In this document: positions 1 through 64,000 of the stretch, one piece after another | How the letters are laid out: every line of letters starts with the position of its first letter | Position numbering within the stretch: position 1 is the stretch's first letter | Source of the DNA: Levilactobacillus tongjiangensis | GTDB lineage: Bacteria > Bacillota > Bacilli > Lactobacillales > Lactobacillaceae | Direction of reading: 5' to 3' | Length of the DNA: 64,000 bases | Assembly (NCBI RefSeq): GCF_003946345.1 | Contig: NZ_RHNY01000005.1 | Location: forward strand, 1 to 64,000 | Made by a program: the position numbers and the translations under genes | The notes under the pieces: model-generated | Databases searched by the model: none | What the model was told of the DNA's origin: nothing | What the model saw: the letters and a program-made list of their open reading frames with translations, nothing else

Positions 1-1
1 G

Positions 2-24
2 GGTTTGATACTAAGTATCAAACC
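2..24. repeat. Perfect 9-bp inverted repeat at window edge
   Basis: GGTTTGATA and TATCAAACC flank a five-base loop. Read leftwards it sits at the distal end of the putative rRNA leader, so it may be a leader or processing stem. Its role cannot be settled because the window ends here. Confidence 0.4.
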
Positions 25-54
25 GCCCTACACATATTTGGTTTGTCGAAACAA

Positions 55-72
55 TGTTCAGTTTTCAAAGGT
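55..72 (-). promoter_or_regulatory. boxA-like antitermination sequence in rRNA leader
   Basis: On the minus strand this reads ACCTTTGAAAACTGAACA, which closely resembles the CTTTGAAAACTGAAC segment found in leaders and spacers of Bacillus and Lactobacillus rRNA operons. It lies about 45 bases downstream of the P2 promoter at 119-147. The rRNA operon itself would start beyond the left edge, so this is inferred from the leader alone. Confidence 0.55.
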
Positions 73-118
73 CTACCAGTTATTAACGAAACGATTAACG
101 CTCCGTGACAACTTTTAA

Positions 119-147
119 AGTATATCATGCTGTCAAAATCCTGTCAA
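119..147 (-). promoter_or_regulatory. Strong sigma-A promoter, probable rrn P2
   Basis: On the minus strand a consensus -35 TTGACA (142-147) and a -10 TATACT (119-124) are separated by exactly 17 bases. The region just upstream (148-230) is AT-rich, as expected of an UP element. It fires off the left edge of the window into a leader with a boxA-like motif. Confidence 0.65.
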
Positions 148-330
148 TCAATTTTTAAACAACTTTTTGAATAAATATCGAAGTTATCTGAATCAATTGA
201 ATAATTATTCTCAACAACGTTTACTACTATATCAAGAATCAAGCAGACCGTCAAGCCTTTTTTCAAATTCTTTAGTAGTGAAATCTCGTTGCTGTCATAA
301 TGTTTGTTCCGGTTAATGACAACAAAAAAT

Positions 331-359
331 AGTTTACCAATATCCAGCCGTCCGGTCAA
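331..359 (-). promoter_or_regulatory. Second tandem promoter, probable rrn P1
   Basis: On the minus strand TTGACC (354-359) and TAAACT (331-336) are separated by 17 bases. It lies about 210 bases upstream of the stronger promoter and has the same direction. Tandem P1/P2 promoters are typical of rRNA operons of low-G+C Gram-positive bacteria. The AT-rich stretch between them holds no convincing gene. Confidence 0.45.
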
Positions 360-435
360 GGGTAAAATGAATATTTACTGAAATAAATTGCAACTTTACC
401 CGTTAACGTCGCCGATCAATCCCCGCTAATCACCC

Positions 436-470
436 AAAAACCCCCACTACCGGCAATGGTAGTGGGGGTT
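436..470 (-). terminator. Intrinsic terminator of ltaS
   Basis: Stem CCCCCACTAC/GTAGTGGGGG with a short loop; on the minus strand it is followed by a run of five T. It lies just after the ltaS stop and ends the lipoteichoic acid block before the rRNA promoters. Confidence 0.85.
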
Positions 471-486
471 CATTCGTATCTATGGT

Positions 487-2544
487 CTACTTCAATTCAG
501 GTGCATCGGTCTTATAGTCCGTGGTCTTACCATCATTCTTAGCTAAAGCACTCGTCTTTTCCTTCTTTTCCGCCTCAGCCAATCTCTCCATGGCTGGTTT
601 GTACTTATAAGTAAAGGACGACTTATCAACCTTGGTAAAACCAGTCGGCTTGTAGAACCGCAACAGGTCACCATAAATCACCCGATCAGACAACGAGAGT
701 TCCGTCGTTACGTGGTTCTGCAAGCGATCAACTGCTTTCTTCTGAGCCGTCGTCAATTTCAGAACGTCCCCGGTCTTCGTATCATAGACAGTTCCCCCAA
801 GCTTGGTGTACTTAGGTGAAACAAAGTTACCATTCCGGAAAGCAACCGTCTGATTCCGATTCTTAGCCAGCAAGTCTTGACCAAACTGCACTGTATCCGT
901 GTTCTTGACCCCCAACAGATCTAATAACGTTGGCAAGACATCAATTTCTCCACCATAGGTGTGATTGATGCCCCCTTTGAGTCCGGTAGCGTGAATCATG
1001 AACGGTACCTTTTGGAACTGAGCCAGATCAAAGTTAGTGACCTTACTCTTCCCTAACAATTGTGCAATGGCTGGCCGGTGATTATTGGAAATACCATAAT
1101 GGTCCCCATACGCCACAATCACACTGTTCTTGTACAGCCCCGCCTTCTTCAAGTAAGTTAAGAATTCAGCAAAAGACTGATCCAAGTAATGGGCCGTCTG
1201 AACGTATGGATCCACAGTCTTGTCCCCAGTCTTAGTAGCTGGGAAGTCCGTGTTCTTCTTATCTAGTTCATATGGGTAGTGGTTCGTCAACGTAATCAGC
1301 TTTGCATAGAACGGCTGTGGTAACTGTTCAATGTATTTTGCCGACTGCTTGAAGAAAATCTTATCCTTCAGTCCATACCCCACGGTATAACCGGACTTCT
1401 CCGTATAGTAACTGGAACTAAAGAAGTATTGATAGCCCCATGACTTATAGGTGTTGTCCCGGTTCCAGAAGCTTGGCACATCCCCATGGAATGCAGCCGT
1501 CGTATACCCAGCCTCCTGGCTCAGAATAGCCGGCGCTGCCTGGAACGTATTTTGCGTCCCATAGGTCGTCATTGCTGACCCCTGTGGTAACCCAAACAGA
1601 GAATTTTCCAACATCATTTCAGCATCAGAGGTTTTCCCTTGGGCAACTTGATTGTAGAAGTTGTCAAAAGAAAGGGTGTTCTGATTATGATAGAACTTAT
1701 TTAGAGTCGGGGTGACTTCTTTCCCACCGACCTTATAGTCGAGCAAGAACTGTTGGAAACTCTCCAAATGAATGATAAAAACGTTCTTGCCCTTTTCCTT
1801 ACCGTAGTAAGAAACATTAGGACTGACCCGATTCTGTTTGAGATACTTCAACACACTCTTCATATCACTGGCATTGGCACTCGCCCGCGTTGCGCTTTCC
1901 TTTTGTGTCTGGTAAGCGTTAAAGGCCGCGTACTCGTTCAAGCCGAGATACTTTACGATATAGTTGTTGTCAAATGTCCGCGTCAAGAGTCCTGACCGGT
2001 CAGCGTTCGCCATCCCGAACTCAGCAAACATGAGACCAAACGATAGAACTGTGATTGAGAAAGCATACCGCCGCTTAAATGGTCGCGCATCAATACGAAT
2101 CACGTGCGTCACCAGTAACACAATCAAGACAATGATATCCAGATAAACAAAGAAATCATATAAATGGGTAATCTGAGCCATACTCTTCCCCAGATTATTT
2201 CCAACATCACTGGATCCCTTCATGATCCCAAATGAGAGAAAGTCCGAGAATTCCCGGTAATAAAGGACGTTCGCAAAGATCCACGTCGACTCTAACACAT
2301 CGATGATCATCATCAGCCAGTAGGCCAACCGTCCCCGGAAGTAGAGGGCAATACCAAATACCAATAAAGTTGCCGGTAGTGGATTGATTAGCAGTAGAAA
2401 CTGTTGCACACTCCCCTTTGCACCTAAAGTGAATTCGGTTTGATAGGCAATATAAGTCTTTACCCAAAATAGAACGATGACTAGCAGGAAGAAGCCCATT
2501 CGAGTATTCAACCAGTTGGTCTTCCGTTTAAAAAAGTTCGCCAT
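487..2544 (-). CDS. ltaS: Lipoteichoic acid synthase (LtaS family)
   Basis: Membrane-bound polyglycerol-phosphate synthase that transfers glycerol phosphate from phosphatidylglycerol to the growing lipoteichoic acid chain on the outer face of the membrane. The 685-residue protein has about five hydrophobic segments in the first 180 residues and then a sulfatase/phosphatase-fold domain. Visible catalytic features are Glu in HLESF (about residue 259), the nucleophile Thr in QGKTSDAE (about 304) and the metal-binding DH in YGDHYG (about 481). Length matches the family. ATG is preceded by GGAGGC. The C-terminus (after about 640) is a lysine-rich tail of low complexity. It is the last gene of a minus-strand block with two glycolipid glycosyltransferases, which fits an anchor-plus-polymer role. 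LtaS paralogues such as YfnI or YqgS types are the only realistic alternative. Confidence 0.9.
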   Translation of the reverse strand: MANFFKRKTNWLNTRMGFFLLVIVLFWVKTYIAYQTEFTLGAKGSVQQFLLLINPLPATLLVFGIALYFRGRLAYWLMMIIDVLESTWIFANVLYYREFSDFLSFGIMKGSSDVGNNLGKSMAQITHLYDFFVYLDIIVLIVLLVTHVIRIDARPFKRRYAFSITVLSFGLMFAEFGMANADRSGLLTRTFDNNYIVKYLGLNEYAAFNAYQTQKESATRASANASDMKSVLKYLKQNRVSPNVSYYGKEKGKNVFIIHLESFQQFLLDYKVGGKEVTPTLNKFYHNQNTLSFDNFYNQVAQGKTSDAEMMLENSLFGLPQGSAMTTYGTQNTFQAAPAILSQEAGYTTAAFHGDVPSFWNRDNTYKSWGYQYFFSSSYYTEKSGYTVGYGLKDKIFFKQSAKYIEQLPQPFYAKLITLTNHYPYELDKKNTDFPATKTGDKTVDPYVQTAHYLDQSFAEFLTYLKKAGLYKNSVIVAYGDHYGISNNHRPAIAQLLGKSKVTNFDLAQFQKVPFMIHATGLKGGINHTYGGEIDVLPTLLDLLGVKNTDTVQFGQDLLAKNRNQTVAFRNGNFVSPKYTKLGGTVYDTKTGDVLKLTTAQKKAVDRLQNHVTTELSLSDRVIYGDLLRFYKPTGFTKVDKSSFTYKYKPAMERLAEAEKKEKTSALAKNDGKTTDYKTDAPELK

Positions 2545-2646
2545 GAGACAGCCTCCAGAAAATAATTAACATTACTACAGTATAGCTGATATCGAAGGGT
2601 AATCAATTCGATTCAATAACCTTTGAAAAAATTCAATGTTTAGCCT

Positions 2647-2682
2647 AAAAAAAAACAAAACTATGGCACCCATAGTTTTGTT
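2647..2682 (-). terminator. Intrinsic terminator of ykuJ
   Basis: AACAAAACTATGG pairs with CCATAGTTTTGTT around a tiny loop, and the minus strand continues with a long T run. The stem begins at the ykuJ stop codon, so ltaS probably has its own promoter in 2545-2646. Confidence 0.8.
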
Positions 2683-2917
2683 AGTTATCCGTCAGTAAAT
2701 CGAATAATTCGATAGCGACTAAATCAATGTTATCAAACTCGAAAGTTGTTTCCGGATTGTGTTCGGTTAATGTGTAAGTGTGGGTCAGTTGGTTAAATAC
2801 GACCGTAGCTTGTTCCACGCCTTCTTTTTCAAAACGACGGGGTTGTGGCTCGTCGGTAGCATCCTCTTGCATCGCCTTTAAGCGATTGATAATGCCAATC
2901 AGTTGAGATTCTTCCAT
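2681..2917 (-). CDS. YkuJ family protein (DUF1797)
   Basis: Small soluble protein of 78 residues that resembles Bacillus YkuJ: an N-terminal helix (SQLIGIINRLKAMQ), a middle beta region, and a conserved C-terminal FDNIDLVAIELFDLL segment. No biochemical function is established for the family. The start ATG has AAAGGGG upstream. The gene follows the flippase-like gene by 76 bases and is closed by a strong terminator, so it may be the last gene of the glycosyltransferase operon. There is no signal peptide or membrane segment. Its acidic, compact sequence suggests a cytosolic dimer, but this is inference. Confidence 0.75.
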   Translation of the reverse strand: MEESQLIGIINRLKAMQEDATDEPQPRRFEKEGVEQATVVFNQLTHTYTLTEHNPETTFEFDNIDLVAIELFDLLTDN

Positions 2918-2993
2918 GGTTGGTCCCCTTTCTAGCTTTCATAATGATTTTACCAAACTTGGGCCACTATGGCACGCCCAAATCCAGAAAATC

Positions 2994-4028
2994 TTAGTCA
3001 TTTACCTGATTCTTCTCTTCAACGACTTTATCTGGACGGATTACCATCGCAATGAGACCAGCGAGCATCCCCAAGTAATAGGTCAACAGACGCCATAAAA
3101 TCATCGCTAGGACTAATTTACTATTCGACGTGATGTAACTTCTAAAAATCATTTCGAAGCTATACTCCGCTCCCCCAGAACCTCCTGGAATCGGAAATAG
3201 TGAGATTACCATCACGATTAGAATATGCAGACTGGTTACCATCACAATGCTGGCCGACGTGTAGCCGAGCGCTAGCATAATAAAATACGGAATTAAGTAG
3301 TAAAACATCAGTTGGAAGAAAGTAATGACAAAGACTCGTAACATGAGTTTCCCTTGGCCACTGATACGAACACTCTCCGCATAAAACGAATCAATCTTTC
3401 CGTTGATGTTAGCTTCCATACGGTCAAACCGTGTCGGTTTCATAAACCATCGCATTGGGTACAGGACGACACCCACCATCTTTTTCGTGAACGCGTACCA
3501 GAACATGACCATTAACAGACCAACAATCACCGCAAAGTGAATGGTAAATCCGAAGACGACCAACCAAGCCAGTGCGTGCAACTTATCCTGAATGCTATGG
3601 AACCCAATCAACAGCGCAAACAGGAAGTTGATGACAATCATGGATTGGTACACCACAAACTTCATCAACAGGACCGAACTAGCTTTACCCGCGTCGACCC
3701 CGGTCTGCATCAACGCAATCAGTTGGGCTGGTTGCCCACCAGATGAAAATGGCGTAATCCCATTGAATAATTGTTCGACCATGGGAATCCGCAGGGCGTC
3801 TTTAAACGTGAAGCCTGTGATGCGGTCAGAAATGAAGACCTTTACGATCCACGCTTCCAACCCCAAGTAAATCAACATACACAAGACGGCGACCCCAAAC
3901 CACCAAAAGTTAATGTGCACGAAATCATTGATTAAAACTGAAAACTTAATGTCACGGAGTGAATAGGCAAAAATGGCAATCCCCAAGAGTAACATTACAG
4001 CTAGTACCCATTTATTTCGACGTGACAT
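2994..4028 (-). CDS. Flippase-like / LPG-synthase transmembrane domain protein
   Basis: Integral membrane protein of 344 residues with about seven or eight hydrophobic helices, matching the flippase-like domain (UPF0104, lysylphosphatidylglycerol synthase TM region) without the soluble MprF C-terminal domain. The conserved loop FPIPGGSGGAEYSFE (about residue 280) is typical of the family and is where MprF proteins carry part of their translocation motif. It starts only 4 bases after the stop of the upstream glycosyltransferase, so the two are translationally linked. In Listeria the lafA-lafB genes are also followed by a membrane protein gene (lafC), so a role in moving or handling the glycolipid anchor is a reasonable inference. 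It cannot aminoacylate lipids, because it lacks the required domain. Confidence 0.8.
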   Translation of the reverse strand: MSRRNKWVLAVMLLLGIAIFAYSLRDIKFSVLINDFVHINFWWFGVAVLCMLIYLGLEAWIVKVFISDRITGFTFKDALRIPMVEQLFNGITPFSSGGQPAQLIALMQTGVDAGKASSVLLMKFVVYQSMIVINFLFALLIGFHSIQDKLHALAWLVVFGFTIHFAVIVGLLMVMFWYAFTKKMVGVVLYPMRWFMKPTRFDRMEANINGKIDSFYAESVRISGQGKLMLRVFVITFFQLMFYYLIPYFIMLALGYTSASIVMVTSLHILIVMVISLFPIPGGSGGAEYSFEMIFRSYITSNSKLVLAMILWRLLTYYLGMLAGLIAMVIRPDKVVEEKNQVND

Positions 4029-4032
4029 TCAG

Positions 4033-5055
4033 TTACCCCTCTTTAGCTTGTTGCTGATAGAATTTAAGCCAAATCTCCGCTAAATGTTCTTCGGAGTATC
4101 GGTTGGCGGCTGCCAGACTCTTCTGACGCCAATGTTCTAGAGCAACTTCATCCGTCGGTAACGTTTGAAGTTGCGCATTCATTTCATCATAGTCCTTGGC
4201 TGGTTGATAGTCCCCAGCAATAATCGCCTGGTACAGATCCAAGTCCCGCAACAAAACGGGTGTCCCCGTGCTAAATGCCTCTAAAACCGACATGGGGAAT
4301 AATTCATTGAACGATGGTAGCAGAAACAAATCTGCCATATCATAATAATCAACGAGTTTGTCTCGATCAACGATTCCCGGGAAGCTCAAGTTAGCTGGTG
4401 GATCATCAACAACCTTCTTCAGCGCAGCGTAACCATCCGTCATCCGCCCAAACGAAAAGCCCCCAGCCCAGATAAACTGGAGGTCTGGATTGTTCCGAGC
4501 GAGCTTGATGAAGTCAAATAACCCTTTGCGTTCCTGAATCTGACCAGTTCCCAAAATTGTGAACCGATGATCATCATACCCATACTGCTGTCGTAACGCG
4601 ACCTTTTGTTGGCCATCTACCGGATAAAATTCATCACGACTAACAAAATTTGGAATGTACGTCACCTTTTTTTCAGGGATTCCCGCCACCACTAACTTCG
4701 GAATAAACGTTGGATTGACCACCACGATGTGATCCATCCGTTTGTAAAAGGCAATCACATACTTATAGAAGATCGCCCGAAACGGTTGGGGAATCTTAAC
4801 ACTGCCCTCCAACGTTTCCGGGAGAAAATGGACGTAGCCCACCTTGCGGCCCCGGTGTGGGAGAAACGTCGATAAATAGTATGAGAAATTAATCGTGTGA
4901 TAGTGGGTCAAGTCGACCCGGCGGTACTTATTCACGGACACATCAAACTCGTCACTCAACCGGGTGCGCAAAAGATTCATGAGTTCCAGGTAAGCACTCC
5001 CCACACCCTGACCCTTGACGGAATCGGCTGCAGAAAACATGTTGATTTTTAGCAT
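4033..5055 (-). CDS. GT4 glycosyltransferase, glycolipid anchor (LafB/BgsA-like)
   Basis: Retaining glycosyltransferase of family GT4, 340 residues. It probably adds the second sugar to monoglycosyl-diacylglycerol to make the anchor for lipoteichoic acid. The N-terminus (LKINMFSAADSVKGQGVGSA) is characteristic of the LafB/BgsA/CpoA group. The GT-B nucleotide-sugar site is seen as ILGTGQIQERKG and the EX7E motif as ELFPMSVLE (about residues 250-258). There is no signal or clear transmembrane segment; membrane association would be peripheral. It lies 12 bases downstream of the first-step enzyme and 4 bases upstream of the flippase-like gene. The sugar donor (UDP-glucose or UDP-galactose) cannot be read from the sequence. 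Confidence 0.82.
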   Translation of the reverse strand: MLKINMFSAADSVKGQGVGSAYLELMNLLRTRLSDEFDVSVNKYRRVDLTHYHTINFSYYLSTFLPHRGRKVGYVHFLPETLEGSVKIPQPFRAIFYKYVIAFYKRMDHIVVVNPTFIPKLVVAGIPEKKVTYIPNFVSRDEFYPVDGQQKVALRQQYGYDDHRFTILGTGQIQERKGLFDFIKLARNNPDLQFIWAGGFSFGRMTDGYAALKKVVDDPPANLSFPGIVDRDKLVDYYDMADLFLLPSFNELFPMSVLEAFSTGTPVLLRDLDLYQAIIAGDYQPAKDYDEMNAQLQTLPTDEVALEHWRQKSLAAANRYSEEHLAEIWLKFYQQQAKEG

Positions 5056-5067
5056 TCAAAAACTCCT

Positions 5068-6246
5068 CTAATCAGTAAAGTCCGGGGTATCCTCGTGGGA
5101 GCGCTCATAGCTAGCCTGTGCGTCCTGATAAAATTCAATCACGTGTTGCCCAAACGTATCCGCTGAAATCTCAGACAGCGTCCGCGCCAACAAGTCAGGA
5201 TCCTGCTCTTCATCCCCATGAAGCAGGTAATCAACCACATTTTTAATCATGGTCTCAGTCGTGCGGTAGGTCACGCCTAAAGTTCGACTGGATAATAGAT
5301 CATCCGTATACGGACTGGTCATAACCACGATTTTAGTACCGGCCGCCATGGCTTCGATATACGTTAATCCTTGCGACTCCGAATCGGAAGACGACAGGAA
5401 CACGTTGGCCATGTGATAATAACGGAAAACCTCATCGTTATTGACCTCGCCAGTGAAGGAAACGTGGTCAGTCAGACCAGCTTCTTCCGTCTGCTTGACC
5501 AGATCTTCATGAGCTGGGCCTTCCCCAACAATCAAGAGTTGGGCGTTAGGCACCTGTGCTAGAATCTGCGGCATCGCGGCAATGCTGGCCTTAATGTTCT
5601 TCTCATAGGCCAACCGGCTCAGTGATAAAATGACCGGCGTATCGGGCTCGTAGCCCAATTGCCGCCGTAAGTTGGCCGTATCGGGTTGCTCGTACTGGTG
5701 TAAATTGACTCCAGTCGGAATCACCCGAATCGGTGCCTTGACCCCATAATCAGTTAAAGTCGTTAACACCCGGTCACTGGGTGCCACCACCCCAGTGAGA
5801 TGATAACAAAAAGCTAACGTCCCCTGTTTAACGTGAACGGGCTTAAGAATCTTGCCATTCGCCACGTAGTGTAGATAATCTTCATACATGGTGTGATAGG
5901 TGTGCAGGCATGGAATCTCCAGATTCCGTGCCACAAACTTACCGATCCACCCCATCGAAAACTCGGTTTGGGTGTGGACCACATCCAAATTTAACTCCTT
6001 CGCAATCTGATAAGCCTGAAACAGCCCCCGGACAGCGATTCGGCGGTCAGTAAAGGACACGAACGGAATACTCTGGAACCGAAAAACGTTGCGTTCATAA
6101 ACATTCTTCTCAACGTGTGGGTCGGTCGTGGTGAATATGTAGACCTGATGGCCTTGCTTTTCCAGCTGGTCCCGTAACGTCTTAATAGACGTTGCCACCC
6201 CACTTACTTGAGGGAAATAGGTATCCGTAAATATGCCAATGTTCAT
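5068..6246 (-). CDS. GT4 glycosyltransferase, diacylglycerol glucosyltransferase (LafA/BgsB-like)
   Basis: First glycosyltransferase of anchor synthesis, likely moving a glucosyl residue from UDP-glucose to diacylglycerol. The N-terminal MNIGIFTDTYFPQVSGVAT is the signature of the LafA/BgsB group. The GT-B fold is supported by LSRLAYEKN and the EX7E motif ESQGLTYIE (about residues 291-299). I place the start at the ATG at 6246, giving 392 residues, because AAGGGGG lies just upstream and the homologous N-terminus begins there; a longer frame to 6306 adds 20 unrelated residues. It opens the lipoteichoic acid block. The last 20 residues are acidic and probably flexible. Confidence 0.85.
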   Translation of the reverse strand: MNIGIFTDTYFPQVSGVATSIKTLRDQLEKQGHQVYIFTTTDPHVEKNVYERNVFRFQSIPFVSFTDRRIAVRGLFQAYQIAKELNLDVVHTQTEFSMGWIGKFVARNLEIPCLHTYHTMYEDYLHYVANGKILKPVHVKQGTLAFCYHLTGVVAPSDRVLTTLTDYGVKAPIRVIPTGVNLHQYEQPDTANLRRQLGYEPDTPVILSLSRLAYEKNIKASIAAMPQILAQVPNAQLLIVGEGPAHEDLVKQTEEAGLTDHVSFTGEVNNDEVFRYYHMANVFLSSSDSESQGLTYIEAMAAGTKIVVMTSPYTDDLLSSRTLGVTYRTTETMIKNVVDYLLHGDEEQDPDLLARTLSEISADTFGQHVIEFYQDAQASYERSHEDTPDFTD

Positions 6247-6365
6247 CGCCAATCCCCCTTGATTTTGTGCTTGATTAAAAAAATAACCAGTATCTCTATT
6301 GTACAATCAACACAATTATATGGGTTTGCCTAGGTGATTGCAAACCACAACTGGCTACATTAAAT

Positions 6366-6406
6366 AAAAAGAACGCTTCCAGAGATAGGCTACTCCAGAA
6401 GCGCTC
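6366..6406 (-). terminator. Intrinsic terminator of ptsHI
   Basis: GAGCGCTTCTGGAG pairs with CTCTGGAAGCGTTC (minus strand) around an 8-base loop and is followed by TTTTTATT. It lies about 50 bases past the ptsI stop. Confidence 0.8.
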
Positions 6407-6458
6407 TATTATGGCCTTATTTTCGCCTAAGTGAAACTACCCATGTACTGGTATAACA

Positions 6459-8189
6459 TCATTTAACCACGTCTGGTGCGACCGCTTGGACCATCGTGAT
6501 AACCTCCTGGCTAGTGCTGGCCGAATTTAAGACGGTTTCCACTAAGGACGCCAAGTCATGGGCCTTCAATTGCCCAATCAACTCACGCGTCCGGCCAAGT
6601 TCATTGGCTCCCATTGAGAACTCATCAAGTCCCATCCCCAACAATAGCGGTACGGCAATCGGGTCACCTGCCATTTCGCCACACATCGCCACTGGAATAC
6701 CGGCCGCATGACCGGCCCGAATAATACTATCGATCAACCGTAAGACGGCTGGATGATAGGGTTGATACAGGTAGGCCACGTCAGGATCTGTTCGATCTGC
6801 GGCTAACGTATATCCAATGAGATCGTTGGTTCCAATACTCATGAAATCCACTTCTTGGGCAAAGCGGTCCGCTAAGATTGCTGCTGCTGGAACTTCAATC
6901 ATCATCCCCACGTGAACTTGCCCCAAGGGAATATTGGCAGCCGTCAGCTGCGAACGCTCATCATTGTAAATAGCTTTGGCCTGCCGAAACTCATCCAGCG
7001 TTGAAATCATTGGAAACATAATATTAAGGTTGCCGTACGCCGACGCCCGCAAGAGTGCCCGCAGCTGACTGCGAAACATTTGCTGATGCGCTAAGCTTTG
7101 GCGAATAGCTCGTGCTCCCAGGAATGAGTTTTCTGTTTGACCAGCCACCTGATACGGTAAGGATTTATCCCCACCGATGTCTAGTGTCCGCATGACCACG
7201 GGACGTGGCGCTAATTTCTGCAAAATATCACGGTACGCCACGAACTGTTCGTCCTCGGAGGGTAATGAATCGGTCTGCATATAGAGGAACTCCGTCCGGA
7301 ACAACCCCACTGCCTCGGCACCACCTTGAATAATGGCCGGCAAATCGGCAGCCGTTTCCATATTCGCGGCCAGCAGAACGTCCACCCCATCCTTCGTTAA
7401 GGTACCGTGATTCGGCTGTTCCGCTAGCTTGGCGGAATTGGCACGCTGCTTGGCCATCGTCACCTTAGCATGGTAAAGCTCGGCTGAACTCGGTCCCAAC
7501 GTAATGTTGCCTAGCTTCCCGTTCATCACGATTGTTTCGCCATCCCGCAGTTGCGTGGTCGCTGTTTGTGCGCCGACCACCGCTGGAATGCCCTTGGCCC
7601 GGGCCAACAACGAAACGTGCGCGACACGACCACCCAAGTCCGTAATGATCCCCAGGATATTCGACATGTCGGTTGGAAAGGCCTCATTAGAGACCAGTTC
7701 ATGGGCCACCAAGATAACGGGTCGATCAATCAACGCAATATCAGGTAACTTGACCCCCAACAAATGAGCAGTCAAGCGTTTCGTCACTTGGTGCAGTTGG
7801 GTCAACCGTTCTTCCAAATATGGATTATCCTGCAACGGCTGGTCGACTGTTTCTAGTTGCTCGACAGCTCGACTCAGTGCCACCTCAGCGTTGAGTCGTT
7901 GTTCATTAATAATCTGCTCAACACGTTTGACGAGTTCAGGATCCTTTAACATGGAAATTTGGTGACAAAAAACCTGAGCACCATCAGCGCCCAGGTTCTT
8001 CGTTACGCGAGTTTTAATCGTCTCAACTTCCGAGGTAGCAGCGTCAAGGGCCTGATGGAATCGTGTCAATTCGTAATCAAGATTTTTGATTGACCGGGGG
8101 GCACAGCTGAGGTCTGGATCAACCAGTCGGTAGACCGGCCCACAGACCACACCGTCACTCGCGGCAATTCCCTTGAGCATCGCTCTCAT
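6459..8189 (-). CDS. ptsI: Phosphoenolpyruvate-protein phosphotransferase (Enzyme I)
   Basis: General PTS enzyme that takes phosphate from phosphoenolpyruvate and passes it to HPr. The 576 residues contain an N-terminal HPr-binding/phosphohistidine domain with the active His in GGRVAHVSLLAR (about residue 190), and a C-terminal PEP-binding barrel with LDIGGDKSLPY, MFPMIS and the catalytic Cys of AMCGEMAGDP (about 502). Length is normal. The start ATG overlaps the ptsH stop (TAATG), implying translational coupling; a second in-frame ATG three codons later (8180) is an alternative start. It is co-transcribed with ptsH and closed by a terminator at 6366-6406. The residues around the active His are V-A-H-V-S-L-L rather than the commoner T-S-H-x-A-I-M, a modest variation. 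Confidence 0.95.
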   Translation of the reverse strand: MRAMLKGIAASDGVVCGPVYRLVDPDLSCAPRSIKNLDYELTRFHQALDAATSEVETIKTRVTKNLGADGAQVFCHQISMLKDPELVKRVEQIINEQRLNAEVALSRAVEQLETVDQPLQDNPYLEERLTQLHQVTKRLTAHLLGVKLPDIALIDRPVILVAHELVSNEAFPTDMSNILGIITDLGGRVAHVSLLARAKGIPAVVGAQTATTQLRDGETIVMNGKLGNITLGPSSAELYHAKVTMAKQRANSAKLAEQPNHGTLTKDGVDVLLAANMETAADLPAIIQGGAEAVGLFRTEFLYMQTDSLPSEDEQFVAYRDILQKLAPRPVVMRTLDIGGDKSLPYQVAGQTENSFLGARAIRQSLAHQQMFRSQLRALLRASAYGNLNIMFPMISTLDEFRQAKAIYNDERSQLTAANIPLGQVHVGMMIEVPAAAILADRFAQEVDFMSIGTNDLIGYTLAADRTDPDVAYLYQPYHPAVLRLIDSIIRAGHAAGIPVAMCGEMAGDPIAVPLLLGMGLDEFSMGANELGRTRELIGQLKAHDLASLVETVLNSASTSQEVITMVQAVAPDVVK

Positions 8190-8455
8190 TAGTCAGACAA
8201 ACCCTCTTTTTTCATTGTTTCAGCCACAGCACTCATGGCGTCAGCTTCGTCATCACCGTCAGTCGTAATGGTAATGTCAGCATTTTGGCCAACACCCAAG
8301 GACATAACACCCATGATAGACTTCAAGTTAACGGACTTGTCTTGGTACTGCAAGCTAACTTCAGAGTTGAACTTGCTGGCTGCTTGTACTAATAAAGTTG
8401 CGGGACGTGCATGGATTCCAGTTTCTGCTGTAACATGAAATTCGCGTTTTTCCAT
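8189..8455 (-). CDS. ptsH: Phosphocarrier protein HPr
   Basis: Small PTS phosphocarrier of 88 residues. The catalytic His15 sits in GIHARPA, and the regulatory Ser46, target of HPr kinase/phosphorylase in Gram-positive bacteria, sits in [12 protein letters not shown]. Both sites are intact, so it should act in sugar transport and, as HPr-Ser-P, as CcpA corepressor. I place the start at ATG 8455 because AAAGGAGA lies upstream and the protein then has canonical length; the open frame extends 29 codons further without homology. Its stop overlaps the ptsI start. Confidence 0.96.
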
Positions 8456-8561
8456 AATTGATCGATCTCCTTTAAGCTTAGGTTGACTACTTACCGACAT
8501 AACCCGCCTTGACCTTGCGCATTGGCCAAACAACCATTCCACGAGCTACGCCTACCTACTA

Positions 8562-8590
8562 AGAATATCAATCTCAGCAGTAAATTACAA
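8562..8590 (-). promoter_or_regulatory. ptsH promoter
   Basis: On the minus strand TTGTAA (8585-8590) and TATTCT (8562-8567) are 17 bases apart, about 105 bases before the ptsH start. Just upstream (8588-8613) are two overlapping imperfect cre-like sequences (AAGCGCTT and a TGTAAGCGGTT half). Carbon control through CcpA is therefore possible but not certain. Confidence 0.5.
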
Positions 8591-8619
8591 GCGCTTCATG
8601 AACCGCTTACATGAAAAAA

Positions 8620-8823
8620 TTAAGATTCCGCATCTTCACCAGCGTCATGATCGTAGTGATAGATGAGTTGGCCGTTCTTTTCAGCCTGACCCACGACTCG
8701 CTTTCTGGTTTCAAATGCCATGAAGGCCCGCTGAAACGCGGGAAACTCAGCGGGCGTTACCGTAAAACTATCTATTTTCTTATCCTTTAATTGGTTCATT
8801 AAATCGGTATAGTCTTTATCCAA
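8620..8823 (-). CDS. Small hypothetical protein
   Basis: I do not recognise this protein beyond a conserved small lactobacillus type. The sequence is soluble, charged and alpha/beta-like (SFTVTPAEFPAFQRAFMAFETRKRVVGQAEKNG... region), with no signal peptide, cysteines or known motif. I prefer a TTG start at 8823 (67 residues), because AGGGGTGG lies about 5 bases upstream and the predicted promoter at 8854-8882 would leave the ATG at 8853 outside the transcript. It diverges from clpE, and the intergenic region carries a CIRCE-like operator, so heat-shock control of this gene is an open possibility. Confidence 0.6.
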   Translation of the reverse strand: MDKDYTDLMNQLKDKKIDSFTVTPAEFPAFQRAFMAFETRKRVVGQAEKNGQLIYHYDHDAGEDAES

Positions 8824-8853
8824 CTCGCCACCCCTATTCTTGATGCCTTTCAT

Positions 8854-8882
8854 ATTCTACGGTGAAAATCGCCTTAGGTCAA
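8854..8882 (-). promoter_or_regulatory. Promoter of the small gene at 8620-8823
   Basis: On the minus strand TTGACC (8877-8882) and TAGAAT (8854-8859) are separated by 17 bases. Transcription would begin near 8847, which supports the TTG start at 8823 over the upstream ATG at 8853. Confidence 0.5.
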
Positions 8883-8917
8883 AAATTTAGCAATTTCTCA
8901 AAAATGTGGTCGTCATT

Positions 8918-8944
8918 TTAGCATTCTACCTACGAGAGTGCTAA
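8918..8944. promoter_or_regulatory. CIRCE-like HrcA operator
   Basis: TTAGCATTC, nine bases, then GAGTGCTAA. The HrcA operator CIRCE is TTAGCACTC-N9-GAGTGCTAA, so only one of 18 arm positions differs and the spacer length is exact. It lies between the divergent promoters of the small gene (about 36 bases from its -35) and clpE (about 60 bases from its -35), which is farther from a start point than usual. Confidence 0.75.
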
Positions 8945-9003
8945 AATGTAGTCGTTCGCTGGAAATAGCCCAGCTACCGGGATTCATCTGCCAAACAAAA
9001 TAC

Positions 9004-9031
9004 TTGCAAGGCGAGTTGAACGCGGTATAAT
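9004..9031 (+). promoter_or_regulatory. clpE promoter
   Basis: TTGCAA (9004-9009) and a perfect TATAAT (9026-9031) with a 16-base spacer. The CtsR heptads begin three bases after the -10, so repressor binding would block initiation. Confidence 0.75.
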
Positions 9032-9033
9032 GT

Positions 9034-9057
9034 GGTCAATGGTCAAGAAAGGTCAAA
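9034..9057 (+). promoter_or_regulatory. CtsR operator
   Basis: Three direct heptads: GGTCAAT (9034-9040), GGTCAAG (9041-9047), then AAA and GGTCAAA (9051-9057). The last two with the 3-base spacer fit the CtsR consensus (A/G)GTCAAA-NAN-(A/G)GTCAAA. It overlaps the presumed transcription start of clpE. A third, abutting heptad is unusual and could strengthen binding. Confidence 0.85.
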
Positions 9058-9122
9058 CGGCTTTTTGCAACGACCGCGTGGGGTTTCCCACGAGAATTCC
9101 AGGCAAGAAAGGAGACGACAAG

Positions 9123-11366
9123 ATGCTATGTCAAAATTGCCACCGCAATGAAGCAACAATTCACCTCTACATGAGTGTGAACGGGCAGCGGCAACAAGTT
9201 GACCTATGCCAAAATTGTTACCAACTGCTTAAGCAGCAACAAAACGATTCTGGAAATGGAGGTGGCCGTATGGCACAAGATCCATTCGGCTTTGGTAACC
9301 TGGATGATATTTTCCGGGCCATGCAAGGCGGAAACAATAACCAAGCAGATTACCGGCAATCTTCCGCACAAAACGGTCAGCCAACCCAACCATCCGGCGG
9401 TCAGGGTTCCGGCGGGAAGGGCCTACTCAGTCAGTACGGCTTAAACCTGACGCAACTCGCTAAGGATGGTAAGATTGACCCCGTCATTGGTCGGGACAAA
9501 GAGACGGCTCAAGTCATCGAAATTCTCAACCGCCGGACTAAGAACAACCCCGTTTTAATTGGGGAAGCCGGTGTTGGGAAGACTGCGGTCATCGAAGGTC
9601 TTGCGGAACGCATTGTCGAAGGCAACGTTCCCGAAAAACTTGCCAATAAACAAATTATCCGCTTAGACGTCGTTTCACTGGTTCAAGGAACCGGGATTCG
9701 AGGTCAGTTTGAACAACGGATGCAACAATTGATGAAGGAAGTTCAATCTAGTCCTGATATCATCCTGTTCATTGATGAAATTCATGAAATTATGGGTGCT
9801 GGAAATGCCGAAGGTGGCATGGACGCTGGCAATGTTTTGAAACCCGCCCTCGCCCGCGGCGATTTCCAATTAATTGGGGCGACGACGTTAAACGAATACC
9901 GCGACATTGAAAAGGACCAAGCCTTAGCACGGCGGTTCCAACCCGTAACGGTGGACGAACCTAGCGCTGACGAAGCGATTGAAATCTTAAAGGGTATTCA
10001 AAAGAAGTATGAGGACTACCACCACGTTCACTACACGGATGACGCCATTGAAGCCGCCGTTCGGTTATCCGATCGGTACATCCAAGACCGTTACCTGCCT
10101 GACAAGGCCATTGACCTATTAGACGAGGCTGGGTCTCGGAAGAACCTGACGATCAACGTGGCTGATCCAAAAGCGATTGATGAAAAGATCAAGTCAGCTG
10201 AAGACCAGAAGCAAGCAGCTTTGAAGCAGGAAGACTACGAAAAAGCCGCCTACTACCGTGATCAAGTCACTAAGTTAGAGAAGTCCAAGGAATCCGCAAC
10301 GAACGCGTCTGATAACCAGTCCGCTGAGGTCACCGTCAAGGACATGCAGGACATCGTTGAAGAAAAGACGTCCATCCCTGTTGGTGAATTACAGGCTAAG
10401 GAACAACATCAACTGCAGAGCTTGGCCCCTGACCTTGAGAAACACGTCGTTGGTCAAAATGAAGCTGTCGACAAGGTTGCTCGAGCTATCCGTCGTAACC
10501 GGATCGGTTTAAACGGAACGGGTCGACCAATTGGCTCCTTCCTGTTCGTTGGACCTACTGGTGTTGGGAAGACGGAATTAGCTAAGCAATTAGCTAATGA
10601 GCTCTTTGGTTCAGCCGATGCAATGGTACGTTTCGACATGTCTGAGTACATGGAGCCGCATTCCATTTCTAAGTTGATTGGGTCCCCACCTGGCTATGTT
10701 GGCTATGAAGAAGCGGGCCAATTAACCGAACAAGTTCGGCGCCACCCGTACACGTTGATTCTGTTGGATGAAATTGAAAAGGCGCACCCGGACGTCATGA
10801 ACATGTTCTTACAAATTCTTGACGACGGTCGCCTGACCGACTCACAAGGTCGGACTGTTTCCTTCAAGGACACGCTGATCATTATGACCAGTAACGCCGG
10901 TACCGGAGATGCCGAAGCCAACGTTGGTTTTGGTGCCGCCGCTGAAGGAACCACCCACTCAGTCTTGGGCAACTTGACCAACTACTTCAAGCCAGAATTT
11001 TTGAACCGGTTCGACGATATTATTGAATTCAACTCACTCAGCAAGGAAAACTTGATGAACATTGTTGATTTGATGATTGGCGACGTTAACCAGATGTTGG
11101 CTGGCCAAGGCCTCCACATCCACGTAACGGAACCCGTTGAAGAGCAACTGGTGGCTAAGGGTTACAACCCTGCCATGGGTGCGCGACCACTCCGGCGAGT
11201 GATTCAAGAAGAAATTGAAGACCGTATCGCTGACTTCTACCTCGACCACAGTGACGTTAAGAACTTAGTTGCTAAGATTGAGGATGGCAAGATTACTCTG
11301 GCCGCCGATAATGACGCCCCAAAGCCTTCTGCTGAAACTAGTGACGATGCTTCATCTTCCAAATAA
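9123..11366 (+). CDS. clpE: ATP-dependent Clp protease ATP-binding subunit ClpE
   Basis: Hsp100 unfoldase that delivers misfolded proteins to ClpP and takes part in disposal of the CtsR repressor. The 747-residue protein has the ClpE-specific N-terminal zinc finger (CQNC near residue 3 and CQNC near 29), a glycine/glutamine-rich linker, a first AAA+ module with GEAGVGKT (about 147) and LFIDEIHE, a UVR-like coiled segment (about 358-388), and a second AAA+ module with GPTGVGKT (about 477) and [12 protein letters not shown]. The C-terminus is an acidic serine-rich tail. I chose ATG 9123, preceded by AAAGGAG, where the zinc finger begins; the frame is open from 9030 but the extra part overlaps the CtsR operator. 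Regulation by CtsR and perhaps HrcA is visible upstream. Confidence 0.95.
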
Positions 11367-11380
11367 ATGACTTTTAAAGA

Positions 11381-11411
11381 AACGGTCGTGCTGTGACGCG
11401 ACCGTTTTTTT
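11381..11411 (+). terminator. Intrinsic terminator of clpE
   Basis: AACGGTCG and CGACCGTT form the stem, followed by seven T. It lies 15 bases after the clpE stop. The following stretch to 11748 shows no further gene that I can support. Confidence 0.85.
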
Positions 11412-11748
11412 GTTGCCCAACATTCCGTAACATCCCCTCCCAGCATCACCGCATACCTGTAATCTACGCAAATTATCTTCATATTTTTGTCTCAACTGCT
11501 AAATTCATCACCTATTTCAACCGGTCTAACCGTTCACCTCACAATCTCACTGCCAACAATCTGATCTTATGGCCATCATCGTGGGTCTCGCAACACAGAG
11601 TTATCAGTCGCGGTAAAGAACTGCTCCCTGACCGTCTTCCAGTCCCAATGTAGGGCACCAACCCACCTACCGTTGGAAAAAGGCCTGCCGTCAACGGTTG
11701 GAATGCGGTATACTGTATTTTAAAGGAAACTTCTGGAGGTGAACTGAC

Positions 11749-12855
11749 ATGGCATTTTTTGACTGGCTACGTAATCTGATTGAACCTAATCAGAAACGCC
11801 CCGCTCGGCGACCACGACACGCCATTCAACGACCACAACGGTCACTGGATTCTGCCCCACATGAACCGACGGTAACCCCAGCGCCAAGTGCCACGCCCGT
11901 TACCCCACCCATTCAATTGACTAAAAATCCTGATTTTTACGTCTCTGAACAACCGCAAGCTTTGCCCCAAGCGACGTTAGTTATTCGCTTAGTGGATATT
12001 CATGACCAGGCCCTCCAACCGGCACTTGTGCTGACAGGTAACCTGGGTAGCTCGGTTCATTTTCACTTTCCCGAAATCTCAGGCTATGCGCTCTGGGACA
12101 TTCACGGGTTCACGCAAGACTTCATCTCCCCCTACGGTCTGACGACGTTAATCTATGACCGTTGCTGGGGCCAACCGGTGATCAGCTACTTAGTCGACTT
12201 CGACTCCGGAAAGCTGTTACAGCTTCCCGTAATTCATCGCGGCCGGTTAGACGAAAGCTTCTCCCTAACCCCTCCTGACCTGGCCAACTACCATATCTTT
12301 CAAGCACAGGGCCGTCAACGGGGCATCTTTACAGATCAGACCCAACAGGTGGTTTACTTTTACCGACGTAAGTCCTGGCAAACGGTCCAACGCGTTCATC
12401 AATTTGTCCGTCTGACCACCGACCATGACGTCTTCGACGAACCAGCCGGCCAGCTCTACGGTTACCAGTTCCCGGCAACCTCGTTGTGGCGCCTATTTGG
12501 CATCATCACGCTAACCGATGGGAGCGTGTGGTACAACCTAGGTGGTGAGCAGTGGCTGAACGCAACCGAGACGACCACCCAGGACCACCGGCAAACGACG
12601 CCGGAATTGCCGCACCGTCGTAACTGGCAACCCCAACCATTCAACCAGATGGGAACCGTCGATTACGTGCCGGGCAAGTCTGTCTCCTACTATCAGGAAC
12701 CTTACGGTGAAGTGGCTGGTCAACTTAAGCATGGCACCGACCTAGACATTCGTGTCCGCATCGTTGATGACCAGCGTCTAGTCTGGTTCCAGATTGGACC
12801 AGACGCTTATATCAACGCCCGTTACGTGAAATTAGCCCCTACTGAAACTATCTAA
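11749..12855 (+). CDS. Hypothetical protein with MucBP-like and SH3-like regions
   Basis: Protein of 368 residues that I cannot assign to a named family. After a basic N-terminus and a proline/threonine-rich linker (about 20-75), there is a beta-rich region of about 80-185 that resembles MucBP-type repeats (ISYLVDFDSGKLLQLPV), then a central region, and a C-terminal part (about 305-365) with an SH3-like pattern (VDYVPGKSVSYY...LVWFQIG...YINARYV). Such domains are usual in surface proteins, yet there is no signal peptide, membrane helix or LPXTG, only the amphipathic start FFDWLRNLI. It could be cytoplasmic or exported by another route. SD GGAGGTG precedes the ATG. It is monocistronic between two terminators. 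Confidence 0.6.
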   Translation: MAFFDWLRNLIEPNQKRPARRPRHAIQRPQRSLDSAPHEPTVTPAPSATPVTPPIQLTKNPDFYVSEQPQALPQATLVIRLVDIHDQALQPALVLTGNLGSSVHFHFPEISGYALWDIHGFTQDFISPYGLTTLIYDRCWGQPVISYLVDFDSGKLLQLPVIHRGRLDESFSLTPPDLANYHIFQAQGRQRGIFTDQTQQVVYFYRRKSWQTVQRVHQFVRLTTDHDVFDEPAGQLYGYQFPATSLWRLFGIITLTDGSVWYNLGGEQWLNATETTTQDHRQTTPELPHRRNWQPQPFNQMGTVDYVPGKSVSYYQEPYGEVAGQLKHGTDLDIRVRIVDDQRLVWFQIGPDAYINARYVKLAPTETI

Positions 12856-12864
12856 ACTTGAACG

Positions 12865-12911
12865 AAAAAAGGAACCGTCAAATTCTTTAAGCGAATTTGA
12901 CGGTTCCTTTT
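12865..12911. terminator. Bidirectional intrinsic terminator
   Basis: Perfect long stem (AAAGGAACCGTCAAATTC with its complement) flanked by A and T runs. It serves the plus-strand gene ending at 12855 and the minus-strand ATPase ending at 12961. Confidence 0.85.
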
Positions 12912-12960
12912 GATTTGCCGGTAGGAAACCACCGTTGCGGTGATGATTTCCTCAAACTTT

Positions 12961-15567
12961 CTAGTCCAGTTCGGCCCGCAATCGTGCTGGGCGTTGCTGC
13001 TGGACACGTTTCGTTAACTCTAACACCAGTGTTGGCAAGAACATTCCTGGAATCACCACCAACCAAGCAACCGCTGGTAAGGCGACGAGCCCGAACATTG
13101 CTTGGAGCCCGGGTACCGTGGCAATCAGGATCACCAACGCTACTGCCAACAAGAGGGACCAATTGAGCACCGGGTTGCGGCGCAGACTCCCTAGCGTCAG
13201 CGGCTGACGATCTTTGATAGCGTAAATATCAATCATGGACCCAACAGCCAGCACCAGGAAGGTCATCGTCATCCCGACCGTGGCTTGATTATTGGTCAGA
13301 ACGAACCGCCCAAGGGCGTATACACCAAGTGTCAGGAAGGTAAATGTCGTTGCGCGAATGGCCAACCGACTCCCTAACCCACGGGCGAAGAGACTTTCTT
13401 CGTTGGCGACTGGTGGTTGTTCCATCGCTTCCTTTTCACCCGGTTCGCGACTAATGTAGAAGCCAGGAATACCATCGGCCAACACGTTGATCAGTAAGAG
13501 CTGTTCCGCTATCAGCGGGGCACCCCAACCCATCAGGACCGCACCAACCATCAAGAAAATCTGAGCGAAGTTCACGCCAACCAGGAATTCCACGGCCTTC
13601 AAAATATTTTGGTAGACCGTTCGACCTTCCTTAACTGCCGCGATAATCGTTGCAAAATTATCGTCGGTTAACACCATATCTGCAGCACCTTTGGAAACTT
13701 CGGTCCCAGTGATTCCCATAGCGATTCCAACATCAGCTGCCTTCAATGCGGGCGCATCGTTGACACCATCTCCAGTCATGGCGACCGTCTTACCAGCCTG
13801 CTGCCAGGACTGAACAATTCGAATTTTATCGGTTGGTGACACTCGAGCGTAGACCGCAACATTCTGAATCTTTGCTGCCAACTCATCATCCGTTAACGTT
13901 CGCAGTTCATCGCCTGACATCACCAGTTGACCAGGTGTCAACAGACCAATTTCTCTAGCAATTGCTTCGGCCGTCACCATGTGGTCCCCCGTGATCATCA
14001 CGGACTTGATACCCGCCCGTTTGGCTTCCCGAATGGCAGGAATGACTTCCGGCCGGGGCGGATCAATGATTCCCACCAGACCAGCAAACGTCAGATCAGT
14101 TGCCAGGCTCGCCCACGCTACTTTGGTGGTCGTTGGCACGACTTTGTAGCCGACTGACAGAACACGAAGTGCTTTCTGACCAAACTCATCATGAATCCGC
14201 TGGGCCTGGGCCTGTTCACCCTGGCGCCAAGCTACCGGTAACCGGTCAAAGGCTCCTTTCACAATGACGAGCTGTTCATCGTCAGACAACCGATGAATTG
14301 TCGCCATCGTTTTCTTAGTAGAATCAAACGGATCTTCAGCAATCCGGGGTGCGGCGTGTTCAAAGGCTTGCCGACTATGATCATGACTCGCCAACCACCG
14401 GACGATTGCTAATTCAGTGGGGTCACCGGTCGTCTTTTCCTCACCAGCCACGACCTGAATCTCAGCGTTCGTCGCCAAACCTAAGTACTTCATTAGGTCG
14501 GCCCCCGCTGGTGACAAATGTTCCGCAGCCATTGGATTCTGGGTGTTCGGTGTCCAGTATTGGGTAATAGTCATCTGATTTTGCGTCAATGTCCCCGTCT
14601 TATCGGAAGCAATCACATCGACGCCCCCAATCGTTTCAACGGCGTTGACCCGCCGCATGATGGCATTACGCTTGGCCATTCGTTTGACCCCATGGGCCAG
14701 GCTGATGGTCACGATAATCGGTAACGTTTCGGGAACGGCCGCCACAGCCAGTGAAATACCAATCATTAAGCTATCCGCCATCCCCTGATTTTGCATCCAA
14801 ATACTCAGGGCAAAAATAATGAACCCACCAATAATAGCAAAACTGGTCAGCCAGCCGGAAAGCCGGTTCAAACGGCCCTGCAACGGAGTGGCCCGCTTCT
14901 TCGTCCTATTCAATAGGCCGGCAATTTGACCCAATTCAGTCGCCATTCCCGTTGTAACGACCTGAATCACCGCTGTCCCAGCAGTCACAGCCGTTCCGGA
15001 AAAGACCTGATGAGTATCGCGTAACGCTGTGACGTCCGTCAACGTCTCTTTCGTGACTGGGACACTTTCCCCAGTCAACACAGCTTCATCTACGGCCAAG
15101 TTTGTGCTGGACAGAACGATACCGTCCGCGGGAACTTGGTCTCCCGCTTTCAGCAACACAAGATCCCCCGGCACAACATCTTTCGCTGGCACAGACTGGG
15201 CAATCCCTTCCCGCCGAACTGTTGTGGTCGGTAAGCTCATGGATTGCAGCGCCGCCAGCGCTTTTTCGGCCGAAGCCTCCTGGTACATCCCGATCACCAC
15301 GTTGATGACCAGGATAGCACCGATAACCAGCGGCTTTGTCCAGCCTCCACCCTGAGCCACGGCCATGTACGTGGCTAGTCCCACCGCGAACAGTAAGACT
15401 AAGGAAGAGACGTCACTTAAATGATGGGCGACTTGTTGCCACCAATGTGGTTTCCGTGCTGCCACCAATTCGTTAGCACCAACCTGAGCCAATTGCAGCT
15501 GTGCTTGTTGCGTTGTCAGCCCATCTTGACCCGTCAATTCTACGTTATTCATCTCTTTTCTCTTCAT
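12961..15567 (-). CDS. P-type cation-transporting ATPase (type II)
   Basis: ATP-driven cation pump of 868 residues in the plasma membrane. Domain order is cation-ATPase N-terminal domain, two helices, actuator domain with TGESVPV (about 165), helix pair, P-domain with the phosphorylated Asp in DKTGTLT (about 321), nucleotide domain with KGAFDRLP, hinge MTGDGVNDAPALK, and six C-terminal helices. The family includes PacL/YloB calcium pumps. However, helix 4 reads VPETLP rather than the calcium-pump motif PEGL, and helix 6 reads LADGIPGF, so calcium specificity is doubtful; manganese or another divalent cation is possible. ATG has GGAGGAAA upstream. It is monocistronic; its terminator is shared with the convergent gene. 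Confidence 0.85.
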   Translation of the reverse strand: MKRKEMNNVELTGQDGLTTQQAQLQLAQVGANELVAARKPHWWQQVAHHLSDVSSLVLLFAVGLATYMAVAQGGGWTKPLVIGAILVINVVIGMYQEASAEKALAALQSMSLPTTTVRREGIAQSVPAKDVVPGDLVLLKAGDQVPADGIVLSSTNLAVDEAVLTGESVPVTKETLTDVTALRDTHQVFSGTAVTAGTAVIQVVTTGMATELGQIAGLLNRTKKRATPLQGRLNRLSGWLTSFAIIGGFIIFALSIWMQNQGMADSLMIGISLAVAAVPETLPIIVTISLAHGVKRMAKRNAIMRRVNAVETIGGVDVIASDKTGTLTQNQMTITQYWTPNTQNPMAAEHLSPAGADLMKYLGLATNAEIQVVAGEEKTTGDPTELAIVRWLASHDHSRQAFEHAAPRIAEDPFDSTKKTMATIHRLSDDEQLVIVKGAFDRLPVAWRQGEQAQAQRIHDEFGQKALRVLSVGYKVVPTTTKVAWASLATDLTFAGLVGIIDPPRPEVIPAIREAKRAGIKSVMITGDHMVTAEAIAREIGLLTPGQLVMSGDELRTLTDDELAAKIQNVAVYARVSPTDKIRIVQSWQQAGKTVAMTGDGVNDAPALKAADVGIAMGITGTEVSKGAADMVLTDDNFATIIAAVKEGRTVYQNILKAVEFLVGVNFAQIFLMVGAVLMGWGAPLIAEQLLLINVLADGIPGFYISREPGEKEAMEQPPVANEESLFARGLGSRLAIRATTFTFLTLGVYALGRFVLTNNQATVGMTMTFLVLAVGSMIDIYAIKDRQPLTLGSLRRNPVLNWSLLLAVALVILIATVPGLQAMFGLVALPAVAWLVVIPGMFLPTLVLELTKRVQQQRPARLRAELD

Positions 15568-15777
15568 ACCATTTTCCTCCGTCGTATAAATGAATCACCC
15601 GATTAATTACTATATACTTATTAAAACGAAAAGTTTTGTATACAGTATGGACGAATTGTGAAGATTCCTAGAAATTCAAAAAAGCCGGTGAAGGATTTTC
15701 ATGAATCTTCCGTACAAGCTATTTTATAATGGATTTCATAGCCTTTAGTTGGCAATAAAATTCCGGGTGAGCCGAGA

Positions 15778-15923
15778 GGCAGCCAGATTTGGGCTCAGGC
15801 GCGTCGTTCTGCTTTGTCAGTAGGTACTTTCCCTACTGGCTTAGCAGAAGACCAAGCTTGGAGACTCGAATCTTTCGAGGCTTCAAGTTGCGTCCGCACC
15901 GTTCCAGCCCATATCTGGCTGCC
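15778..15923 (+). repeat. Structured intergenic repeat, type A copy 1
   Basis: A closing stem (15778-15795 with 15906-15923, one mismatch) encloses two hairpins. The first pairs TTCTGCT (15807) with AGCAGAA (15843) and CAGTAGG with CCTACTG. The second pairs CTTGGAGACTCGAA (15857-15870) with TTCGAGGCTTCAAG (15874-15887). This is a three-way junction. A copy in opposite orientation lies at 19212-19357 and a shortened one at 40950-41035. Confidence 0.8.
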
Positions 15924-16014
15924 GGTAAGCCGGTAAGCCATACTGCATTACACACTACTATCGTGGTTGTGACACGCTTTAAGTAGCATTCACACTATTT
16001 ATAAGCCTTCAGCA

Positions 16015-16045
16015 GAAAAAAGGACTGGCCATCTGCCAGTCCTTT
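16015..16045 (-). terminator. Intrinsic terminator of pepD
   Basis: AAAGGACTGGC/GCCAGTCCTTT stem with a four-base loop and a T run on the minus strand, just after the pepD stop. Confidence 0.85.
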
Positions 16046-16061
16046 ACGCTATCGCTAAAGC

Positions 16062-17495
16062 TTATAAGTTCTTGTCCATGTTGAAGGTCAACTTCGACAG
16101 AGTCAGTCCCTTTTCAATTAAGTCATTGGTAAACTTCGTCGTAGTTGCTCGCATTGCTGCAACCACCTGATGATTTTGCTCAGTCAAATAAGCGGTGAGT
16201 TCATCGCCACTCAATTTTTGAGCGCCTGCCAAAGTGTTTGCTACGTGCGTCCGCAAGTCCTGCTTGGCTGCCGTGACGTAATCCGTGTCTTGTTCAATGA
16301 AGTTCCGGTAATGTGATTCAACGATCATCGACAACTTCCGGTACATCCAGTAAGCACTCTGGTCGTCCAGATGAACTGGCGTTTCACTGTAAGAAGGATC
16401 CGTGTCAGTGACGTTCGCAAAGAATGGCACGTACGGACTGAAAGCAGGCACCCCAAAGCACAGCCAGAAGATGGCTGAACTTTCAGCGGGAACGTCATTT
16501 CTCAGTTGTAGGACGTGAGAGTTCTGCGTCCGGTTCATAGAAATTGGCCGGAACTTCTTCCGATCAGCTTCTGGTCCCTGACCCAGTGGATCATACTTGG
16601 TTTCGTTGTAGTGCGAACTCAAAATGTATTCCACATCTTCCACACTAATCTTGTGGCTGGTCCGGCAAATGAATGGCAATTCGCTGGATTCTGGATCCTG
16701 TTCAATTTCTGGATTCAACACGTGTTGGCCAAACCAGACCCGCGGTGTGTTATAGTGACGATCCTTTTCCGTACTCGTCCCAAAGATATGCCGGAAGTTC
16801 CAGCCGTTTTGGTCCGGGTTCAGATGGTTCGTTGTCACAAATTCCTGAATCCCGTCGGAGAACATGAAGTTATCGGGATCATCAAACGTCACTTGTTGAA
16901 TGGCAACCTGATTAGCAGCCACAGCGTAGGCGTCATCAGGAATCCGTTGGGCAACCCAGTGATGACCGGTAACGATTTCCATGTACCAGACTTCATCGTG
17001 GTCGGAGAATAGTACCCCGTTACCTTCAGGTGAACCATACTGTTTGATCAAGTTACCCAAGTAACGAACGCCATCCCGAGCAGAATTGATGTAGGGAAGA
17101 ACCATCGTCTGCAAGGAATCTTCGGCGAGACCATCGGCAACGAGCGGATCGAAGGCCAGCGCTTGTGGATTACCATACACACTTTCGGTGGCACTCATTG
17201 CCACGTTCTTCTCGTTAAAGCCACTTTCGGCGTAAACCCCTTCTTTATCAACCTCAACGTTGGGTGTTGCCAAGTAGCGGTAACCAGCATTAGGGATCGG
17301 TGCAGTAAACCCATTTTGGTTCGAGACCCAGGTCCGTTCTGGTTGATCATGTTCGGCCGGGTGAACGTAAAATCGTTGTGGTGTCAGTGGTAAGAAGGTG
17401 TCGTCGTTCCGGGCGATCATCGTGGACCCATCCACCGTGGCGAGCTTCCCCACCAGCACTGTGGTACATGCAGAAAGATGCTTTGCTGCTTTCAT
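16062..17495 (-). CDS. pepD: C69 family dipeptidase
   Basis: Dipeptidase of the N-terminal nucleophile family C69 (PepD/PepDA), which hydrolyses a broad range of dipeptides in the cytoplasm of lactic acid bacteria. The 477-residue protein begins with a short leader ending before Cys10 (SACTTVLVGK), the expected catalytic nucleophile, followed by DGSTMIARNDD, typical of the family. No signal peptide is present. SD AAAGGAG lies upstream of the ATG. The gene is monocistronic, diverging from the NADH oxidase gene across a 235-base region. Several PepD paralogues usually exist per lactobacillus genome, so the exact orthology is open. Confidence 0.9.
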   Translation of the reverse strand: MKAAKHLSACTTVLVGKLATVDGSTMIARNDDTFLPLTPQRFYVHPAEHDQPERTWVSNQNGFTAPIPNAGYRYLATPNVEVDKEGVYAESGFNEKNVAMSATESVYGNPQALAFDPLVADGLAEDSLQTMVLPYINSARDGVRYLGNLIKQYGSPEGNGVLFSDHDEVWYMEIVTGHHWVAQRIPDDAYAVAANQVAIQQVTFDDPDNFMFSDGIQEFVTTNHLNPDQNGWNFRHIFGTSTEKDRHYNTPRVWFGQHVLNPEIEQDPESSELPFICRTSHKISVEDVEYILSSHYNETKYDPLGQGPEADRKKFRPISMNRTQNSHVLQLRNDVPAESSAIFWLCFGVPAFSPYVPFFANVTDTDPSYSETPVHLDDQSAYWMYRKLSMIVESHYRNFIEQDTDYVTAAKQDLRTHVANTLAGAQKLSGDELTAYLTEQNHQVVAAMRATTTKFTNDLIEKGLTLSKLTFNMDKNL

Positions 17496-17616
17496 GTTAA
17501 ATATCCAACTCCTTTAAAAGTTCTACAAGCAATAGTGTACCCCTTTTCTCGCGGCAAGACTAGCTTCGGCTTTTAACCCCCACGTCATCAAAATGGTAAC
17601 ACTTTCAAAAAAAGTG

Positions 17617-17644
17617 TTGACATTAAAAACGAATTGTCTAAAAT
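17617..17644 (+). promoter_or_regulatory. nox promoter
   Basis: TTGACA (17617-17622) and TAAAAT (17639-17644) with a 16-base spacer. An inverted repeat ACACTTT/AAAGTGT lies against its upstream side (17600-17617). Confidence 0.7.
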
Positions 17645-17669
17645 AGAGTTGTAATCAATTGAGATTTAT

Positions 17670-17691
17670 TTCACAACCAGCTACTTGTGAA
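17670..17691 (+). promoter_or_regulatory. Inverted repeat TTCACAA-N8-TTGTGAA in nox leader
   Basis: Perfect 7-base arms with an 8-base spacer, about 20 bases after the expected transcription start. The arms equal Rex operator half sites (TTGTGAA-N4-TTCACAA) but in the reverse order, so a redox-sensing role is only a possibility. The repeat could also form an RNA hairpin before the ribosome site. Confidence 0.4.
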
Positions 17692-17730
17692 TACTATCTC
17701 AATAAAAACTTGTTTTGGGAGGCAACATTC

Positions 17731-19086
17731 ATGAAAGTTACAGTTGTAGGTTGTACACATGCGGGTACCTTTGCCATCAAGCAGATTTTAGCAGAACACC
17801 CAGACGCAGAAGTTACCGTTTACGAAAGAAACGATAACATCTCCTTCTTGTCCTGTGGTATCGCCCTTTACTTAGGTGGCCAGGTCGCCGACCCACAAGG
17901 CCTGTTCTACTCCAGTCCCGAAGAACTGAAGAGCTTGGGTGCCAACGTTCAAATGAATCATAACGTCTTAGACGTCGACCCTGACCAAAAGACGGTAACG
18001 GTTGAAGACTTAACTTCACACGAACAAACCACCGAAAACTACGACAAATTAGTCATGACCTCTGGTTCATGGCCAATCATCCCTAAGATTCCTGGCATTG
18101 ATAGCGACAAGGTCAAGCTTTGCAAGAACTGGGGCCACGCACAACAATTAATCGAAGACGCCAAGAGTGCCAAGCATATCACCGTCATTGGTGCCGGCTA
18201 CATTGGTGCTGAACTGGCTGAAGCTTACTCCACCACTTTTCACGACGTTACCCTGATTGATGCTATGGATCGTGTTATGCCTAAATACTTCGACCAAGAA
18301 TTCACTGATGTTATCGAAAAAGATTACCAAGATAACGGTGTCCAACTCGCCATGGGTGAAACCGTTCAAAGTTTCACGGACAATGGTGACACGGTGACTA
18401 TCAAAACAGATAAAGGCAGCTATGATACCAACCTGGCCATCCTCTGCATTGGTTTCCGGCCAAACACCGGTCTCTTAAAGGGCAAGGTCGACATGGCCAA
18501 GAATGGCGCTATCATTACCGATGACTACATGCGCTCATCCAATCCAGACATCTTCGCAGCCGGTGACAGTGCCGCCGTCCACTACAACCCAACCCACCAG
18601 AATGCCTACATCCCCTTGGCTACTAACGCCGTTCGTCAAGGAATCCTGGTCGGGAAGAACTTAGTGAAGCCCACGGTGAAGTACATGGGCACCCAATCCT
18701 CATCTGGACTGGCCCTTTACGGTCGGACAATTGTCTCAACGGGATTGACCTTAGCCGCTGCTAAGATGCAGGGCATCAAGGCAGAACGGGTTCTAATTAC
18801 CGACAACTACCGGCCAGAGTTCATGCCAACGACCGAACCAGTCATGATGTCACTGGTATTTGATCCAGATTCCAAGCGAATCCTGGGTGGTGCCTTGATG
18901 AGTAAGTACGACGTGTCACAGTCTGCTAATACCCTCTCGGTCTGCATCCAAAATGAAAACACAATTGATGACCTGGCCATGGTCGACATGCTGTTCCAAC
19001 CAAACTTTGACCGGCCATTCAACTACCTGAATATTCTGGCACAAGCCGCACAGGCGAAGGTTGCCGAACTCGAAACTGCTAATTAA
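17731..19086 (+). CDS. nox: FAD-dependent NADH oxidase (water-forming type)
   Basis: Flavoprotein of 451 residues that oxidises NADH with oxygen, regenerating NAD+; the same fold covers NADH peroxidase and CoA-disulfide reductase. The redox cysteine Cys42 is in SFLSCGIALYLGG. The N-terminal dinucleotide fold begins KVTVVGCTHAG, the NADH site is ITVIGAGYIGAELAEAY (about 150), and the FAD-binding segment is PDIFAAGDSAAVHY (about 275). I place the start at ATG 17731 with GGGAGGC upstream; an upstream frame to 17659 is not conserved. Water- versus peroxide-forming activity cannot be decided by sight. It has a consensus promoter and an inverted repeat in its leader. Confidence 0.88.
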   Translation: MKVTVVGCTHAGTFAIKQILAEHPDAEVTVYERNDNISFLSCGIALYLGGQVADPQGLFYSSPEELKSLGANVQMNHNVLDVDPDQKTVTVEDLTSHEQTTENYDKLVMTSGSWPIIPKIPGIDSDKVKLCKNWGHAQQLIEDAKSAKHITVIGAGYIGAELAEAYSTTFHDVTLIDAMDRVMPKYFDQEFTDVIEKDYQDNGVQLAMGETVQSFTDNGDTVTIKTDKGSYDTNLAILCIGFRPNTGLLKGKVDMAKNGAIITDDYMRSSNPDIFAAGDSAAVHYNPTHQNAYIPLATNAVRQGILVGKNLVKPTVKYMGTQSSSGLALYGRTIVSTGLTLAAAKMQGIKAERVLITDNYRPEFMPTTEPVMMSLVFDPDSKRILGGALMSKYDVSQSANTLSVCIQNENTIDDLAMVDMLFQPNFDRPFNYLNILAQAAQAKVAELETAN

Positions 19087-19099
19087 CCACTAAAAAGAT

Positions 19100-19134
19100 G
19101 AGCCACCCTTTAACGTTTGGGTGGCTCTATTTTT
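19100..19134 (+). terminator. Intrinsic terminator of nox
   Basis: GAGCCACCC/GGGTGGCTC stem, ten-base loop, then TATTTTTGC. Confidence 0.85.
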
Positions 19135-19211
19135 GCTTATTTTTAGATGCCTGTTAGGCTGGTTATAACACCGATACCATCTGGCAATCCAATGTGGTCT
19201 TCCGCCTTACC

Positions 19212-19357
19212 GGCCGCCAGATATGATCTGGAACGGTGCGGACGCAACTTGAAGCCTCGAAAGACCCGAGTCTACAAGCTTGGTCTTCCGCTAAGCCAGT
19301 AGGAAAAACACCTACTGACAAAGCAGAACGACGCGCCTGAGCTCATATCTGACGACC
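19212..19357 (-). repeat. Structured intergenic repeat, type A copy 2
   Basis: Nearly the reverse complement of 15778-15923, including the GCTTGGTCTTC, CCTACTG and GCAGAACGACGCGCCTGAGC segments. The two copies form an inverted pair around pepD and nox. Differences fall mainly in loops and in the closing stem. Confidence 0.8.
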
Positions 19358-19447
19358 TATCGGCTTACACAGCATGCCATTACCAACAAAAAATGCTCCA
19401 TAAACCTGTAAAAAATTGTGTACGTGAGATTCTCAGCATTTATTACG

Positions 19448-19566
19448 TTAAACCACAGGCGACTTTGGAGACACGGATGCTTCATGGCTTCAAATCGCGC
19501 GAGCAGCCCGCCCTTTGGCTGAGGCGTCCCCTAGCAGGCTGAATCTCTGACCACCGGAGTGCGACC
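19448..19566 (+). repeat. Structured intergenic repeat, type B copy 1 (5' part missing)
   Basis: Matches the second half of the element at 31388-31588: GGCGACTTTGGAGACACG, a short loop, then GGCTTCAAATCG, a second hairpin (GCAGCCCGCC...GGCTG) and a tail with GTGCGACCA. The hairpin core TTGGAGAC/GGCTTCAA is also the core of type A. Confidence 0.7.
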
Positions 19567-19644
19567 AATTTAGCAGCCCAGATACGTGGCAATAATGGAT
19601 TGACGCCACCCATTTATCTTTCCGTTCACTTCGTTTGCCCTAGT

Positions 19645-21771
19645 CTAAGGGACGTCATTTAACGTCCATGTCATGGTTCCTTCATAGGTTCCTTCTGCCG
19701 CCCCACTATTGATTTCTAATAATAAGCCCTGGTCTTCACTCCAGTCAGCAGCCACATCGGTCACCACGTCCGTATCGGCTGCCGTTCCTTGACCCACAGT
19801 GACTGGCACCTCATTGATGACAGTTGGTCCGTTAGCATCGTAGTAGGACAGTTTCCCAGCCAAACGCCTGCCATTGGCTGTTTGAAATGGTGTGCTGGTC
19901 ACCTGAACCACCCATTTAGCACCAGCCTCGCGGGTATCCAAGACCTGGACCCGCCAGTCCCCGGACCGTTTGATGCGTTGACTCTCCCCCGTCAGCGTGA
20001 CGTCGCGAAAAGTACTGGCTTCCGCGACGGACTGAAAGACCAACTGACGGGATACTGTCAGCGTATGGGTCAACGTGTTGGAGACATTACCATAGGGATC
20101 CTCCACCGTGAGCGTCAACCGATTGTCCCCCGCCTTTAACAATTTTGCTGGAACCGTCATCGTAAACTGACCGCTTGAGTTGTCCGTGCCCGCAGGTATC
20201 TGAAAGTCTGTCAGCGCAGTCCCATTAAGTTGCGGATGAACCGTGATATCTGTATTCTCCAAGTGAACGCCATCCGGAATGACCACCTGCGCGTTCACCC
20301 GACCATCGACCCCCGGTTTCACCGTCTGGCTATTACCAGAAAGCGATAGCAAATGCAGCTCGAATTTTGGATTAATGATCACCGCTGGGGTAGTCGCCGT
20401 GACCACCCCATTGACTGCCTTAAAGGCACTACCAACGGCTGGGACAGGTGTCGGTACCTCAACGTCGGCCGCCACTCCGGTCAGAGAAATGGTAGCGCTT
20501 GCATTTTTATCAGACAGTGCTTTGGTTAATTGATAGCTAAGCGTTTGCCCGCTCAGTCCTACCAATGAAATCTGATTACTAGATCCGTCAGCATAGGTGA
20601 TAGTCGCTCGCTCATACGTGAGGTTTTGCGGTAAATTCAGCTCGGCAATCACATCCTTCCACGACTGCTTACCAGCAACGTAGGACAACTGATACGTCAG
20701 TTTAAATGCATCCCGACTCTTCAGAACGTCATCATCCGTCAGCGTTTTACCAGCTGTCATATTCGTAAGGGTTGCTTCTGCCTCGGCGTCAACGAGTCCC
20801 GGAACTTCTTCGAACACCACCAGGTTATTCTCATAGCTGTCTCCCGTAGCCCCGGTAAATCCCCAGCGAATCTGACCGCTGTTGTCGGGATCGATTTTTT
20901 TGCGATCCAGTTGTACAGTGGCGGAATGACCAACTTGGTCCGTCCCAGTAATGGGGTTCTTATCATCAAACGTGTAGGTCATCTGCTGCGTATTTGCCTG
21001 CCAGTCCAAGCTTAAATGATGCCAGGAGCCGTTGGCTAACAACGTGTAATCACCGTTGATCACCCCATTGTGGGTCTGAGTGGCGTAATAACCAACGCTA
21101 TAAACTGGCAACCAGGTAGAAGTCCGTTGCATCTCATAGGTATCCTGATCACCCGGATAATTACTGGCAATGTGGGGGCCCTTCAAGCCAAGGTCAAATG
21201 AATCGGCATCCCCAGCGTTGCCGTAATTGGTTGACGTATTCAGATGCGTATCAAACTCCAACGCCCAACTATTTTGAATGGCTGACTGGGCCAACTTCTC
21301 CGAGGTCGTTTGCTTTTTATCCGTATCAACGCCCCATACACCTAGCGTTTCTCCGGAGACCGTCTTACCAAAGCTGGGCGTCGCAGCTAAGCCACGGCGA
21401 TCATTTTGAAAAACCAATGCCATCCCGTCAGCTGCCTTCTTCCCAGTATTCCCGAAGTAGAGCCACATTGAGGCCGATTGATTTTGATCCAGGTGAAAAA
21501 AATTATCCGCCGTCGACCAGAGGGCTCCAAACTGCTTCTTACCGTTGGTGACCTTAGCCGCCTGAGTCCCAGTAATTGCTGGGTTAGTCGTTCCCACCAC
21601 CGCAGCCTGATTATTACTAGTCGTCCCTGGGGTGAAGATATTATCCAAGGAAATGCCCTGGGGAGCGCTTCGTAGCGCTTGATCGAAATCTGCGTCTGCC
21701 TGCGCCACCACCCCCGTCATTGCCAGTACCCCAACACCAATTAACAGCCCCCACCATTTTCTGACTGTCAT
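19645..21771 (-). CDS. WxL-domain surface protein with L-type lectin domain
   Basis: Secreted cell-wall protein of 708 residues. It has a signal peptide (about 1-26, WWGLLIGVGVLAMTGVVAQA), then a legume-lectin-like sandwich (about 35-310: SMWLYFGNTG, ADGMALVFQND, WALEFDTHLN, WHHLSLDWQANTQQMTYTF), then two or three Ig-like beta regions, and a C-terminal WxL domain (about 575-708) ending YEGTMTWTLNDVP. WxL domains bind peptidoglycan non-covalently. The first WxL tryptophan motif appears as WRVQVLD, a weakened form. It probably binds glycans on the cell surface. No other WxL or LPXTG gene is adjacent, although such genes usually cluster. SD GAGAGGAGC precedes the ATG. Confidence 0.82.
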   Translation of the reverse strand: MTVRKWWGLLIGVGVLAMTGVVAQADADFDQALRSAPQGISLDNIFTPGTTSNNQAAVVGTTNPAITGTQAAKVTNGKKQFGALWSTADNFFHLDQNQSASMWLYFGNTGKKAADGMALVFQNDRRGLAATPSFGKTVSGETLGVWGVDTDKKQTTSEKLAQSAIQNSWALEFDTHLNTSTNYGNAGDADSFDLGLKGPHIASNYPGDQDTYEMQRTSTWLPVYSVGYYATQTHNGVINGDYTLLANGSWHHLSLDWQANTQQMTYTFDDKNPITGTDQVGHSATVQLDRKKIDPDNSGQIRWGFTGATGDSYENNLVVFEEVPGLVDAEAEATLTNMTAGKTLTDDDVLKSRDAFKLTYQLSYVAGKQSWKDVIAELNLPQNLTYERATITYADGSSNQISLVGLSGQTLSYQLTKALSDKNASATISLTGVAADVEVPTPVPAVGSAFKAVNGVVTATTPAVIINPKFELHLLSLSGNSQTVKPGVDGRVNAQVVIPDGVHLENTDITVHPQLNGTALTDFQIPAGTDNSSGQFTMTVPAKLLKAGDNRLTLTVEDPYGNVSNTLTHTLTVSRQLVFQSVAEASTFRDVTLTGESQRIKRSGDWRVQVLDTREAGAKWVVQVTSTPFQTANGRRLAGKLSYYDANGPTVINEVPVTVGQGTAADTDVVTDVAADWSEDQGLLLEINSGAAEGTYEGTMTWTLNDVP

Positions 21772-21983
21772 CGCAATCGCTCCTCTCTACCCCTGAAATT
21801 GTGGGCAGCAATGGTGTGCCCCCATAATGATTCTGCAAATAGTTTAGCACGATTTTATTTATAACAAGTTTTTTTGCCAATTCTCGTAGATAGCCATTCG
21901 AAACTTGACCGGTTATGTAAATAATCCGTAACGCCATTGTTAATAGCGACCAGCCAACACTTACACGCATTCGCCACGGTACG

Positions 21984-22028
21984 CAAAAATGGTTCCAGAA
22001 ATCTTGATCAGATTTCCAGAACCATTTT
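21984..22028 (-). terminator. Intrinsic terminator of prfC
   Basis: AAAATGGTTCCAGAAATCT pairs perfectly with its complement around five bases and ends in T residues on the minus strand. Confidence 0.85.
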
Positions 22029-22074
22029 GTTGCTGCTAGTTTAAATGGTGTCCTCTTAGACACTTAATCTCTAA

Positions 22075-23652
22075 TTAAAGTTTGGCCGTCAGTTCAACGT
22101 CAGGATACTTATCCTTGAACCAACGTTCAGCAAATTGGTTTTCGAAGAGGAACAGTGGCTCGCCATTGTTGTCCTTCACCAACAGGTTCCGGGATGAAGA
22201 CATCCGTTCATCCAGTTGGTCGGGGTTGATCCACCGGGCCGTCTTCTTGCCCATTGGTTCCATGATAACTTCTGAGTTGTACTCATTTTGCATCCGGAAT
22301 TGGAAGACTTCAAACTGCAGCTGCCCCACGGCACCCAGAATGTAATCGCCAGTTGAGTAGGAGGTGTAAAGTTGCACGGCCCCCTCTTGCACCAGTTGAT
22401 TGATTCCCTTATGGAAGGACTTCTGCTTCATCACGTTCTTAGCTGCGACCCGCACGAAGAGTTCAGGCGTAAACTGTGGCAGCTTTTCAAACTTGATCTT
22501 GTTCTTACCAGTATAAATGGCATCCCCAATTTGGAAATTCCCCGTATCGTAGAGGCCAATGATATCCCCAGCAACGGCCTTTTCCACGTTCTCACGGGTA
22601 TCCGCCATAAACTCGGTCACGTTGGAAAGCCGTAATTTTTTCCCAGTCCGTTCCTGCATCACGTCCATGCCACGGTCAAACTCTCCGGAGCATACCCGGA
22701 CGAAAGCAATCCGGTCACGGTGATTGGGATTCATGTTTGCTTGGATTTTAAAGACAAACCCAGAGAACTCTGAATCGGTTGGCGCCACATCCGTATCCTC
22801 TTCAGTGTGATGAGAGGCTGGTTGTGGGGCATACTGGAGATAAGTTTCTAGGAACGTCTTAACACCAAAGTTTGCCAACGCTGACCCAAAGAAGACGGGT
22901 GTTTGATCCCCACTGGCAATTTTGGCTTCATCGAATTGGTTACCAGCTTCACCGATCAATTCCATGTTATCACGAGCATCTTGGTACCACCCGTCATCCT
23001 GTAAGTCATTTGGTTCAACGAGGTCACCCTCATCATTTAATGGCAAGTATTGATGGTCCTCATCGTCCGGACGGAATAAAGCCACGCGTTGGTGGTAACG
23101 GTCATAGAGGCCCTTTAATTCACGACCCATCCCGATTGGCCAGTTCATGGGATAGCCTTCAATGCCTAAGACATCTTCAAGTTCAGCAATCAGGTCCATC
23201 GGATCCCGACCATCTCGGTCCAGCTTGTTCATGAAAGTGAAGATCGGAATTCCCCGCATCTTACAGATTTGGAACAATTTCTTAGTTTGTGGTTCGATCC
23301 CCTTAGCGGAGTCAATCACCATGACCGCGGAGTCAACCGCCATCAACGTCCGGTACGTATCTTCAGAAAAATCCTCATGTCCTGGGGTATCCAAAATGTT
23401 GATACGCTTGCCTTGGTAGTTGAACTGCATCACGGAACTCGTGACCGAGATACCCCGCTTCTGTTCAATTTCCATCCAGTCAGACTTGGCGAAGTTTCCA
23501 CTCTTCCGGGCCTTAACGGTACCGGCTTCCCGGACAACGCCTCCGAACAGCAGGAGTTGCTCAGTAATCGTCGTCTTCCCGGCATCGGGGTGAGAGATGA
23601 TGGCAAAAGTTCGGCGCTTAGCGACCGCTGATGCTAATTCTTTTTCGTTCAT
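22075..23652 (-). CDS. prfC: Peptide chain release factor 3
   Basis: Translational GTPase RF3, which recycles class I release factors after termination. The 525 residues carry the P-loop [15 protein letters not shown] (about 20), the switch [28 protein letters not shown] and the guanine motif NKLD, followed by the domains typical of RF3 rather than EF-G. Length is canonical. It is monocistronic with a strong terminator. Confidence 0.95.
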
Positions 23653-23823
23653 ATTTTTTCCTCACAAAATTTTATTTTCGTTTTTAAGTTTATCCAGTGA
23701 TTTTCAATTTTACACAGCGCTTTGATTTTAACACATTTAGCGGCACAATTCACTGTTTGTTGGGCCGAGCCACTTTTCGTGGTATGATAATACAATGAAG
23801 TTTATTTAGAAACGGGTGAAACT

Positions 23824-24375
23824 ATGTCGGCGAGTACCGAAGCCTTTTTAATACAAGCACTCTTTATTCTAGGCGCCATCGTAGTGGTGGGTGCCCTGAT
23901 TGCACTCCTAGTTGCTAGGAGCCAACGGAAGCCCTTGCGACCAATGATGAGTGTCATTCTCTGTGGTGCAGGATTAGTAGTCATTGCGGCATTGCTCAGC
24001 ACACTCCTCTTCAAGAGCTATGACAATTTTCAGGTCAAGAAGGATCAATACTACGAGATTACCAGCCTGACCAATAATATGCACGCTTCCTTGGCCAGCA
24101 GCCGGACGACCAATCAGCCGGTCAGTCCCCAAGCTAAGAAGGCCAGCAAAAATGTGACCTACCTGATCAAGAATTTAAAGCAACCGAAGTCTTCCGTCAG
24201 ACTTGCTGAAACCGCCCAGCATCAGCTGACACAGGTCAAGCAGCCGGACGTCCAGCTAGTTCGCCACAATTACCGGCAAATCTTACATCACTATTTTGCG
24301 CAGTTGACGGATTCCGCTAGTACCCAACAACGACTAACGAAACACGCCTACGATAAAGTTGTGACCTATCACTAA
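23824..24375 (+). CDS. Small membrane protein of unknown function
   Basis: Protein of 183 residues with two hydrophobic helices (about 8-31 and 40-63) separated by a short basic loop (RSQRKPLRP), then a soluble helical domain (about 70-183) rich in Gln, Lys and Thr. The basic loop predicts that both ends lie outside the membrane. I do not recognise the family and see no catalytic motif. ATG has GGGTGAAAC upstream. It diverges from prfC and is followed by an intergenic trailer element belonging to the opposite strand. Confidence 0.6.
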   Translation: MSASTEAFLIQALFILGAIVVVGALIALLVARSQRKPLRPMMSVILCGAGLVVIAALLSTLLFKSYDNFQVKKDQYYEITSLTNNMHASLASSRTTNQPVSPQAKKASKNVTYLIKNLKQPKSSVRLAETAQHQLTQVKQPDVQLVRHNYRQILHHYFAQLTDSASTQQRLTKHAYDKVVTYH

Positions 24376-24469
24376 GACCTGCCGACCAATTGAATCTGAA
24401 GAAGTAGCGTGGGACCAAAGACAATCAACCAGTAAGCACACTGTTTAGCAAAGTAAACCGAAAGACAAG

Positions 24470-24637
24470 AAATGGGTCAAGGACAACAGTCCTTGACCCA
24501 TTTTGCGCTCTGAACGGATATAGCTGAAACATGCAACTAAAGGCAGTCAGCTCCGCTTAACCCCGATAGACAAACAATCCAAGACCGGGATTATTCGCCT
24601 ATCGACGTTAACGCTCACTGACTAACCGCCTTTGGTC
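24470..24637 (-). repeat. Structured 3' trailer element, copy 1 (after tagF-like gene)
   Basis: Read on the minus strand it begins about 27 bases after the stop of the polymerase gene. A long hairpin (GGCGGTTAG at 24622-24630 with CTGACTGCC at 24542-24550; inner CGATAG with CTATCG) is followed by a conserved GCATGTTTC segment. It ends in an intrinsic terminator (AAATGGGTCAAGGAC stem, 24470-24504). Related copies are at 41586-41735 and 61092-61258. Confidence 0.8.
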
Positions 24638-24663
24638 CCCACTCTCTTTTCGTATAAACGAGT

Positions 24664-26688
24664 TTAGCTATTCTTCTCAATTTGTTGAACGACGTAGTTC
24701 ACAATCTTCAGGGAACTCAACCCGTCATCAATGGCACAGAAGCGACGATAGAAGTCCATGAATTTAGTATTATCACTCATGTCTGGTGTCTGCAGCTTGG
24801 CAGCCACCAAGTCGAGCAACTGGCTTTCGTCGTGAGCGATTTCACCCGGTAAGTCCTTCTCGTAATCGAGGTAGAAGCCCCGCAGTTCATCCTTGTACAT
24901 GTGATAGTCGTACGGGTAGAACAGAATTGGCCGCTTAAGGTAAGCGAAGTCGAAGAACACGGATGAGTAGTCGGTGATCAACATGTCACTGACTAAGTAA
25001 AGGTCGGAAATGTTGGGATGGTTGGAGAAATCAAAGACGACCCCTTCGTACCCACTAATGTCCAACGCATTACTGATCAAGTAGTGCATCCGTAAAACCA
25101 AAACCGCGTCCTGGCCAAATCGTTCCCGGAATTCATCCAGGGAGAACGGCAACTCAAACGTGTACTTCCCCTTCTCAGCAAACTGGTTATCCCGATAAGT
25201 TGGCGCATAAAGCACGACCTTCTTGTCCAATGGAATTCCCAGTTGTTCCTTTAAAGCCACTACATCGTCCGGCGTACTGTTGATCAGTTCGTCGTTGCGT
25301 GGATAACCAACCTTAAGAATCTGGTTGTTGAACCCAAAGGCGGACCGGAAAATCTTCGTGGAGTAGTCGTTAGGCGAAACCAGGGCATCCCACCGGTTAG
25401 CTTCACGTACAAAGTTGGCGTGGTACTTGGCCGTTGTGGTGCCAGGCATCGACACATTTTCGATGTCCAGTCCCAGCTTTTTCAGCGGTGTTCCGTGCCA
25501 AGTCTGAATGTACGTCACGTAATTGGGCTTACGTACCCAGGATGGGAAGCGGGCATTGCTGATCCAGAAACTCGATTTTTCCAGCGTCCTGACCCACTTT
25601 GAGGTCCGGCGAATAACAAACGGAATTCCATTTTCCTTACAGAATTTCTTCTGAACCCGGTCGATCGACCAGACAAAAGTGAAACCCGGATAGAGTTGTG
25701 TAAACAACCGATAGATTGCGTATGGGGAATCACTAACCTGACGCCCACCAAAACTTTCAAAGATAATCGTTGGTTGATCGTATGGTCGGTGACCACGCTT
25801 AAACAACCGCCGCATCCGAAACAAGTTCGCCTTATCCATCAGCATGGACAACAGCCGCGTGACGCCACCCACTTTGCCGGGCACATTAGCCAAACGCTGT
25901 GGTAACGTAGGCGCAGCCATCTCCTGCACACGAATCCCGTTGTCATACCGCTTCTCCAAAATCACTAAGCGGTGACTGCTCGTAATGGCTTGCGTGACTT
26001 GACCTGCTAGTGACTTAGCTAACACAACCCGCTGTTCCAGGTCTTCACCATCAACGGTCGACCGGATGAACAGTTGCTGGGTCGTGTTCGCTGCTAAATC
26101 AGATAATGGAATGGCAGCGGTGAATAATCCATGAATTCCCATCTTGGTGATGGGCCACTCTGCAGAACTATCCTGCTGCGTATTCTTTAAAACTAACCGT
26201 TGATTTTCAATGGGTTGGTTGTTCAAGCGACTGCGGCCAATGACCTGCAACTGATCGTCCTGCAAGTTGATTGCATTAATGGTGAAATCAGATTTAGCCT
26301 GTTGCGTATGCATATTGAATAACGCCATTCCGTTGGCATCACTGTTCACCTGATAGAAGCTGGTTAGGGACAGTTGATGGCGGTCACTCAGGTATTCACT
26401 TTCCACCTGAATAAGGCCCCGCGTATGCTGTTGCTGCAAATTAAGGTACAACTCCCAACTAAACTCACTCTGCCCTTCCTGAGCAAACTGCAAGTCGTTG
26501 GCATCCACGCGAATTCGAACTACTTCAGCACTGACAACCTTGCTGATAGGAAACGTGATGGAGGCCTGGGTCTGCTTTTCCAAGAAGGTGACCGCTAAGT
26601 CATCGAATGGTTCTGGGACGTCGATCAATTCAAGTTCGAGTTCCTGTTTATTTTTCTTATGATGTAATCCAGATAAAATCGCACGCAC
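24664..26688 (-). CDS. CDP-glycerol glycerophosphotransferase (TagF/TarF-like)
   Basis: Teichoic acid polymerase or primase transferring glycerol phosphate from CDP-glycerol, acting at the inner face of the membrane. The 674-residue protein has an N-terminal beta-rich region of about 300 residues, followed by the glycerophosphotransferase domain (about 305-660). Key motifs are TWHGTPLKKLG (catalytic His), APTYRDN, VLRMHYLI, SDMLITDYSSVFFDFAYLKRPILFY. It starts with GTG at 26688, with AAGGAG ten bases upstream. It follows an unrecognised gene by 14 bases and tagD lies one terminator further upstream. Whether it makes wall polymer or glycosylated teichoic acid linkers cannot be settled. Confidence 0.85.
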   Translation of the reverse strand: MRAILSGLHHKKNKQELELELIDVPEPFDDLAVTFLEKQTQASITFPISKVVSAEVVRIRVDANDLQFAQEGQSEFSWELYLNLQQQHTRGLIQVESEYLSDRHQLSLTSFYQVNSDANGMALFNMHTQQAKSDFTINAINLQDDQLQVIGRSRLNNQPIENQRLVLKNTQQDSSAEWPITKMGIHGLFTAAIPLSDLAANTTQQLFIRSTVDGEDLEQRVVLAKSLAGQVTQAITSSHRLVILEKRYDNGIRVQEMAAPTLPQRLANVPGKVGGVTRLLSMLMDKANLFRMRRLFKRGHRPYDQPTIIFESFGGRQVSDSPYAIYRLFTQLYPGFTFVWSIDRVQKKFCKENGIPFVIRRTSKWVRTLEKSSFWISNARFPSWVRKPNYVTYIQTWHGTPLKKLGLDIENVSMPGTTTAKYHANFVREANRWDALVSPNDYSTKIFRSAFGFNNQILKVGYPRNDELINSTPDDVVALKEQLGIPLDKKVVLYAPTYRDNQFAEKGKYTFELPFSLDEFRERFGQDAVLVLRMHYLISNALDISGYEGVVFDFSNHPNISDLYLVSDMLITDYSSVFFDFAYLKRPILFYPYDYHMYKDELRGFYLDYEKDLPGEIAHDESQLLDLVAAKLQTPDMSDNTKFMDFYRRFCAIDDGLSSLKIVNYVVQQIEKNS

Positions 26689-26702
26689 GATGGAAAAACT
26701 CC

Positions 26703-27587
26703 TTAGTAATTAAAAATCAACTGGTTCGGCATCTGTGGAGAGAACGCTGCGTTGGCAGCAAGGTCCACGTACAATTGCGTGTCTGACGTCAACAAGCGAC
26801 TCAAGACCGCCTGGTAAAAGGCATAAACGTCTGCGAATCGACGGTAGTTGGAGTAGGCCAAGACACCATAGTACGTTTCAGTCGTACTGATGATCGATGT
26901 GTGGTCGATGGCTTCTGCTGCCACTTTTTCCTTTTGGCGTTGTGTCATATTGGCCTGTTCTGCATTCTGCTTGGCACCAGAAAATTCAACAGCCGTCATG
27001 ACAGAGTTTGTACTCAAATTATAAACCTGTTCAACTGGCCGTTCATGACGAACGAAGCGCAAGACCGCTTCTCCCTGTTCATTGAGAATGTAGCTTGTCT
27101 GAGCAACCTCGTCAACGACCTTTTCAATGGCCACCACTTGGCCGTCCAAACCATATGTATCCGTCTGAACTAACTGATCGGCCTGATATTGACGCAAAAC
27201 CATTGGGGTTTCATCATCCAGTTGACGAAGCTCGGCAACCAAGTGACCTTCATTTAAGTAACGTTTAACCTGTTGTTGGTCGTCCGCAAACAGGCGTTCA
27301 TCGAAGCTAGTTAAATCAGGTGCGTTCCGTTCATCGCTGGTCAGCTTGAGGCCCGACTCGTGACGGAACATATCTGCTAACGTTACCAGCTCAACGTCCG
27401 CTACCTGCCGATGCTTCTTGGCCAACCGATTCAAGTATTCCCGAACCAACCAGGAAGCGTCAAAATCAATCAACGCGACCATCACACTCACCCGCGCTCC
27501 GCGAGCTAAGGCCTGCAAAAGTTGCTTTGAGAAATTAGGTTTGTGCATCCCGTTCAAGGACGTCACTAGAAAAATAATCTGTTGCAT
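26703..27587 (-). CDS. Unrecognised protein linked to teichoic acid synthesis
   Basis: Protein of 294 residues. The start (QQIIFLVTSLNGMHKPNFSKQLLQALARGARVSVMV) and the middle part (LRQYQADQLVQTDTYGLDGQVVAIEKV) weakly resemble the N-terminal half of TagE/GtfA-type poly(glycerol-phosphate) glucosyltransferases, but the C-terminal half with the EX7E site is absent. It may be a non-catalytic partner, like the GtfB chaperone type, or a domain that has diverged. There is no signal peptide. It is 14 bases upstream of the polymerase gene, surely co-transcribed. SD GGAGGC precedes the ATG. Function is not known to me. Confidence 0.55.
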   Translation of the reverse strand: MQQIIFLVTSLNGMHKPNFSKQLLQALARGARVSVMVALIDFDASWLVREYLNRLAKKHRQVADVELVTLADMFRHESGLKLTSDERNAPDLTSFDERLFADDQQQVKRYLNEGHLVAELRQLDDETPMVLRQYQADQLVQTDTYGLDGQVVAIEKVVDEVAQTSYILNEQGEAVLRFVRHERPVEQVYNLSTNSVMTAVEFSGAKQNAEQANMTQRQKEKVAAEAIDHTSIISTTETYYGVLAYSNYRRFADVYAFYQAVLSRLLTSDTQLYVDLAANAAFSPQMPNQLIFNY

Positions 27588-27611
27588 TCGTCTGCCTCCA
27601 TTACGCGCTCC

Positions 27612-27642
27612 AAGAAAAAATCCCTAGTCTACGACTAAGGAT
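27612..27642 (-). terminator. Intrinsic terminator after tagD
   Basis: On the minus strand ATCCTTAGTC and GACTAGGGAT form the stem around a three-base loop, followed by TTTTTTC. It separates tagD from the two downstream genes, which would then need readthrough or their own promoter. Confidence 0.7.
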
Positions 27643-27653
27643 CATCACCAACA

Positions 27654-28070
27654 CTATTCCTTTTCCTGCCAGTCTTCTTCCTCTGTCAAGCCAAGGTCGT
27701 GCTTAATTTTAGTCGTGGAGATGCCTTCCGTCCGTGGTAAGTAAACAACTTCACAGTAATCCTTCAAGAAGTCGAACTTCCCTTTCCAGTCGTCACCCAT
27801 GACGAAGATATCAATATCATTTTCTTGCACGTCGCGAATCTTTTGGTCCCACGTGGTTTCAGGAATCACGTGGTCAACGTACTTGATGGCTTCCAAGATA
27901 TACTTACGGTCTTCGTAAGACGTGTAAGCGCGCTTACCCTTCTCGGCGTTAAATTCGTCGGAAGAAACGCAAACGGTTAAATCGTCACCTAAGGCTTTAG
28001 CCCGCTTGAGCAGCCGGATATGACCCTTGTGTAATAAGTCGAACGTTCCATAAGTAATTACTTTTTTCAT
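27654..28070 (-). CDS. tagD: Glycerol-3-phosphate cytidylyltransferase
   Basis: Makes CDP-glycerol from CTP and glycerol-3-phosphate, the precursor of wall teichoic acid. The 138 residues contain the nucleotidyltransferase motif GTFDLLHKGHIRLL (HxGH near residue 15) and the C-terminal RTEGISTTKI signature. Length is canonical, slightly extended by an acidic tail. SD GTAGGAG precedes the ATG. A terminator follows, so it may be made in excess over the polymerase gene downstream. Confidence 0.95.
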   Translation of the reverse strand: MKKVITYGTFDLLHKGHIRLLKRAKALGDDLTVCVSSDEFNAEKGKRAYTSYEDRKYILEAIKYVDHVIPETTWDQKIRDVQENDIDIFVMGDDWKGKFDFLKDYCEVVYLPRTEGISTTKIKHDLGLTEEEDWQEKE

Positions 28071-28195
28071 GTAGAATCTCCTACTTTATCTGGTTAATCT
28101 CTCCGAACGCTCTCGTCGGAGGTTTTCGCTAAAATTCCAATAACAAACTAAATAGTAGCATATTGAGCCGTGACGTCAACTTCAAACCACAAACG

Positions 28196-29338
28196 TTAGT
28201 CTTTTCTTGAGAAGTTGACCGGTAATTCTGCCGCCGGTTTATCGGGATGTTCCAACCGCCAAATACTGTAAATGTACTGAACGACCGTCTTAACTACCGC
28301 ATACAGTGGCACCGCTAGAATCATTCCTAGCAACCCAGCTATGTTCCCAGCCGCTAGCAAAATGATAATAATGGTCAGAGGGTGAATCTGGAGGGACCGG
28401 CCAATAATGTTCGGATAAACCAAATTACCATCGATCTGTTGCACCACAATCACCACAATAATCACGTACAAGACCATATTCGTACTGATGGTAAAAGCCA
28501 CAATGAGTGCCGGGAGAATCCCGATGTACGGCCCCACATACGGAATCAAGTTACAGAGTCCGCCAAATACGCCTAGCAACAGCGCGTACCGTTCACCGAT
28601 CACCATGTAGCCAATCGCCGTAAACGTCCCGACGAATAAGCATTCGAGAATCTGCCCGCCTACGTACCGGGCAATCGTGGCGTTCATCCGGCTCAACAGC
28701 TCTGCTGTTTGATCCGCGTGTTTAGCTGGCAACCACCGGCGAACTGCTGGCATGAACCGTTCGCCATCCTTCAACATGTAAAACAGCATCACAGGCACTG
28801 TAACGGCCGTGACGGTCACTGTCGTCACGGTGCCAATGATTGTCCCAATTCCGGTTGTTAAGCCGCTCATGAAGCTCTCAGCGTACTTAGACAACGCGCT
28901 CTGCAACTGGGTCAAGTATTTGGAGAAATCAACATCCTTAAATAGCGGCTGCTTCATCAGATTTGAAAAAACTGCTTCGCTGGATTTGGCAAAATCAGGG
29001 ATGTTGCCAATCAGGTTCGTTACCTGAGTAACCAAACGGGGAACAATCCACATACCCCCAGCAACAAGTACCGCCACTAAGAGTAAAAAGACGATAGCAA
29101 CCGCGCCGGTCCGATTAATGTGAAATCGCCGCCACCGAACCTTCTCCAGGAGCCGAACGATTGGATTCAGGAGATAGAACAATACGCCAGACAACAGCAT
29201 GGGTGCAAAGATAGTCGAGAGAAAGACGCCAATTGGTGAAAAGAGAAAGCTGATTTGGGTACAGACCCAGATCAATGCCGCGACAATCAGTAATTCAACG
29301 GACCAAAACATTAAACGCGAGTTGGCAAACCACTTCAT
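28196..29338 (-). CDS. AI-2E family transporter
   Basis: Membrane protein of 380 residues of the AI-2E/PerM family, with about eight hydrophobic helices. Family members are linked to export of small molecules or, in some cases, Na+/H+ antiport; the substrate here is unknown. Characteristic segments are YMLKDGERFMP, the loop PYVGPYIGILPALI, and GNLVYPNIIGRSLQIHPLTIII near the end. I place the start at ATG 29338, with GAAAGGA eight bases upstream; the frame extends to 29359 but without a ribosome site. It is monocistronic. Confidence 0.85.
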   Translation of the reverse strand: MKWFANSRLMFWSVELLIVAALIWVCTQISFLFSPIGVFLSTIFAPMLLSGVLFYLLNPIVRLLEKVRWRRFHINRTGAVAIVFLLLVAVLVAGGMWIVPRLVTQVTNLIGNIPDFAKSSEAVFSNLMKQPLFKDVDFSKYLTQLQSALSKYAESFMSGLTTGIGTIIGTVTTVTVTAVTVPVMLFYMLKDGERFMPAVRRWLPAKHADQTAELLSRMNATIARYVGGQILECLFVGTFTAIGYMVIGERYALLLGVFGGLCNLIPYVGPYIGILPALIVAFTISTNMVLYVIIVVIVVQQIDGNLVYPNIIGRSLQIHPLTIIIILLAAGNIAGLLGMILAVPLYAVVKTVVQYIYSIWRLEHPDKPAAELPVNFSRKD

Positions 29339-29450
29339 GGGCAAAGTCCTTTCAAGCATAGATGCTAACGGTCAAACAGCTAGATTATTTCTTATGTATT
29401 CGTCACAACGTTCAGCAACGTGGTCACTGACCAGCACTGGCATTATTTTT

Positions 29451-29485
29451 AAAAAAAGGAGCGAGCCACGAATGGACTTGCTCCT
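29451..29485 (-). terminator. Intrinsic terminator of the DUF402 gene
   Basis: On the minus strand AGGAGC and GCTCCT close a stem with internal pairs, followed by seven T. Confidence 0.75.
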
Positions 29486-29505
29486 GGTGGTACGGAAGAC
29501 AACTC

Positions 29506-30063
29506 TTACTGATCATTCGAGCGCCGTAGTAGCTCCTGATACCGTTGATACCAAAGGTCGACATAGGCTTGGGAAAAAGGCCCCTTATGATGATTGATCC
29601 AATCGACAAGCGTCAAGACGTTGGCCTTCAAGATGCGGTCCGTCTCTTCACCGTAGTTCCACCGTTGGCTAAAATCCTCATACTCGTCAACGTCGAGTAG
29701 GCGTTTTTCACCATCCGGAAAGACCTTCACGTCGAGATCATAATCAATGTATTTAAGTGCCTCTTTATCCAAAACGTATGGGGAAGCCAAATTACAGTAA
29801 TAAGACACCCCATTGTCTCGAATCATCGCAACAATGTTGAACCAATAATGCTTATGAAAATAAACGATTGCGGGCTCACGTGTCACCCACCGCCGACCAT
29901 CGTCTTCAGTGACCAACGTGTGGTCGTTGACGCCGATGAGGGCGTTCTCGCTTGTTTTGAGTACCATAGTGTCGCGCCAAGTTCGATGCAAACTTCCGTC
30001 GTGCTTGTAGCTTTTGATCGTAATGAAGTCGCCTTCCTTAGGTCCTCTAGCTTCGCGCGTCAT
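29506..30063 (-). CDS. DUF402 protein, nucleoside tri-/diphosphate phosphatase type
   Basis: Cytosolic protein of 185 residues in the DUF402 family (UPF0374; Ntdp of Staphylococcus), which hydrolyses nucleoside tri- and diphosphates with a divalent metal. Family features are the N-terminal [19 protein letters not shown], the FHKHYWFNI segment, YYCNLASPY, and [12 protein letters not shown]...LLDVDEYE with several acidic metal ligands. Length fits. It stands alone upstream of its terminator. The physiological substrate is not predictable here. Confidence 0.85.
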
Positions 30064-30228
30064 GTATAAACCCTACTTTCTAAGTAACGGGTAACTATAA
30101 AAATTCACTCAACATTATACCAGATTCGAGCCCCTTTGAATAGGTTCAGACCGATTCTGGTCGACAAATTCCTTGGGTAACAGCTGAACTTACGGTAAAC
30201 TTAAGTGAATTAACGAGGTGAATCAATT

Positions 30229-30474
30229 ATGGCACAAGCACCACTTAGCAGTTTTGAACCAATGATCCCCCAGGTTGCCGAACTTTTAGCGGATGATGAC
30301 TAGTTAACGACCTTCTTCAATAACCTCACAATTGGCTATCAACGTGAATGGGCCCGCTACGTATTTGGCGCCAAGGCCGCGGCTACCCAGCAACGCCACA
30401 TCGCTGATATGCGGTTGATCTTAGCAGCTGGTTACAAATCCAAACGGGCTTACGGCAGCCGACCCCATAAATAA
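30229..30474 (+). pseudogene. Broken small gene, YdeI/OmpD-associated-like, in-frame amber
   Basis: GAGGTGA is followed after eight bases by ATG 30229. The frame reads MAQAPLSSFEPMIPQVAELLADDD, meets TAG at 30301-30303, then continues in the same frame as LTTFFNNLTIGYQREWARYV... to TAA at 30474 (82 codons including both stops). The second part resembles the C-terminal helical segment of YdeI/OmdA-type proteins (YQREWARYVFGAK...RHIADMRLILAAG). A single CAG to TAG change would explain the interruption. The whole is shorter than full family members. It could be a recent pseudogene, or two very small products. Confidence 0.6.
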
Positions 30475-30582
30475 GGAACCCCCTCGGATTAATACCTAAA
30501 GGTTGAAAATTTAAAAACTGTTACCAAGCCAAGAATAGTAGGACGTTATCGGCTTAAAACTAGTCTTACCCAGCCACATGCA

Positions 30583-30755
30583 GCGGTCAGAGATTCCGCC
30601 TGCCGTGGGGAACGCCTGCGGCCTGAGAAACGGTCCTTCGGCTCGGTTTGAAGCCTGGAAAAACCGCCAGTCTCCAAACACGTCCCACGCTGTAAGCCGA
30701 AAATCGGCTAACACCGTCGACACAGCAGGCTCCACCTCTGACCCCCTCCGGTTAA
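30583..30755 (-). repeat. Structured intergenic repeat, type B copy 2
   Basis: Reverse orientation copy of the element at 31388-31588: shared blocks are ATTCCGCCTGC, GGTTTGAAGCC, AGTCTCCAAACACG and ACGCTGTAAGC. The small hairpin differs between copies while staying paired (AGCCGaaaatCGGCT here, GCTGG...CCAGC in the other), which is compensatory change. Confidence 0.7.
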
Positions 30756-30844
30756 ACGGGTCCTTGGAGACTAAGCTAGCGTACATGCTTGAATAACAGC
30801 ACTTGCTCAATATTATTGGTGCGCCACTAGGTAGCCGAGAGTGA

Positions 30845-30998
30845 GTCAACTTTGGACTCAGCCGTGGGATTTTCAAGTGATTTTCTTGAAAATGGCAGCT
30901 TGAAGACGTGTTTTACCGCTTCAAGCGAGGGTCAAGACTACCCTTTGACTTGTCCCGTCCTTCCCACCGCGTTCCGGTCCAAATTTGGCAAATGGTAA
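30845..30998. repeat. Multi-hairpin structured element
   Basis: An outer stem (TTTGGACT...CCGTGGGA near 30851-30871 with TCCCACCG...GGTCCAAA near 30963-30987) encloses three hairpins: TTTTCAAG/CTTGAAAA, GCTTGAAG/CTTCAAGC and GGGTCAAG/CTTTGACTTGTCCC. It resembles a four-way junction. I see no coding capacity. It is not clearly the same family as its neighbours. Confidence 0.55.
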
Positions 30999-31091
30999 GA
31001 CGGCAATTTTTTACTATGTCTGACCCACTCCTGGTTGTATCAGGCATAGTGGGTGTTTCAATACTTTCAACCTTTAGTTAACACTCAAAAA

Positions 31092-31130
31092 CCTCGACGG
31101 TTAGCAAGTCACAAGCTAACCGTCGAGGCT
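31092..31130 (+). terminator. Strong intrinsic terminator without an evident gene
   Basis: CCTCGACGGTTAGC pairs perfectly with GCTAACCGTCGAGG around eight bases, followed by CTTTTT. No recognised gene ends near it; the nearest is the broken gene ending at 30474. It may end a transcript through the structured elements at 30583-30998. Confidence 0.65.
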
Positions 31131-31237
31131 TTTTCACGACTATCTGAAAACTTTTAAAGACCATTTAAACTTGCTATACCAACGATATTATCGTACAAGT
31201 AGGTAAATTTAGTGTAGCCATCCACCTTATCGGCTTT

Positions 31238-31286
31238 CAACTATGGGCTGGAACGAGCCGAATACGCCCGACCTCATAGCTGGCGA
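31238..31286 (-). repeat. Remnant of type A structured repeat
   Basis: CTATGGGCTGGAACG and CCTCATAGCTGGC match the closing stem of the type A element; the two inner hairpins are gone. Confidence 0.45.
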
Positions 31287-31387
31287 CTCTCAACCCATAT
31301 AGTATTTCGCTACCAACTGACTTGCTATCAGTCAACTATTATAAATAGCACGTGTAAGACCACTGAATGCGTTAAAACATAATCAAA

Positions 31388-31588
31388 GCTGGAGGAGGCC
31401 AAGGATGTAGCCAGCTGTGGCGGTGGTGTTTGCTGGTGATCTTACCAGCTTACAGCACGGGCGACTTTGGAGACACGTGGTCTTCGTGGCTTCAAATCGA
31501 GCGAGAAGCCCGTCCTTCGGCTGAAGCGTCCCCATAGCAGGCGGAATGCCTGGCCTCCTGCGTGCGACAATCACCGCTAACCACTGAA
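31388..31588 (+). repeat. Structured intergenic repeat, type B copy 3 (most complete)
   Basis: A closing stem (GGAGGCC near 31394 with GGCCTCC near 31553) encloses a hairpin GCTGGT/ACCAGC (31430-31447), the core hairpin TTTGGAGACACG/CGTGGCTTCAAA (31467-31498) and a third one (AAGCCCGTCCTTCGGCT). It lies 22 bases from the stop of the minus-strand serine hydrolase gene. Confidence 0.7.
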
Positions 31589-31610
31589 TTGTAATGTCTA
31601 AACCCAACCG

Positions 31611-32792
31611 TTAACTGTTCAATTGCCCCGCTTCAAGCAGGTTCCAAATGGAAATGGCAGACGTTTGGGCCAGTTGGTTGGCCCGGTAGTAGTTGGTCAG
31701 AAGAATCACACCGTCCTGTCCATCCTTGCTGACCAAACCGGCCGCTTCATACCCGTAAGCCAGCCCGTGTACCCGAATGTAGTTCGGGTACACGTAGGCC
31801 CCACCACCATACATGGAGGAAGACCCCGGTGCCAGCAACGTGTTGACATCATTTTGGGGATATAGCTTACCTAACAACATGTTCCGTTCACCAACAAATA
31901 AATCATGCGCCGACATGTAAACCTGCCCCGTCCCAAACTGATAAAACATGGATGCCCGGGACTCCGGATAGGCTGAGTCGTAGTTTGTCCCCACGTCAGC
32001 CGCATTGTTATTCTGATACCCCTGTGAATACGTCCGCCGTTGGTCCATCCGAAAGACGAAGCCCGTATGGGTCAGATGCCACGGCTGAATGATGTTTTCC
32101 GTGAAGTATTGGCGGTAACTCTGTCCGGTAACCTTTTCAATAATCCCTGCCAAAAGCATAAAATTAACCGGTGAGTAGTCCCACTTACCTATTGCCTTGG
32201 GATTGCTGATGACGTTACGCAGGATAAAGCGGACCATCCCTCGTTCCGAGTTCAAACTGTCCGGAAAGGCGGTCAACGTCAGGCCGCTCTTCATATCCAG
32301 CATATCCCGCAACGTAATCAGATTAGCGCCCCTAATTTGCGGGTAGTATTTGGCCAAATTGTCATTGAGCGACAGTTTGTTAGCAGCAGCCAGCTTCATG
32401 ATCAGCCCAGCCGTAAAGGACTTCTGTACGGATGCCAACTGGTAAATGCTGTTAACACCATTCTTCTTTTTCTGATTGGCATCAGCATAGCCAAACCCTT
32501 TTTGGTAGATCACCTTGTTCTGATGCATCACCAACGCCGTCCCCACAAACCGATTAGCACGCAAGATGGTATCAATTTCCCGACTTGCCGCCGTTTGCTT
32601 GGGCACGACTTTCTTTGGGGGCACGACCTTCTTCGGTTGTGGCTTCGGTTTGACCGGCTGTACGACTGAACTGCTCGATGACTCCGGCTGGGCGTCCGAA
32701 TTGGTTTGACCACTGAACCACCATGCGAGACCCCCACCAAGTCCTAATACCAGCCCCAACGCGATAACTGCCCCCATCGTTTGTCTCCTCAT
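31611..32792 (-). CDS. Serine hydrolase, beta-lactamase/penicillin-binding protein family
   Basis: Secreted or membrane-anchored serine hydrolase of 393 residues with the class C beta-lactamase fold. It has an N-terminal signal anchor (about 6-26), a Pro/Lys/Ser-rich stalk (about 30-65) and a catalytic domain with the SxxK motif SVQK (about residue 120), a YSPVNF motif as second signature, and a C-terminal HGLAYGYEAAG. Likely targets are peptidoglycan stems or D-alanyl esters (DltE-like), but none is proven. I place the start at ATG 32792, with AAGGGGGGAG upstream; the longer frame to 32822 touches recX. It follows recX by 30 bases, so the two are co-transcribed. Confidence 0.8.
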   Translation of the reverse strand: MRRQTMGAVIALGLVLGLGGGLAWWFSGQTNSDAQPESSSSSVVQPVKPKPQPKKVVPPKKVVPKQTAASREIDTILRANRFVGTALVMHQNKVIYQKGFGYADANQKKKNGVNSIYQLASVQKSFTAGLIMKLAAANKLSLNDNLAKYYPQIRGANLITLRDMLDMKSGLTLTAFPDSLNSERGMVRFILRNVISNPKAIGKWDYSPVNFMLLAGIIEKVTGQSYRQYFTENIIQPWHLTHTGFVFRMDQRRTYSQGYQNNNAADVGTNYDSAYPESRASMFYQFGTGQVYMSAHDLFVGERNMLLGKLYPQNDVNTLLAPGSSSMYGGGAYVYPNYIRVHGLAYGYEAAGLVSKDGQDGVILLTNYYRANQLAQTSAISIWNLLEAGQLNS

Positions 32793-32822
32793 TGCAAGCT
32801 CCCCCCTTACTCTTATTCTCAA

Positions 32823-33623
32823 CTAATCGGCCGATTCCCCTAAATCAGCAAGCCATGCGCTAATGTCATCCAGGTTGAAACCCTTTCGGTACAGTGCCTG
32901 CTTGGTCTTATATTGACGTTCAGAATGACTCAACGTGCGGTAACGGTGCCACAACTTTTCCCCCTGCTTCACCAGAAGATCATGTTGCTGATCAACATCG
33001 GGTTTCAAATCTAACGTAGCCAGCATCTTACTGGCATCATCGTTGTCAAACCCTCGCGTCAGCAACCCCTGACGAATCTTTTGTTGCTGGGTTCCAAACG
33101 CCTGACGGTGATACCGTTTCGCCAGCTTCTCAGCTACTGCCGTCCCCACGGCAAGGCGTTCCTCTGGTGTATAAAGGGTCAACGCATCGTCAATGCCTTT
33201 TTCACCCACGCCTTTTTGACGTAGGTGCTGGCGAATCACTCGTGGGCCCTTATCCCCGGTGTGCATCACGGTCCGCACGTAGCTGGCGGCGTAATGAGCA
33301 TCATCGACCAAAACCAATTCCCGTAACTTCTGCAGGGTTAAATCAATGGTTTCTGGTGGCACTTCCAAGTCGGCCAACTTGTCCCTGACCTCTTTTTCGG
33401 TTCGTAACTGTTTAGAGAGGTAATCTAACGCCCGGTTATAGGCCTTCGCAACGTTATCAGCATCGACTAGTTGAGCTTCTAATTCCTTATCGACTTCCAT
33501 GCCTTTAAATAGACTGAAATCAATCAGTACGCTCTCACTCACTGGAAAAGCATATTCTCCGTCAACGTAGACGTTATAACGGCCGCTACGTTTTTGAGCT
33601 TCAATCATGGTAATGACGGCCAT
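32823..33623 (-). CDS. recX: Regulatory protein RecX
   Basis: Modulator of RecA filament activity. The 266-residue protein has an N-terminal beta extension (ITMIEAQKRSGRYNVYVDGEYAFPVSE) typical of Gram-positive RecX, then three tandem three-helix repeats (AYNRALDYLSKQLRTEKEVRDKL, DDAHYAASYVRTVMHTGDKGPRVIRQHL, and a C-terminal KQALYRKGFNLDDISAWL). I chose ATG 33623: AAAGGAT lies nine bases upstream, while the GTG at 33632 directly abuts it. It heads a two-gene unit with the serine hydrolase. No recA is seen in the window. Confidence 0.9.
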   Translation of the reverse strand: MAVITMIEAQKRSGRYNVYVDGEYAFPVSESVLIDFSLFKGMEVDKELEAQLVDADNVAKAYNRALDYLSKQLRTEKEVRDKLADLEVPPETIDLTLQKLRELVLVDDAHYAASYVRTVMHTGDKGPRVIRQHLRQKGVGEKGIDDALTLYTPEERLAVGTAVAEKLAKRYHRQAFGTQQQKIRQGLLTRGFDNDDASKMLATLDLKPDVDQQHDLLVKQGEKLWHRYRTLSHSERQYKTKQALYRKGFNLDDISAWLADLGESAD

Positions 33624-33758
33624 TAATGTCACATCCTTTTAGAAATTTCGCCGAACAACTTGTGGCTGTTCTTGCAATTATTCTACCAGTTCTCAGGTGC
33701 TCGGGGAAAGCGAACAACCAGATTAGTTAGCCAATTAACTTTTCGCGTTGACGATGTC

Positions 33759-33768
33759 CTGCTATAAT
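33759..33768 (+). promoter_or_regulatory. Extended -10 promoter of flavodoxin gene
   Basis: TGCTATAAT with the extended TG dinucleotide (TG 33760-33761, TATAAT 33763-33768), about 36 bases before the start codon. No good -35 is present. Confidence 0.5.
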
Positions 33769-33803
33769 TAGCACAACTAAGCAACTTGAAGGAGTGGTCT
33801 GAT

Positions 33804-34265
33804 TTGGTAACAGCACACGTAGTCTTTGCCACCATCACCGGCAACAATGAGGACGTGGCAGACATCGTCACGGAAAAGTTAGAAGAACTGGGCTGTCAGG
33901 TCAAAGAAACCGAAATCTCTCAGACTGATGCCGCAGAGTTCAAACAAGCTGACATCTGTGTCGTTTGTGCGTACACCTACGACGAAGGATCCCTGCCCGA
34001 TGAGGGGGTCGACTTCTACGAGGATCTGCAAACGTTAGACCTTAAGGGCAAAATTTATGGCGTCGCTGGGTCGGGAGACACGTTCTATGGCAAGTACTAC
34101 AACACCACCGTTGACCACTTTGAAGCGGCCTTTCAACAGACCCACGCCACTAGTGGTGCCACCGGCGTCAAGATCAATCTTGAACCCGATCAAGCAGCTA
34201 TTGACCAACTCGATTTATTTGCAACTCAGCTGGTCAACACCTACCGACAGGGTCACGCGGATTAA
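33804..34265 (+). CDS. Flavodoxin
   Basis: FMN-binding electron carrier of 153 residues. The phosphate-binding loop is FATITGNNEDVADIV near the N-terminus, and the FMN-stacking regions are YTYDEGSLPD and GVAGSGDTFYGKYY. I place the start at TTG 33804, nine bases after AAGGAG; an upstream TTG at 33786 overlaps the ribosome site and no ATG is available. It probably serves flavin-dependent reductases such as those of isoprenoid or deoxynucleotide synthesis. It is monocistronic with a bidirectional terminator. Confidence 0.88.
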   Translation: MVTAHVVFATITGNNEDVADIVTEKLEELGCQVKETEISQTDAAEFKQADICVVCAYTYDEGSLPDEGVDFYEDLQTLDLKGKIYGVAGSGDTFYGKYYNTTVDHFEAAFQQTHATSGATGVKINLEPDQAAIDQLDLFATQLVNTYRQGHAD

Positions 34266-34278
34266 ATCAACCAACCAG

Positions 34279-34327
34279 AAACGACTCACAGCGACCTGCC
34301 TTGATACAGGTCACTGTGAGTCGTTTT
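34279..34327. terminator. Bidirectional intrinsic terminator
   Basis: AACGACTCACAG...CAGGTCA stem-loop with perfect long arms, T run on the plus side. It separates flavodoxin from the convergent BrkB-family gene. Confidence 0.8.
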
Positions 34328-34346
34328 GTTTAAACTGTTAAAGTTC

Positions 34347-35285
34347 CTATTTTTTAATCTTGGGCCGCACGCCATTCTTCTTCAATCGGTACCGCCGATA
34401 CTTAAGCAAATTGGGTAATGCCAACGACTTTTGTTCCTGAATCGCCCCAACAATGAGTTCTTGAATGGCAGCATTCAGTACCGCCCCGAACATCAAAATT
34501 AGGCCCGTAAAATCTAACCAAAACATCAAGAAAATAAACGTTCCAATCGTTTTGTAGCTATCGATATTGTGGACGAAGTACTTAACGTAAAGTGAGAAGG
34601 CTTGCGATAGCAATAACCAGCCTACCGTCGCCACTAGGGCTCCCGGCCACACGAACCGCCACTTTAATTTAGCGCTAGGCACAAAGTAGAATAGAATCAT
34701 GAGGACCACAAACACCACGAAAAAGGTCAGTGGCCACTTCAATCCGTTGACATAATCTAAGATTGCCGTGGGTAAGTGTAGTAATGGCGTCAATTGTTCC
34801 AAAACAATCTGACCAAAACTAAAGAAGATCATTAACACAAACATTAGCGCAATCAGGACAACCATCCAGAAAAACGCCACGATTCGATTGACGATTCCGT
34901 TTTGATTTTTCGCAACCCCGTAGGCACTGTTGACCGTTCGTTGAAACGCAGCTACTGCCCGTGAGGACGACCAAATAGAGATGATGACCCCAATGGACAG
35001 CACCCCCCCACTTCGATTGTTGAGGAAGGAGTGAATAATGGGTTCCATCATGTCGAAGATTCTCTCCGGCATCAGCGGTTCAATACTATTTAGGACCGTA
35101 TCCGTCTGAATATCGAGGTACGGTAACAGGCTCGCTAGGACCAGTAACGCTGGGAATAACGACAAGAGGGTATAGTAAGCCAGCACGACAGCCGAGTCGG
35201 AAACGTTGGCCATTGTGTAGTGCTTGCTGATGGTTTTAATCACTTGCGTAACTTGTGTTGCGCGCTTGCGCCATTGAATGGCCAC
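34347..35285 (-). CDS. YihY/BrkB family inner membrane protein
   Basis: Polytopic membrane protein of 312 residues with six hydrophobic segments, matching the YihY/virulence-factor-BrkB family (formerly mis-named ribonuclease BN). Family signatures are YYTLLSLFPALLVLASLLPYL, SSRAVAAFQRTVNSAYG and LFWLDFTGLILMFGAVLNAA. Proposed roles include envelope lipid transport; function is not established in lactobacilli. Translation starts at a GTG, preceded by AAAGGGGG. It is the last of three minus-strand genes after wecB and the NERD protein, 21 bases downstream of the latter. Confidence 0.85.
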   Translation of the reverse strand: MAIQWRKRATQVTQVIKTISKHYTMANVSDSAVVLAYYTLLSLFPALLVLASLLPYLDIQTDTVLNSIEPLMPERIFDMMEPIIHSFLNNRSGGVLSIGVIISIWSSSRAVAAFQRTVNSAYGVAKNQNGIVNRIVAFFWMVVLIALMFVLMIFFSFGQIVLEQLTPLLHLPTAILDYVNGLKWPLTFFVVFVVLMILFYFVPSAKLKWRFVWPGALVATVGWLLLSQAFSLYVKYFVHNIDSYKTIGTFIFLMFWLDFTGLILMFGAVLNAAIQELIVGAIQEQKSLALPNLLKYRRYRLKKNGVRPKIKK

Positions 35286-35306
35286 TGTTTTCGGCCCCCT
35301 TTCGCT

Positions 35307-36164
35307 TTAGAATGACCCGTAATCCTCAGCGAACTTAAGTGTGCTGATCATTTTTTCCAGCGTCTTGCGACTAAAGCGAACGCGCTTAGCCTGCCGGAAT
35401 GATTCGATGAAGGTCGCCAGGTCTTGATAGTTACCGACGGCCGTACAATTGTACGCATCATTGGGATTGAGCTTTGTCTTATTGCCGACGACCAGTGAGT
35501 TACTGTGATCATACCGGTCGTAGTAGTTGTAATACACTAATGGCTTAACAAAGTCGATAATTCGTTCATTCTTATTTTCTAGTTTCTTATGCATCGTGAT
35601 TTCACTGTTAATGTAACGCACCAACAGCTTGGAAGAAAGCTCCGACTGGGTAGCTGGGTTACTGATTCCCGTATGCAACGTAATCGATCGCTGTCCCCGC
35701 CCTTCCTGCTCAAGGCTCATTGTGTACCCCTGGGTCAGGGATTCGTTCTCTTCTGACAAGTTTGGCAGGAAAAACCGGTCGAGGCGACCAGTCAGCATCT
35801 TCGTTGTCTCTTTTTCCTTTTCGCGACTGGACAAATTGACCGCCGAAAAATCATCCAAACTGGACGAAAAAATTTCTTCCGACAAGTCATGGAAAATCAT
35901 GCCGCGCCAATACTTACTTTCCACGTTAATGACCCCAAATGACGTCACTAACAGATTATCAATCTGCATGACCCGCCAGGAATCACCCTCGTTCATTTCC
36001 TGCGTCACAGGATTTTTGACCTTATTAGCAAAGTGAACGTTTCTTAAAATTTTGTAGTCAAAGCGTTCATTCTTCTTTTTTGCGGCTTGATGAATATCCC
36101 GCATAATTTCAGATAATTGCTCAGTGGTCTTAATTTCGGCCCGGTCATACGCCGTCTCAGCCAT
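35307..36164 (-). CDS. NERD-domain-like protein of unknown function
   Basis: Protein of 285 residues. The part at about 35-100 (NERFDYKILRNVHFANK...WRVMQIDNLLVTSFGVINVESKYWRG) fits the nuclease-related NERD domain, with a possible E-x-K motif in NVESKYW. The rest is charged and mostly helical with no recognised domain. I chose ATG 36164 because GGAGG lies eight bases upstream; the gene then overlaps the end of wecB by 8 bases and is translationally coupled to it. A longer frame to 36263 is a wecB shadow. Codon use is less G+C-rich than in its neighbours. A nucleic-acid role is inference only. Confidence 0.6.
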   Translation of the reverse strand: MAETAYDRAEIKTTEQLSEIMRDIHQAAKKKNERFDYKILRNVHFANKVKNPVTQEMNEGDSWRVMQIDNLLVTSFGVINVESKYWRGMIFHDLSEEIFSSSLDDFSAVNLSSREKEKETTKMLTGRLDRFFLPNLSEENESLTQGYTMSLEQEGRGQRSITLHTGISNPATQSELSSKLLVRYINSEITMHKKLENKNERIIDFVKPLVYYNYYDRYDHSNSLVVGNKTKLNPNDAYNCTAVGNYQDLATFIESFRQAKRVRFSRKTLEKMISTLKFAEDYGSF

Positions 36165-37290
36165 TCGCATTGCCTCCATTGATGGCAGCTTGGATAGCTG
36201 CCAAAATCCGTTCTGAAGCGTGACCGTCGCCGTAAGGATTCTCGGCTTGGGCCATTCGATCATAAGCTGCTTGGTCGGACAACAGGCTTTCCATAGCCGT
36301 TGTGACCCGTTCTGGGTCGGTACCTACCAACTTCAAGGTGCCATTCTCAACACCCTCTGGCCGTTCCGTACTGTCTCTGAGGACCAATACCGGTTTGTTC
36401 AACGAAGGGGCTTCTTCTTGAACCCCACCTGAATCGGTCATAATCAGGAAACTCCGTGCGGCAATGTTGTGGAAATCAATTACGTCCAACGGATCAATCA
36501 AATGAATCCGATCCATCCCATCTAATTCCTCGTGGGCCACGCTCTGAACAGCGGGACTCAAGTGAACTGGATAAATCACTTCAACATCAGGGTGTGCCTC
36601 AACCACGCGGCGAACAGCCTTTAGCACCGCGTGCATCGGTGCACCTTGATTTTCCCGCCGATGCATCGTCAATAAAATCAAGCGACGGTCAGGATCGACT
36701 TGATCCAAAACGGCATGATGATAGTCCGCATCGACCGTCTGTTTGAGCGCGTCAATGGCAGTATTCCCCGTGACAAAGATATGATCGTCAGCGTGAGCCT
36801 GCTTTAACAGGTTCTGCCGGGACAGCTGGGTTGGTGCAAAGTACAGGTCACTCAACACATCCGTTAGTTGCCGGTTCATTTCCTCAGGATAGGGTGAATA
36901 CTTATCCCAAGTCCGTAACCCTGCCTCGACGTGGCCTAACATGGTTTGATGATAGAAGGCACTAACACTGGCCGCAAAAGTCGTGGTCGTGTCTCCGTGG
37001 ACTAGGACGATATCTGGTTGCGCGTCCTCGATGACCGCATCCAGTTTGGTGAGCACCCGCGTCGTGATTTGGCTCAACGACTGCTTAGGCCGCATGATAT
37101 TTAAATCATAATCTGGTTTAATTTTAAAGATATCAAGCACCTGGTCCAGCATCTCCCGGTGTTGCGCCGTAACGGCCGTAATCGGGGTGAACTCGGCGGG
37201 ACGTTGTTGCATTTCTAGGATGATTGGTGCCATCTTAATGGCTTCCGGACGGGTACCAAACACCGTCATAACTTTAATTGGTTTCGTCAC
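36157..37290 (-). CDS. wecB: UDP-N-acetylglucosamine 2-epimerase (non-hydrolysing)
   Basis: Interconverts UDP-GlcNAc and UDP-ManNAc, the latter a building block of wall teichoic acid linkage units and exopolysaccharides. The 377 residues show the family start VFGTRPEAIKMAPII, the catalytic region HVEAGLRTWDKYSPYPEEMNRQLTD, and the UDP-binding TDSGGVQEEAPSLNKPVLVLRDSTERPEG. Length is canonical. It starts with GTG behind GGAGGAAG. It heads a three-gene unit with the NERD protein (overlapping) and the BrkB-family protein. Confidence 0.93.
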   Translation of the reverse strand: MTKPIKVMTVFGTRPEAIKMAPIILEMQQRPAEFTPITAVTAQHREMLDQVLDIFKIKPDYDLNIMRPKQSLSQITTRVLTKLDAVIEDAQPDIVLVHGDTTTTFAASVSAFYHQTMLGHVEAGLRTWDKYSPYPEEMNRQLTDVLSDLYFAPTQLSRQNLLKQAHADDHIFVTGNTAIDALKQTVDADYHHAVLDQVDPDRRLILLTMHRRENQGAPMHAVLKAVRRVVEAHPDVEVIYPVHLSPAVQSVAHEELDGMDRIHLIDPLDVIDFHNIAARSFLIMTDSGGVQEEAPSLNKPVLVLRDSTERPEGVENGTLKLVGTDPERVTTAMESLLSDQAAYDRMAQAENPYGDGHASERILAAIQAAINGGNANG

Positions 37291-37424
37291 AATTCTTCCT
37301 CCAGTGGTGTTGATTAGGTCAATTATAGCAGAAGCCCTGCCTTCATGATATTAAATACGAATTTTACCGGCAAATGTGCTAAACTGAAGAAAAAATTTTT
37401 ACCCTAGACTCAGGTGATGAATGG

Positions 37425-37530
37425 TTTAAGCTGGCCGCCTATAGTGGTCAGCAGTGGCAGTGGCGTTTGCTGTGGGCCGCTTCAGTCAAAACAGCCCTCA
37501 CTTTTACACTGCTTTAATGCCACGACCATT
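37425..37530 (+). repeat. Degenerate type B structured repeat
   Basis: GCAGTGGCAGTGGCGTTTGCTG resembles the 5' part of the element at 31388-31588 (GCTGTGGCGGTGGTGTTTGCTG). The remainder up to 37690 is diverged and I find no gene in it. Confidence 0.35.
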
Positions 37531-37730
37531 CGCGAAGTTCGGCCGTTCATTCGCAGCGCAAGTAATTTGCCGGGTAAGACGTTTCCGCTTCCAAGGCCGT
37601 CGCTAGTGGTATCAACGCTTTCAGCTGGCCGAGCATGTGACTCATCGTCGCACAAATTTAAAGGAATTGTCATGGTAAGCCCCCAATAATTGAGGTAAGA
37701 TAGTAACGTTGTGTGAAAGGAATGTCTGTG

Positions 37731-38672
37731 ATGAAAAAGCTTAGTCTGGTCGTTCCTTGCTATAACGAGGAGGAGTCAATTCCCTTATTTTACCGAACCG
37801 TTAGCAAGGTGATCGATTCAATGAACACCCCTACACCGACGGTAACGCCGGAATACATTTTTGTGGATGATGGGTCGAGTGACCACACCTTAAACGAAAT
37901 GAAAGAGTTACACCAAAAGTATCCTGACACGATCCACTTTCGATCGTTCTCTCGCAACTTTGGGAAAGAGTCGGCTCTCGCTGCCGGACTTCAAGCCACG
38001 ACCGGGGACGTGGTGGCAGTCATGGATGTCGACTTACAAGATCCACCTGAGTTATTACCAAAGATGCTCGCGTTAATCGAAAACGATGGGTACGACTGTG
38101 TTGGGACCATTCAAAAGGAACGTCGTGGCCAAAGTAAGCTGCGGGCCTTCCTATCAACGAGTTTCTATAGTGTTATCAATAAGATTTCGGACGTGCGGAT
38201 CGAACCAAACGCCCGGGACTATCGCTTGATGACTCGCCAATTTGTTGATACCGTGCTCTCATTGCCTGAGTTCAATCGGTTCTCAAAGGGAATCTTCAGC
38301 TGGGTCGGCTACAAGACGACTTACCTAGCCTATGAAAGCCAACCACGTGCTGCTGGAACAACTCATTGGAGTTTGAAGCAATTATTCTCTTACTCAATCG
38401 AAGGTATCATTGATTTTTCCAATGCGCCGCTTCGCTTGGCCACCTGGGTCGGCAGTATTTCATTCATCTTGTCGATCATTGGCTTGATTTTTGTCATTGT
38501 CCGCGCCCTCACCGTTGGGGGTTCAGTCGCCGGCTGGCCATCACTCGTCGTTATCCTCTTATTAGTCGGTGGGATTCAATTATTCTGCCTGGGGATATTA
38601 GGTCAATATATCAGTAAGATTTACCTAGAAACAAAGCACCGCCCACAATACATTGTGCGCGAAGAAAAATAA
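37731..38672 (+). CDS. GT2 glycosyltransferase, polyprenyl-phosphate type (GtrB/CsbB-like)
   Basis: Membrane glycosyltransferase of 313 residues that probably charges undecaprenyl phosphate with a hexose for envelope decoration. It has an N-terminal GT-A domain with VVPCYNEEESIP, VDDGSSDHT and the metal motif VMDVDLQDPPEL (about residue 100), and two C-terminal helices (about 235-258 and 265-290) as in GtrB, CsbB and YkcC. I place the start at ATG 37731, about nine bases after AAAGGA; ATG 37722 and GTG 37713 are too close to or upstream of that site. No GtrA-type flippase or GT-C transferase partner is nearby. Confidence 0.87.
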   Translation: MKKLSLVVPCYNEEESIPLFYRTVSKVIDSMNTPTPTVTPEYIFVDDGSSDHTLNEMKELHQKYPDTIHFRSFSRNFGKESALAAGLQATTGDVVAVMDVDLQDPPELLPKMLALIENDGYDCVGTIQKERRGQSKLRAFLSTSFYSVINKISDVRIEPNARDYRLMTRQFVDTVLSLPEFNRFSKGIFSWVGYKTTYLAYESQPRAAGTTHWSLKQLFSYSIEGIIDFSNAPLRLATWVGSISFILSIIGLIFVIVRALTVGGSVAGWPSLVVILLLVGGIQLFCLGILGQYISKIYLETKHRPQYIVREEK

Positions 38673-38681
38673 GACTTACCT

Positions 38682-38722
38682 GGACCCGAATGCTCGCAGA
38701 GTGTTGTGGGTCCTTTTCTTTT
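38682..38722 (+). terminator. Intrinsic terminator of GT2 gene
   Basis: GGACCC/GGGTCC outer stem with a partly paired interior, followed by TTTTCTTTT. Confidence 0.7.
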
Positions 38723-38831
38723 GCTTCAAAATAGGCGACCAATTAGTCCCGGTCGTGAATTGCCCGTCTAGCGAGGTTGAGCGGCATTAACTGCCCTCTG
38801 TACACGTTGCGACGATAGACGTTCAGCGTAC

Positions 38832-38861
38832 AAAAAAGGTCCGAGACAATTGTCTCGAACC
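38832..38861 (-). terminator. Intrinsic terminator of gntP copy 1
   Basis: GGTTCGAGACAATTGTCTCGGACC self-complementary stem and TTTTTT on the minus strand. Confidence 0.85.
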
Positions 38862-38876
38862 CGAAATTTAAATAGT

Positions 38877-40232
38877 TTAGTGAATAATGAGGTTCATCAG
38901 TAAGACCATCAACAGTCCGACCACCGAGATGACCGTTTCCAATGTTGTCCAAACCTGGAACGTTTGCTTAACGCTCAGGTCAAAGTATTCAGAGAACATC
39001 CAGAAACCAGCATCGTTCACGTGAGAAGCAGCCAACGAACCGGCACCGATTGCCAGGGCAATCATGACAGGGTCAGCCCCCAACGTGTGCATCAATGGTG
39101 TGATCAACCCGGAGGCCGTCATCCCAGATACCGTCGCAGAACCCAATGAGATCCGTAAGATAACAGTAATTAACCAAGCCAATAGGATTGGTGAGAAACT
39201 GGAGTGCATCATTAACTGTTGCACAGCCTTCCCCACACCACCGTCGATTAAGACTTGCTTAAAAGCAGACCCACCGGCGATAACCATCAATAACATGGCA
39301 ATCGACTTGATAGCGTCTTCCAGCGTCCCACTGATTTCCTTCATGGTCCGACCACGATGGAAACCCATGGACCAGATGGCAAAGAGTAAGGCAATCACCA
39401 TGGCAATCACTGGATTCCCCAGCATCGTGATGACAGCGTCTAAACCATGTGGATTCTTCGGCGCAGCCCCCCCATTAACGGCCATTTGATAAATCGTTGC
39501 CAAAATCATGAAGACAACTGGGAATAATGATGTGAAGACGGACAGACCAAAGCCTGGCGTTTCCTTCAAATCAAATTCCTTCACTTCACCAAAGGCGGGT
39601 AAGGACTTCTTAACGACGAACAAGCCGGGATTGAACCGCCGAATGACACGCGTCCAGATAGGACCAGCGACAATCACACACGGAATAGCCACGATGACTC
39701 CGACCATCAACATCTCACCAACGTTGGCGCCCAAAGCGGTCGCAACGGCAGTTGGTGATGGTTGTGGTGGTAAGAATCCTTGTGTAGCTGATAACGCGGC
39801 GGCCATTGAAATCCCTAGATAAAGGAACGGTACATCGGCTTCAAGCGCAACCGCGAAGACGATTGGCGTAACCAATACCAGCCCCACTTCAAATAACAGG
39901 GAAATCCCAATCAGGAAGGAAGCCACCACAATGGCAACTTGGAGACGACGCTTCCCAAAAATCTTAATCAGTGTCCGGGCAATCCGGTAAGATCCACCAG
40001 CATCGGACACTAACCGACCAATCATGGCACCAAAACCAAAAACGATAATCAGTTCGCCCATGGAGCTCCCAATACCGTTTTTGATTGACTCCGCAATATT
40101 TGCGGGGTTCATGCCTAATCCAAGCGCTACCAAAATTGAGGTAACGATCAGTGATACGAAGGTGTTTAACTTTACTCGAATGATTAAGAAGAGCAACAGT
40201 AAAATACCTAATAACAAAATCACGAACTGCAT
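38877..40232 (-). CDS. gntP: Gluconate:H+ symporter, GntP family (copy 1)
   Basis: Secondary transporter of 451 residues in the GntP/GntT family, with about 12 hydrophobic segments. Family blocks include FGFGAMIGRLVSDAGGSYRIA, LFEVGLVLVTPIVFA, PPQPSPTAVATALGAN, RISLGSATVSGMTASG and SHVNDAGFWMFSEYFDL. A clear paralogue sits at 49401-50759 beside gnd and gntK, with conserved blocks in the same order. This copy stands alone with its own terminator. A 6-3-6 palindrome at 40315-40329 upstream resembles the one before gnd, pointing to shared control. Substrate could also be a related sugar acid. Confidence 0.88.
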   Translation of the reverse strand: MQFVILLLGILLLLFLIIRVKLNTFVSLIVTSILVALGLGMNPANIAESIKNGIGSSMGELIIVFGFGAMIGRLVSDAGGSYRIARTLIKIFGKRRLQVAIVVASFLIGISLLFEVGLVLVTPIVFAVALEADVPFLYLGISMAAALSATQGFLPPQPSPTAVATALGANVGEMLMVGVIVAIPCVIVAGPIWTRVIRRFNPGLFVVKKSLPAFGEVKEFDLKETPGFGLSVFTSLFPVVFMILATIYQMAVNGGAAPKNPHGLDAVITMLGNPVIAMVIALLFAIWSMGFHRGRTMKEISGTLEDAIKSIAMLLMVIAGGSAFKQVLIDGGVGKAVQQLMMHSSFSPILLAWLITVILRISLGSATVSGMTASGLITPLMHTLGADPVMIALAIGAGSLAASHVNDAGFWMFSEYFDLSVKQTFQVWTTLETVISVVGLLMVLLMNLIIH

Positions 40233-40314
40233 TTTTCTCTCTCTTTTCTTATGCTTAATTCTGATGAACGACCTGCCGCAGTCGATTCAACTCTTTCGCA
40301 TAAGAACCATTGTA

Positions 40315-40329
40315 TGAAAAATATTTTCA
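40315..40329. promoter_or_regulatory. Palindrome TGAAAA-N3-TTTTCA, candidate RpiR operator
   Basis: Perfect 6-3-6 palindrome about 85 bases upstream of gntP copy 1. The gnd promoter region carries TGTAAA-N3-TTTACA (46644-46658) of the same geometry. RpiR-type regulators are known to bind palindromes of this general shape. Confidence 0.45.
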
Positions 40330-40390
40330 ACTTGCAAGGGGGCAATTGAATGTTATTTACAATTCATGCGTGAAAACAGTCGTGAAAACG

Positions 40391-40843
40391 CTATCTGACA
40401 ATCATCACAGAGATTGGAGAATATTTTGCCATGTAGGCAGCCTGACTCCCAAAGTACTTGCGAACGCCGGATTGGGACAGCGACCCAATGACTAACAGGT
40501 CTGGTTGCACCTCAGGAATAATCTTTTTCACAATAGTTTCCCCGGGGTCCCCTTCACCGATCACAAATTTTACCTTAGTAATACCAAAACGTTCTGCCAA
40601 GTTTTGATACTGTTGTAAATGCTTTTGTAAGTCCGAACGTTGACCGTGAACGTAATCCTTGCTCAACGCCTGGTAGATATTCATGTTATCCGATTCCAAC
40701 ACTGAACAGATCACCAGTTCAGCGTTGTCAAACTTGGCTCGGTTCATTGCGTACCGAAAAGCCAACTGCGCATCAGGAGAGTCATCGACCCCGACCAAGA
40801 TGCGCGTAAATTTCTTAGGGTTCATTGATTCAACGTTATCCAT
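40391..40843 (-). CDS. Universal stress protein
   Basis: UspA-domain protein of 150 residues. The N-terminal ILVGVDDSPDAQLAFRYAMNRA and the C-terminal LLVIGSLSQSGVRKYFGSQA..SPISVMIVR are family hallmarks. The ATP-binding G-2x-G-9x-G(S/T) motif is only partly met, as the segment reads GSLSQSGVRKYFGS, so nucleotide binding is uncertain. SD AAGGAGG is present ten bases before the ATG. It is monocistronic. Confidence 0.9.
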   Translation of the reverse strand: MDNVESMNPKKFTRILVGVDDSPDAQLAFRYAMNRAKFDNAELVICSVLESDNMNIYQALSKDYVHGQRSDLQKHLQQYQNLAERFGITKVKFVIGEGDPGETIVKKIIPEVQPDLLVIGSLSQSGVRKYFGSQAAYMAKYSPISVMIVR

Positions 40844-40949
40844 CGAAAAATCATCCTCCTTGTTTGACTACCCCCATTATAGATGAAAACAGTCCCCATG
40901 GGGAGTCCGAACAATTGAAAGCTTTTAAAGCTGAGTTATATCATGCCTT

Positions 40950-41035
40950 CCGCCAGCTACGGGCTGGCAACGGGCTAACTTGAAAGGCCCGAGTCTACCA
41001 CCTTGGTCTGCTGCTGAACCCATAGCTGGCTACCT
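40950..41035 (-). repeat. Structured intergenic repeat, type A copy 3 (shortened)
   Basis: The closing stem is kept (GCCAGCTACGGGCT at 40952-40965 with CCCATAGCTGGC at 41019-41030), as are the AACTTGAAAGGCCCGAGTCT and CTTGGTCTGCTGCTGA blocks. The CAGTAGG hairpin arm is lost. Orientation as in the copy at 19212-19357. Confidence 0.6.
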
Positions 41036-41089
41036 CCCCGACCTCTGACGTGCGACCACCTTAGACTAATTTAGCAGTACTGATACTTG

Positions 41090-41353
41090 TTAGTAAACAT
41101 CATGTTCACGTAACTTAGCGTTCAACCAGCGGAAACCATAAATCACCAGCGTTGTAACCAACCAGCACCCCAAAACAACCGCCACTACCAGGGTCAACGT
41201 TGCCAACTTATCCGGCCCCTGCCACCAGTCCTTGAGTAACTCCCAGGCCTGAATCTTACGGTGAAATAAAAGTGTTAGCGGTAAAAAGACAATTTCAAGC
41301 CCAATACCCAAGCCAAACAATCCCCAGGCATCTCGCATCGATTTTCGAAACAT
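41090..41353 (-). CDS. Small membrane protein, unknown
   Basis: Protein of 87 residues with two hydrophobic helices (about 10-27 and 48-70) joined by a tryptophan-rich loop (AWELLKDWWQGPD). No family is recognised. I place the start at ATG 41353 because GGAGGGGAG lies directly upstream; the open frame to 41461 adds an unrelated basic stretch. It stands alone between a repeat element and an AT-rich gap. Confidence 0.6.
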   Translation of the reverse strand: MFRKSMRDAWGLFGLGIGLEIVFLPLTLLFHRKIQAWELLKDWWQGPDKLATLTLVVAVVLGCWLVTTLVIYGFRWLNAKLREHDVY

Positions 41354-41585
41354 TAACTCCCCTCCTCTAAGTCTAGAATACGGGAGATTAGGTGACTTGC
41401 CAAGCCGTATTTGTGAGGGATTGAATTTATGACGAAGATTCCCCTTAAATAGCAATCTCAAACTATTCTCAACCTTTTTTGAGTCACCTATTTGGCAAAT
41501 CTCTTCCTATTAGTAATAATCTCACAATAGGTTCCAACTTATTATGTTGGTAAACCGGTGGTGGGGTTGTTAATTGGTGGTATGT

Positions 41586-41735
41586 AAAAACGGTCACAGG
41601 ATTTTTCCCGTGACCGTTGCTGAAACGTGCAAAATCAGGCAGCTAGCTCCGCTTAACCCCGTTAGCCCAACGACCCAAGTTCGGGTCGCTACGCTAACGA
41701 CGTTAATGCTCACTAGCTAACCGCCTGATTTTACA
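41586..41735 (-). repeat. Structured 3' trailer element, copy 2 (after tRNA-Arg)
   Basis: Same layout as the copies at 24470 and 61092. On the minus strand a stem GCCTGATTTT side, GGCGGTTAGCTAG with CTAGCTGCC, and inner CGTTAGC with GCTAACG are followed by GCACGTTTC and a terminator (AACGGTCACGGG stem, 41586-41618). Relative to the other copies both arms of the inner and outer stems have changed together. It starts about 12 bases after the tRNA 3' end. Confidence 0.8.
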
Positions 41736-41746
41736 CTCTTTATAAT

Positions 41747-41819
41747 TGGCCCCACCCGGACTCGAACCGGGATCATTCGCTTAGGAGGCGAGTGCCCTAT
41801 CCAGTTGTGCTATAGGGCC
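41747..41819 (-). tRNA. tRNA-Arg (anticodon CCU)
   Basis: On the minus strand the 73-base gene shows the acceptor stem GGCCCTA/TGGGGCC (one G-U pair), a D arm, the anticodon loop CTCCTAA giving CCT (reads AGG), and a T arm CCGGG-TTCGAGT-CCGGG. The discriminator is A and CCA is not encoded. It lies between the DEAD helicase gene and a trailer element carrying a terminator. Confidence 0.93.
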
Positions 41820-41822
41820 ATA

Positions 41823-41858
41823 AAAGATCCGTAATTTATTCTGACACGGATCTTTTTA
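41823..41858 (-). terminator. Hairpin between helicase gene and tRNA-Arg
   Basis: AAAAGATCCGT pairs perfectly with ACGGATCTTTT. The T run on the minus strand is only four bases before the tRNA begins, so it may terminate partly and let some transcripts continue into the tRNA. Confidence 0.6.
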
Positions 41859-41869
41859 ATTGTAAAGGA

Positions 41870-43225
41870 CTACTTATTTTGGGCGTCTTGATCACGCCAC
41901 TTTTTCCGCATTCCTTTGTTCTTGGTATGCCGGTTCTTGTGCTTCTTTTTCTTAGTTGGGTTCGGTGTCTCCACCTTGGCCGCAGCTGCCTTGCGGGGCT
42001 TCCGCTTAGCTGGTTGCACTGGGCCGTCTACCGTAGCTGCCGCCTCAACTGTGGCTGACTGCTTAGCCGCCGCAGAAGTTACCGCTACTGGGGCTTTCTC
42101 CACTGGTTTAGCCGTTGCTACCGGACGTTCAGTGGTCAATGTCCGCCCACTGAAGTATACGGGTTCTAGCTCATAATCAGTTTCCTTCAAGAGTTTCTTC
42201 AAGTCCCGTAAGTCATGGTCATCCCCCAGGCTGATTACTTGGCCTGGTTCCCCCATCCGACCAGTCCGACCGACCCGGTGAACGTATTCGTTGACCGAGG
42301 TTGGGAGGTCATAGTTGATGACAGCTGGTAGCTTCGGAATATCTAATCCCCGTGCCGCCACATCAGTCGTCAGCAATAACTTGATGTGCCCTAGTCGAAA
42401 ATCCTGCAAGGCCTTTTCTCGTTGTACCTGGCGCAAATCACTCGTCAGGCTGGCAGCAGACACGTGGTCATGGTAAAAACGCGTCGCCGTTTTCCGTAAA
42501 GTGTTGGCTTGCTTGAAGAAGACCAACGCCCGGAAATTAGGCATTGCCAATAACCGTTTGAGCATCTGATCACGCTTGCCCATCCCCACTTCTAACATCC
42601 CGTGGTGCACTTGACCTTGTGTATCATCTTGGTCCCGCACGTCAATTCGTTCAACGGTCTGGCCAAACCATTGGTCCAATTCATGAAGAATCGGCGTATC
42701 AGTTGCAGAGAAGAACCCAAGTTGGACGTCCGCTGGCGCAGCCTGAGCAATCGAACGAACCGTATCTAACGTGTCACCCGTTAGCAGGTCATCCGCTTCA
42801 TCAACAATCATGAGGGAAACTAGATGTAGCTTCAATTTCCGATCACTGACTAAGTTCAACACCCGACCAGGGGTTCCCACTACGATTTCTGGGCGCTTCT
42901 TCAACCGTTCCGTTTGCCGTTTCACATTAGCGCCACCCGTTAAAGCTGCGACCTTCAAGTCCAATAGTTTAGCCCAGTCCCGAATAACCCGGCTGGTCTG
43001 AATGGCCAACTCTTGAGAAGGTTCTAAGACAATCAACTGAATCCCATCTCCCGGTAACAGGTTTGCCAGGGCTGGCAACGTAAACGCCACCGTCTTCCCT
43101 GAACCGGTTGGCGCAAGCCCCAACACGTTCTTATCACCGACCATGGGGTCATAAACGGCCGTCTGGATAGCGGTGGGTTCGGTGTAACCTAAATCTTTAA
43201 AATGCGCCTCAAATTGTTTTAACAT
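41870..43225 (-). CDS. DEAD-box RNA helicase
   Basis: ATP-dependent RNA helicase of 451 residues. Visible motifs are the Q-motif region TEPTAIQ, motif I PTGSGKT (about residue 45), GTPGRVL, motif II DEAD (about 146), motif III SAT, and HRVGRTGR. The C-terminal about 80 residues are a basic, alanine-rich tail ending in KKKKHKNRHTKNKG, typical of RNA-binding extensions of CshB-like helicases. Probable roles are ribosome assembly, mRNA decay or cold adaptation. It is followed by a hairpin and tRNA-Arg, 15 bases downstream of the oxidoreductase gene. Confidence 0.9.
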   Translation of the reverse strand: MLKQFEAHFKDLGYTEPTAIQTAVYDPMVGDKNVLGLAPTGSGKTVAFTLPALANLLPGDGIQLIVLEPSQELAIQTSRVIRDWAKLLDLKVAALTGGANVKRQTERLKKRPEIVVGTPGRVLNLVSDRKLKLHLVSLMIVDEADDLLTGDTLDTVRSIAQAAPADVQLGFFSATDTPILHELDQWFGQTVERIDVRDQDDTQGQVHHGMLEVGMGKRDQMLKRLLAMPNFRALVFFKQANTLRKTATRFYHDHVSAASLTSDLRQVQREKALQDFRLGHIKLLLTTDVAARGLDIPKLPAVINYDLPTSVNEYVHRVGRTGRMGEPGQVISLGDDHDLRDLKKLLKETDYELEPVYFSGRTLTTERPVATAKPVEKAPVAVTSAAAKQSATVEAAATVDGPVQPAKRKPRKAAAAKVETPNPTKKKKHKNRHTKNKGMRKKWRDQDAQNK

Positions 43226-43240
43226 ACTGTTTCCTTTCTG

Positions 43241-44245
43241 CTAGTGCTCATCAGCCGGAAAGCGGAGGTTACCCGCTACCCGTAAACTGTAAAGCACATC
43301 GTTAACGGTGATACTCCACTTGAGCCACCGTTGATAATCTTTTTCATTTTGCGTTTCTTCTGGTGCCAACAGGACCCGGGCAAAGTCGATAACTTCTGGC
43401 AACATAGGATTCTCCAAGGCTGGTTCACTTAGGTCCGTCAACGCCCCCTGATCATCGCGCAACCCAACTTTCGTCAGTTCACCAGCGCTGTCGATTTCAA
43501 TTGTTTCCTTGAGTCCGTAAATTTCAGAGGAAGCATAGGAATTGCTGGTCTTGCCATAGGCAACGGTCACGTCATAATCCGTATACCGCAAGACTGCTAG
43601 CCCCTTGCCATCCCCACCAGTCGCAATCAACGTTGGAAACAGGGAGACGTTCTCAGGTTGGCCAAACAACGCGATAGCCAAGTAGATAGGATAAACACCG
43701 AGGTCCTGTAAAGCACCAGCGGAAAATTCCTTGGTAAAGACGTTAGGCGCCTCACCGTCGAGAACTTGATCATACCGAGACGAATACTTCATGAAAGTCA
43801 GGGCCGCTCCTTGAACCGTAGGTAACCCGGTCAGCGTCTTTTCAATCTGTTGGAAGTTTGGTGTATGCACGTGCCGAGCCGCCTCGAAAAATTTAACCTG
43901 GGGATGCTGTTTGAGAGCCGCGAGAATAGCCGTCATTTCTTGACGATTGCTGAAAGCTGGCTTTTCCACGACAATTGAAACGTCGTGCTGAATGGCCACC
44001 ATGGCTTGCTCAAAGTGCAAACTGTTTGGCGAGGCAATGTAAACAGCGTCCAAATCTGCCTGGGTCAACATTTCCTCGTAATCCGTGTAGCTTGCCTGGG
44101 CGTGATTCTTGGCAGCAAAGGCCGCCCCCGTATCAGCATGGCGAGAATAAACCGCCGCCAACTCGTAAGACTTACTCAACGCCAATGCCTCGACCAGCTG
44201 TTGCGTAATCCAGTTAGTACCTACCGTTCCCATTCGAATCATCAT
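43241..44245 (-). CDS. Gfo/Idh/MocA family oxidoreductase
   Basis: NAD(P)-dependent sugar or polyol dehydrogenase-like protein of 334 residues. The N-terminal Rossmann segment (MGTVGTNWITQQLVEAL) departs slightly from GxGxxG. The family motif EKPAFSN (about residue 95) contains the usual EKP lysine, and the C-terminal domain starts near 125. The expected catalytic region appears as ALQDLGVYPIYLA. Substrate is unknown. The two first codons are both ATG, either may be used. Its stop is 15 bases before the helicase start, so the two are likely co-transcribed. Confidence 0.85.
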   Translation of the reverse strand: MMIRMGTVGTNWITQQLVEALALSKSYELAAVYSRHADTGAAFAAKNHAQASYTDYEEMLTQADLDAVYIASPNSLHFEQAMVAIQHDVSIVVEKPAFSNRQEMTAILAALKQHPQVKFFEAARHVHTPNFQQIEKTLTGLPTVQGAALTFMKYSSRYDQVLDGEAPNVFTKEFSAGALQDLGVYPIYLAIALFGQPENVSLFPTLIATGGDGKGLAVLRYTDYDVTVAYGKTSNSYASSEIYGLKETIEIDSAGELTKVGLRDDQGALTDLSEPALENPMLPEVIDFARVLLAPEETQNEKDYQRWLKWSITVNDVLYSLRVAGNLRFPADEH

Positions 44246-44460
44246 GATCCCTCCAGCATGTTTTAGTTGATAAACTCATTCTAACAGTCGGACTCTCTCT
44301 GCGATAGCATAAGGATTAATTTTCCCCAAAAAGGAGGGATTTATTGCAGCATACCCAGCCAAAAATGTTATATTTAAGAGGTAATCACTTACGGCATTGA
44401 AAACAGCTTAACAACTCGCTTTCAAGCTTAACGTAAATTCATTCAAGGGAGGGATTACCG

Positions 44461-44829
44461 GTGAAGGGTCGAGAGATTGCACTTTTTGGTATTTCACTAG
44501 TTGCCGGATTAACCGGTGGTTTTTCGTTGCGCAAGAAACAGCAGACACAACCTAGTGACTCACCGTTGTTTTACGTTGGCACCTGGCAGTTTGTTGACCC
44601 CCATAACCAACGCCAACACCGGTTAGAAATTAGTCCTAATCTTGACGTGCAAATTGATGATCACCAGCTTCAAGTCCGGGTCAAGGACCTTAACGAGCAG
44701 CAGCTCACCTTTCAGGACAAGTTTGGCTATCATTTGACGATTCACGCCAATGAGCGTCAACCCATTTCATTCTTCGATGAAGCTGACGACTGTACTTATG
44801 CCATGCACCCACTTGATGGTGACTCCTAA
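44461..44829 (+). CDS. DUF4828 domain protein
   Basis: Small lactobacillus protein of 122 residues. A short hydrophobic N-terminal segment (about 6-22, LFGISLVAGLTGGFSL) precedes a beta-rich domain beginning YVGTWQFVDPHNQRQHRLEI, characteristic of DUF4828. Function is unknown. It starts with GTG behind GGGAGGG. It probably is anchored by the N-terminus in the membrane. Confidence 0.8.
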   Translation: MKGREIALFGISLVAGLTGGFSLRKKQQTQPSDSPLFYVGTWQFVDPHNQRQHRLEISPNLDVQIDDHQLQVRVKDLNEQQLTFQDKFGYHLTIHANERQPISFFDEADDCTYAMHPLDGDS

Positions 44830-44847
44830 AATTCTGACAGACTAACG

Positions 44848-44897
44848 AACTCACCCGCCAACTTTGACACAATCAAAGCTAACGGGTGAGTCTTTTT
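44848..44897. terminator. Bidirectional intrinsic terminator
   Basis: ACTCACCCG...CAAAG arms pair with CTTTGA...CGGGTGAGT, followed by TTTTT on the plus strand. It lies between the DUF4828 gene and the convergent GH25-like gene. Confidence 0.8.
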
Positions 44898-44915
44898 GTC
44901 GTTGTTTAATTTAAC

Positions 44916-45680
44916 TTATCCTCGGGTAAAGGCCCGCCAGTCCTGCTTAGTGCCATTGAATACAGAACGCGCCACGGTCTGTTCTTGCCCATTCTGTGTG
45001 ACCGAACCATCGGCATCGTATTCGATGAACTTAACTTGCTTCGAGTTCGCACTTAGTTTACCACCAGCGATCCAATAGTCCTGGCTGGGTAAAACTGGCT
45101 TCACAAATTGGGTAAGCACCTGTTTATTAGCAAATACAATAACGCCCTGCTGATAGTGACTCCGTAACTTTTCAATCAGATGTTTCAGTTTCTGGCCCTG
45201 AAGCGCCATATCCTGACTATTACTATTGTATTTACCATAGTAGTTAACGGCCACCATAATCGGCAACGTCCCAGAATTATTGCCGACCGTTGCCTTAAAG
45301 TGATGGTACTGGCGTTTGGCCGACGTGGTGAAACTAAAGGTGTGAATGACCCCCACCTTGAGTGATGCCCCCTGCGAACGTGAATAATTGTCGCTAAAAT
45401 CATCGTCGGTATACGTCGCCCCAGAGGTTGCCTGGAGGTAGACAAAGGTCACGTGGTTGGCTAGTTGCTGAAAATCCAGGTAACCACTGTCTTGATTGAG
45501 CGTCACCCCGCGCACCGGATAGTTGGCCAGTTGTTCACGCTGATGAGACTGCCATTGATACCAGCCAAAGTAACCAGCTCCGGCGAACACTAACAAGATA
45601 AGCACAACTAACCAACGCCGTAACCGATGGTGGCGGCGAAACGTGTTGTCATATATAGGTTGATAGTCTCGTCGTTTCAC
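44916..45680 (-). CDS. GH25-fold protein lacking catalytic acids (lysozyme-like)
   Basis: Membrane-anchored protein of 254 residues: a basic N-terminus, one helix (about 23-43) and an extracellular domain with the GH25 lysozyme layout. The blocks GVTLNQDSGYLDFQQL, FVYLQATSGATYTDDDFSDNY, VGVIHTFSF and LPIMVAVNYYG align by eye with GVDVSxxQGxIDW, FVxIKATEG, GxYHF and the DxE strand of GH25 enzymes. The first Asp is replaced by Thr and the DxE acids by AVN, so muramidase activity is unlikely. Start is GTG. It may bind peptidoglycan without cutting it; this is inference. Confidence 0.7.
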   Translation of the reverse strand: MKRRDYQPIYDNTFRRHHRLRRWLVVLILLVFAGAGYFGWYQWQSHQREQLANYPVRGVTLNQDSGYLDFQQLANHVTFVYLQATSGATYTDDDFSDNYSRSQGASLKVGVIHTFSFTTSAKRQYHHFKATVGNNSGTLPIMVAVNYYGKYNSNSQDMALQGQKLKHLIEKLRSHYQQGVIVFANKQVLTQFVKPVLPSQDYWIAGGKLSANSKQVKFIEYDADGSVTQNGQEQTVARSVFNGTKQDWRAFTRG

Positions 45681-45737
45681 CGTCAGTCACCGTTTCTCCA
45701 TAACCTGGAATGATTACCAACTATTATACCATGTTGC

Positions 45738-46601
45738 CTAGGATTCGTGGCGGGTCTGTTCGATCACGTCGCGAACCTTGGTTAAAATATGGTCGGTTCG
45801 TGAGGAAATCCTCAGAACCGTCATCATAAACAGACTGTCCAAAATCGCTAGTTGTGAGATTAACGAATACATGCCCTCGGAGCGATAATTCACTTCATCC
45901 GTTAATGAAAGAAAGGCCACATCCGCACGTTGGGCCAATGGTGACCCACTGTAACTGGTAATGGCGATGATTGTCACATCATTTCGCTTGAGTTCGTCCA
46001 CAATTTTTAAAGTTTCATGATTCCGCCCCGAGTGGGAAATAATTACCGCACAGTCGTCCTCCCCCATCCGAGCGGCCTGCATTAGCTGAATATCGTAGTC
46101 CGGATAATACGTTACATTGAGCGACGTCCGCATAAACTTGTGATATCCGTCCAGTGCGGCAATTGAGGAGCCCCCTAGCCCAAAAAAACTAACCATCTTC
46201 GAGTTGATCAATTTTAAAACGGCCCGAGCGAGATCCTGTTCATTCAAAGCTTCATTAGTGGCCTCCAAAGAATTCATCGAAAAGTGAAACGTCTTACTTG
46301 CAATGGTAGCAAGTGAATCACCCTCGGCCAGTTCTGGAAAGGAACTGGGATGCGAAGTGTCTTCAATAGACGTGTGCATCAATGCCATGGTAAACTCCCG
46401 GTAGTTAGCGTAGTTCATGCGCTTCACAAAACGAGAAATGGTGGCCGTAGACACACCTGCGGCGCTCGACAATTCTTTGATCGTCATTTCACTGACGACT
46501 GCCGGACTGTCCAACGCCAACTGTGCCACTTTTTTTTCAGTTCGAGATAATTGGTCATAGGTTCCCCGAATCTTGCCAATAGTAGAACGAGCGATGGTCA
46601 C
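45738..46601 (-). CDS. MurR/RpiR family transcriptional regulator
   Basis: Sugar-phosphate-responsive regulator of 287 residues: an N-terminal RpiR helix-turn-helix (about 15-75, SEMTIKELSSAAGVSTATISRFVKR) and a SIS domain (about 125-255, FFGLGGSSIAALDGYHKFMR, VIISHSGRNHETL, ITSYSGSPLAQRADV). It diverges from gnd, whose promoter region holds two TGTRAAA-type palindromes, so it is the likely regulator of the gluconate genes, sensing gluconate-6-phosphate or a related ester. Start is GTG with AAAGGGG upstream. Activator or repressor mode cannot be decided. Confidence 0.88.
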   Translation of the reverse strand: MTIARSTIGKIRGTYDQLSRTEKKVAQLALDSPAVVSEMTIKELSSAAGVSTATISRFVKRMNYANYREFTMALMHTSIEDTSHPSSFPELAEGDSLATIASKTFHFSMNSLEATNEALNEQDLARAVLKLINSKMVSFFGLGGSSIAALDGYHKFMRTSLNVTYYPDYDIQLMQAARMGEDDCAVIISHSGRNHETLKIVDELKRNDVTIIAITSYSGSPLAQRADVAFLSLTDEVNYRSEGMYSLISQLAILDSLFMMTVLRISSRTDHILTKVRDVIEQTRHES

Positions 46602-46643
46602 CGTCCCCTTTCCAAGTTACGAATTTTGATTTAATTTTATTTT

Positions 46644-46658
46644 TGTAAACATTTTACA
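46644..46658. promoter_or_regulatory. Palindrome TGTAAA-N3-TTTACA, candidate RpiR operator
   Basis: Perfect 6-3-6 palindrome in the rpiR/gnd divergent region, ten bases upstream of the gnd -35. A weaker version (TGTGAAA...TTTTTACA, 46674-46690) fills the spacer of the gnd promoter. Confidence 0.55.
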
Positions 46659-46667
46659 TCATTTCTC

Positions 46668-46696
46668 TTGAAATGTGAAACTTTTTTACATATAAT
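46668..46696 (+). promoter_or_regulatory. gnd promoter
   Basis: TTGAAA (46668-46673) and TATAAT (46691-46696) with a 17-base spacer that contains an operator-like repeat. Confidence 0.75.
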
Positions 46697-46742
46697 ACTC
46701 ATTGTCAGAAAAATTTCGTATCTTGTAAAGGAGATTAATTTC

Positions 46743-47648
46743 ATGAAACTCGGATTAATTGGTTTAGGTAAGATGGGTCTTAGCTTGGCTATGAACGCAA
46801 TGGATCACAATCACGAGATCGTTGGTTTTGATTTAAACAAGGATTTTGTCGACAAGGCTGTTGCTGCAGGTGCTGAAGGCGCCGACAGTTTGGAAGACAT
46901 GGTTGCCAAGTTACCATCACCTAAGATCGTTTGGGTCATGGTTCCAGCTGGTAAGCCTACGGACTCCACAATCGAATCATTGAGCACGTTACTCGGCAAG
47001 GGTGACATCTTGATCGATGGTGGGAACTCCTACTACAAGGACTCACTTCGTCACAACGACATCTTGAAGGCCAAGGGCATCGACTTCTTCGATTGCGGTA
47101 CTTCAGGTGGTATGGAAGGCGCTCGTTCACACGGGAACTTCATGATCGGTGGGGACAACAAAGCAGCCTTTGAAACGATTCGCCCACTTTACGAATCCAT
47201 TTCCGAAAAAGACGGCTACCTTTACACCGGCCGTGCCGCTTCAGGCCACTACTTGAAGATGGTCCACAACGGGATCGAATATGGTGAAATGCAAGCCATC
47301 GCCGAAGGTTTCGAAGTACTTGAAGCGTCCGACTTTGACTACGACAACGAAGCCGTTGCCAAGGTATGGAGCCACGGTTCCGTTATCCGGGGCTGGCTCA
47401 TGGAACTTGCTGAAGAAGCCTTTTCTGAAGATCCAGAATTGGAAAAGATTGCTGGTCGGATGCATGCATCTGGTGAAGGCCAATGGACTGTTCAAGAAGG
47501 TTTGGACAGCCACGTACCTACGCCAGTTATCGCTTTGTCATTGATGATGCGTTACCGGTCAATGCAAGATGACACCTTTACTGGTAAAGTCGTTTCAGCT
47601 TTACGTAACGGTTTTGGTGGTCACGCCATGGACAAGGCTGACAAATAA
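46743..47648 (+). CDS. gnd: 6-phosphogluconate dehydrogenase, decarboxylating (short form)
   Basis: Converts 6-phosphogluconate to ribulose-5-phosphate and CO2. The 301-residue length is that of the short, GndB/YqeC-like form, often NAD-preferring, rather than the 470-residue form. Motifs are the Rossmann GLIGLGKMGLSLAMN, the substrate loop GTSGGMEGARSHGNFMIGG (about 120) and the catalytic lysine region KMVHNGIEYGEMQ (about 172). I chose ATG 46743 because AAAGGAG lies nine bases upstream; the longer frame covers the promoter. It is followed by gntK after 33 bases. Confidence 0.92.
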   Translation: MKLGLIGLGKMGLSLAMNAMDHNHEIVGFDLNKDFVDKAVAAGAEGADSLEDMVAKLPSPKIVWVMVPAGKPTDSTIESLSTLLGKGDILIDGGNSYYKDSLRHNDILKAKGIDFFDCGTSGGMEGARSHGNFMIGGDNKAAFETIRPLYESISEKDGYLYTGRAASGHYLKMVHNGIEYGEMQAIAEGFEVLEASDFDYDNEAVAKVWSHGSVIRGWLMELAEEAFSEDPELEKIAGRMHASGEGQWTVQEGLDSHVPTPVIALSLMMRYRSMQDDTFTGKVVSALRNGFGGHAMDKADK

Positions 47649-47681
47649 GCTTTAAATTAGCAACACGAAAGGAAGAGCACT

Positions 47682-49232
47682 ATGGACTACATGATTGGGG
47701 TCGATATTGGAACTACCAGTGTCAAGACCGTATTGTACGATACCACAGGTAAGATGCAGGGTTATTCAAACAACCTGTATCCCCTCTATCAAGATGTTCC
47801 AGATATGGCTGAAGAAGATCCAGAAGAAATCTTCTCCGCTATCATTGATGGTTTAACGACCGTCCTGCGTAAGGCAGACTTAAAGAACGGCCAATTACAT
47901 GGCGTTTCTTTTTCAGCTGCCATGCACAGTCTCATCTTGTTAGACGAAAACCACAAGCCATTAACTCGGGCCATTACTTGGGCCGATAACCGTTCCGTGA
48001 AGTATGCGGATGAATTGCGGGAAAATGGTGTGGGTAAACAACTCTACGAAAAGACTGGGACACCAATTCACCCGATGACCCCCCTGAGCAAGTTGATTTG
48101 GTTGCGCAATGAACAGCCTGACCTCTTCAATCAAGCTCACTGGTTCGTCGGCATCAAGGAATACGTCATCTACAAGTTATTTGGCGTCTTGCAAGAAGAC
48201 TACTCCATCGCTAACGCTACCGGGATGTTCAACATCTTCAATATGGACTGGGATGACCAAGCCTTGGAAGTTGCTGGTGTGACGCGTGACCAACTTCCTA
48301 AGTTGGTTGACACGACCGCTCAAATCTCTGGCATGAAGAGCGACTATGCGGGTGTAATTGGTATCGATCCACAAACCCCATTCATCATGGGCGCTTCCGA
48401 CGGTCCTCTGGCTAACCTGGGGGTTGATGCAATTAACCCCGGTGTTGTCGCTGTGACCATTGGAACCTCTGGTGCCGTTCGGGTCGTCACTGACAAGCCG
48501 AAGATCGACCCTAAGGGCCGGGTCTTCTGTTACTACCTATCCAAGGACCACTGGGTCGTTGGTGGGCCAGTAAACAACGGCGGAATCGTCTTCCGTTGGG
48601 TCAGAGATCAACTCTTCGCACCAGAAAAGATTACGGCTGAACAAATGCACGTGGACTCTTACGACCTCTTAACTGAGATTGCTGCTAAGGTCCCTGCTGG
48701 TTCAGACGGGCTGATTTTCCACCCATTCTTGGGTGGGGAACGGGCACCTATCTGGGATGCCAACGCTCGTGGTTCCTTCTTCGGATTAACCCGGACGCAC
48801 TCACGAGCTCACATGGTTCGTGCTGCGCTGGAAGGAATTGTCTACAACCTCTACACCGTGATGCTCGCCTTGGAAGAAGTCGTTGGCAAGCCATCTAGTA
48901 TTCAAGCAACGGGTGGTTTCGCCCGTTCCGAACTCTGGCGGCAAATGTTAGCGGACATCTTTGAACAAGACGTCACGATTCCTGAAAGTCCTGAAGGAAC
49001 GGCCTTAGGGGCTGCAACGTTAGGGATGTACGCCTTAGGGATGATTGATGACCTAGATGCCGTGAAGAACTTCATCGGTGTGTCTAACGTCCACCACCCT
49101 AACCCCGAAACTTACGATGCTTACCGTGCCTTAGTTCCGATTTACATTCGCCTTAGTCGGCAATTACAATCAGAATACAAGAACATTGCTGAGTATCAAC
49201 GTACTTATGTTCACCAATCAGACACCAAGTAG
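47682..49232 (+). CDS. gntK: Gluconate kinase, FGGY family
   Basis: Carbohydrate kinase of 516 residues, phosphorylating gluconate for the pentose phosphate route. FGGY features are the ATP-binding start GVDIGTTSVKTVLYD, the HPMTPLSKLIWLR loop, GASDGPLANLGVDA, and FHPFLGGERAPIWD and GGFARSELWRQMLAD in the second domain. Context (gnd, gntP, RpiR regulator) points to gluconate rather than xylulose or glycerol. It follows gnd in an operon; SD GAAAGGAAG precedes the ATG. Confidence 0.92.
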   Translation: MDYMIGVDIGTTSVKTVLYDTTGKMQGYSNNLYPLYQDVPDMAEEDPEEIFSAIIDGLTTVLRKADLKNGQLHGVSFSAAMHSLILLDENHKPLTRAITWADNRSVKYADELRENGVGKQLYEKTGTPIHPMTPLSKLIWLRNEQPDLFNQAHWFVGIKEYVIYKLFGVLQEDYSIANATGMFNIFNMDWDDQALEVAGVTRDQLPKLVDTTAQISGMKSDYAGVIGIDPQTPFIMGASDGPLANLGVDAINPGVVAVTIGTSGAVRVVTDKPKIDPKGRVFCYYLSKDHWVVGGPVNNGGIVFRWVRDQLFAPEKITAEQMHVDSYDLLTEIAAKVPAGSDGLIFHPFLGGERAPIWDANARGSFFGLTRTHSRAHMVRAALEGIVYNLYTVMLALEEVVGKPSSIQATGGFARSELWRQMLADIFEQDVTIPESPEGTALGAATLGMYALGMIDDLDAVKNFIGVSNVHHPNPETYDAYRALVPIYIRLSRQLQSEYKNIAEYQRTYVHQSDTK

Positions 49233-49339
49233 TTTGGCGACTTTAGTACTTTCAGAAAACCAACTAAATTAATTAACTTTTTTGAAAGTTTCTTATGTAC
49301 AAACGAGAATTTATCAAGTACAATATGTCTACTTGATTG

Positions 49340-49373
49340 AGAAGCCAGCGCTTACACCGTTGGCTTTTCAAAA
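49340..49373 (+). terminator. Hairpin between gntK and gntP copy 2
   Basis: GAGAAGCCAGCG pairs with CGTTGGCTTTTC, about 25 bases before the gntP ribosome site. The T tract is weak (TTTTC), so it may be a leaky terminator or an mRNA-stabilising hairpin that sets relative expression. Confidence 0.5.
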
Positions 49374-49400
49374 TTTTGAAAATGAAAGGGCTTACTTCCA

Positions 49401-50759
49401 ATGGAACTTATAGCTTTACTCATCGGGGTCATCTTCTTATTGGTCCTCATTATTAAATTTAAGATCAATACTTTCGTTTCCCTGATTCTTACCTCCGTCC
49501 TTACTGCAATTCTCTTAGGAATGGACTTAACCAAAATTGCCATGACAATCGAGTCCGGGATTGGGAGCCAATTAGGCGAGCTGTCCTTGGTCTTTGGGTT
49601 TGGTGCCATGCTGGGTCGGTTAGTTGCCGACGCCGGTGGGGCCTACGTTATCGCCACGACCTTAATCGACAAATTCGGGAAGCAGCGGCTGCAAATGGCC
49701 ATTATGCTTGCTTCATTTATTCTCGGTATTGCCCTCTTCTTCGAAGTCGGAATGGTCCTCTTGATTCCTATCGTCTTTGCCATTGCCGTTGAAGCAGAAG
49801 TTCCAATTCTCTACCTCGGAATTTCTATGGCAGCCGCTCTATCCGTTACCCACGGATTCCTGCCACCTCACCCCGCACCAGTTGCCATTGCGCAAGTGTT
49901 AGGTGCCAACGATGGTAAGGTTCTCTTATTCGGTTTAGTAGTTGCGATTCCTTGTGCAATTATCGCCGGTCCAATGTTTACGAAGTTAGCACAGAAGTTC
50001 GCACCAGATGCCTTCAATCAAAAAGGAAACTTGTCTTCATTAGGTACCATCAAAACGTTTAAGCCTTCCGAAGCACCTAGCTTTGGTTTATCCGTTCTGA
50101 CTTCCCTCTTCCCCGTTATCCTGATGGCCATCACGACCATCTACAAGATGACGGTCGACGGTGGGACCACGCCTACCAAGAACGCCACCTTGCTGGACCA
50201 AATCGTTGCCTTGATTGGTGACCCAGCCATCGCGATGTTGATTTCACTTATGGTTGCGATGTTCACCATGGGTTGGGGCCGGAAGCGTAAGACCGCTGAT
50301 ATCATGGCCACTCTGGAAAATGCTGTGAAGTCCATCGCTATGCTACTGTTAGTTATCGGTGGTGGTGGGGCCTTCAAACAAGTCCTGATTGACGGTGGTG
50401 TTGGTAAAGAAGTTGCCAAATTGTTCATCGACTCTAACATGTCCCCATTAGTTCTGGGTTGGTTAGTCGCTGTGGTTCTCCGTATCGCTCTGGGTTCCGC
50501 AACGGTTTCCGCACTGACTGCTGCCGGAATTGTGGCCCCATTGATGGCCCAATCTGGTGTTGACCCTGCCCTGATGGTTCTGGCCATTGGTGCTGGTTCC
50601 TTAGCCGCTTCTCACGTGAACGATGCCGGGTTCTGGATGTTCCGCGAATACTTCGACTTAACTGTTAAGCAAACGTTAAGTATCTGGACGGTATTGGAAA
50701 CAATCATCGCCGTGGTCGGTCTGCTGATTGTGCTGCTCCTGAACCTTGGTTTCCACTAA
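49401..50759 (+). CDS. gntP: Gluconate:H+ symporter, GntP family (copy 2)
   Basis: Transporter of 452 residues in the same family as the copy at 38877-40232. Shared blocks include FGFGAMLGRLVADAGGAYVIA, FFEVGMVLLIPIVFA, PPHPAPVAIAQVLGAN, RIALGSATVSALTAAG and SHVNDAGFWMFREYFDL. It is 168 bases downstream of gntK, with a hairpin between, so it is either co-transcribed or has its own start. It supplies gluconate for the kinase and dehydrogenase upstream. Confidence 0.92.
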   Translation: MELIALLIGVIFLLVLIIKFKINTFVSLILTSVLTAILLGMDLTKIAMTIESGIGSQLGELSLVFGFGAMLGRLVADAGGAYVIATTLIDKFGKQRLQMAIMLASFILGIALFFEVGMVLLIPIVFAIAVEAEVPILYLGISMAAALSVTHGFLPPHPAPVAIAQVLGANDGKVLLFGLVVAIPCAIIAGPMFTKLAQKFAPDAFNQKGNLSSLGTIKTFKPSEAPSFGLSVLTSLFPVILMAITTIYKMTVDGGTTPTKNATLLDQIVALIGDPAIAMLISLMVAMFTMGWGRKRKTADIMATLENAVKSIAMLLLVIGGGGAFKQVLIDGGVGKEVAKLFIDSNMSPLVLGWLVAVVLRIALGSATVSALTAAGIVAPLMAQSGVDPALMVLAIGAGSLAASHVNDAGFWMFREYFDLTVKQTLSIWTVLETIIAVVGLLIVLLLNLGFH

Positions 50760-50804
50760 CAACTGACCTTTAATTAATTTTTCTGACAAATTGATCTACT
50801 TTGG

Positions 50805-50837
50805 GCTTCCGGGTATTATTCCTGGAAGCTTTTTTTG
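50805..50837 (+). terminator. Intrinsic terminator of gntP copy 2
   Basis: GCTTCCGGG/CCTGGAAGC stem followed by seven T. Confidence 0.85.
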
Positions 50838-50937
50838 TATAACTACATCGATACATAAAAGGTGGACAATTGACCGCCTGCGGCTCTGAATAGTCATTGC
50901 TTCCAAACAATAATGAACCTCCCCAAAGTCAGGACCC

Positions 50938-51092
50938 GGACAGGAAAACCGCAGCCTCAACGATGTTATCAAGCGTTTTAAGCCTGGTAACATCATGGGA
51001 CAATCTAGGAAACTTATCGCCTTTCTGAGGCTGTTAGTTGCACGGCAAGTCCCCCCTTTGGTTTGCTTCGGTCCCTACAGTGGCCCCTGTCC
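50938..51092. repeat. Nested-stem structured intergenic element
   Basis: Three nested stems: GGACAGG (50938) with CCTGTCC (51086), CAGCCTCA (50952) with TGAGGCTG (51026), and GATGTTA (50962) with TAACATC (50988). No open frame of note. Similarity to the type A/B repeats is limited, so it may be an independent element. Confidence 0.5.
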
Positions 51093-51158
51093 AACAGTGG
51101 TGCCTCCACATTTCCAATTGATTTGATTAAAATTCTCATCCACCCAATAAAAGGTAAG

Positions 51159-51167
51159 TGCTATAAT
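51159..51167 (+). promoter_or_regulatory. Extended -10 promoter of amino-acid permease gene
   Basis: TGCTATAAT (TG 51159-51160, TATAAT 51162-51167) lies about 40 bases before the start codon; no clear -35. Confidence 0.5.
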
Positions 51168-51207
51168 AGTTGAATCCCGCATAAAGAGAGAGGAGTTTCA
51201 ACTTACC

Positions 51208-52527
51208 TTGGCAAAAGAACTACGCCGAGAAATCGGCACCTTTACCGCCCTAGCCACCGTCATGGGTACCGTGATTGGAGGCGGGGTCTTCTTCAAAACG
51301 GCTAGCGTTATTGCAGCCAATCATTCGGCCAATATGACCCTCCTTGCCTGGGTGGTTGGTGGTCTGTTAACGTTATGTGCTGGGTTGACCAGTGCAGAAC
51401 TCGCGGCCGCCATCCCACGAACGGGTGGCGCCATGCGTTACCTGGAATACGCCTATGGTAAGCCACTGGGATTCTTGATGGGCTGGGCGCAACTACTGGT
51501 CTACTATCCAGCTAACATTGCCGCCTTGTCCATCGTTTTTAGCACGCAGTGGTTGGCCCTATTTCACCTCAGTAGTGCGTGGCAGTTACCCATAGCCATC
51601 CTCTGTGGCGGCAGTATTACCGCCCTTAACTTTCTGGGTGCCCGGGTTGGTGGAACCGTCCAATCGGTCGCTTTAATTTTCAAATTGCTCCCCATAGCCG
51701 TCATCGTCGGTGTTGGCCTGTTTGTCCCCGCTAACGTGCCTCTAAGCTTCTGGCCGATCTCCACTGGCCATCACCTGGGATGGGGTGGCGCCTTCTCGGC
51801 GAGCCTCGTTGCCACTATGTTTGCCTACGATGGTTGGATTGGAATTGGGAATATTGCTGGTGAAATGAAACGTCCTGAAAAGGACCTTCCCCGCGCCATT
51901 ATTCTCGGTCTAACGCTGATTACCGTCATCTATACCTTGATCAACTTAGTCTTTCTCAAGACCCTGCCCATTGACCAAATTGCTGGTAATCAAAATGCAG
52001 CAGCCGAAGCTAGCATCCACCTCTTCGGTCAGTTTGGTGGTCGCCTCGTGACCATTGGTATTTTGATTTCCGTTTATGGCGCCATCAACGGTTATACACT
52101 GACCGGTATGCGCGTCCCCTTTGCCATGGCTGAGGAGGACAACTTGCCGTTTTCAAAATACTTTCGACGGCTGTCACGTCACACCTATGTCCCCTACTTC
52201 GCTGGTAGCGTTCAGTTTGCTATCGCGCTAATTATGATGTTGTTAGGTAGTTTTGACCTGTTGACGGACATGTTGGTCTTCGTCATGTGGGTCTTCAACT
52301 GTTTCATCTTCATTGCCGTCTTCCGCTTGCGCAAACGGGAACCAGAACTAAAGCGACCTTATCGCGTCCCCTGGTATCCCATCATCCCGTTGATTGCTCT
52401 ACTTGGTGGCTTTTTCATCCTCATCACGACCCTCGTGACTGAACCTGGCTTGGCTGTCACTGGATTGGTACTCACTTTACTGGGACTACCCATTTACTAC
52501 TGGCATCAACGACCAACGTTGAAATAA
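51208..52527 (+). CDS. APC family amino-acid permease
   Basis: Polytopic transporter of 439 residues with about 12 helices, of the amino acid-polyamine-organocation superfamily, close to the LAT/SteT branch. Diagnostic parts are the unwound first helix TVMGTVIGGGVFFKTASV, YGKPLGFLMGWAQLLVYYPAN, FAYDGWIGIGNIAGEMKRPEKDLPRAI and the KRPYRVPWYPIIPL loop. SteT-like exchange of serine and threonine is one possibility; substrate is not readable. The start is TTG at 51208 with GAGAGGAG upstream. It is convergent with gshA. Confidence 0.85.
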   Translation: MAKELRREIGTFTALATVMGTVIGGGVFFKTASVIAANHSANMTLLAWVVGGLLTLCAGLTSAELAAAIPRTGGAMRYLEYAYGKPLGFLMGWAQLLVYYPANIAALSIVFSTQWLALFHLSSAWQLPIAILCGGSITALNFLGARVGGTVQSVALIFKLLPIAVIVGVGLFVPANVPLSFWPISTGHHLGWGGAFSASLVATMFAYDGWIGIGNIAGEMKRPEKDLPRAIILGLTLITVIYTLINLVFLKTLPIDQIAGNQNAAAEASIHLFGQFGGRLVTIGILISVYGAINGYTLTGMRVPFAMAEEDNLPFSKYFRRLSRHTYVPYFAGSVQFAIALIMMLLGSFDLLTDMLVFVMWVFNCFIFIAVFRLRKREPELKRPYRVPWYPIIPLIALLGGFFILITTLVTEPGLAVTGLVLTLLGLPIYYWHQRPTLK

Positions 52528-52550
52528 CTTTACTGATTTTTGTACCATCT

Positions 52551-52605
52551 AAAAACGGCTACACAAGTTTTCCAAACGGAAAATCTGTGTAGCCGTTTAT
52601 TTTAA
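52551..52605. terminator. Bidirectional intrinsic terminator
   Basis: AAACGGCTACACA pairs with TGTGTAGCCGTTT, with an inner GTTTTCC/GGAAAA pairing, flanked by A and T runs. It separates the permease and gshA genes. Confidence 0.85.
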
Positions 52606-52638
52606 ATTAAAATTGTTGTTCACTTATCAAAAATAAAC

Positions 52639-54156
52639 TTATTCTGCTGGCTGTTCCGGCAAGGGTGGCAGGTCTGGGAACAACCGCCGCAGATGCTCCA
52701 CTGGATTATCGACTTTAGTCTCTCGTTCGCCGAGAACCTGTGTCACGCCATCAAACGTGAACATCAAGAGATCTGCACCATCTTCATCACGGACCTGATA
52801 AAACCGGACCCCCGCCTGTAAGGCCGATAAAATGAAACGTTGCGATTGCGGATCAAGTCGCCGCAGTTGGGGCAATAGGTCCTTGGTGGTCGTCCGCTCC
52901 TGATACCAACGCCGCGCCACCGACTGTCCAAAGGCCATCAAACTATCGTCCTCAATGTGCGTCAACATCTTAGCTGCCGGCGTTAATTCAGGGTGCATCA
53001 ACACCTCTTCCAAGTCATCGATGACTCCCCAGTGTTCGGTGTGTGCGCCAATCTGATCGGCCATTTCCCGGAGATCAGCGAAAATTCGCTCCCCCTCGTC
53101 CTGGAACTTGGTGGGCGTTAACGGATTCTCCAACGCTACTTCCTGGTTCTTGGCCCGCGCAATGGTTAGCTCATCTGCCAGATTATCCGGCAACTGTTCC
53201 GTTAGCAGGTAAATCATGAACATTTTAATGAAGTATAGGGCGTGGCGACTGACGCCGTTCCCGGTGAACGGCGTATTATCGAAGTCGCGTAGTTCCAAGT
53301 ACTGGATGCCCCCCGTCAAAAAGTCCCGTTCATTGGCCTGCCCCTTCAATCGGACCGGACCATAAAATTCGTGAGCGGAGAAGTAAGTCCCGTCATCAAT
53401 CAAGCGCTGTAACTGTGTCAGATGAGCTGGCAGCGACGTGTAGGTCACTTGCTCCTGTGGCAGGTTTACGAAGCCATACCGACTGTTGCGAATGCTTCGT
53501 ACCGGATTATGCAAGGCTTCCGGCTTCAGGTCAAAGAATCCCTTCTCAGCAATCGGACTAGCCCCAAAGAGATACGTCAACAGCCACTGATGCCGCACAA
53601 AATTTTGTGCAATTCGGAAATACAACGCATTCTTAAAAGCAACCAGTGAGCTAAACTCTGAGGTGTAGTGACTGTACAGGCGGTGAATAACGGGATCTGG
53701 CAGGCTGTAATTCAAGTGAACTCCCGTGAGACACCCGTGTTGGAGCCCGTACTTTTTGACCAGGTATTCACGGTAAGGCCGCATGGCTGGCCTCTCAAAA
53801 TGGTCTGCCACAAACTGCAAGTCGTCGTGATCCATGACCGGTGGCATACTCAACGGCCAGATTCGGTCTGGCCCCTCAAGTGAGCGATAAGCGACCGTCT
53901 GGAGTGTATCCAATTGGTCTAACGTTCCGCCGATGTTGGGGTTCGGGTCCGTAATAATTTCAAGTTGCGTTTCAGTAAAATCAGTTTGGATGTACGGATG
54001 AAATGTCCGGGATCCCAGCTTGCTAGGATGTGGCTGTCGACTTAACCGGCCCTGTTTATCAATGCGTTGTTCTTCAATCTCTAACCCGACAAGACTGTGA
54101 TAAAGTTGTTCCGATAAGTTTTCTTCACGAATAACCGCTAATAAATTGTCCAGCAT
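52639..54156 (-). CDS. gshA: Glutamate-cysteine ligase
   Basis: First enzyme of glutathione synthesis, joining glutamate and cysteine to gamma-glutamylcysteine. The 505 residues correspond to the GshA part of the bifunctional GshAB of Gram-positive bacteria; the ATP-grasp synthetase part is absent. Recognisable segments are LVGLEIEEQRIDKQGRLS, FTETQLEIITDPNP, LTGVHLNYSLPDPV, GVSRHALYFIKMFM. Without a visible gshB the cell may accumulate gamma-glutamylcysteine, or gshB lies elsewhere. SD AGGGGATGA precedes the ATG. Monocistronic. Confidence 0.87.
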   Translation of the reverse strand: MLDNLLAVIREENLSEQLYHSLVGLEIEEQRIDKQGRLSRQPHPSKLGSRTFHPYIQTDFTETQLEIITDPNPNIGGTLDQLDTLQTVAYRSLEGPDRIWPLSMPPVMDHDDLQFVADHFERPAMRPYREYLVKKYGLQHGCLTGVHLNYSLPDPVIHRLYSHYTSEFSSLVAFKNALYFRIAQNFVRHQWLLTYLFGASPIAEKGFFDLKPEALHNPVRSIRNSRYGFVNLPQEQVTYTSLPAHLTQLQRLIDDGTYFSAHEFYGPVRLKGQANERDFLTGGIQYLELRDFDNTPFTGNGVSRHALYFIKMFMIYLLTEQLPDNLADELTIARAKNQEVALENPLTPTKFQDEGERIFADLREMADQIGAHTEHWGVIDDLEEVLMHPELTPAAKMLTHIEDDSLMAFGQSVARRWYQERTTTKDLLPQLRRLDPQSQRFILSALQAGVRFYQVRDEDGADLLMFTFDGVTQVLGERETKVDNPVEHLRRLFPDLPPLPEQPAE

Positions 54157-54507
54157 GGCGGTATCATCCCCTGACCTTCAGTTTGATTAACTTTACCCTA
54201 AAGTGTAAACAATATTGATGCCCCTGTCACTCTTATTGTGGCATATTTTACAAAAAATATGAGGTCCTCACATTCTTGTGTCATCCCGTTATTAAGAGAG
54301 CCTTGCGTTGAATCACCAGCTACGCGTTCATCCCTCCCATTCACCGCCTGACAGGATTACGTCAGCTAAGCCAACATGAACTGTTCGACCACTTGCCAAT
54401 CTTCAGGTAAATCAGATTTTGTTGTGAATTCTACGTATTCTGACTCACTCCATCGTTAGGGGGTGACATTTTCTCGCTGAATTTCGTTAGTAAATTAAAC
54501 GCAGCTA

Positions 54508-54540
54508 AAAAAGGTCTGGAACCAAAGTCCCAAACCCTTA
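54508..54540 (-). terminator. Intrinsic terminator of the deo operon
   Basis: On the minus strand AAGGGTTTGGGAC and GGTTCCAGACCTT form an imperfect stem, followed by TTTTTAG, about 45 bases after the pdp stop. Confidence 0.7.
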
Positions 54541-54584
54541 CTTATTCAGTCGAAACGTTAGCGCTAGAGTAGCTAGTGGCACGC

Positions 54585-55883
54585 TTACCGAACCGTTTCG
54601 TGAATCAACGTGAATGGCTTAGCGCTGGCACTAATTTCAATGTTCGCGTAGAGTCGTTCCTTAATGTCAGCAACGTCTTCACGATTGCTGTAGATAGTCA
54701 GCAGCGTGTCGCCTTCCTTGACGGCGTCCCCGACCTTCTTATTCATCATGATACCAACGGCGTAATCAAGCTGGTCATCGGCCTTCTGGCGACCACCACC
54801 CAGTAACATGCTGGCAATTCCCATTTCATCAGCCTCAACTTGACTCACAACCCCACTGCTCTTAGCAAGCAGTGGAATCTTGAACTTCGCTTGGGGCATA
54901 ATTTCGGGATGATCGATCACATTTCGGTCACCGCCCTGAGCAGCAACCATGTCGCCGAATTTCTTCAGTGCGGAACCATCTTCAATGGTCTTCTCACACA
55001 TTGCCCGGGCCTCATCCAAGTCCTTCGCTTTACCAGACATAACGACCATGTGGGACCCTAATGTCAGTACTAAATCAGTAATATCAGCCGGAGCTTCGCC
55101 CTTCAGAAGGTCAATGGATTCCTTGATTTCCAAGGCATTCCCAATAGCGTTTCCCAGGGGTTGGTTCATGTCTGAAATAATGGCCATGCAGTCCATGCCA
55201 ACACCTTTACCAATTCCCACCAAGGCCTTCGCCAATTCACGGGAATCATCCAATGTCTTCATGAAAGCCCCCGCACCGGTCTTCACATCAATAACCAACG
55301 CATCGGTGCCAGAAGCAATCTTCTTACTCATGATGGAGCTAGCAATCAGTGGAATTGAGTCCACCGTATCCGTCACGTCACGCAGGGCGTAGATCTTTTT
55401 ATCAGCTGGGGCAATGTTGCCAGTCGCACCAACGATGGCAAGTCCCTGGTCTTTTACCTGTTGTAAGAAATCTGACTCACTGATTTCTACTTGGTATCCT
55501 GGAATCGCTTCCAATTTATCCAAGGTTCCACCAGTGTGCCCAAGCCCCCGCCCAGAGATCATGGGAACAGGGATACCGAGCGCAGCAACAATTGGTGCTA
55601 GTGGAATACTCGTCTTATCACCAACACCACCCGTCGAATGCTTATCGACCTTCATCCCAGGAATACTGGATAGGTCCAAATGGTCCCCGGACTTCATCAT
55701 CGCCATGGTGAGTTCGGAACGTTCCTCATCCGTCATGTCCTTGAAGTAGGTCGCCATTAAAAAGGCACTAGTTTGGTAATCTGGAATTTCACCGGAGACG
55801 ACACCGTCAACGAAGGTTTGAATTTCTTCCTTAGTCAGTTCGCCACCGTTACGTTTCTTATCAATAATGTCTACCATTCTCAT
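54585..55883 (-). CDS. pdp: Pyrimidine-nucleoside phosphorylase
   Basis: Cleaves uridine, thymidine and deoxyuridine with phosphate to base and (deoxy)ribose-1-phosphate. The 432 residues contain [15 protein letters not shown] (about 80), [18 protein letters not shown] (about 110), [30 protein letters not shown] and [10 protein letters not shown], all signatures of family NP-II. Last gene of the deo operon, 18 bases after the regulator gene. Confidence 0.95.
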
Positions 55884-55901
55884 AATTCAGCCACTCCATT
55901 T

Positions 55902-56882
55902 CTAATCGACTGCTGGCTTGACCGCATCAGTAGCGGGTGCCAGCTTCAATAGTTGTGCTGCTGCGTGTTGATCAATAATGAGGCAGTTCGGATAACCACC
56001 TAGCAGTGCCGCTCGTACCGCCGGCACCTTCGCGTCACCGGCAGCCACCAGAATCGAATGATCCTTTTGCCGCAAGTTATCGAGATCAATGCCAATGGTT
56101 CGTTGGTTTAACGTTGGCGCAACGATTTCACCATTCTCGTCGATGTAGCGTGAGAAGATATCCCCCACTGCATGTTCCTGCAAAAAAGCTTGTTCATTCG
56201 TATGCAGGTAGCCCAACTGAAAGACCAATGCGTTGCTACGGACGGTACCAACTGAATAGATTGCGATGTTGGCTTTGCGTCCTAACTCAAGTAAGTATTG
56301 AATATGCCGCTCCGCTTCCACCAATTCCTTAGTTTGTTGGTGGTCAAAAATCACTGGTAGCGGCAAATACTGGGGTACTGCGTGAAAAGCGTTGGCAAAG
56401 GCGTCAATGCTTTCGTAAGCGTAGGTGTGCTCCGTTGAATAACTGACACTTCCCTTGAGTTGAATGACCTCTACCCCGGTCAGGGTATCCGGCTGCAGGT
56501 TTGACCCAATTGCATAAATGGTCTTGCCCCACCCGATGCCAATCACATCATGCTCTTTCACAATTGTTTCTAAGTAGCGCGCGGCGTATTGTCCCACCGC
56601 ATTTAAGAGTTCATCCGCACCAGTCGACCGACTAGGCACAACGTGAACGTCGACGTGATAGGCTGCGGTTAACGCTTGTTCCAGCGTTTGCACGTCCTGC
56701 ACGGGGTCCACGATTTGAATGCGTACCACCCCTTGTTCCCGCGCAAACTGTAGCAGCCGGGATACGGTTGGTCGCGAGATTCCTAGTTTGGCAGCAATCT
56801 GACTTTGACTTTGATCAGCTTGGTAGTACATCTTAGCGACCGTTAACCCTTGGGCCAATCGCTGTTCCGTCGTCTCCGTCAT
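55902..56882 (-). CDS. deoR: DeoR-type regulator (SorC/sugar-binding family)
   Basis: Transcriptional regulator of 326 residues, with an N-terminal helix-turn-helix (about 20-50, SQSQIAAKLGISRPTVSRLL) and a SorC-type sugar-phosphate-binding domain (GIGWGKTIYAIGSNL, YSVGTVRS, VAAGDAKVPAVRAAL). This is the layout of Bacillus DeoR, which responds to deoxyribose-5-phosphate, not of the shorter E. coli DeoR. It is embedded in the operon between deoD and pdp, as 18 and 21 bases separate the neighbours, so it should autoregulate. Confidence 0.88.
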   Translation of the reverse strand: MTETTEQRLAQGLTVAKMYYQADQSQSQIAAKLGISRPTVSRLLQFAREQGVVRIQIVDPVQDVQTLEQALTAAYHVDVHVVPSRSTGADELLNAVGQYAARYLETIVKEHDVIGIGWGKTIYAIGSNLQPDTLTGVEVIQLKGSVSYSTEHTYAYESIDAFANAFHAVPQYLPLPVIFDHQQTKELVEAERHIQYLLELGRKANIAIYSVGTVRSNALVFQLGYLHTNEQAFLQEHAVGDIFSRYIDENGEIVAPTLNQRTIGIDLDNLRQKDHSILVAAGDAKVPAVRAALLGGYPNCLIIDQHAAAQLLKLAPATDAVKPAVD

Positions 56883-56903
56883 TAGATTGCCTCCTCATTT
56901 GTC

Positions 56904-57611
56904 TTATCCTTTAACGGCCGCCTCCAAAGCAACCTTGATCATGTCGTTAAAGGATTTTTCCCGTTCTTCAGCTGACGTTGATTCGCCGGTCATCAAGTGG
57001 TTACTGATAGTCAGAACGGAAAGTGCTCGGACGTTGAACTTAGCAGCCAACATGAAGAGCGCTGCCGATTCCATTTCCGTGGCAATGACACCGTAGTCCA
57101 CCAACTTTTGACGATCCATTTCATCATTGTAGAATCGGTCTTCCGCTAAGACGTTCCCCACCCGTACTGGAATGTTCAGGTCTTGAGCAGCGTGGTAGGC
57201 CGTGTCTAACAAACCAAAGTCACTGATTGGTGCATAGTAGATTCCGCCGCCAAACGTGTTATGAATAATGGAAGAATCAGTTGTGGCAGCCTGAGCCAGC
57301 ACCACGTCACGAACGTGCACGTCGGGACTCATCCCACCAGAGGTGCCTACCCGGAACAACTTCTTAACACCATAATCGTTGATCAATTCATGCGCATAGA
57401 TGGAGATGGACGGAATTCCCATCCCAGTACCTTGTACGGAAACTTTTTTACCCTTGTAAGTCCCAGTGTAGCCAAAGGCATTCCGAACCCGGTTATAGCA
57501 AACTGGATTTTCTAAGAACGTTTCAGCAATGTACTTCGCCCGTAATGGGTCACCTGGCAGTAAAACAGTGTCTGCAATTTCGCCTATCTTTGCTTCCAAA
57601 TGATTACTCAT
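56904..57611 (-). CDS. deoD: Purine-nucleoside phosphorylase
   Basis: Phosphorolysis of purine nucleosides. At 235 residues with [40 protein letters not shown] and [13 protein letters not shown] it belongs to the hexameric bacterial NP-I family. It sits between deoB and the regulator in the operon. Confidence 0.96.
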
Positions 57612-57641
57612 GATTAGTTCCTCCTAAAATGGTTGTCGCAA

Positions 57642-58829
57642 CTATTTCAAGTCTGCTAAGAAACTGTGGCCTTCTTCGTTACCAGCCACCCCAAAGTTAT
57701 CCAACACAGTCGCCCCAAAGTCAGAGAATGGTGACCGAACACCGAGACTCCCACCCTGCTTAAAGCTTGGTGAGTAGGCCAATAGTGGTACCTGTTCACG
57801 GGTGTGGTCCGTTCCTCTAAAGGTTGGGTCGTTCCCGTGATCGGCCGTAATCAGTAAGAGGTCGTCGTCATGCATGTTGTCCAAGACCGTCCCTAAGCGG
57901 GCATCAAAGTCCATCAGCGCTTGACCAAACCCATCTGGATTCCGTCGGTGGCCGTACATGGCGTCAAAATCAACTAAGTTAATGAAGCAGAAGCCGGTAA
58001 AGTCCTCCGTCATAACGTGGTCAACGTGATCCATCCCATCCATGTTACTTTCGTTATGGTAGCCTTCATCGATGCCATGACCTGAGAAGATATCATTCGT
58101 CTTACCCACAGCCACTACGCGAACGCCAGCTTTTTGCAAACGATCCAAGTCGGTTTCACCAGTTGGTTCCAACGTAAAGTCCCGCCGGTTAGCGGTCCGC
58201 GTAAAGTGGTCAGCATCTGGACCTACGTATGGCCGGGCAATGATTCGACCAACCAAGTAGTCGGGGCCATTAACCAATGATCGGGCGTATTCGCAAATCT
58301 TGTACAGCTCTGCCAAAGGAATCACGTCTTCGTGTGCCGCAATCTGGAGAACAGAATCACCAGAGGTGTAGACAATCAGGTCACCCTTAGCCATCTGTTG
58401 CTCCCCCAGTTCTGCGATGATTTTCGTCCCAGATTCAGGCCGATTGCCAATGACCTTTCGTCCTGAGAACGCTTCCAATTTTTCGATGATATCAGCGGGG
58501 AATCCGTTAGGGAATGTATCCAGTGCCTGACGCACAGGTAACCCCATCATTTCCCAGTGACCATCCATGGAATCCTTGCCGGCTGAGATTTCCCGCATCT
58601 TACCATAGTAAGCCTTAGGCGCTTCAGCCACCGGAACACCCTCGATTGGTGTTTCGTGCAAATTAGATAATCCCAGTTTTGCTAAGTTTGGTAAGGCCAG
58701 CTTACCTCCGAAATGATGACCCACGTGACCCAGAGTGTCGGAGCCCACGTCGCCAAATTTATCGGCATCCGGTGCAGCTCCCGCACCAACAGAGTCCATG
58801 ACTAACCCAAAAATACGTTTGTACTTCAT
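57642..58829 (-). CDS. deoB: Phosphopentomutase
   Basis: Converts (deoxy)ribose-1-phosphate to the 5-phosphate with a metal-dependent alkaline-phosphatase fold. The 395 residues show [16 protein letters not shown] near the start (metal Asp), [13 protein letters not shown] with the phosphorylated Thr/Ser region, [15 protein letters not shown], and [19 protein letters not shown]. Length matches. It links the phosphorylases to deoC. Confidence 0.96.
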
Positions 58830-58859
58830 TCTGATAACCCCGCTTTCACAAATTAACTT

Positions 58860-59549
58860 CTAGTAGCCCGACTTAGCCTGTGCTGATTCACCCGTTAAGA
58901 TAGCGACCGTTGCACTGACCCCTAACCGGCTAGCACCAGCATCGATCATGGCTAAAGCTTCGTCCTTACTATGAATCCCACCAGAAGCCTTCACGCCTAA
59001 GCGGTCACCAACAGTTTCCCGCATCAATTTAACGTCTTCCAGCTTAGCACCAGCAGTTGAGAAACCAGTAGAAGTCTTCACGAAGTCTGCACCAGCCTTT
59101 TCGCTCAGTTGGCAACCGCGAACGATTTCTTCATTGTTTAACAAGCAGGTTTCCAAGATAACCTTCAATAACTTACCCTTAGCGTGAACGGCAGTTGCTA
59201 AAGCTTTGATGTCCGCTTCAACGACCTCGTCGTTGCCAGACTTTAATTCACCAACGTTGATTACCATATCGATTTCTTCAGCGCCATCTTCAATAGCTTG
59301 CGTTGCTTCAAAGACTTCACTAGGTGTTGCCATAGCGCCTAATGGGAAACCAACAACGGCGATTGGATTTACATCCGTGTTCTTCAATTGCTCAGTAACG
59401 AACGGAATCCAGTAGGAGTTAACACAGACGGAAGCCGTGTTAAATTTGGCAGCTTCGTCACAAGTTTGCTTGATACTTGCCTCAGTGGCATCCGCCTTCA
59501 AGTTGGTGTGATCCATGTACTTTGCGAGTTCTTCAGTCGTTAATGTCAT
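58860..59549 (-). CDS. deoC: Deoxyribose-phosphate aldolase
   Basis: Splits deoxyribose-5-phosphate to glyceraldehyde-3-phosphate and acetaldehyde. The 229 residues include [21 protein letters not shown], the Schiff-base lysine in FVKTSTGF (about 155) and a second lysine in GVKASGGI (about 183). It is the first gene of the operon, with a consensus-like promoter upstream (59580-59608). Confidence 0.96.
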
Positions 59550-59579
59550 AGTATGAAACCCCTTTCATTTGTCTATCAT

Positions 59580-59608
59580 AGAATACCGGAATCCTGCACA
59601 TTTGTAAA
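59580..59608 (-). promoter_or_regulatory. deo operon promoter
   Basis: On the minus strand TTTACA (59603-59608) and TATTCT (59580-59585) are 17 bases apart. I could not pick out a certain DeoR operator in the upstream region 59609-59720. Confidence 0.6.
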
Positions 59609-60000
59609 CCCCTTCGCTGCACCAATGTTCATTTTGCCTGCTTCTTGTGAAACATTTATCTTTCATTTAATGTAAATCAGGTATATCGTTTTACTATAAT
59701 TATTGTAGTGATACCAAGCTTTCATAAACTCAAAATAAAATGATTTGGTTCATGGTCATGACGTTCAAGTGGGCATCTTTGTTGTCAAAAATTCTTTTGA
59801 ATTTTTTATATCTGGTCTGCTCGAGTAGTCAGTCATTACCATAAAGCTCTCATTAACACACCACATTCCCGCTAAGAGGCCGGGTTAGACCTTTCCCTAT
59901 AACTTTACCCTGGATCACCCTGACGACCTTGAACAGTCCAACTAAGCGGTTCTAACTTTGTCCCCTTAAACTATTACCACCTGAAAAATCCAAGCAAGAA

Positions 60001-60030
60001 AAAATCGTCTGAGATCAGTCTCAGACGATT
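60001..60030 (-). terminator. Intrinsic terminator of small XRE gene
   Basis: AATCGTCTGAGA/TCTCAGACGATT perfect stem, and T run on the minus strand. The region 59720-60000 between it and the deo promoter holds no gene that I can support. Confidence 0.8.
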
Positions 60031-60092
60031 GGTTAACTTCTTCTGTTTTTATTTACCGGACCAGCCCGGTACTCCCCCACGGAAGTGTCGCC

Positions 60093-60341
60093 TTACTTCT
60101 TGGCCGCGCGCTGGCGCAAAGAACGAATAAAATCGTTTTTGTTTCCAAAAAAAAGGTAATCCTTAGGAATCTGATACAGATCGGACAAACGATCAATGGT
60201 GGTAATCCCCATGTTCGAGCTGTCTCGTTCCCAGGCGGCTAAGGTTTGGTAGTGAACTCCCAGCTGTGCCGCAGCCTCTTTCTGAGAGTAACCAGCGTTA
60301 TGACGGGCGGCTTCTAGTGTGATTTGTAGGTTCTCCATCAC
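60093..60341 (-). CDS. XRE-family small DNA-binding protein
   Basis: Protein of 82 residues (ATG 60341 or 60338) made of one HTH_3 domain: ITLEAARHNAGYSQKEAAAQLGVHYQTLAAWERDSSN, followed by a helical segment (IDRLSDLYQIPKDYLFFG) and a basic tail. No sensor domain is present. It diverges from another XRE gene, and both promoters share the half-site ATTCGT/ACGAAT. Target genes are unknown. Confidence 0.85.
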   Translation of the reverse strand: MMENLQITLEAARHNAGYSQKEAAAQLGVHYQTLAAWERDSSNMGITTIDRLSDLYQIPKDYLFFGNKNDFIRSLRQRAAKK

Positions 60342-60366
60342 GCACCCTCCTTAGAAACACTTTCAC

Positions 60367-60395
60367 ATCATAAATGGTTTTATTCGTTTTGTCAA
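60367..60395 (-). promoter_or_regulatory. Promoter of small XRE gene
   Basis: On the minus strand TTGACA (60390-60395) and TATGAT (60367-60372) with a 17-base spacer that contains ACGAAT. Confidence 0.65.
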
Positions 60396-60424
60396 TTGCC
60401 AAATGGTACACCCAATACTTTTGT

Positions 60425-60453
60425 TTGATTGTGGACAACTTATTCGTTATAAT
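60425..60453 (+). promoter_or_regulatory. Promoter of second XRE gene
   Basis: TTGATT (60425-60430) and TATAAT (60448-60453) with a 17-base spacer. The -10 lies inside a palindrome (60442-60460). Confidence 0.65.
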
Positions 60454-60460
60454 GACGAAT
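60442..60460. promoter_or_regulatory. Palindrome ATTCGT-N7-ACGAAT, candidate XRE operator
   Basis: Perfect 6-7-6 palindrome covering the -10 of the plus-strand promoter. The half-site also occurs at 60382-60387 in the divergent promoter. Confidence 0.5.
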
Positions 60461-60501
60461 GAAAGGTTTTTACTAAGAAATTTTACTAAGGAGTGACTGC
60501 G

Positions 60502-60861
60502 GTGCCCCGTCACAAATTAACGACATTTGAGAGAAGTCTTCGCCAAATCATCGCGCAGAACTTAAAGCAGGTCAGCCAAGGAATGACGCAAAACGACCTG
60601 GCCACCAAGACGGGTATTCCAACCTCCACGCTTTCAGGTTATTTTGCCCAGCGCTCCACCCCTAGCCCCGGAAACGTGCAGCGCATTGCTGACGCCCTCG
60701 ACTGCAACAAATCCGCAATCGACCCGCGTTTCAACGACGCCTTCCTACATAGCGACGCCTGTTTTCAAACCGTTTTCGTTCAGCTTTCAACAGAACGACA
60801 AGCTTCCGTTCTCAAATTCGCTCAGGCTCAGTTAATTGAGCAAAATACGCAACGCCAGTAA
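60502..60861 (+). CDS. XRE-family transcriptional regulator
   Basis: Protein of 119 residues. The N-terminal HTH (QIIAQNLKQVSQGMTQNDLATKTGIPTSTLSGYFAQRSTP) is followed by a short C-terminal helical part without the peptidase-like sensor domain of phage repressors. The start is GTG 60502, eight bases after AAGGAG; an earlier GTG at 60493 overlaps that site. It is divergent from the small XRE gene, with a candidate shared operator. Confidence 0.82.
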   Translation: MPRHKLTTFERSLRQIIAQNLKQVSQGMTQNDLATKTGIPTSTLSGYFAQRSTPSPGNVQRIADALDCNKSAIDPRFNDAFLHSDACFQTVFVQLSTERQASVLKFAQAQLIEQNTQRQ

Positions 60862-60901
60862 AACCTGTACGCATCAGCAAGCGATGTGTACAGGTTTTTT
60901 A
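60861..60901 (+). terminator. Intrinsic terminator of XRE gene
   Basis: AAACCTGTAC pairs with GTACAGGTTT, followed by TTTT. It overlaps the stop codon. Confidence 0.8.
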
Positions 60902-60916
60902 CTAAAATTAGAATTG

Positions 60917-61052
60917 GGTTGCAGCATCCGGTCATGGCTGTCGAGGTGGCCCGCTGTAGGGAAAGTTTACTGCCAAAGAACGGGCTTTCGACTCGCCTTT
61001 AAGCTCTAAGGACAGCACTTAAAACGCATCCTACGCGGTCAGGTCAGCAACC
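60917..61052. repeat. Structured intergenic element
   Basis: A closing stem GGTTGC (60917-60922) and GCAACC (61047-61052) with an inner TAGG/CCTA flanked by CCGC/GCGG pairs (60951-60960 and 61030-61037). It resembles the other multi-branched repeats in size and place but I cannot align it with confidence. Confidence 0.4.
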
Positions 61053-61091
61053 AAATTAACTGCGGCCGTACTCACCCAGCCAATGGGTAAG

Positions 61092-61258
61092 AAAAAATGG
61101 GTCTGGGACAAAAGTCCCAGACCCATTTTGCACTCTGAACATATATGGTCGAAACGTGCGCCAAAAGGCAGTCAACTCCGCTTAGCCCGATAAACAAACT
61201 ATCCAAAATCGGGATTTTTCGTCTATCGACGTTAATGCTCATTGGCTAACCGCCTTCT
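61092..61258 (-). repeat. Structured 3' trailer element, copy 3 (after rlmD)
   Basis: Begins about 26 bases after the rlmD stop on the minus strand. Outer stem GGCGGTTAGC with GTTGACTGCC (ten pairs including G-U), inner CGATAGACGAA with TTTGTTTATCG and ATCC/GGAT at the tip, then GCACGTTTC, then a terminator (AATGGGTCTGGGAC stem, 61092-61128, with T6). Confidence 0.8.
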
Positions 61259-61283
61259 GTCTCACTCTCGCCAGTGAACTAAC

Positions 61284-62651
61284 CTATTTCTTTACTAAAA
61301 CCGTAACACTTTCAACGTGTGGCGTTTGTGGGAATTGGTCAACTGGTTGGATTGGGCCGTCAATAGCGTAACCTAGTTCCTCGAACCGTGCCACATCGCG
61401 GACCAACGTGGCTGGGTTACAGCTCACGTAGACAACCTTCTTAGGTCCCATCTCAGCGGTGGAATCAATCAAGCTTTCGGCCAGGCCTTTACGTGGTGGG
61501 TCAACAACGACAACGTCAGGCTTCACGCCATCCTCTTGCCATTGGGCCATTTGCGTTTCTGCCTTAGCCACAGCAAAGGTAACGTTGGCCAAGTGATTCT
61601 TTTGGGCGTTGACCTTAGCGTCTTCAATCGCTTCGGCAACCACATCGACACCCAGCACCTGCTTAGCATGCTTAGCCAAGGCCAAGGAAATCGTCCCGAT
61701 ACCACAGTAAGCATCGATGACAGTCTCTTCGCCAGTCAGGCCAGCCTTATCAATAGCCATTTGGTACAGCTTTTCAGTCTGTTGAGGATTGACCTGATAG
61801 AAGGAACGCGCCGAAATGGCAAACGTTAAGCCCATCAAGGTATCTTCAATCGTTGGCTTACCGTACAACGTCCGGGTCACGTTACCCATGATCACGTTCG
61901 TCTTCTTGGCGTTCACGTTTAAGACAATACTCTTGACCTCAGGCAAAGCCTTTTGGATTTGGTCGACCAATTGCGCCTGACTAGGCAGCTTTTGGGTACG
62001 ACTGATCAGGACAATCATCATTTCATGACTGTAATAGCCCCGACGTACCATGATGTTCCGGATAACACCCTTGTCACTGATTTCATTGTAGGCAGGAATT
62101 TCAAACTGACGAAGTAAGTCACGGACCTTAATGATGGCTTCATCGATAGCGGGATCCTGAATGTAGAAATCCGTTAATGGAATGAGGTCGTGACTGTGCT
62201 GCCGGTAAAACCCGGTTTCCAGTTGACCTTTGATCATCCGCACGGGAACTTGTGCCTTGTTCCGGTACTGCGTCGGATTGTCCATCCCCAGCGTTGGCGC
62301 AACTTCAACTTCCTGATGATTCTTCTTAAAGAGTTCTGCAATTTGATGTTGCTTGAACTTTAATTGGGCTGGGTAAGCCAAGTGTTGTAATGGCGCAATT
62401 CCAGTCTGACGGTACGTCTTGTCAACGTCTGTAACCCGGTCAGCAGATTCGCTCTGCCATGAAAGGGCCCGGGCAAACCCGTAGCTCTTAGCGACCTTGG
62501 TTACTAAGATCGTGATCTTTTCTCCTGGTAAGGCGTTTTCGATGAACAGTGGAAAGTCATCGACTTTGGCCACACCCATCCCCTGATAAGTCAGGTCGGT
62601 AATGGTAACGTCAATGCGGTCATTCTTTGTTACTGGTGCTTTAATTTTCAT
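61284..62651 (-). CDS. rlmD: 23S rRNA (uracil-5-)-methyltransferase, RlmD type
   Basis: SAM-dependent RNA methyltransferase of the TrmA/RumA family, likely modifying 23S rRNA uridine. The 455 residues have an N-terminal TRAM domain (about 10-65, VTITDLTYQGMGVAKVDDFPLFIENALPGEKI), the SAM motif DAYCGIGTISLALA, VVDPPRKG, and the catalytic Cys in YVSCNPATLVRD (about 410). The N-terminal Fe-S cysteine cluster of E. coli RlmD is absent, as often in Gram-positive forms. Position specificity (U1939 or U747) cannot be read. It follows dagK by 71 bases. Confidence 0.9.
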   Translation of the reverse strand: MKIKAPVTKNDRIDVTITDLTYQGMGVAKVDDFPLFIENALPGEKITILVTKVAKSYGFARALSWQSESADRVTDVDKTYRQTGIAPLQHLAYPAQLKFKQHQIAELFKKNHQEVEVAPTLGMDNPTQYRNKAQVPVRMIKGQLETGFYRQHSHDLIPLTDFYIQDPAIDEAIIKVRDLLRQFEIPAYNEISDKGVIRNIMVRRGYYSHEMMIVLISRTQKLPSQAQLVDQIQKALPEVKSIVLNVNAKKTNVIMGNVTRTLYGKPTIEDTLMGLTFAISARSFYQVNPQQTEKLYQMAIDKAGLTGEETVIDAYCGIGTISLALAKHAKQVLGVDVVAEAIEDAKVNAQKNHLANVTFAVAKAETQMAQWQEDGVKPDVVVVDPPRKGLAESLIDSTAEMGPKKVVYVSCNPATLVRDVARFEELGYAIDGPIQPVDQFPQTPHVESVTVLVKK

Positions 62652-62722
62652 AACTACCTCAATTTCCTTTAATGAGAAAGGGATTTTGCCGAAATCAGTT
62701 CGCGCAAAATCCCTCCAGTTTC

Positions 62723-63739
62723 TTAATCTTCCTTTGCATTATCCGCTATCTCAGGTAATTCTTCAACCTGTTTCACGAAATTCTGCTCAGCTTCCAAGAA
62801 TTCTTCAGTTTCATGAGTCACTGCAGAATCTGGAATAGCATCTAGGTTGGCGTACATTTCAATGTGTTGCCGCAGGTTCCGGAACTTCATCGGTGCATCA
62901 CCACCATATTCCCCATCCAGATTGATCATCATTCGGTCGTCTACCGGCCGGGCAATCACCTTGCTGGTCTTCTTGTAAATGATATGGGAATCATTAATGT
63001 GCTTACCCCCGTTAAGGACCAAGCCCATCAACCGTAAAATCTCGGGCATGCTGGCCGTCTTGACAATGATCATGGTGAATTTCCCATCATCCAACGCTGC
63101 ATCGGGCACAATTTGCTCAAAGCCCCCGATTGAGTTGGTCAGGGCCAACAAGAACATTGACGCCTTCCCCCGGAAGTGACCATCATCGTACGTCAGATCC
63201 ATATCAATGGGTTTGATGCGTGGCAGCAACTCGGCCCCCTTCATCAGGTAAGCCAAGTAACCAAAAATTGATTTCAAGTTAGACGGAACGTCATAGGTTA
63301 GCTCAGTCAGAAGTCCCCCACCAGCAATGTTGATGAAGTACGTCGATCCAGCTTCCCCAATATCCATCTTGATGGTCTGATCCTTCAGAACCACCTTGGC
63401 CGCCGCCAACGGGTCTTCACGGGGAATGTGAAGTGCCCGGGCATAATCATTCGTGGTCCCGGCAGGAATGATCGCCATCTTTGGCCGATGCGGTAGGCCG
63501 GCAATTCCGTTAACAACTTGGTTAATGGTGCCGTCGCCCCCAGCAGCCACGATGAGTTCGAAGCCGGCCTTAGCAGCCCGTGTCGCCTCATTTTGAGCAG
63601 AATTGGGAGCCGGTGTCGTGGCGTAGGCACTCGTCTCGTACCCCGCCTGCTCGAACACCGCTAGAATATCGATCAAGTCCTTCTTCAACGCTTCGCGTCC
63701 TGAAGTTGGATTATAAATGACCCGTGCCCGTTTACGCAT
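62723..63739 (-). CDS. dagK: Diacylglycerol kinase (lipid kinase)
   Basis: Soluble lipid kinase of 338 residues of the DagK/YegS family. It recycles diacylglycerol released during lipoteichoic acid synthesis to phosphatidic acid, which connects it functionally to ltaS at the left end. Motifs are YNPTSGREALKKDL, AAGGDGTINQVVNG (about 67) and PAGTTNDYARAL. An acidic tail follows the catalytic domain (about 300-338). It lies 17 bases after gatB and before rlmD, a common order in lactobacilli. Confidence 0.93.
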   Translation of the reverse strand: MRKRARVIYNPTSGREALKKDLIDILAVFEQAGYETSAYATTPAPNSAQNEATRAAKAGFELIVAAGGDGTINQVVNGIAGLPHRPKMAIIPAGTTNDYARALHIPREDPLAAAKVVLKDQTIKMDIGEAGSTYFINIAGGGLLTELTYDVPSNLKSIFGYLAYLMKGAELLPRIKPIDMDLTYDDGHFRGKASMFLLALTNSIGGFEQIVPDAALDDGKFTMIIVKTASMPEILRLMGLVLNGGKHINDSHIIYKKTSKVIARPVDDRMMINLDGEYGGDAPMKFRNLRQHIEMYANLDAIPDSAVTHETEEFLEAEQNFVKQVEELPEIADNAKED

Positions 63740-63756
63740 GATGTGCCTCCATTGTC

Positions 63757-64000
63757 CTAGTGCTTTAATGCAGTCATCAATAATTTATTGACAACTTGCG
63801 GGTTAGCTTGTCCGTGTGTCTGCTTCATGATTTGACCAACCAAGAAACCAACGGCCCGCTTTTTCCCATTGTTGAAGTCTTCGATGGATTGCGGATTAGC
63901 TTGCAAAACATCGTCGATAATTGGTTGCAGCTTAGCTGGGTCTGACAGTTGAACTAATCCGTGCGCTTCCACGTAAGCCTTAGGTTCTTCACCATTTGTG
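63757..64000 (-). CDS. gatB: Asp-tRNA(Asn)/Glu-tRNA(Gln) amidotransferase subunit B (C-terminal part)
   Basis: Only the last about 80 residues are in the window; the frame continues past the right edge (TNGEEPKAYVEAHGLVQLSD...). The segment FNNGKKRAVGFLVGQIMKQTHGQANPQVVNKLL is the conserved C-terminal YqeY-like tail of GatB, which binds tRNA in the GatCAB complex. The gene heads the dagK-rlmD unit. Confidence 0.93.
   Translation of the reverse strand, partial: TNGEEPKAYVEAHGLVQLSDPAKLQPIIDDVLQANPQSIEDFNNGKKRAVGFLVGQIMKQTHGQANPQVVNKLLMTALKH

Follow-up and report, generated by a model that had tools for sequence, protein, structure and literature searches.

Predicted control of clpE by both CtsR and HrcA in Levilactobacillus, and the distribution of their operators in the Lactobacillaceae

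The window analysed here, a 64-kb stretch of a genome of 2,718,164 bases, contains clpE together with a predicted promoter (P1) and sequences resembling the operators of two heat-shock repressors, CtsR and HrcA (Table 1). The clpE product belongs to the ClpE (Hsp100) proteins by the features listed in the table; a Pfam profile search matches AAA, AAA_2 and UVR, the CxxC pairs were noted by eye, and no NCBIfam Clp model reaches its cut-off among the 25 matches listed. ClpE is 94% identical to proteins of Levilactobacillus suantsaiihabitans and L. angrenensis, and the genome is therefore placed in Levilactobacillus. Residues 1–36 (9123–9230, the N-terminal zinc finger) resemble McsA, a kinase activator, although the score against the NCBIfam model NF053706 (47.1 bits) is below its cut-off of 210. 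Downstream of clpE is a rightwards-transcribed open reading frame (ORF; 11749–12855) with a MucBP domain, the rest of which is unassigned.

To the left of clpE, a small ORF and ptsH are transcribed divergently. The small ORF matches no Pfam or NCBIfam family and is found by tblastn in 35/35 genus regions and 92/116 regions from elsewhere in the family; it appears to encode a conserved protein without assigned function, situated between clpE and ptsH. TTG at 8823 is its likelier start because the other candidate, ATG at 8853, lies directly against the −10 box of the divergent promoter.

Table 1. Predicted genes, promoters and operators at the clpE locus (window coordinates).
Feature	Position	Strand	Remarks
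ptsH (HPr)	8189..8455	−	Profile search
Divergent small ORF	8620..8823	−	Start taken as TTG 8823, after AGGGGTGG
Divergent promoter TTGACC-17-TAGAAT	8854..8882	−	Promoter scan
CIRCE inverted repeat, predicted HrcA operator	8918..8944	+	1 mismatch, arm position 7
TGCTAAAAT, candidate extended −10 of putative P2	8939..8947	+	Right CIRCE arm and next three bases
GTTCG block, where the P2 start would fall	8954..8958	+	8954–8957 in 35/35 genus genomes, 8958 in 31/35
clpE promoter P1, −35 box TTGCAA	9004..9009	+	Promoter scan
clpE promoter P1, −10 box TATAAT	9026..9031	+	Promoter scan; 16 nt from −35
Heptad 1, GGTCAAT	9034..9040	+	Abuts heptad 2; RGTCAA intact in 25/35 genus genomes
Heptad 2, GGTCAAG, first half of canonical CtsR operator	9041..9047	+	RGTCAA in 33/35
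Heptad 3, GGTCAAA, second half of canonical CtsR operator	9051..9057	+	RGTCAA in 35/35
AGGAG, clpE ribosome binding site	9110..9114	+	Sequence
clpE	9123..11366	+	Hsp100/Clp ATPase, N-terminal zinc finger, two AAA domains, UVR motif

Of the 241 genomes searched, 225 gave a match to ClpE (E up to 1e-50), and the locus was examined in 35 genus genomes and in 116 genomes of the family outside the genus. The latter represent 32 genera, chosen by hand, mostly with up to five genomes each (eight for genus g13 and 11 each for g5 and g18). The spacing between the −35 and −10 boxes of P1 is the same in all 35 genus genomes.

GGTCAA occurs three times over the clpE promoter (at 9034, 9041 and 9051), as the preliminary description of this DNA reported; the heptads, which start 3 nt past the P1 −10 box, extend over the probable start site. 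Heptads 2 and 3 together (9041–9057) read GGTCAAG-AAA-GGTCAAA, one mismatch from GGTCAAA-N3-GGTCAAA, and the direct repeat RGTCAAA-N3-RGTCAAA that characterizes the CtsR (class III) regulon is thus present at the promoter, 10 nt past the −10 box. Both RGTCAA halves are intact in 33/35 genus genomes, and the other two have one mismatch. With up to two mismatches allowed, 0.79 matches to the pair pattern are expected in a 64-kb window, so that the pair by itself does not exceed chance at that stringency; it carries weight because of its promoter position and its conservation. Genome-wide, GGTCAAA-N3-GGTCAAA with up to one mismatch has five matches, versus none for the reversed pattern. On contig 6, one match stands ahead of a clpB-like gene; a perfect match on contig 34 falls within an M24-family peptidase ORF and is taken as chance, and the remaining matches are on contigs 12 and 42. 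Heptad 1 is probably auxiliary or dispensable. A fourth GGTCAA (8877–8882) is the TTGACC −35 box of the divergent promoter, read on the other strand.

The CIRCE element, TTAGCATTC-N9-GAGTGCTAA, matches 17 of 18 arm bases, and so corresponds to the class I (HrcA/CIRCE) operator TTAGCACTC-N9-GAGTGCTAA with one mismatch of 18. Its coordinates and single mismatch had been given correctly in the preliminary description, and the element is conserved in 35/35 genus genomes. No other match with up to three mismatches is present in the window, and at the same threshold 100 shuffled windows contained a mean of 0.01 matches (one shuffle with a match); the CIRCE thus greatly exceeds chance expectation. 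Its mismatch, at arm position 7 (8924), is common to the genus, with T in 34/35 genomes and A in 1/35, and T or A at this position also recurs in some CIRCE sites of genera g3 and g6. The distance from the CIRCE to the clpE −35 box is 59–62 nt in 35/35 genus genomes (sd 0.87; 59 nt at the locus described here); many of the bases between the CIRCE and P1 are poorly conserved, while their number is nearly constant.

A CIRCE that is a relic of former HrcA control, with CtsR acting alone today, would be compatible with the genus-wide arm mismatch, which may weaken binding. However, a relic should decay, whereas the genus elements contain one mismatch in 28/35 genomes and two in 7/35, such that both arms are otherwise fixed in the former and only one more base is changed in the latter, even though the neighbours of the arms are poorly conserved. 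We regard a relic as very unlikely.

Both repressors are encoded in the same genome, HrcA (PF01628, E 4.8e-57) and CtsR (PF05848, E 2.3e-34), and clpE therefore has what is expected of a dually regulated gene, with both operators and both repressors present. Genome-wide, there are four CIRCE sites with up to two mismatches, versus one for the reversed pattern, and five with up to three mismatches, versus four for the reversed pattern; the latter count is therefore no evidence by itself. The five are nevertheless not spread at random but are located ahead of hsp20 (PF00011; no mismatches), groES (PF00166; two mismatches), hrcA (PF01628; two sites, with one and three mismatches) and clpE, although the three-mismatch hrcA site weighs little by count. 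Upstream of hsp20 (L002 1501–1555, contig 1) the perfect CIRCE is followed by a minus-strand CtsR-like pair, AGTCAG and GGTCAG (two mismatches), and this hsp20 may also be dually controlled, like hsp1 of Lactiplantibacillus plantarum.

From the sequence, we consider it likely that two heat-shock repressors, CtsR and HrcA, act independently on clpE; the dual control predicted in the preliminary description is supported by the conservation of the operators, their constant spacing and the presence of both repressor genes. Until heat inactivates it, CtsR bound to heptads 2 and 3 would sit across the P1 start region and keep that promoter closed. HrcA needs GroEL/GroES, which unfolded protein occupies on heat; HrcA bound to the CIRCE would lower clpE transcription until GroEL/GroES are so occupied. 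We infer binding and repression, as well as the mode of action of so distant a CIRCE.

Operators at clpE were scored across the family as a CIRCE with up to three mismatches within 450 nt upstream and as a CtsR pair with up to one mismatch within 250 nt of clpE on either strand (four loci, L234, L235, L238 and L239, have no ATG by the start rule and their distances are rough). Of the 116 genomes from the rest of the family, a CIRCE is present in 64 and a CtsR pair in 94; 42 genomes (nine genera) have both and none has neither. Over 20 sets of dinucleotide-shuffled regions, a CIRCE was scored in 0.05 genomes and a CtsR pair in 0.3 on average; in this comparison 93 of the real regions had a CtsR pair, the start codons having been set otherwise in a few loci. 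The preliminary description regarded an additional HrcA site at clpE as unusual, but predicted HrcA sites at clpE are widespread in the family, and the arrangement is common rather than exceptional. In five genomes of genus g6 (L158–L160) the CIRCE and the CtsR pair are separated by anything from 81 to 161 nt, whereas this spacing is constant inside other genera. At Streptococcus plurextorum clpE (L028), a CtsR-type pair on the other strand is preceded by a perfect CIRCE, and the double arrangement therefore reaches past the Lactobacillaceae.

The repressor genes were sought in 80 of 117 genomes (that described here and 79 of the 116). A ctsR gene was found in 58/80 (this genome and 57 others), and the 22 genomes without one are exactly those with only a CIRCE at clpE. 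An hrcA gene was found in 78/80; the two genomes without it both belong to genus g26 and have no CIRCE at clpE.

The CIRCE could in principle serve the small ORF on the divergent side, possibly together with ptsHI, leaving clpE to CtsR alone. Only 35 nt separate it from the divergent sigma-A-like promoter in the window, such a promoter is near the CIRCE in 24/35 genus genomes, and HPr is encoded divergently in 107/116 family regions. However, the other 11/35 have no match to such a promoter, and the CIRCE lies 86 to 1083 nt from the divergent ORF start (more than 200 nt in 14/35), whereas its distance from the clpE −35 box is always within the narrow range given above. The constant distance to clpE and the variable distance to the divergent gene thus indicate that the CIRCE belongs to clpE. 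Moreover, the CIRCE and the −35 box of clpE overlap in 18 of the 22 ctsR-less family genomes, where a CACTTG inside the CIRCE provides a −35-like TTG with a −10-like hexamer downstream; the CIRCE therefore serves clpE there. From the spacing, ownership by the divergent gene is judged quite unlikely.

How HrcA would act from this position is less certain. At this locus the CIRCE overlaps only the putative promoter P2, and its centre is ~107 nt upstream of where P1 transcription is expected to begin, a long way for simple occlusion of P1. HrcA could instead block P2, an upstream promoter with an extended −10 (TGCTAAAAT) in the right CIRCE arm, which HrcA on the CIRCE would occlude; we hold this reading tentatively, at slightly under even confidence, as the likeliest route for HrcA, the other being action on P1 from upstream. 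A promoter scan flags TTAGCA-18-TAAAAT with TG on the plus strand at P2, and finds an equal candidate on the minus strand because the CIRCE is palindromic. The minus-strand candidate is less conserved at its last base (A at 8915 in 24/35 genus genomes), whereas AAT at 8945–8947 is present in 35/35. A further minus-strand −10, TAGAAT, arising from the left-arm mismatch, was dismissed since a good −35 is absent by eye. The GTTCG block sits 9 nt past the CIRCE and has been assigned to no known motif.

The support for P2 is thus one of conservation, and P2 does not appear to be a general rule across genera. AAT follows the CIRCE in two other genera with a distal CIRCE, g3 (4/5) and g6 (5/5), but the distal CIRCE of genera g5, g17, g18 and g22, upstream of the clpE −35 box, has no TGCTAAAAT-type −10. 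These four genera are more readily accommodated if both operators control clpE without P2, with HrcA touching RNA polymerase, or bending or looping the DNA, at P1, and so is the CIRCE-to-P1 spacing, constant within the genus though most intervening bases vary. We consider such action possible, with rather modest confidence. The distance from CIRCE start to CtsR pair start ranges from 40 to 161 nt over the 42 genomes with both, with no pattern seen by eye in the helical phase of the CIRCE relative to P1 across genera, and the AAT and GTTC past the CIRCE, fixed in 35/35 genus genomes, would be explained by P2 but not by action on P1.

On a quick ClpE tree (41 rows, LG+G4, without bootstrap) the ctsR-less state requires three changes (at least two forced by starred branches) and CIRCE presence eight. 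Genome counts are therefore not independent, but the correspondence of operator to repressor had more than one origin. A tentative scheme, which we think somewhat doubtful as a whole, is that clpE in the Lactobacillaceae keeps at least one heat-shock operator, the set following the repressors still present. The upstream CIRCE with its own HrcA-controlled promoter would be an additional input, through which control of clpE could shift to HrcA on loss of ctsR, the CIRCE now lying on the clpE promoter in most ctsR-less lineages.

Among clp genes, Streptococcus salivarius clpP is reportedly in a 'dually regulated class' under CtsR and HrcA, to go by the title of Chastanet and Msadek 2003; it is a clp gene under both repressors, but clpP and not clpE. 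The portion of PMC6305308 available treats genes under both CtsR and HrcA as a known class, and describes the two regulons as distinct in Bacilli. In L. plantarum WCFS1 at 28°C, hsp1 (lp_0129) is 5.57-fold up without ctsR, 3.16-fold up without hrcA and 12.7-fold up without both, and is the one gene called dually controlled in the accessible text of PMC3842655; Russo and others put it forward as perhaps the first hsp gene with dual control in lactic acid bacteria (PMC3472708, in part). Like clpE here it is a heat-shock gene with CtsR and HrcA operators, but it encodes a small heat-shock protein and its double control has been tested, whereas that of clpE is a sequence-based prediction. L. plantarum clpE is CtsR-controlled, as is predicted for the clpE described here, being 2.27-fold up without ctsR, but differs in its indifference to loss of hrcA (−1.02-fold at 28°C); lp_1268, whose number adjoins that of clpE (lp_1269), is a weak predicted HrcA target (same portion of PMC3842655). 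Two Lactiplantibacillus clpE loci, from species other than L. plantarum, lack a CIRCE within 450 nt even when five mismatches are allowed, which agrees with that lack of response.

Bacillus subtilis clpE has two sigma-A promoters and CtsR sites that are numerous and vary in number; its strong response is ascribed to the number of these sites, and it is the most affected (extracts of PMC12634643). It resembles clpE here in its many CtsR sites and differs in having no HrcA. The third abutting heptad singled out as unusual in the preliminary description is real but intact in just the 25 genus genomes noted in Table 1, and variation in CtsR site number has, as stated, precedent in B. subtilis. Lactobacillus gasseri clpL is reported to be under HrcA (cited in the part of PMC6503756 available), and is thus an HrcA-controlled clp gene of a lactobacillus, but clpL rather than clpE. 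Oenococcus oeni, with ctsR present and hrcA and CIRCE absent according to the same portion of PMC6305308, is resembled by the two g26 genomes. In the open-access literature, as far as its accessible text extends, no report of a CIRCE at a lactobacillar clpE was found, closed-access papers and regulon databases being outside the scope. clpE looks like a new member of the dual CtsR/HrcA class, which may already be in print.

These observations suggest that lactobacilli commonly place a Clp ATPase under HrcA, and that rules drawn from L. plantarum WCFS1, in which hsp1 alone was called dually controlled, may understate the reach of HrcA. The most useful part is that the operators follow the repressor genes, and clpE offers a clean case for how a gene passes between repressors when a regulator gene is lost.
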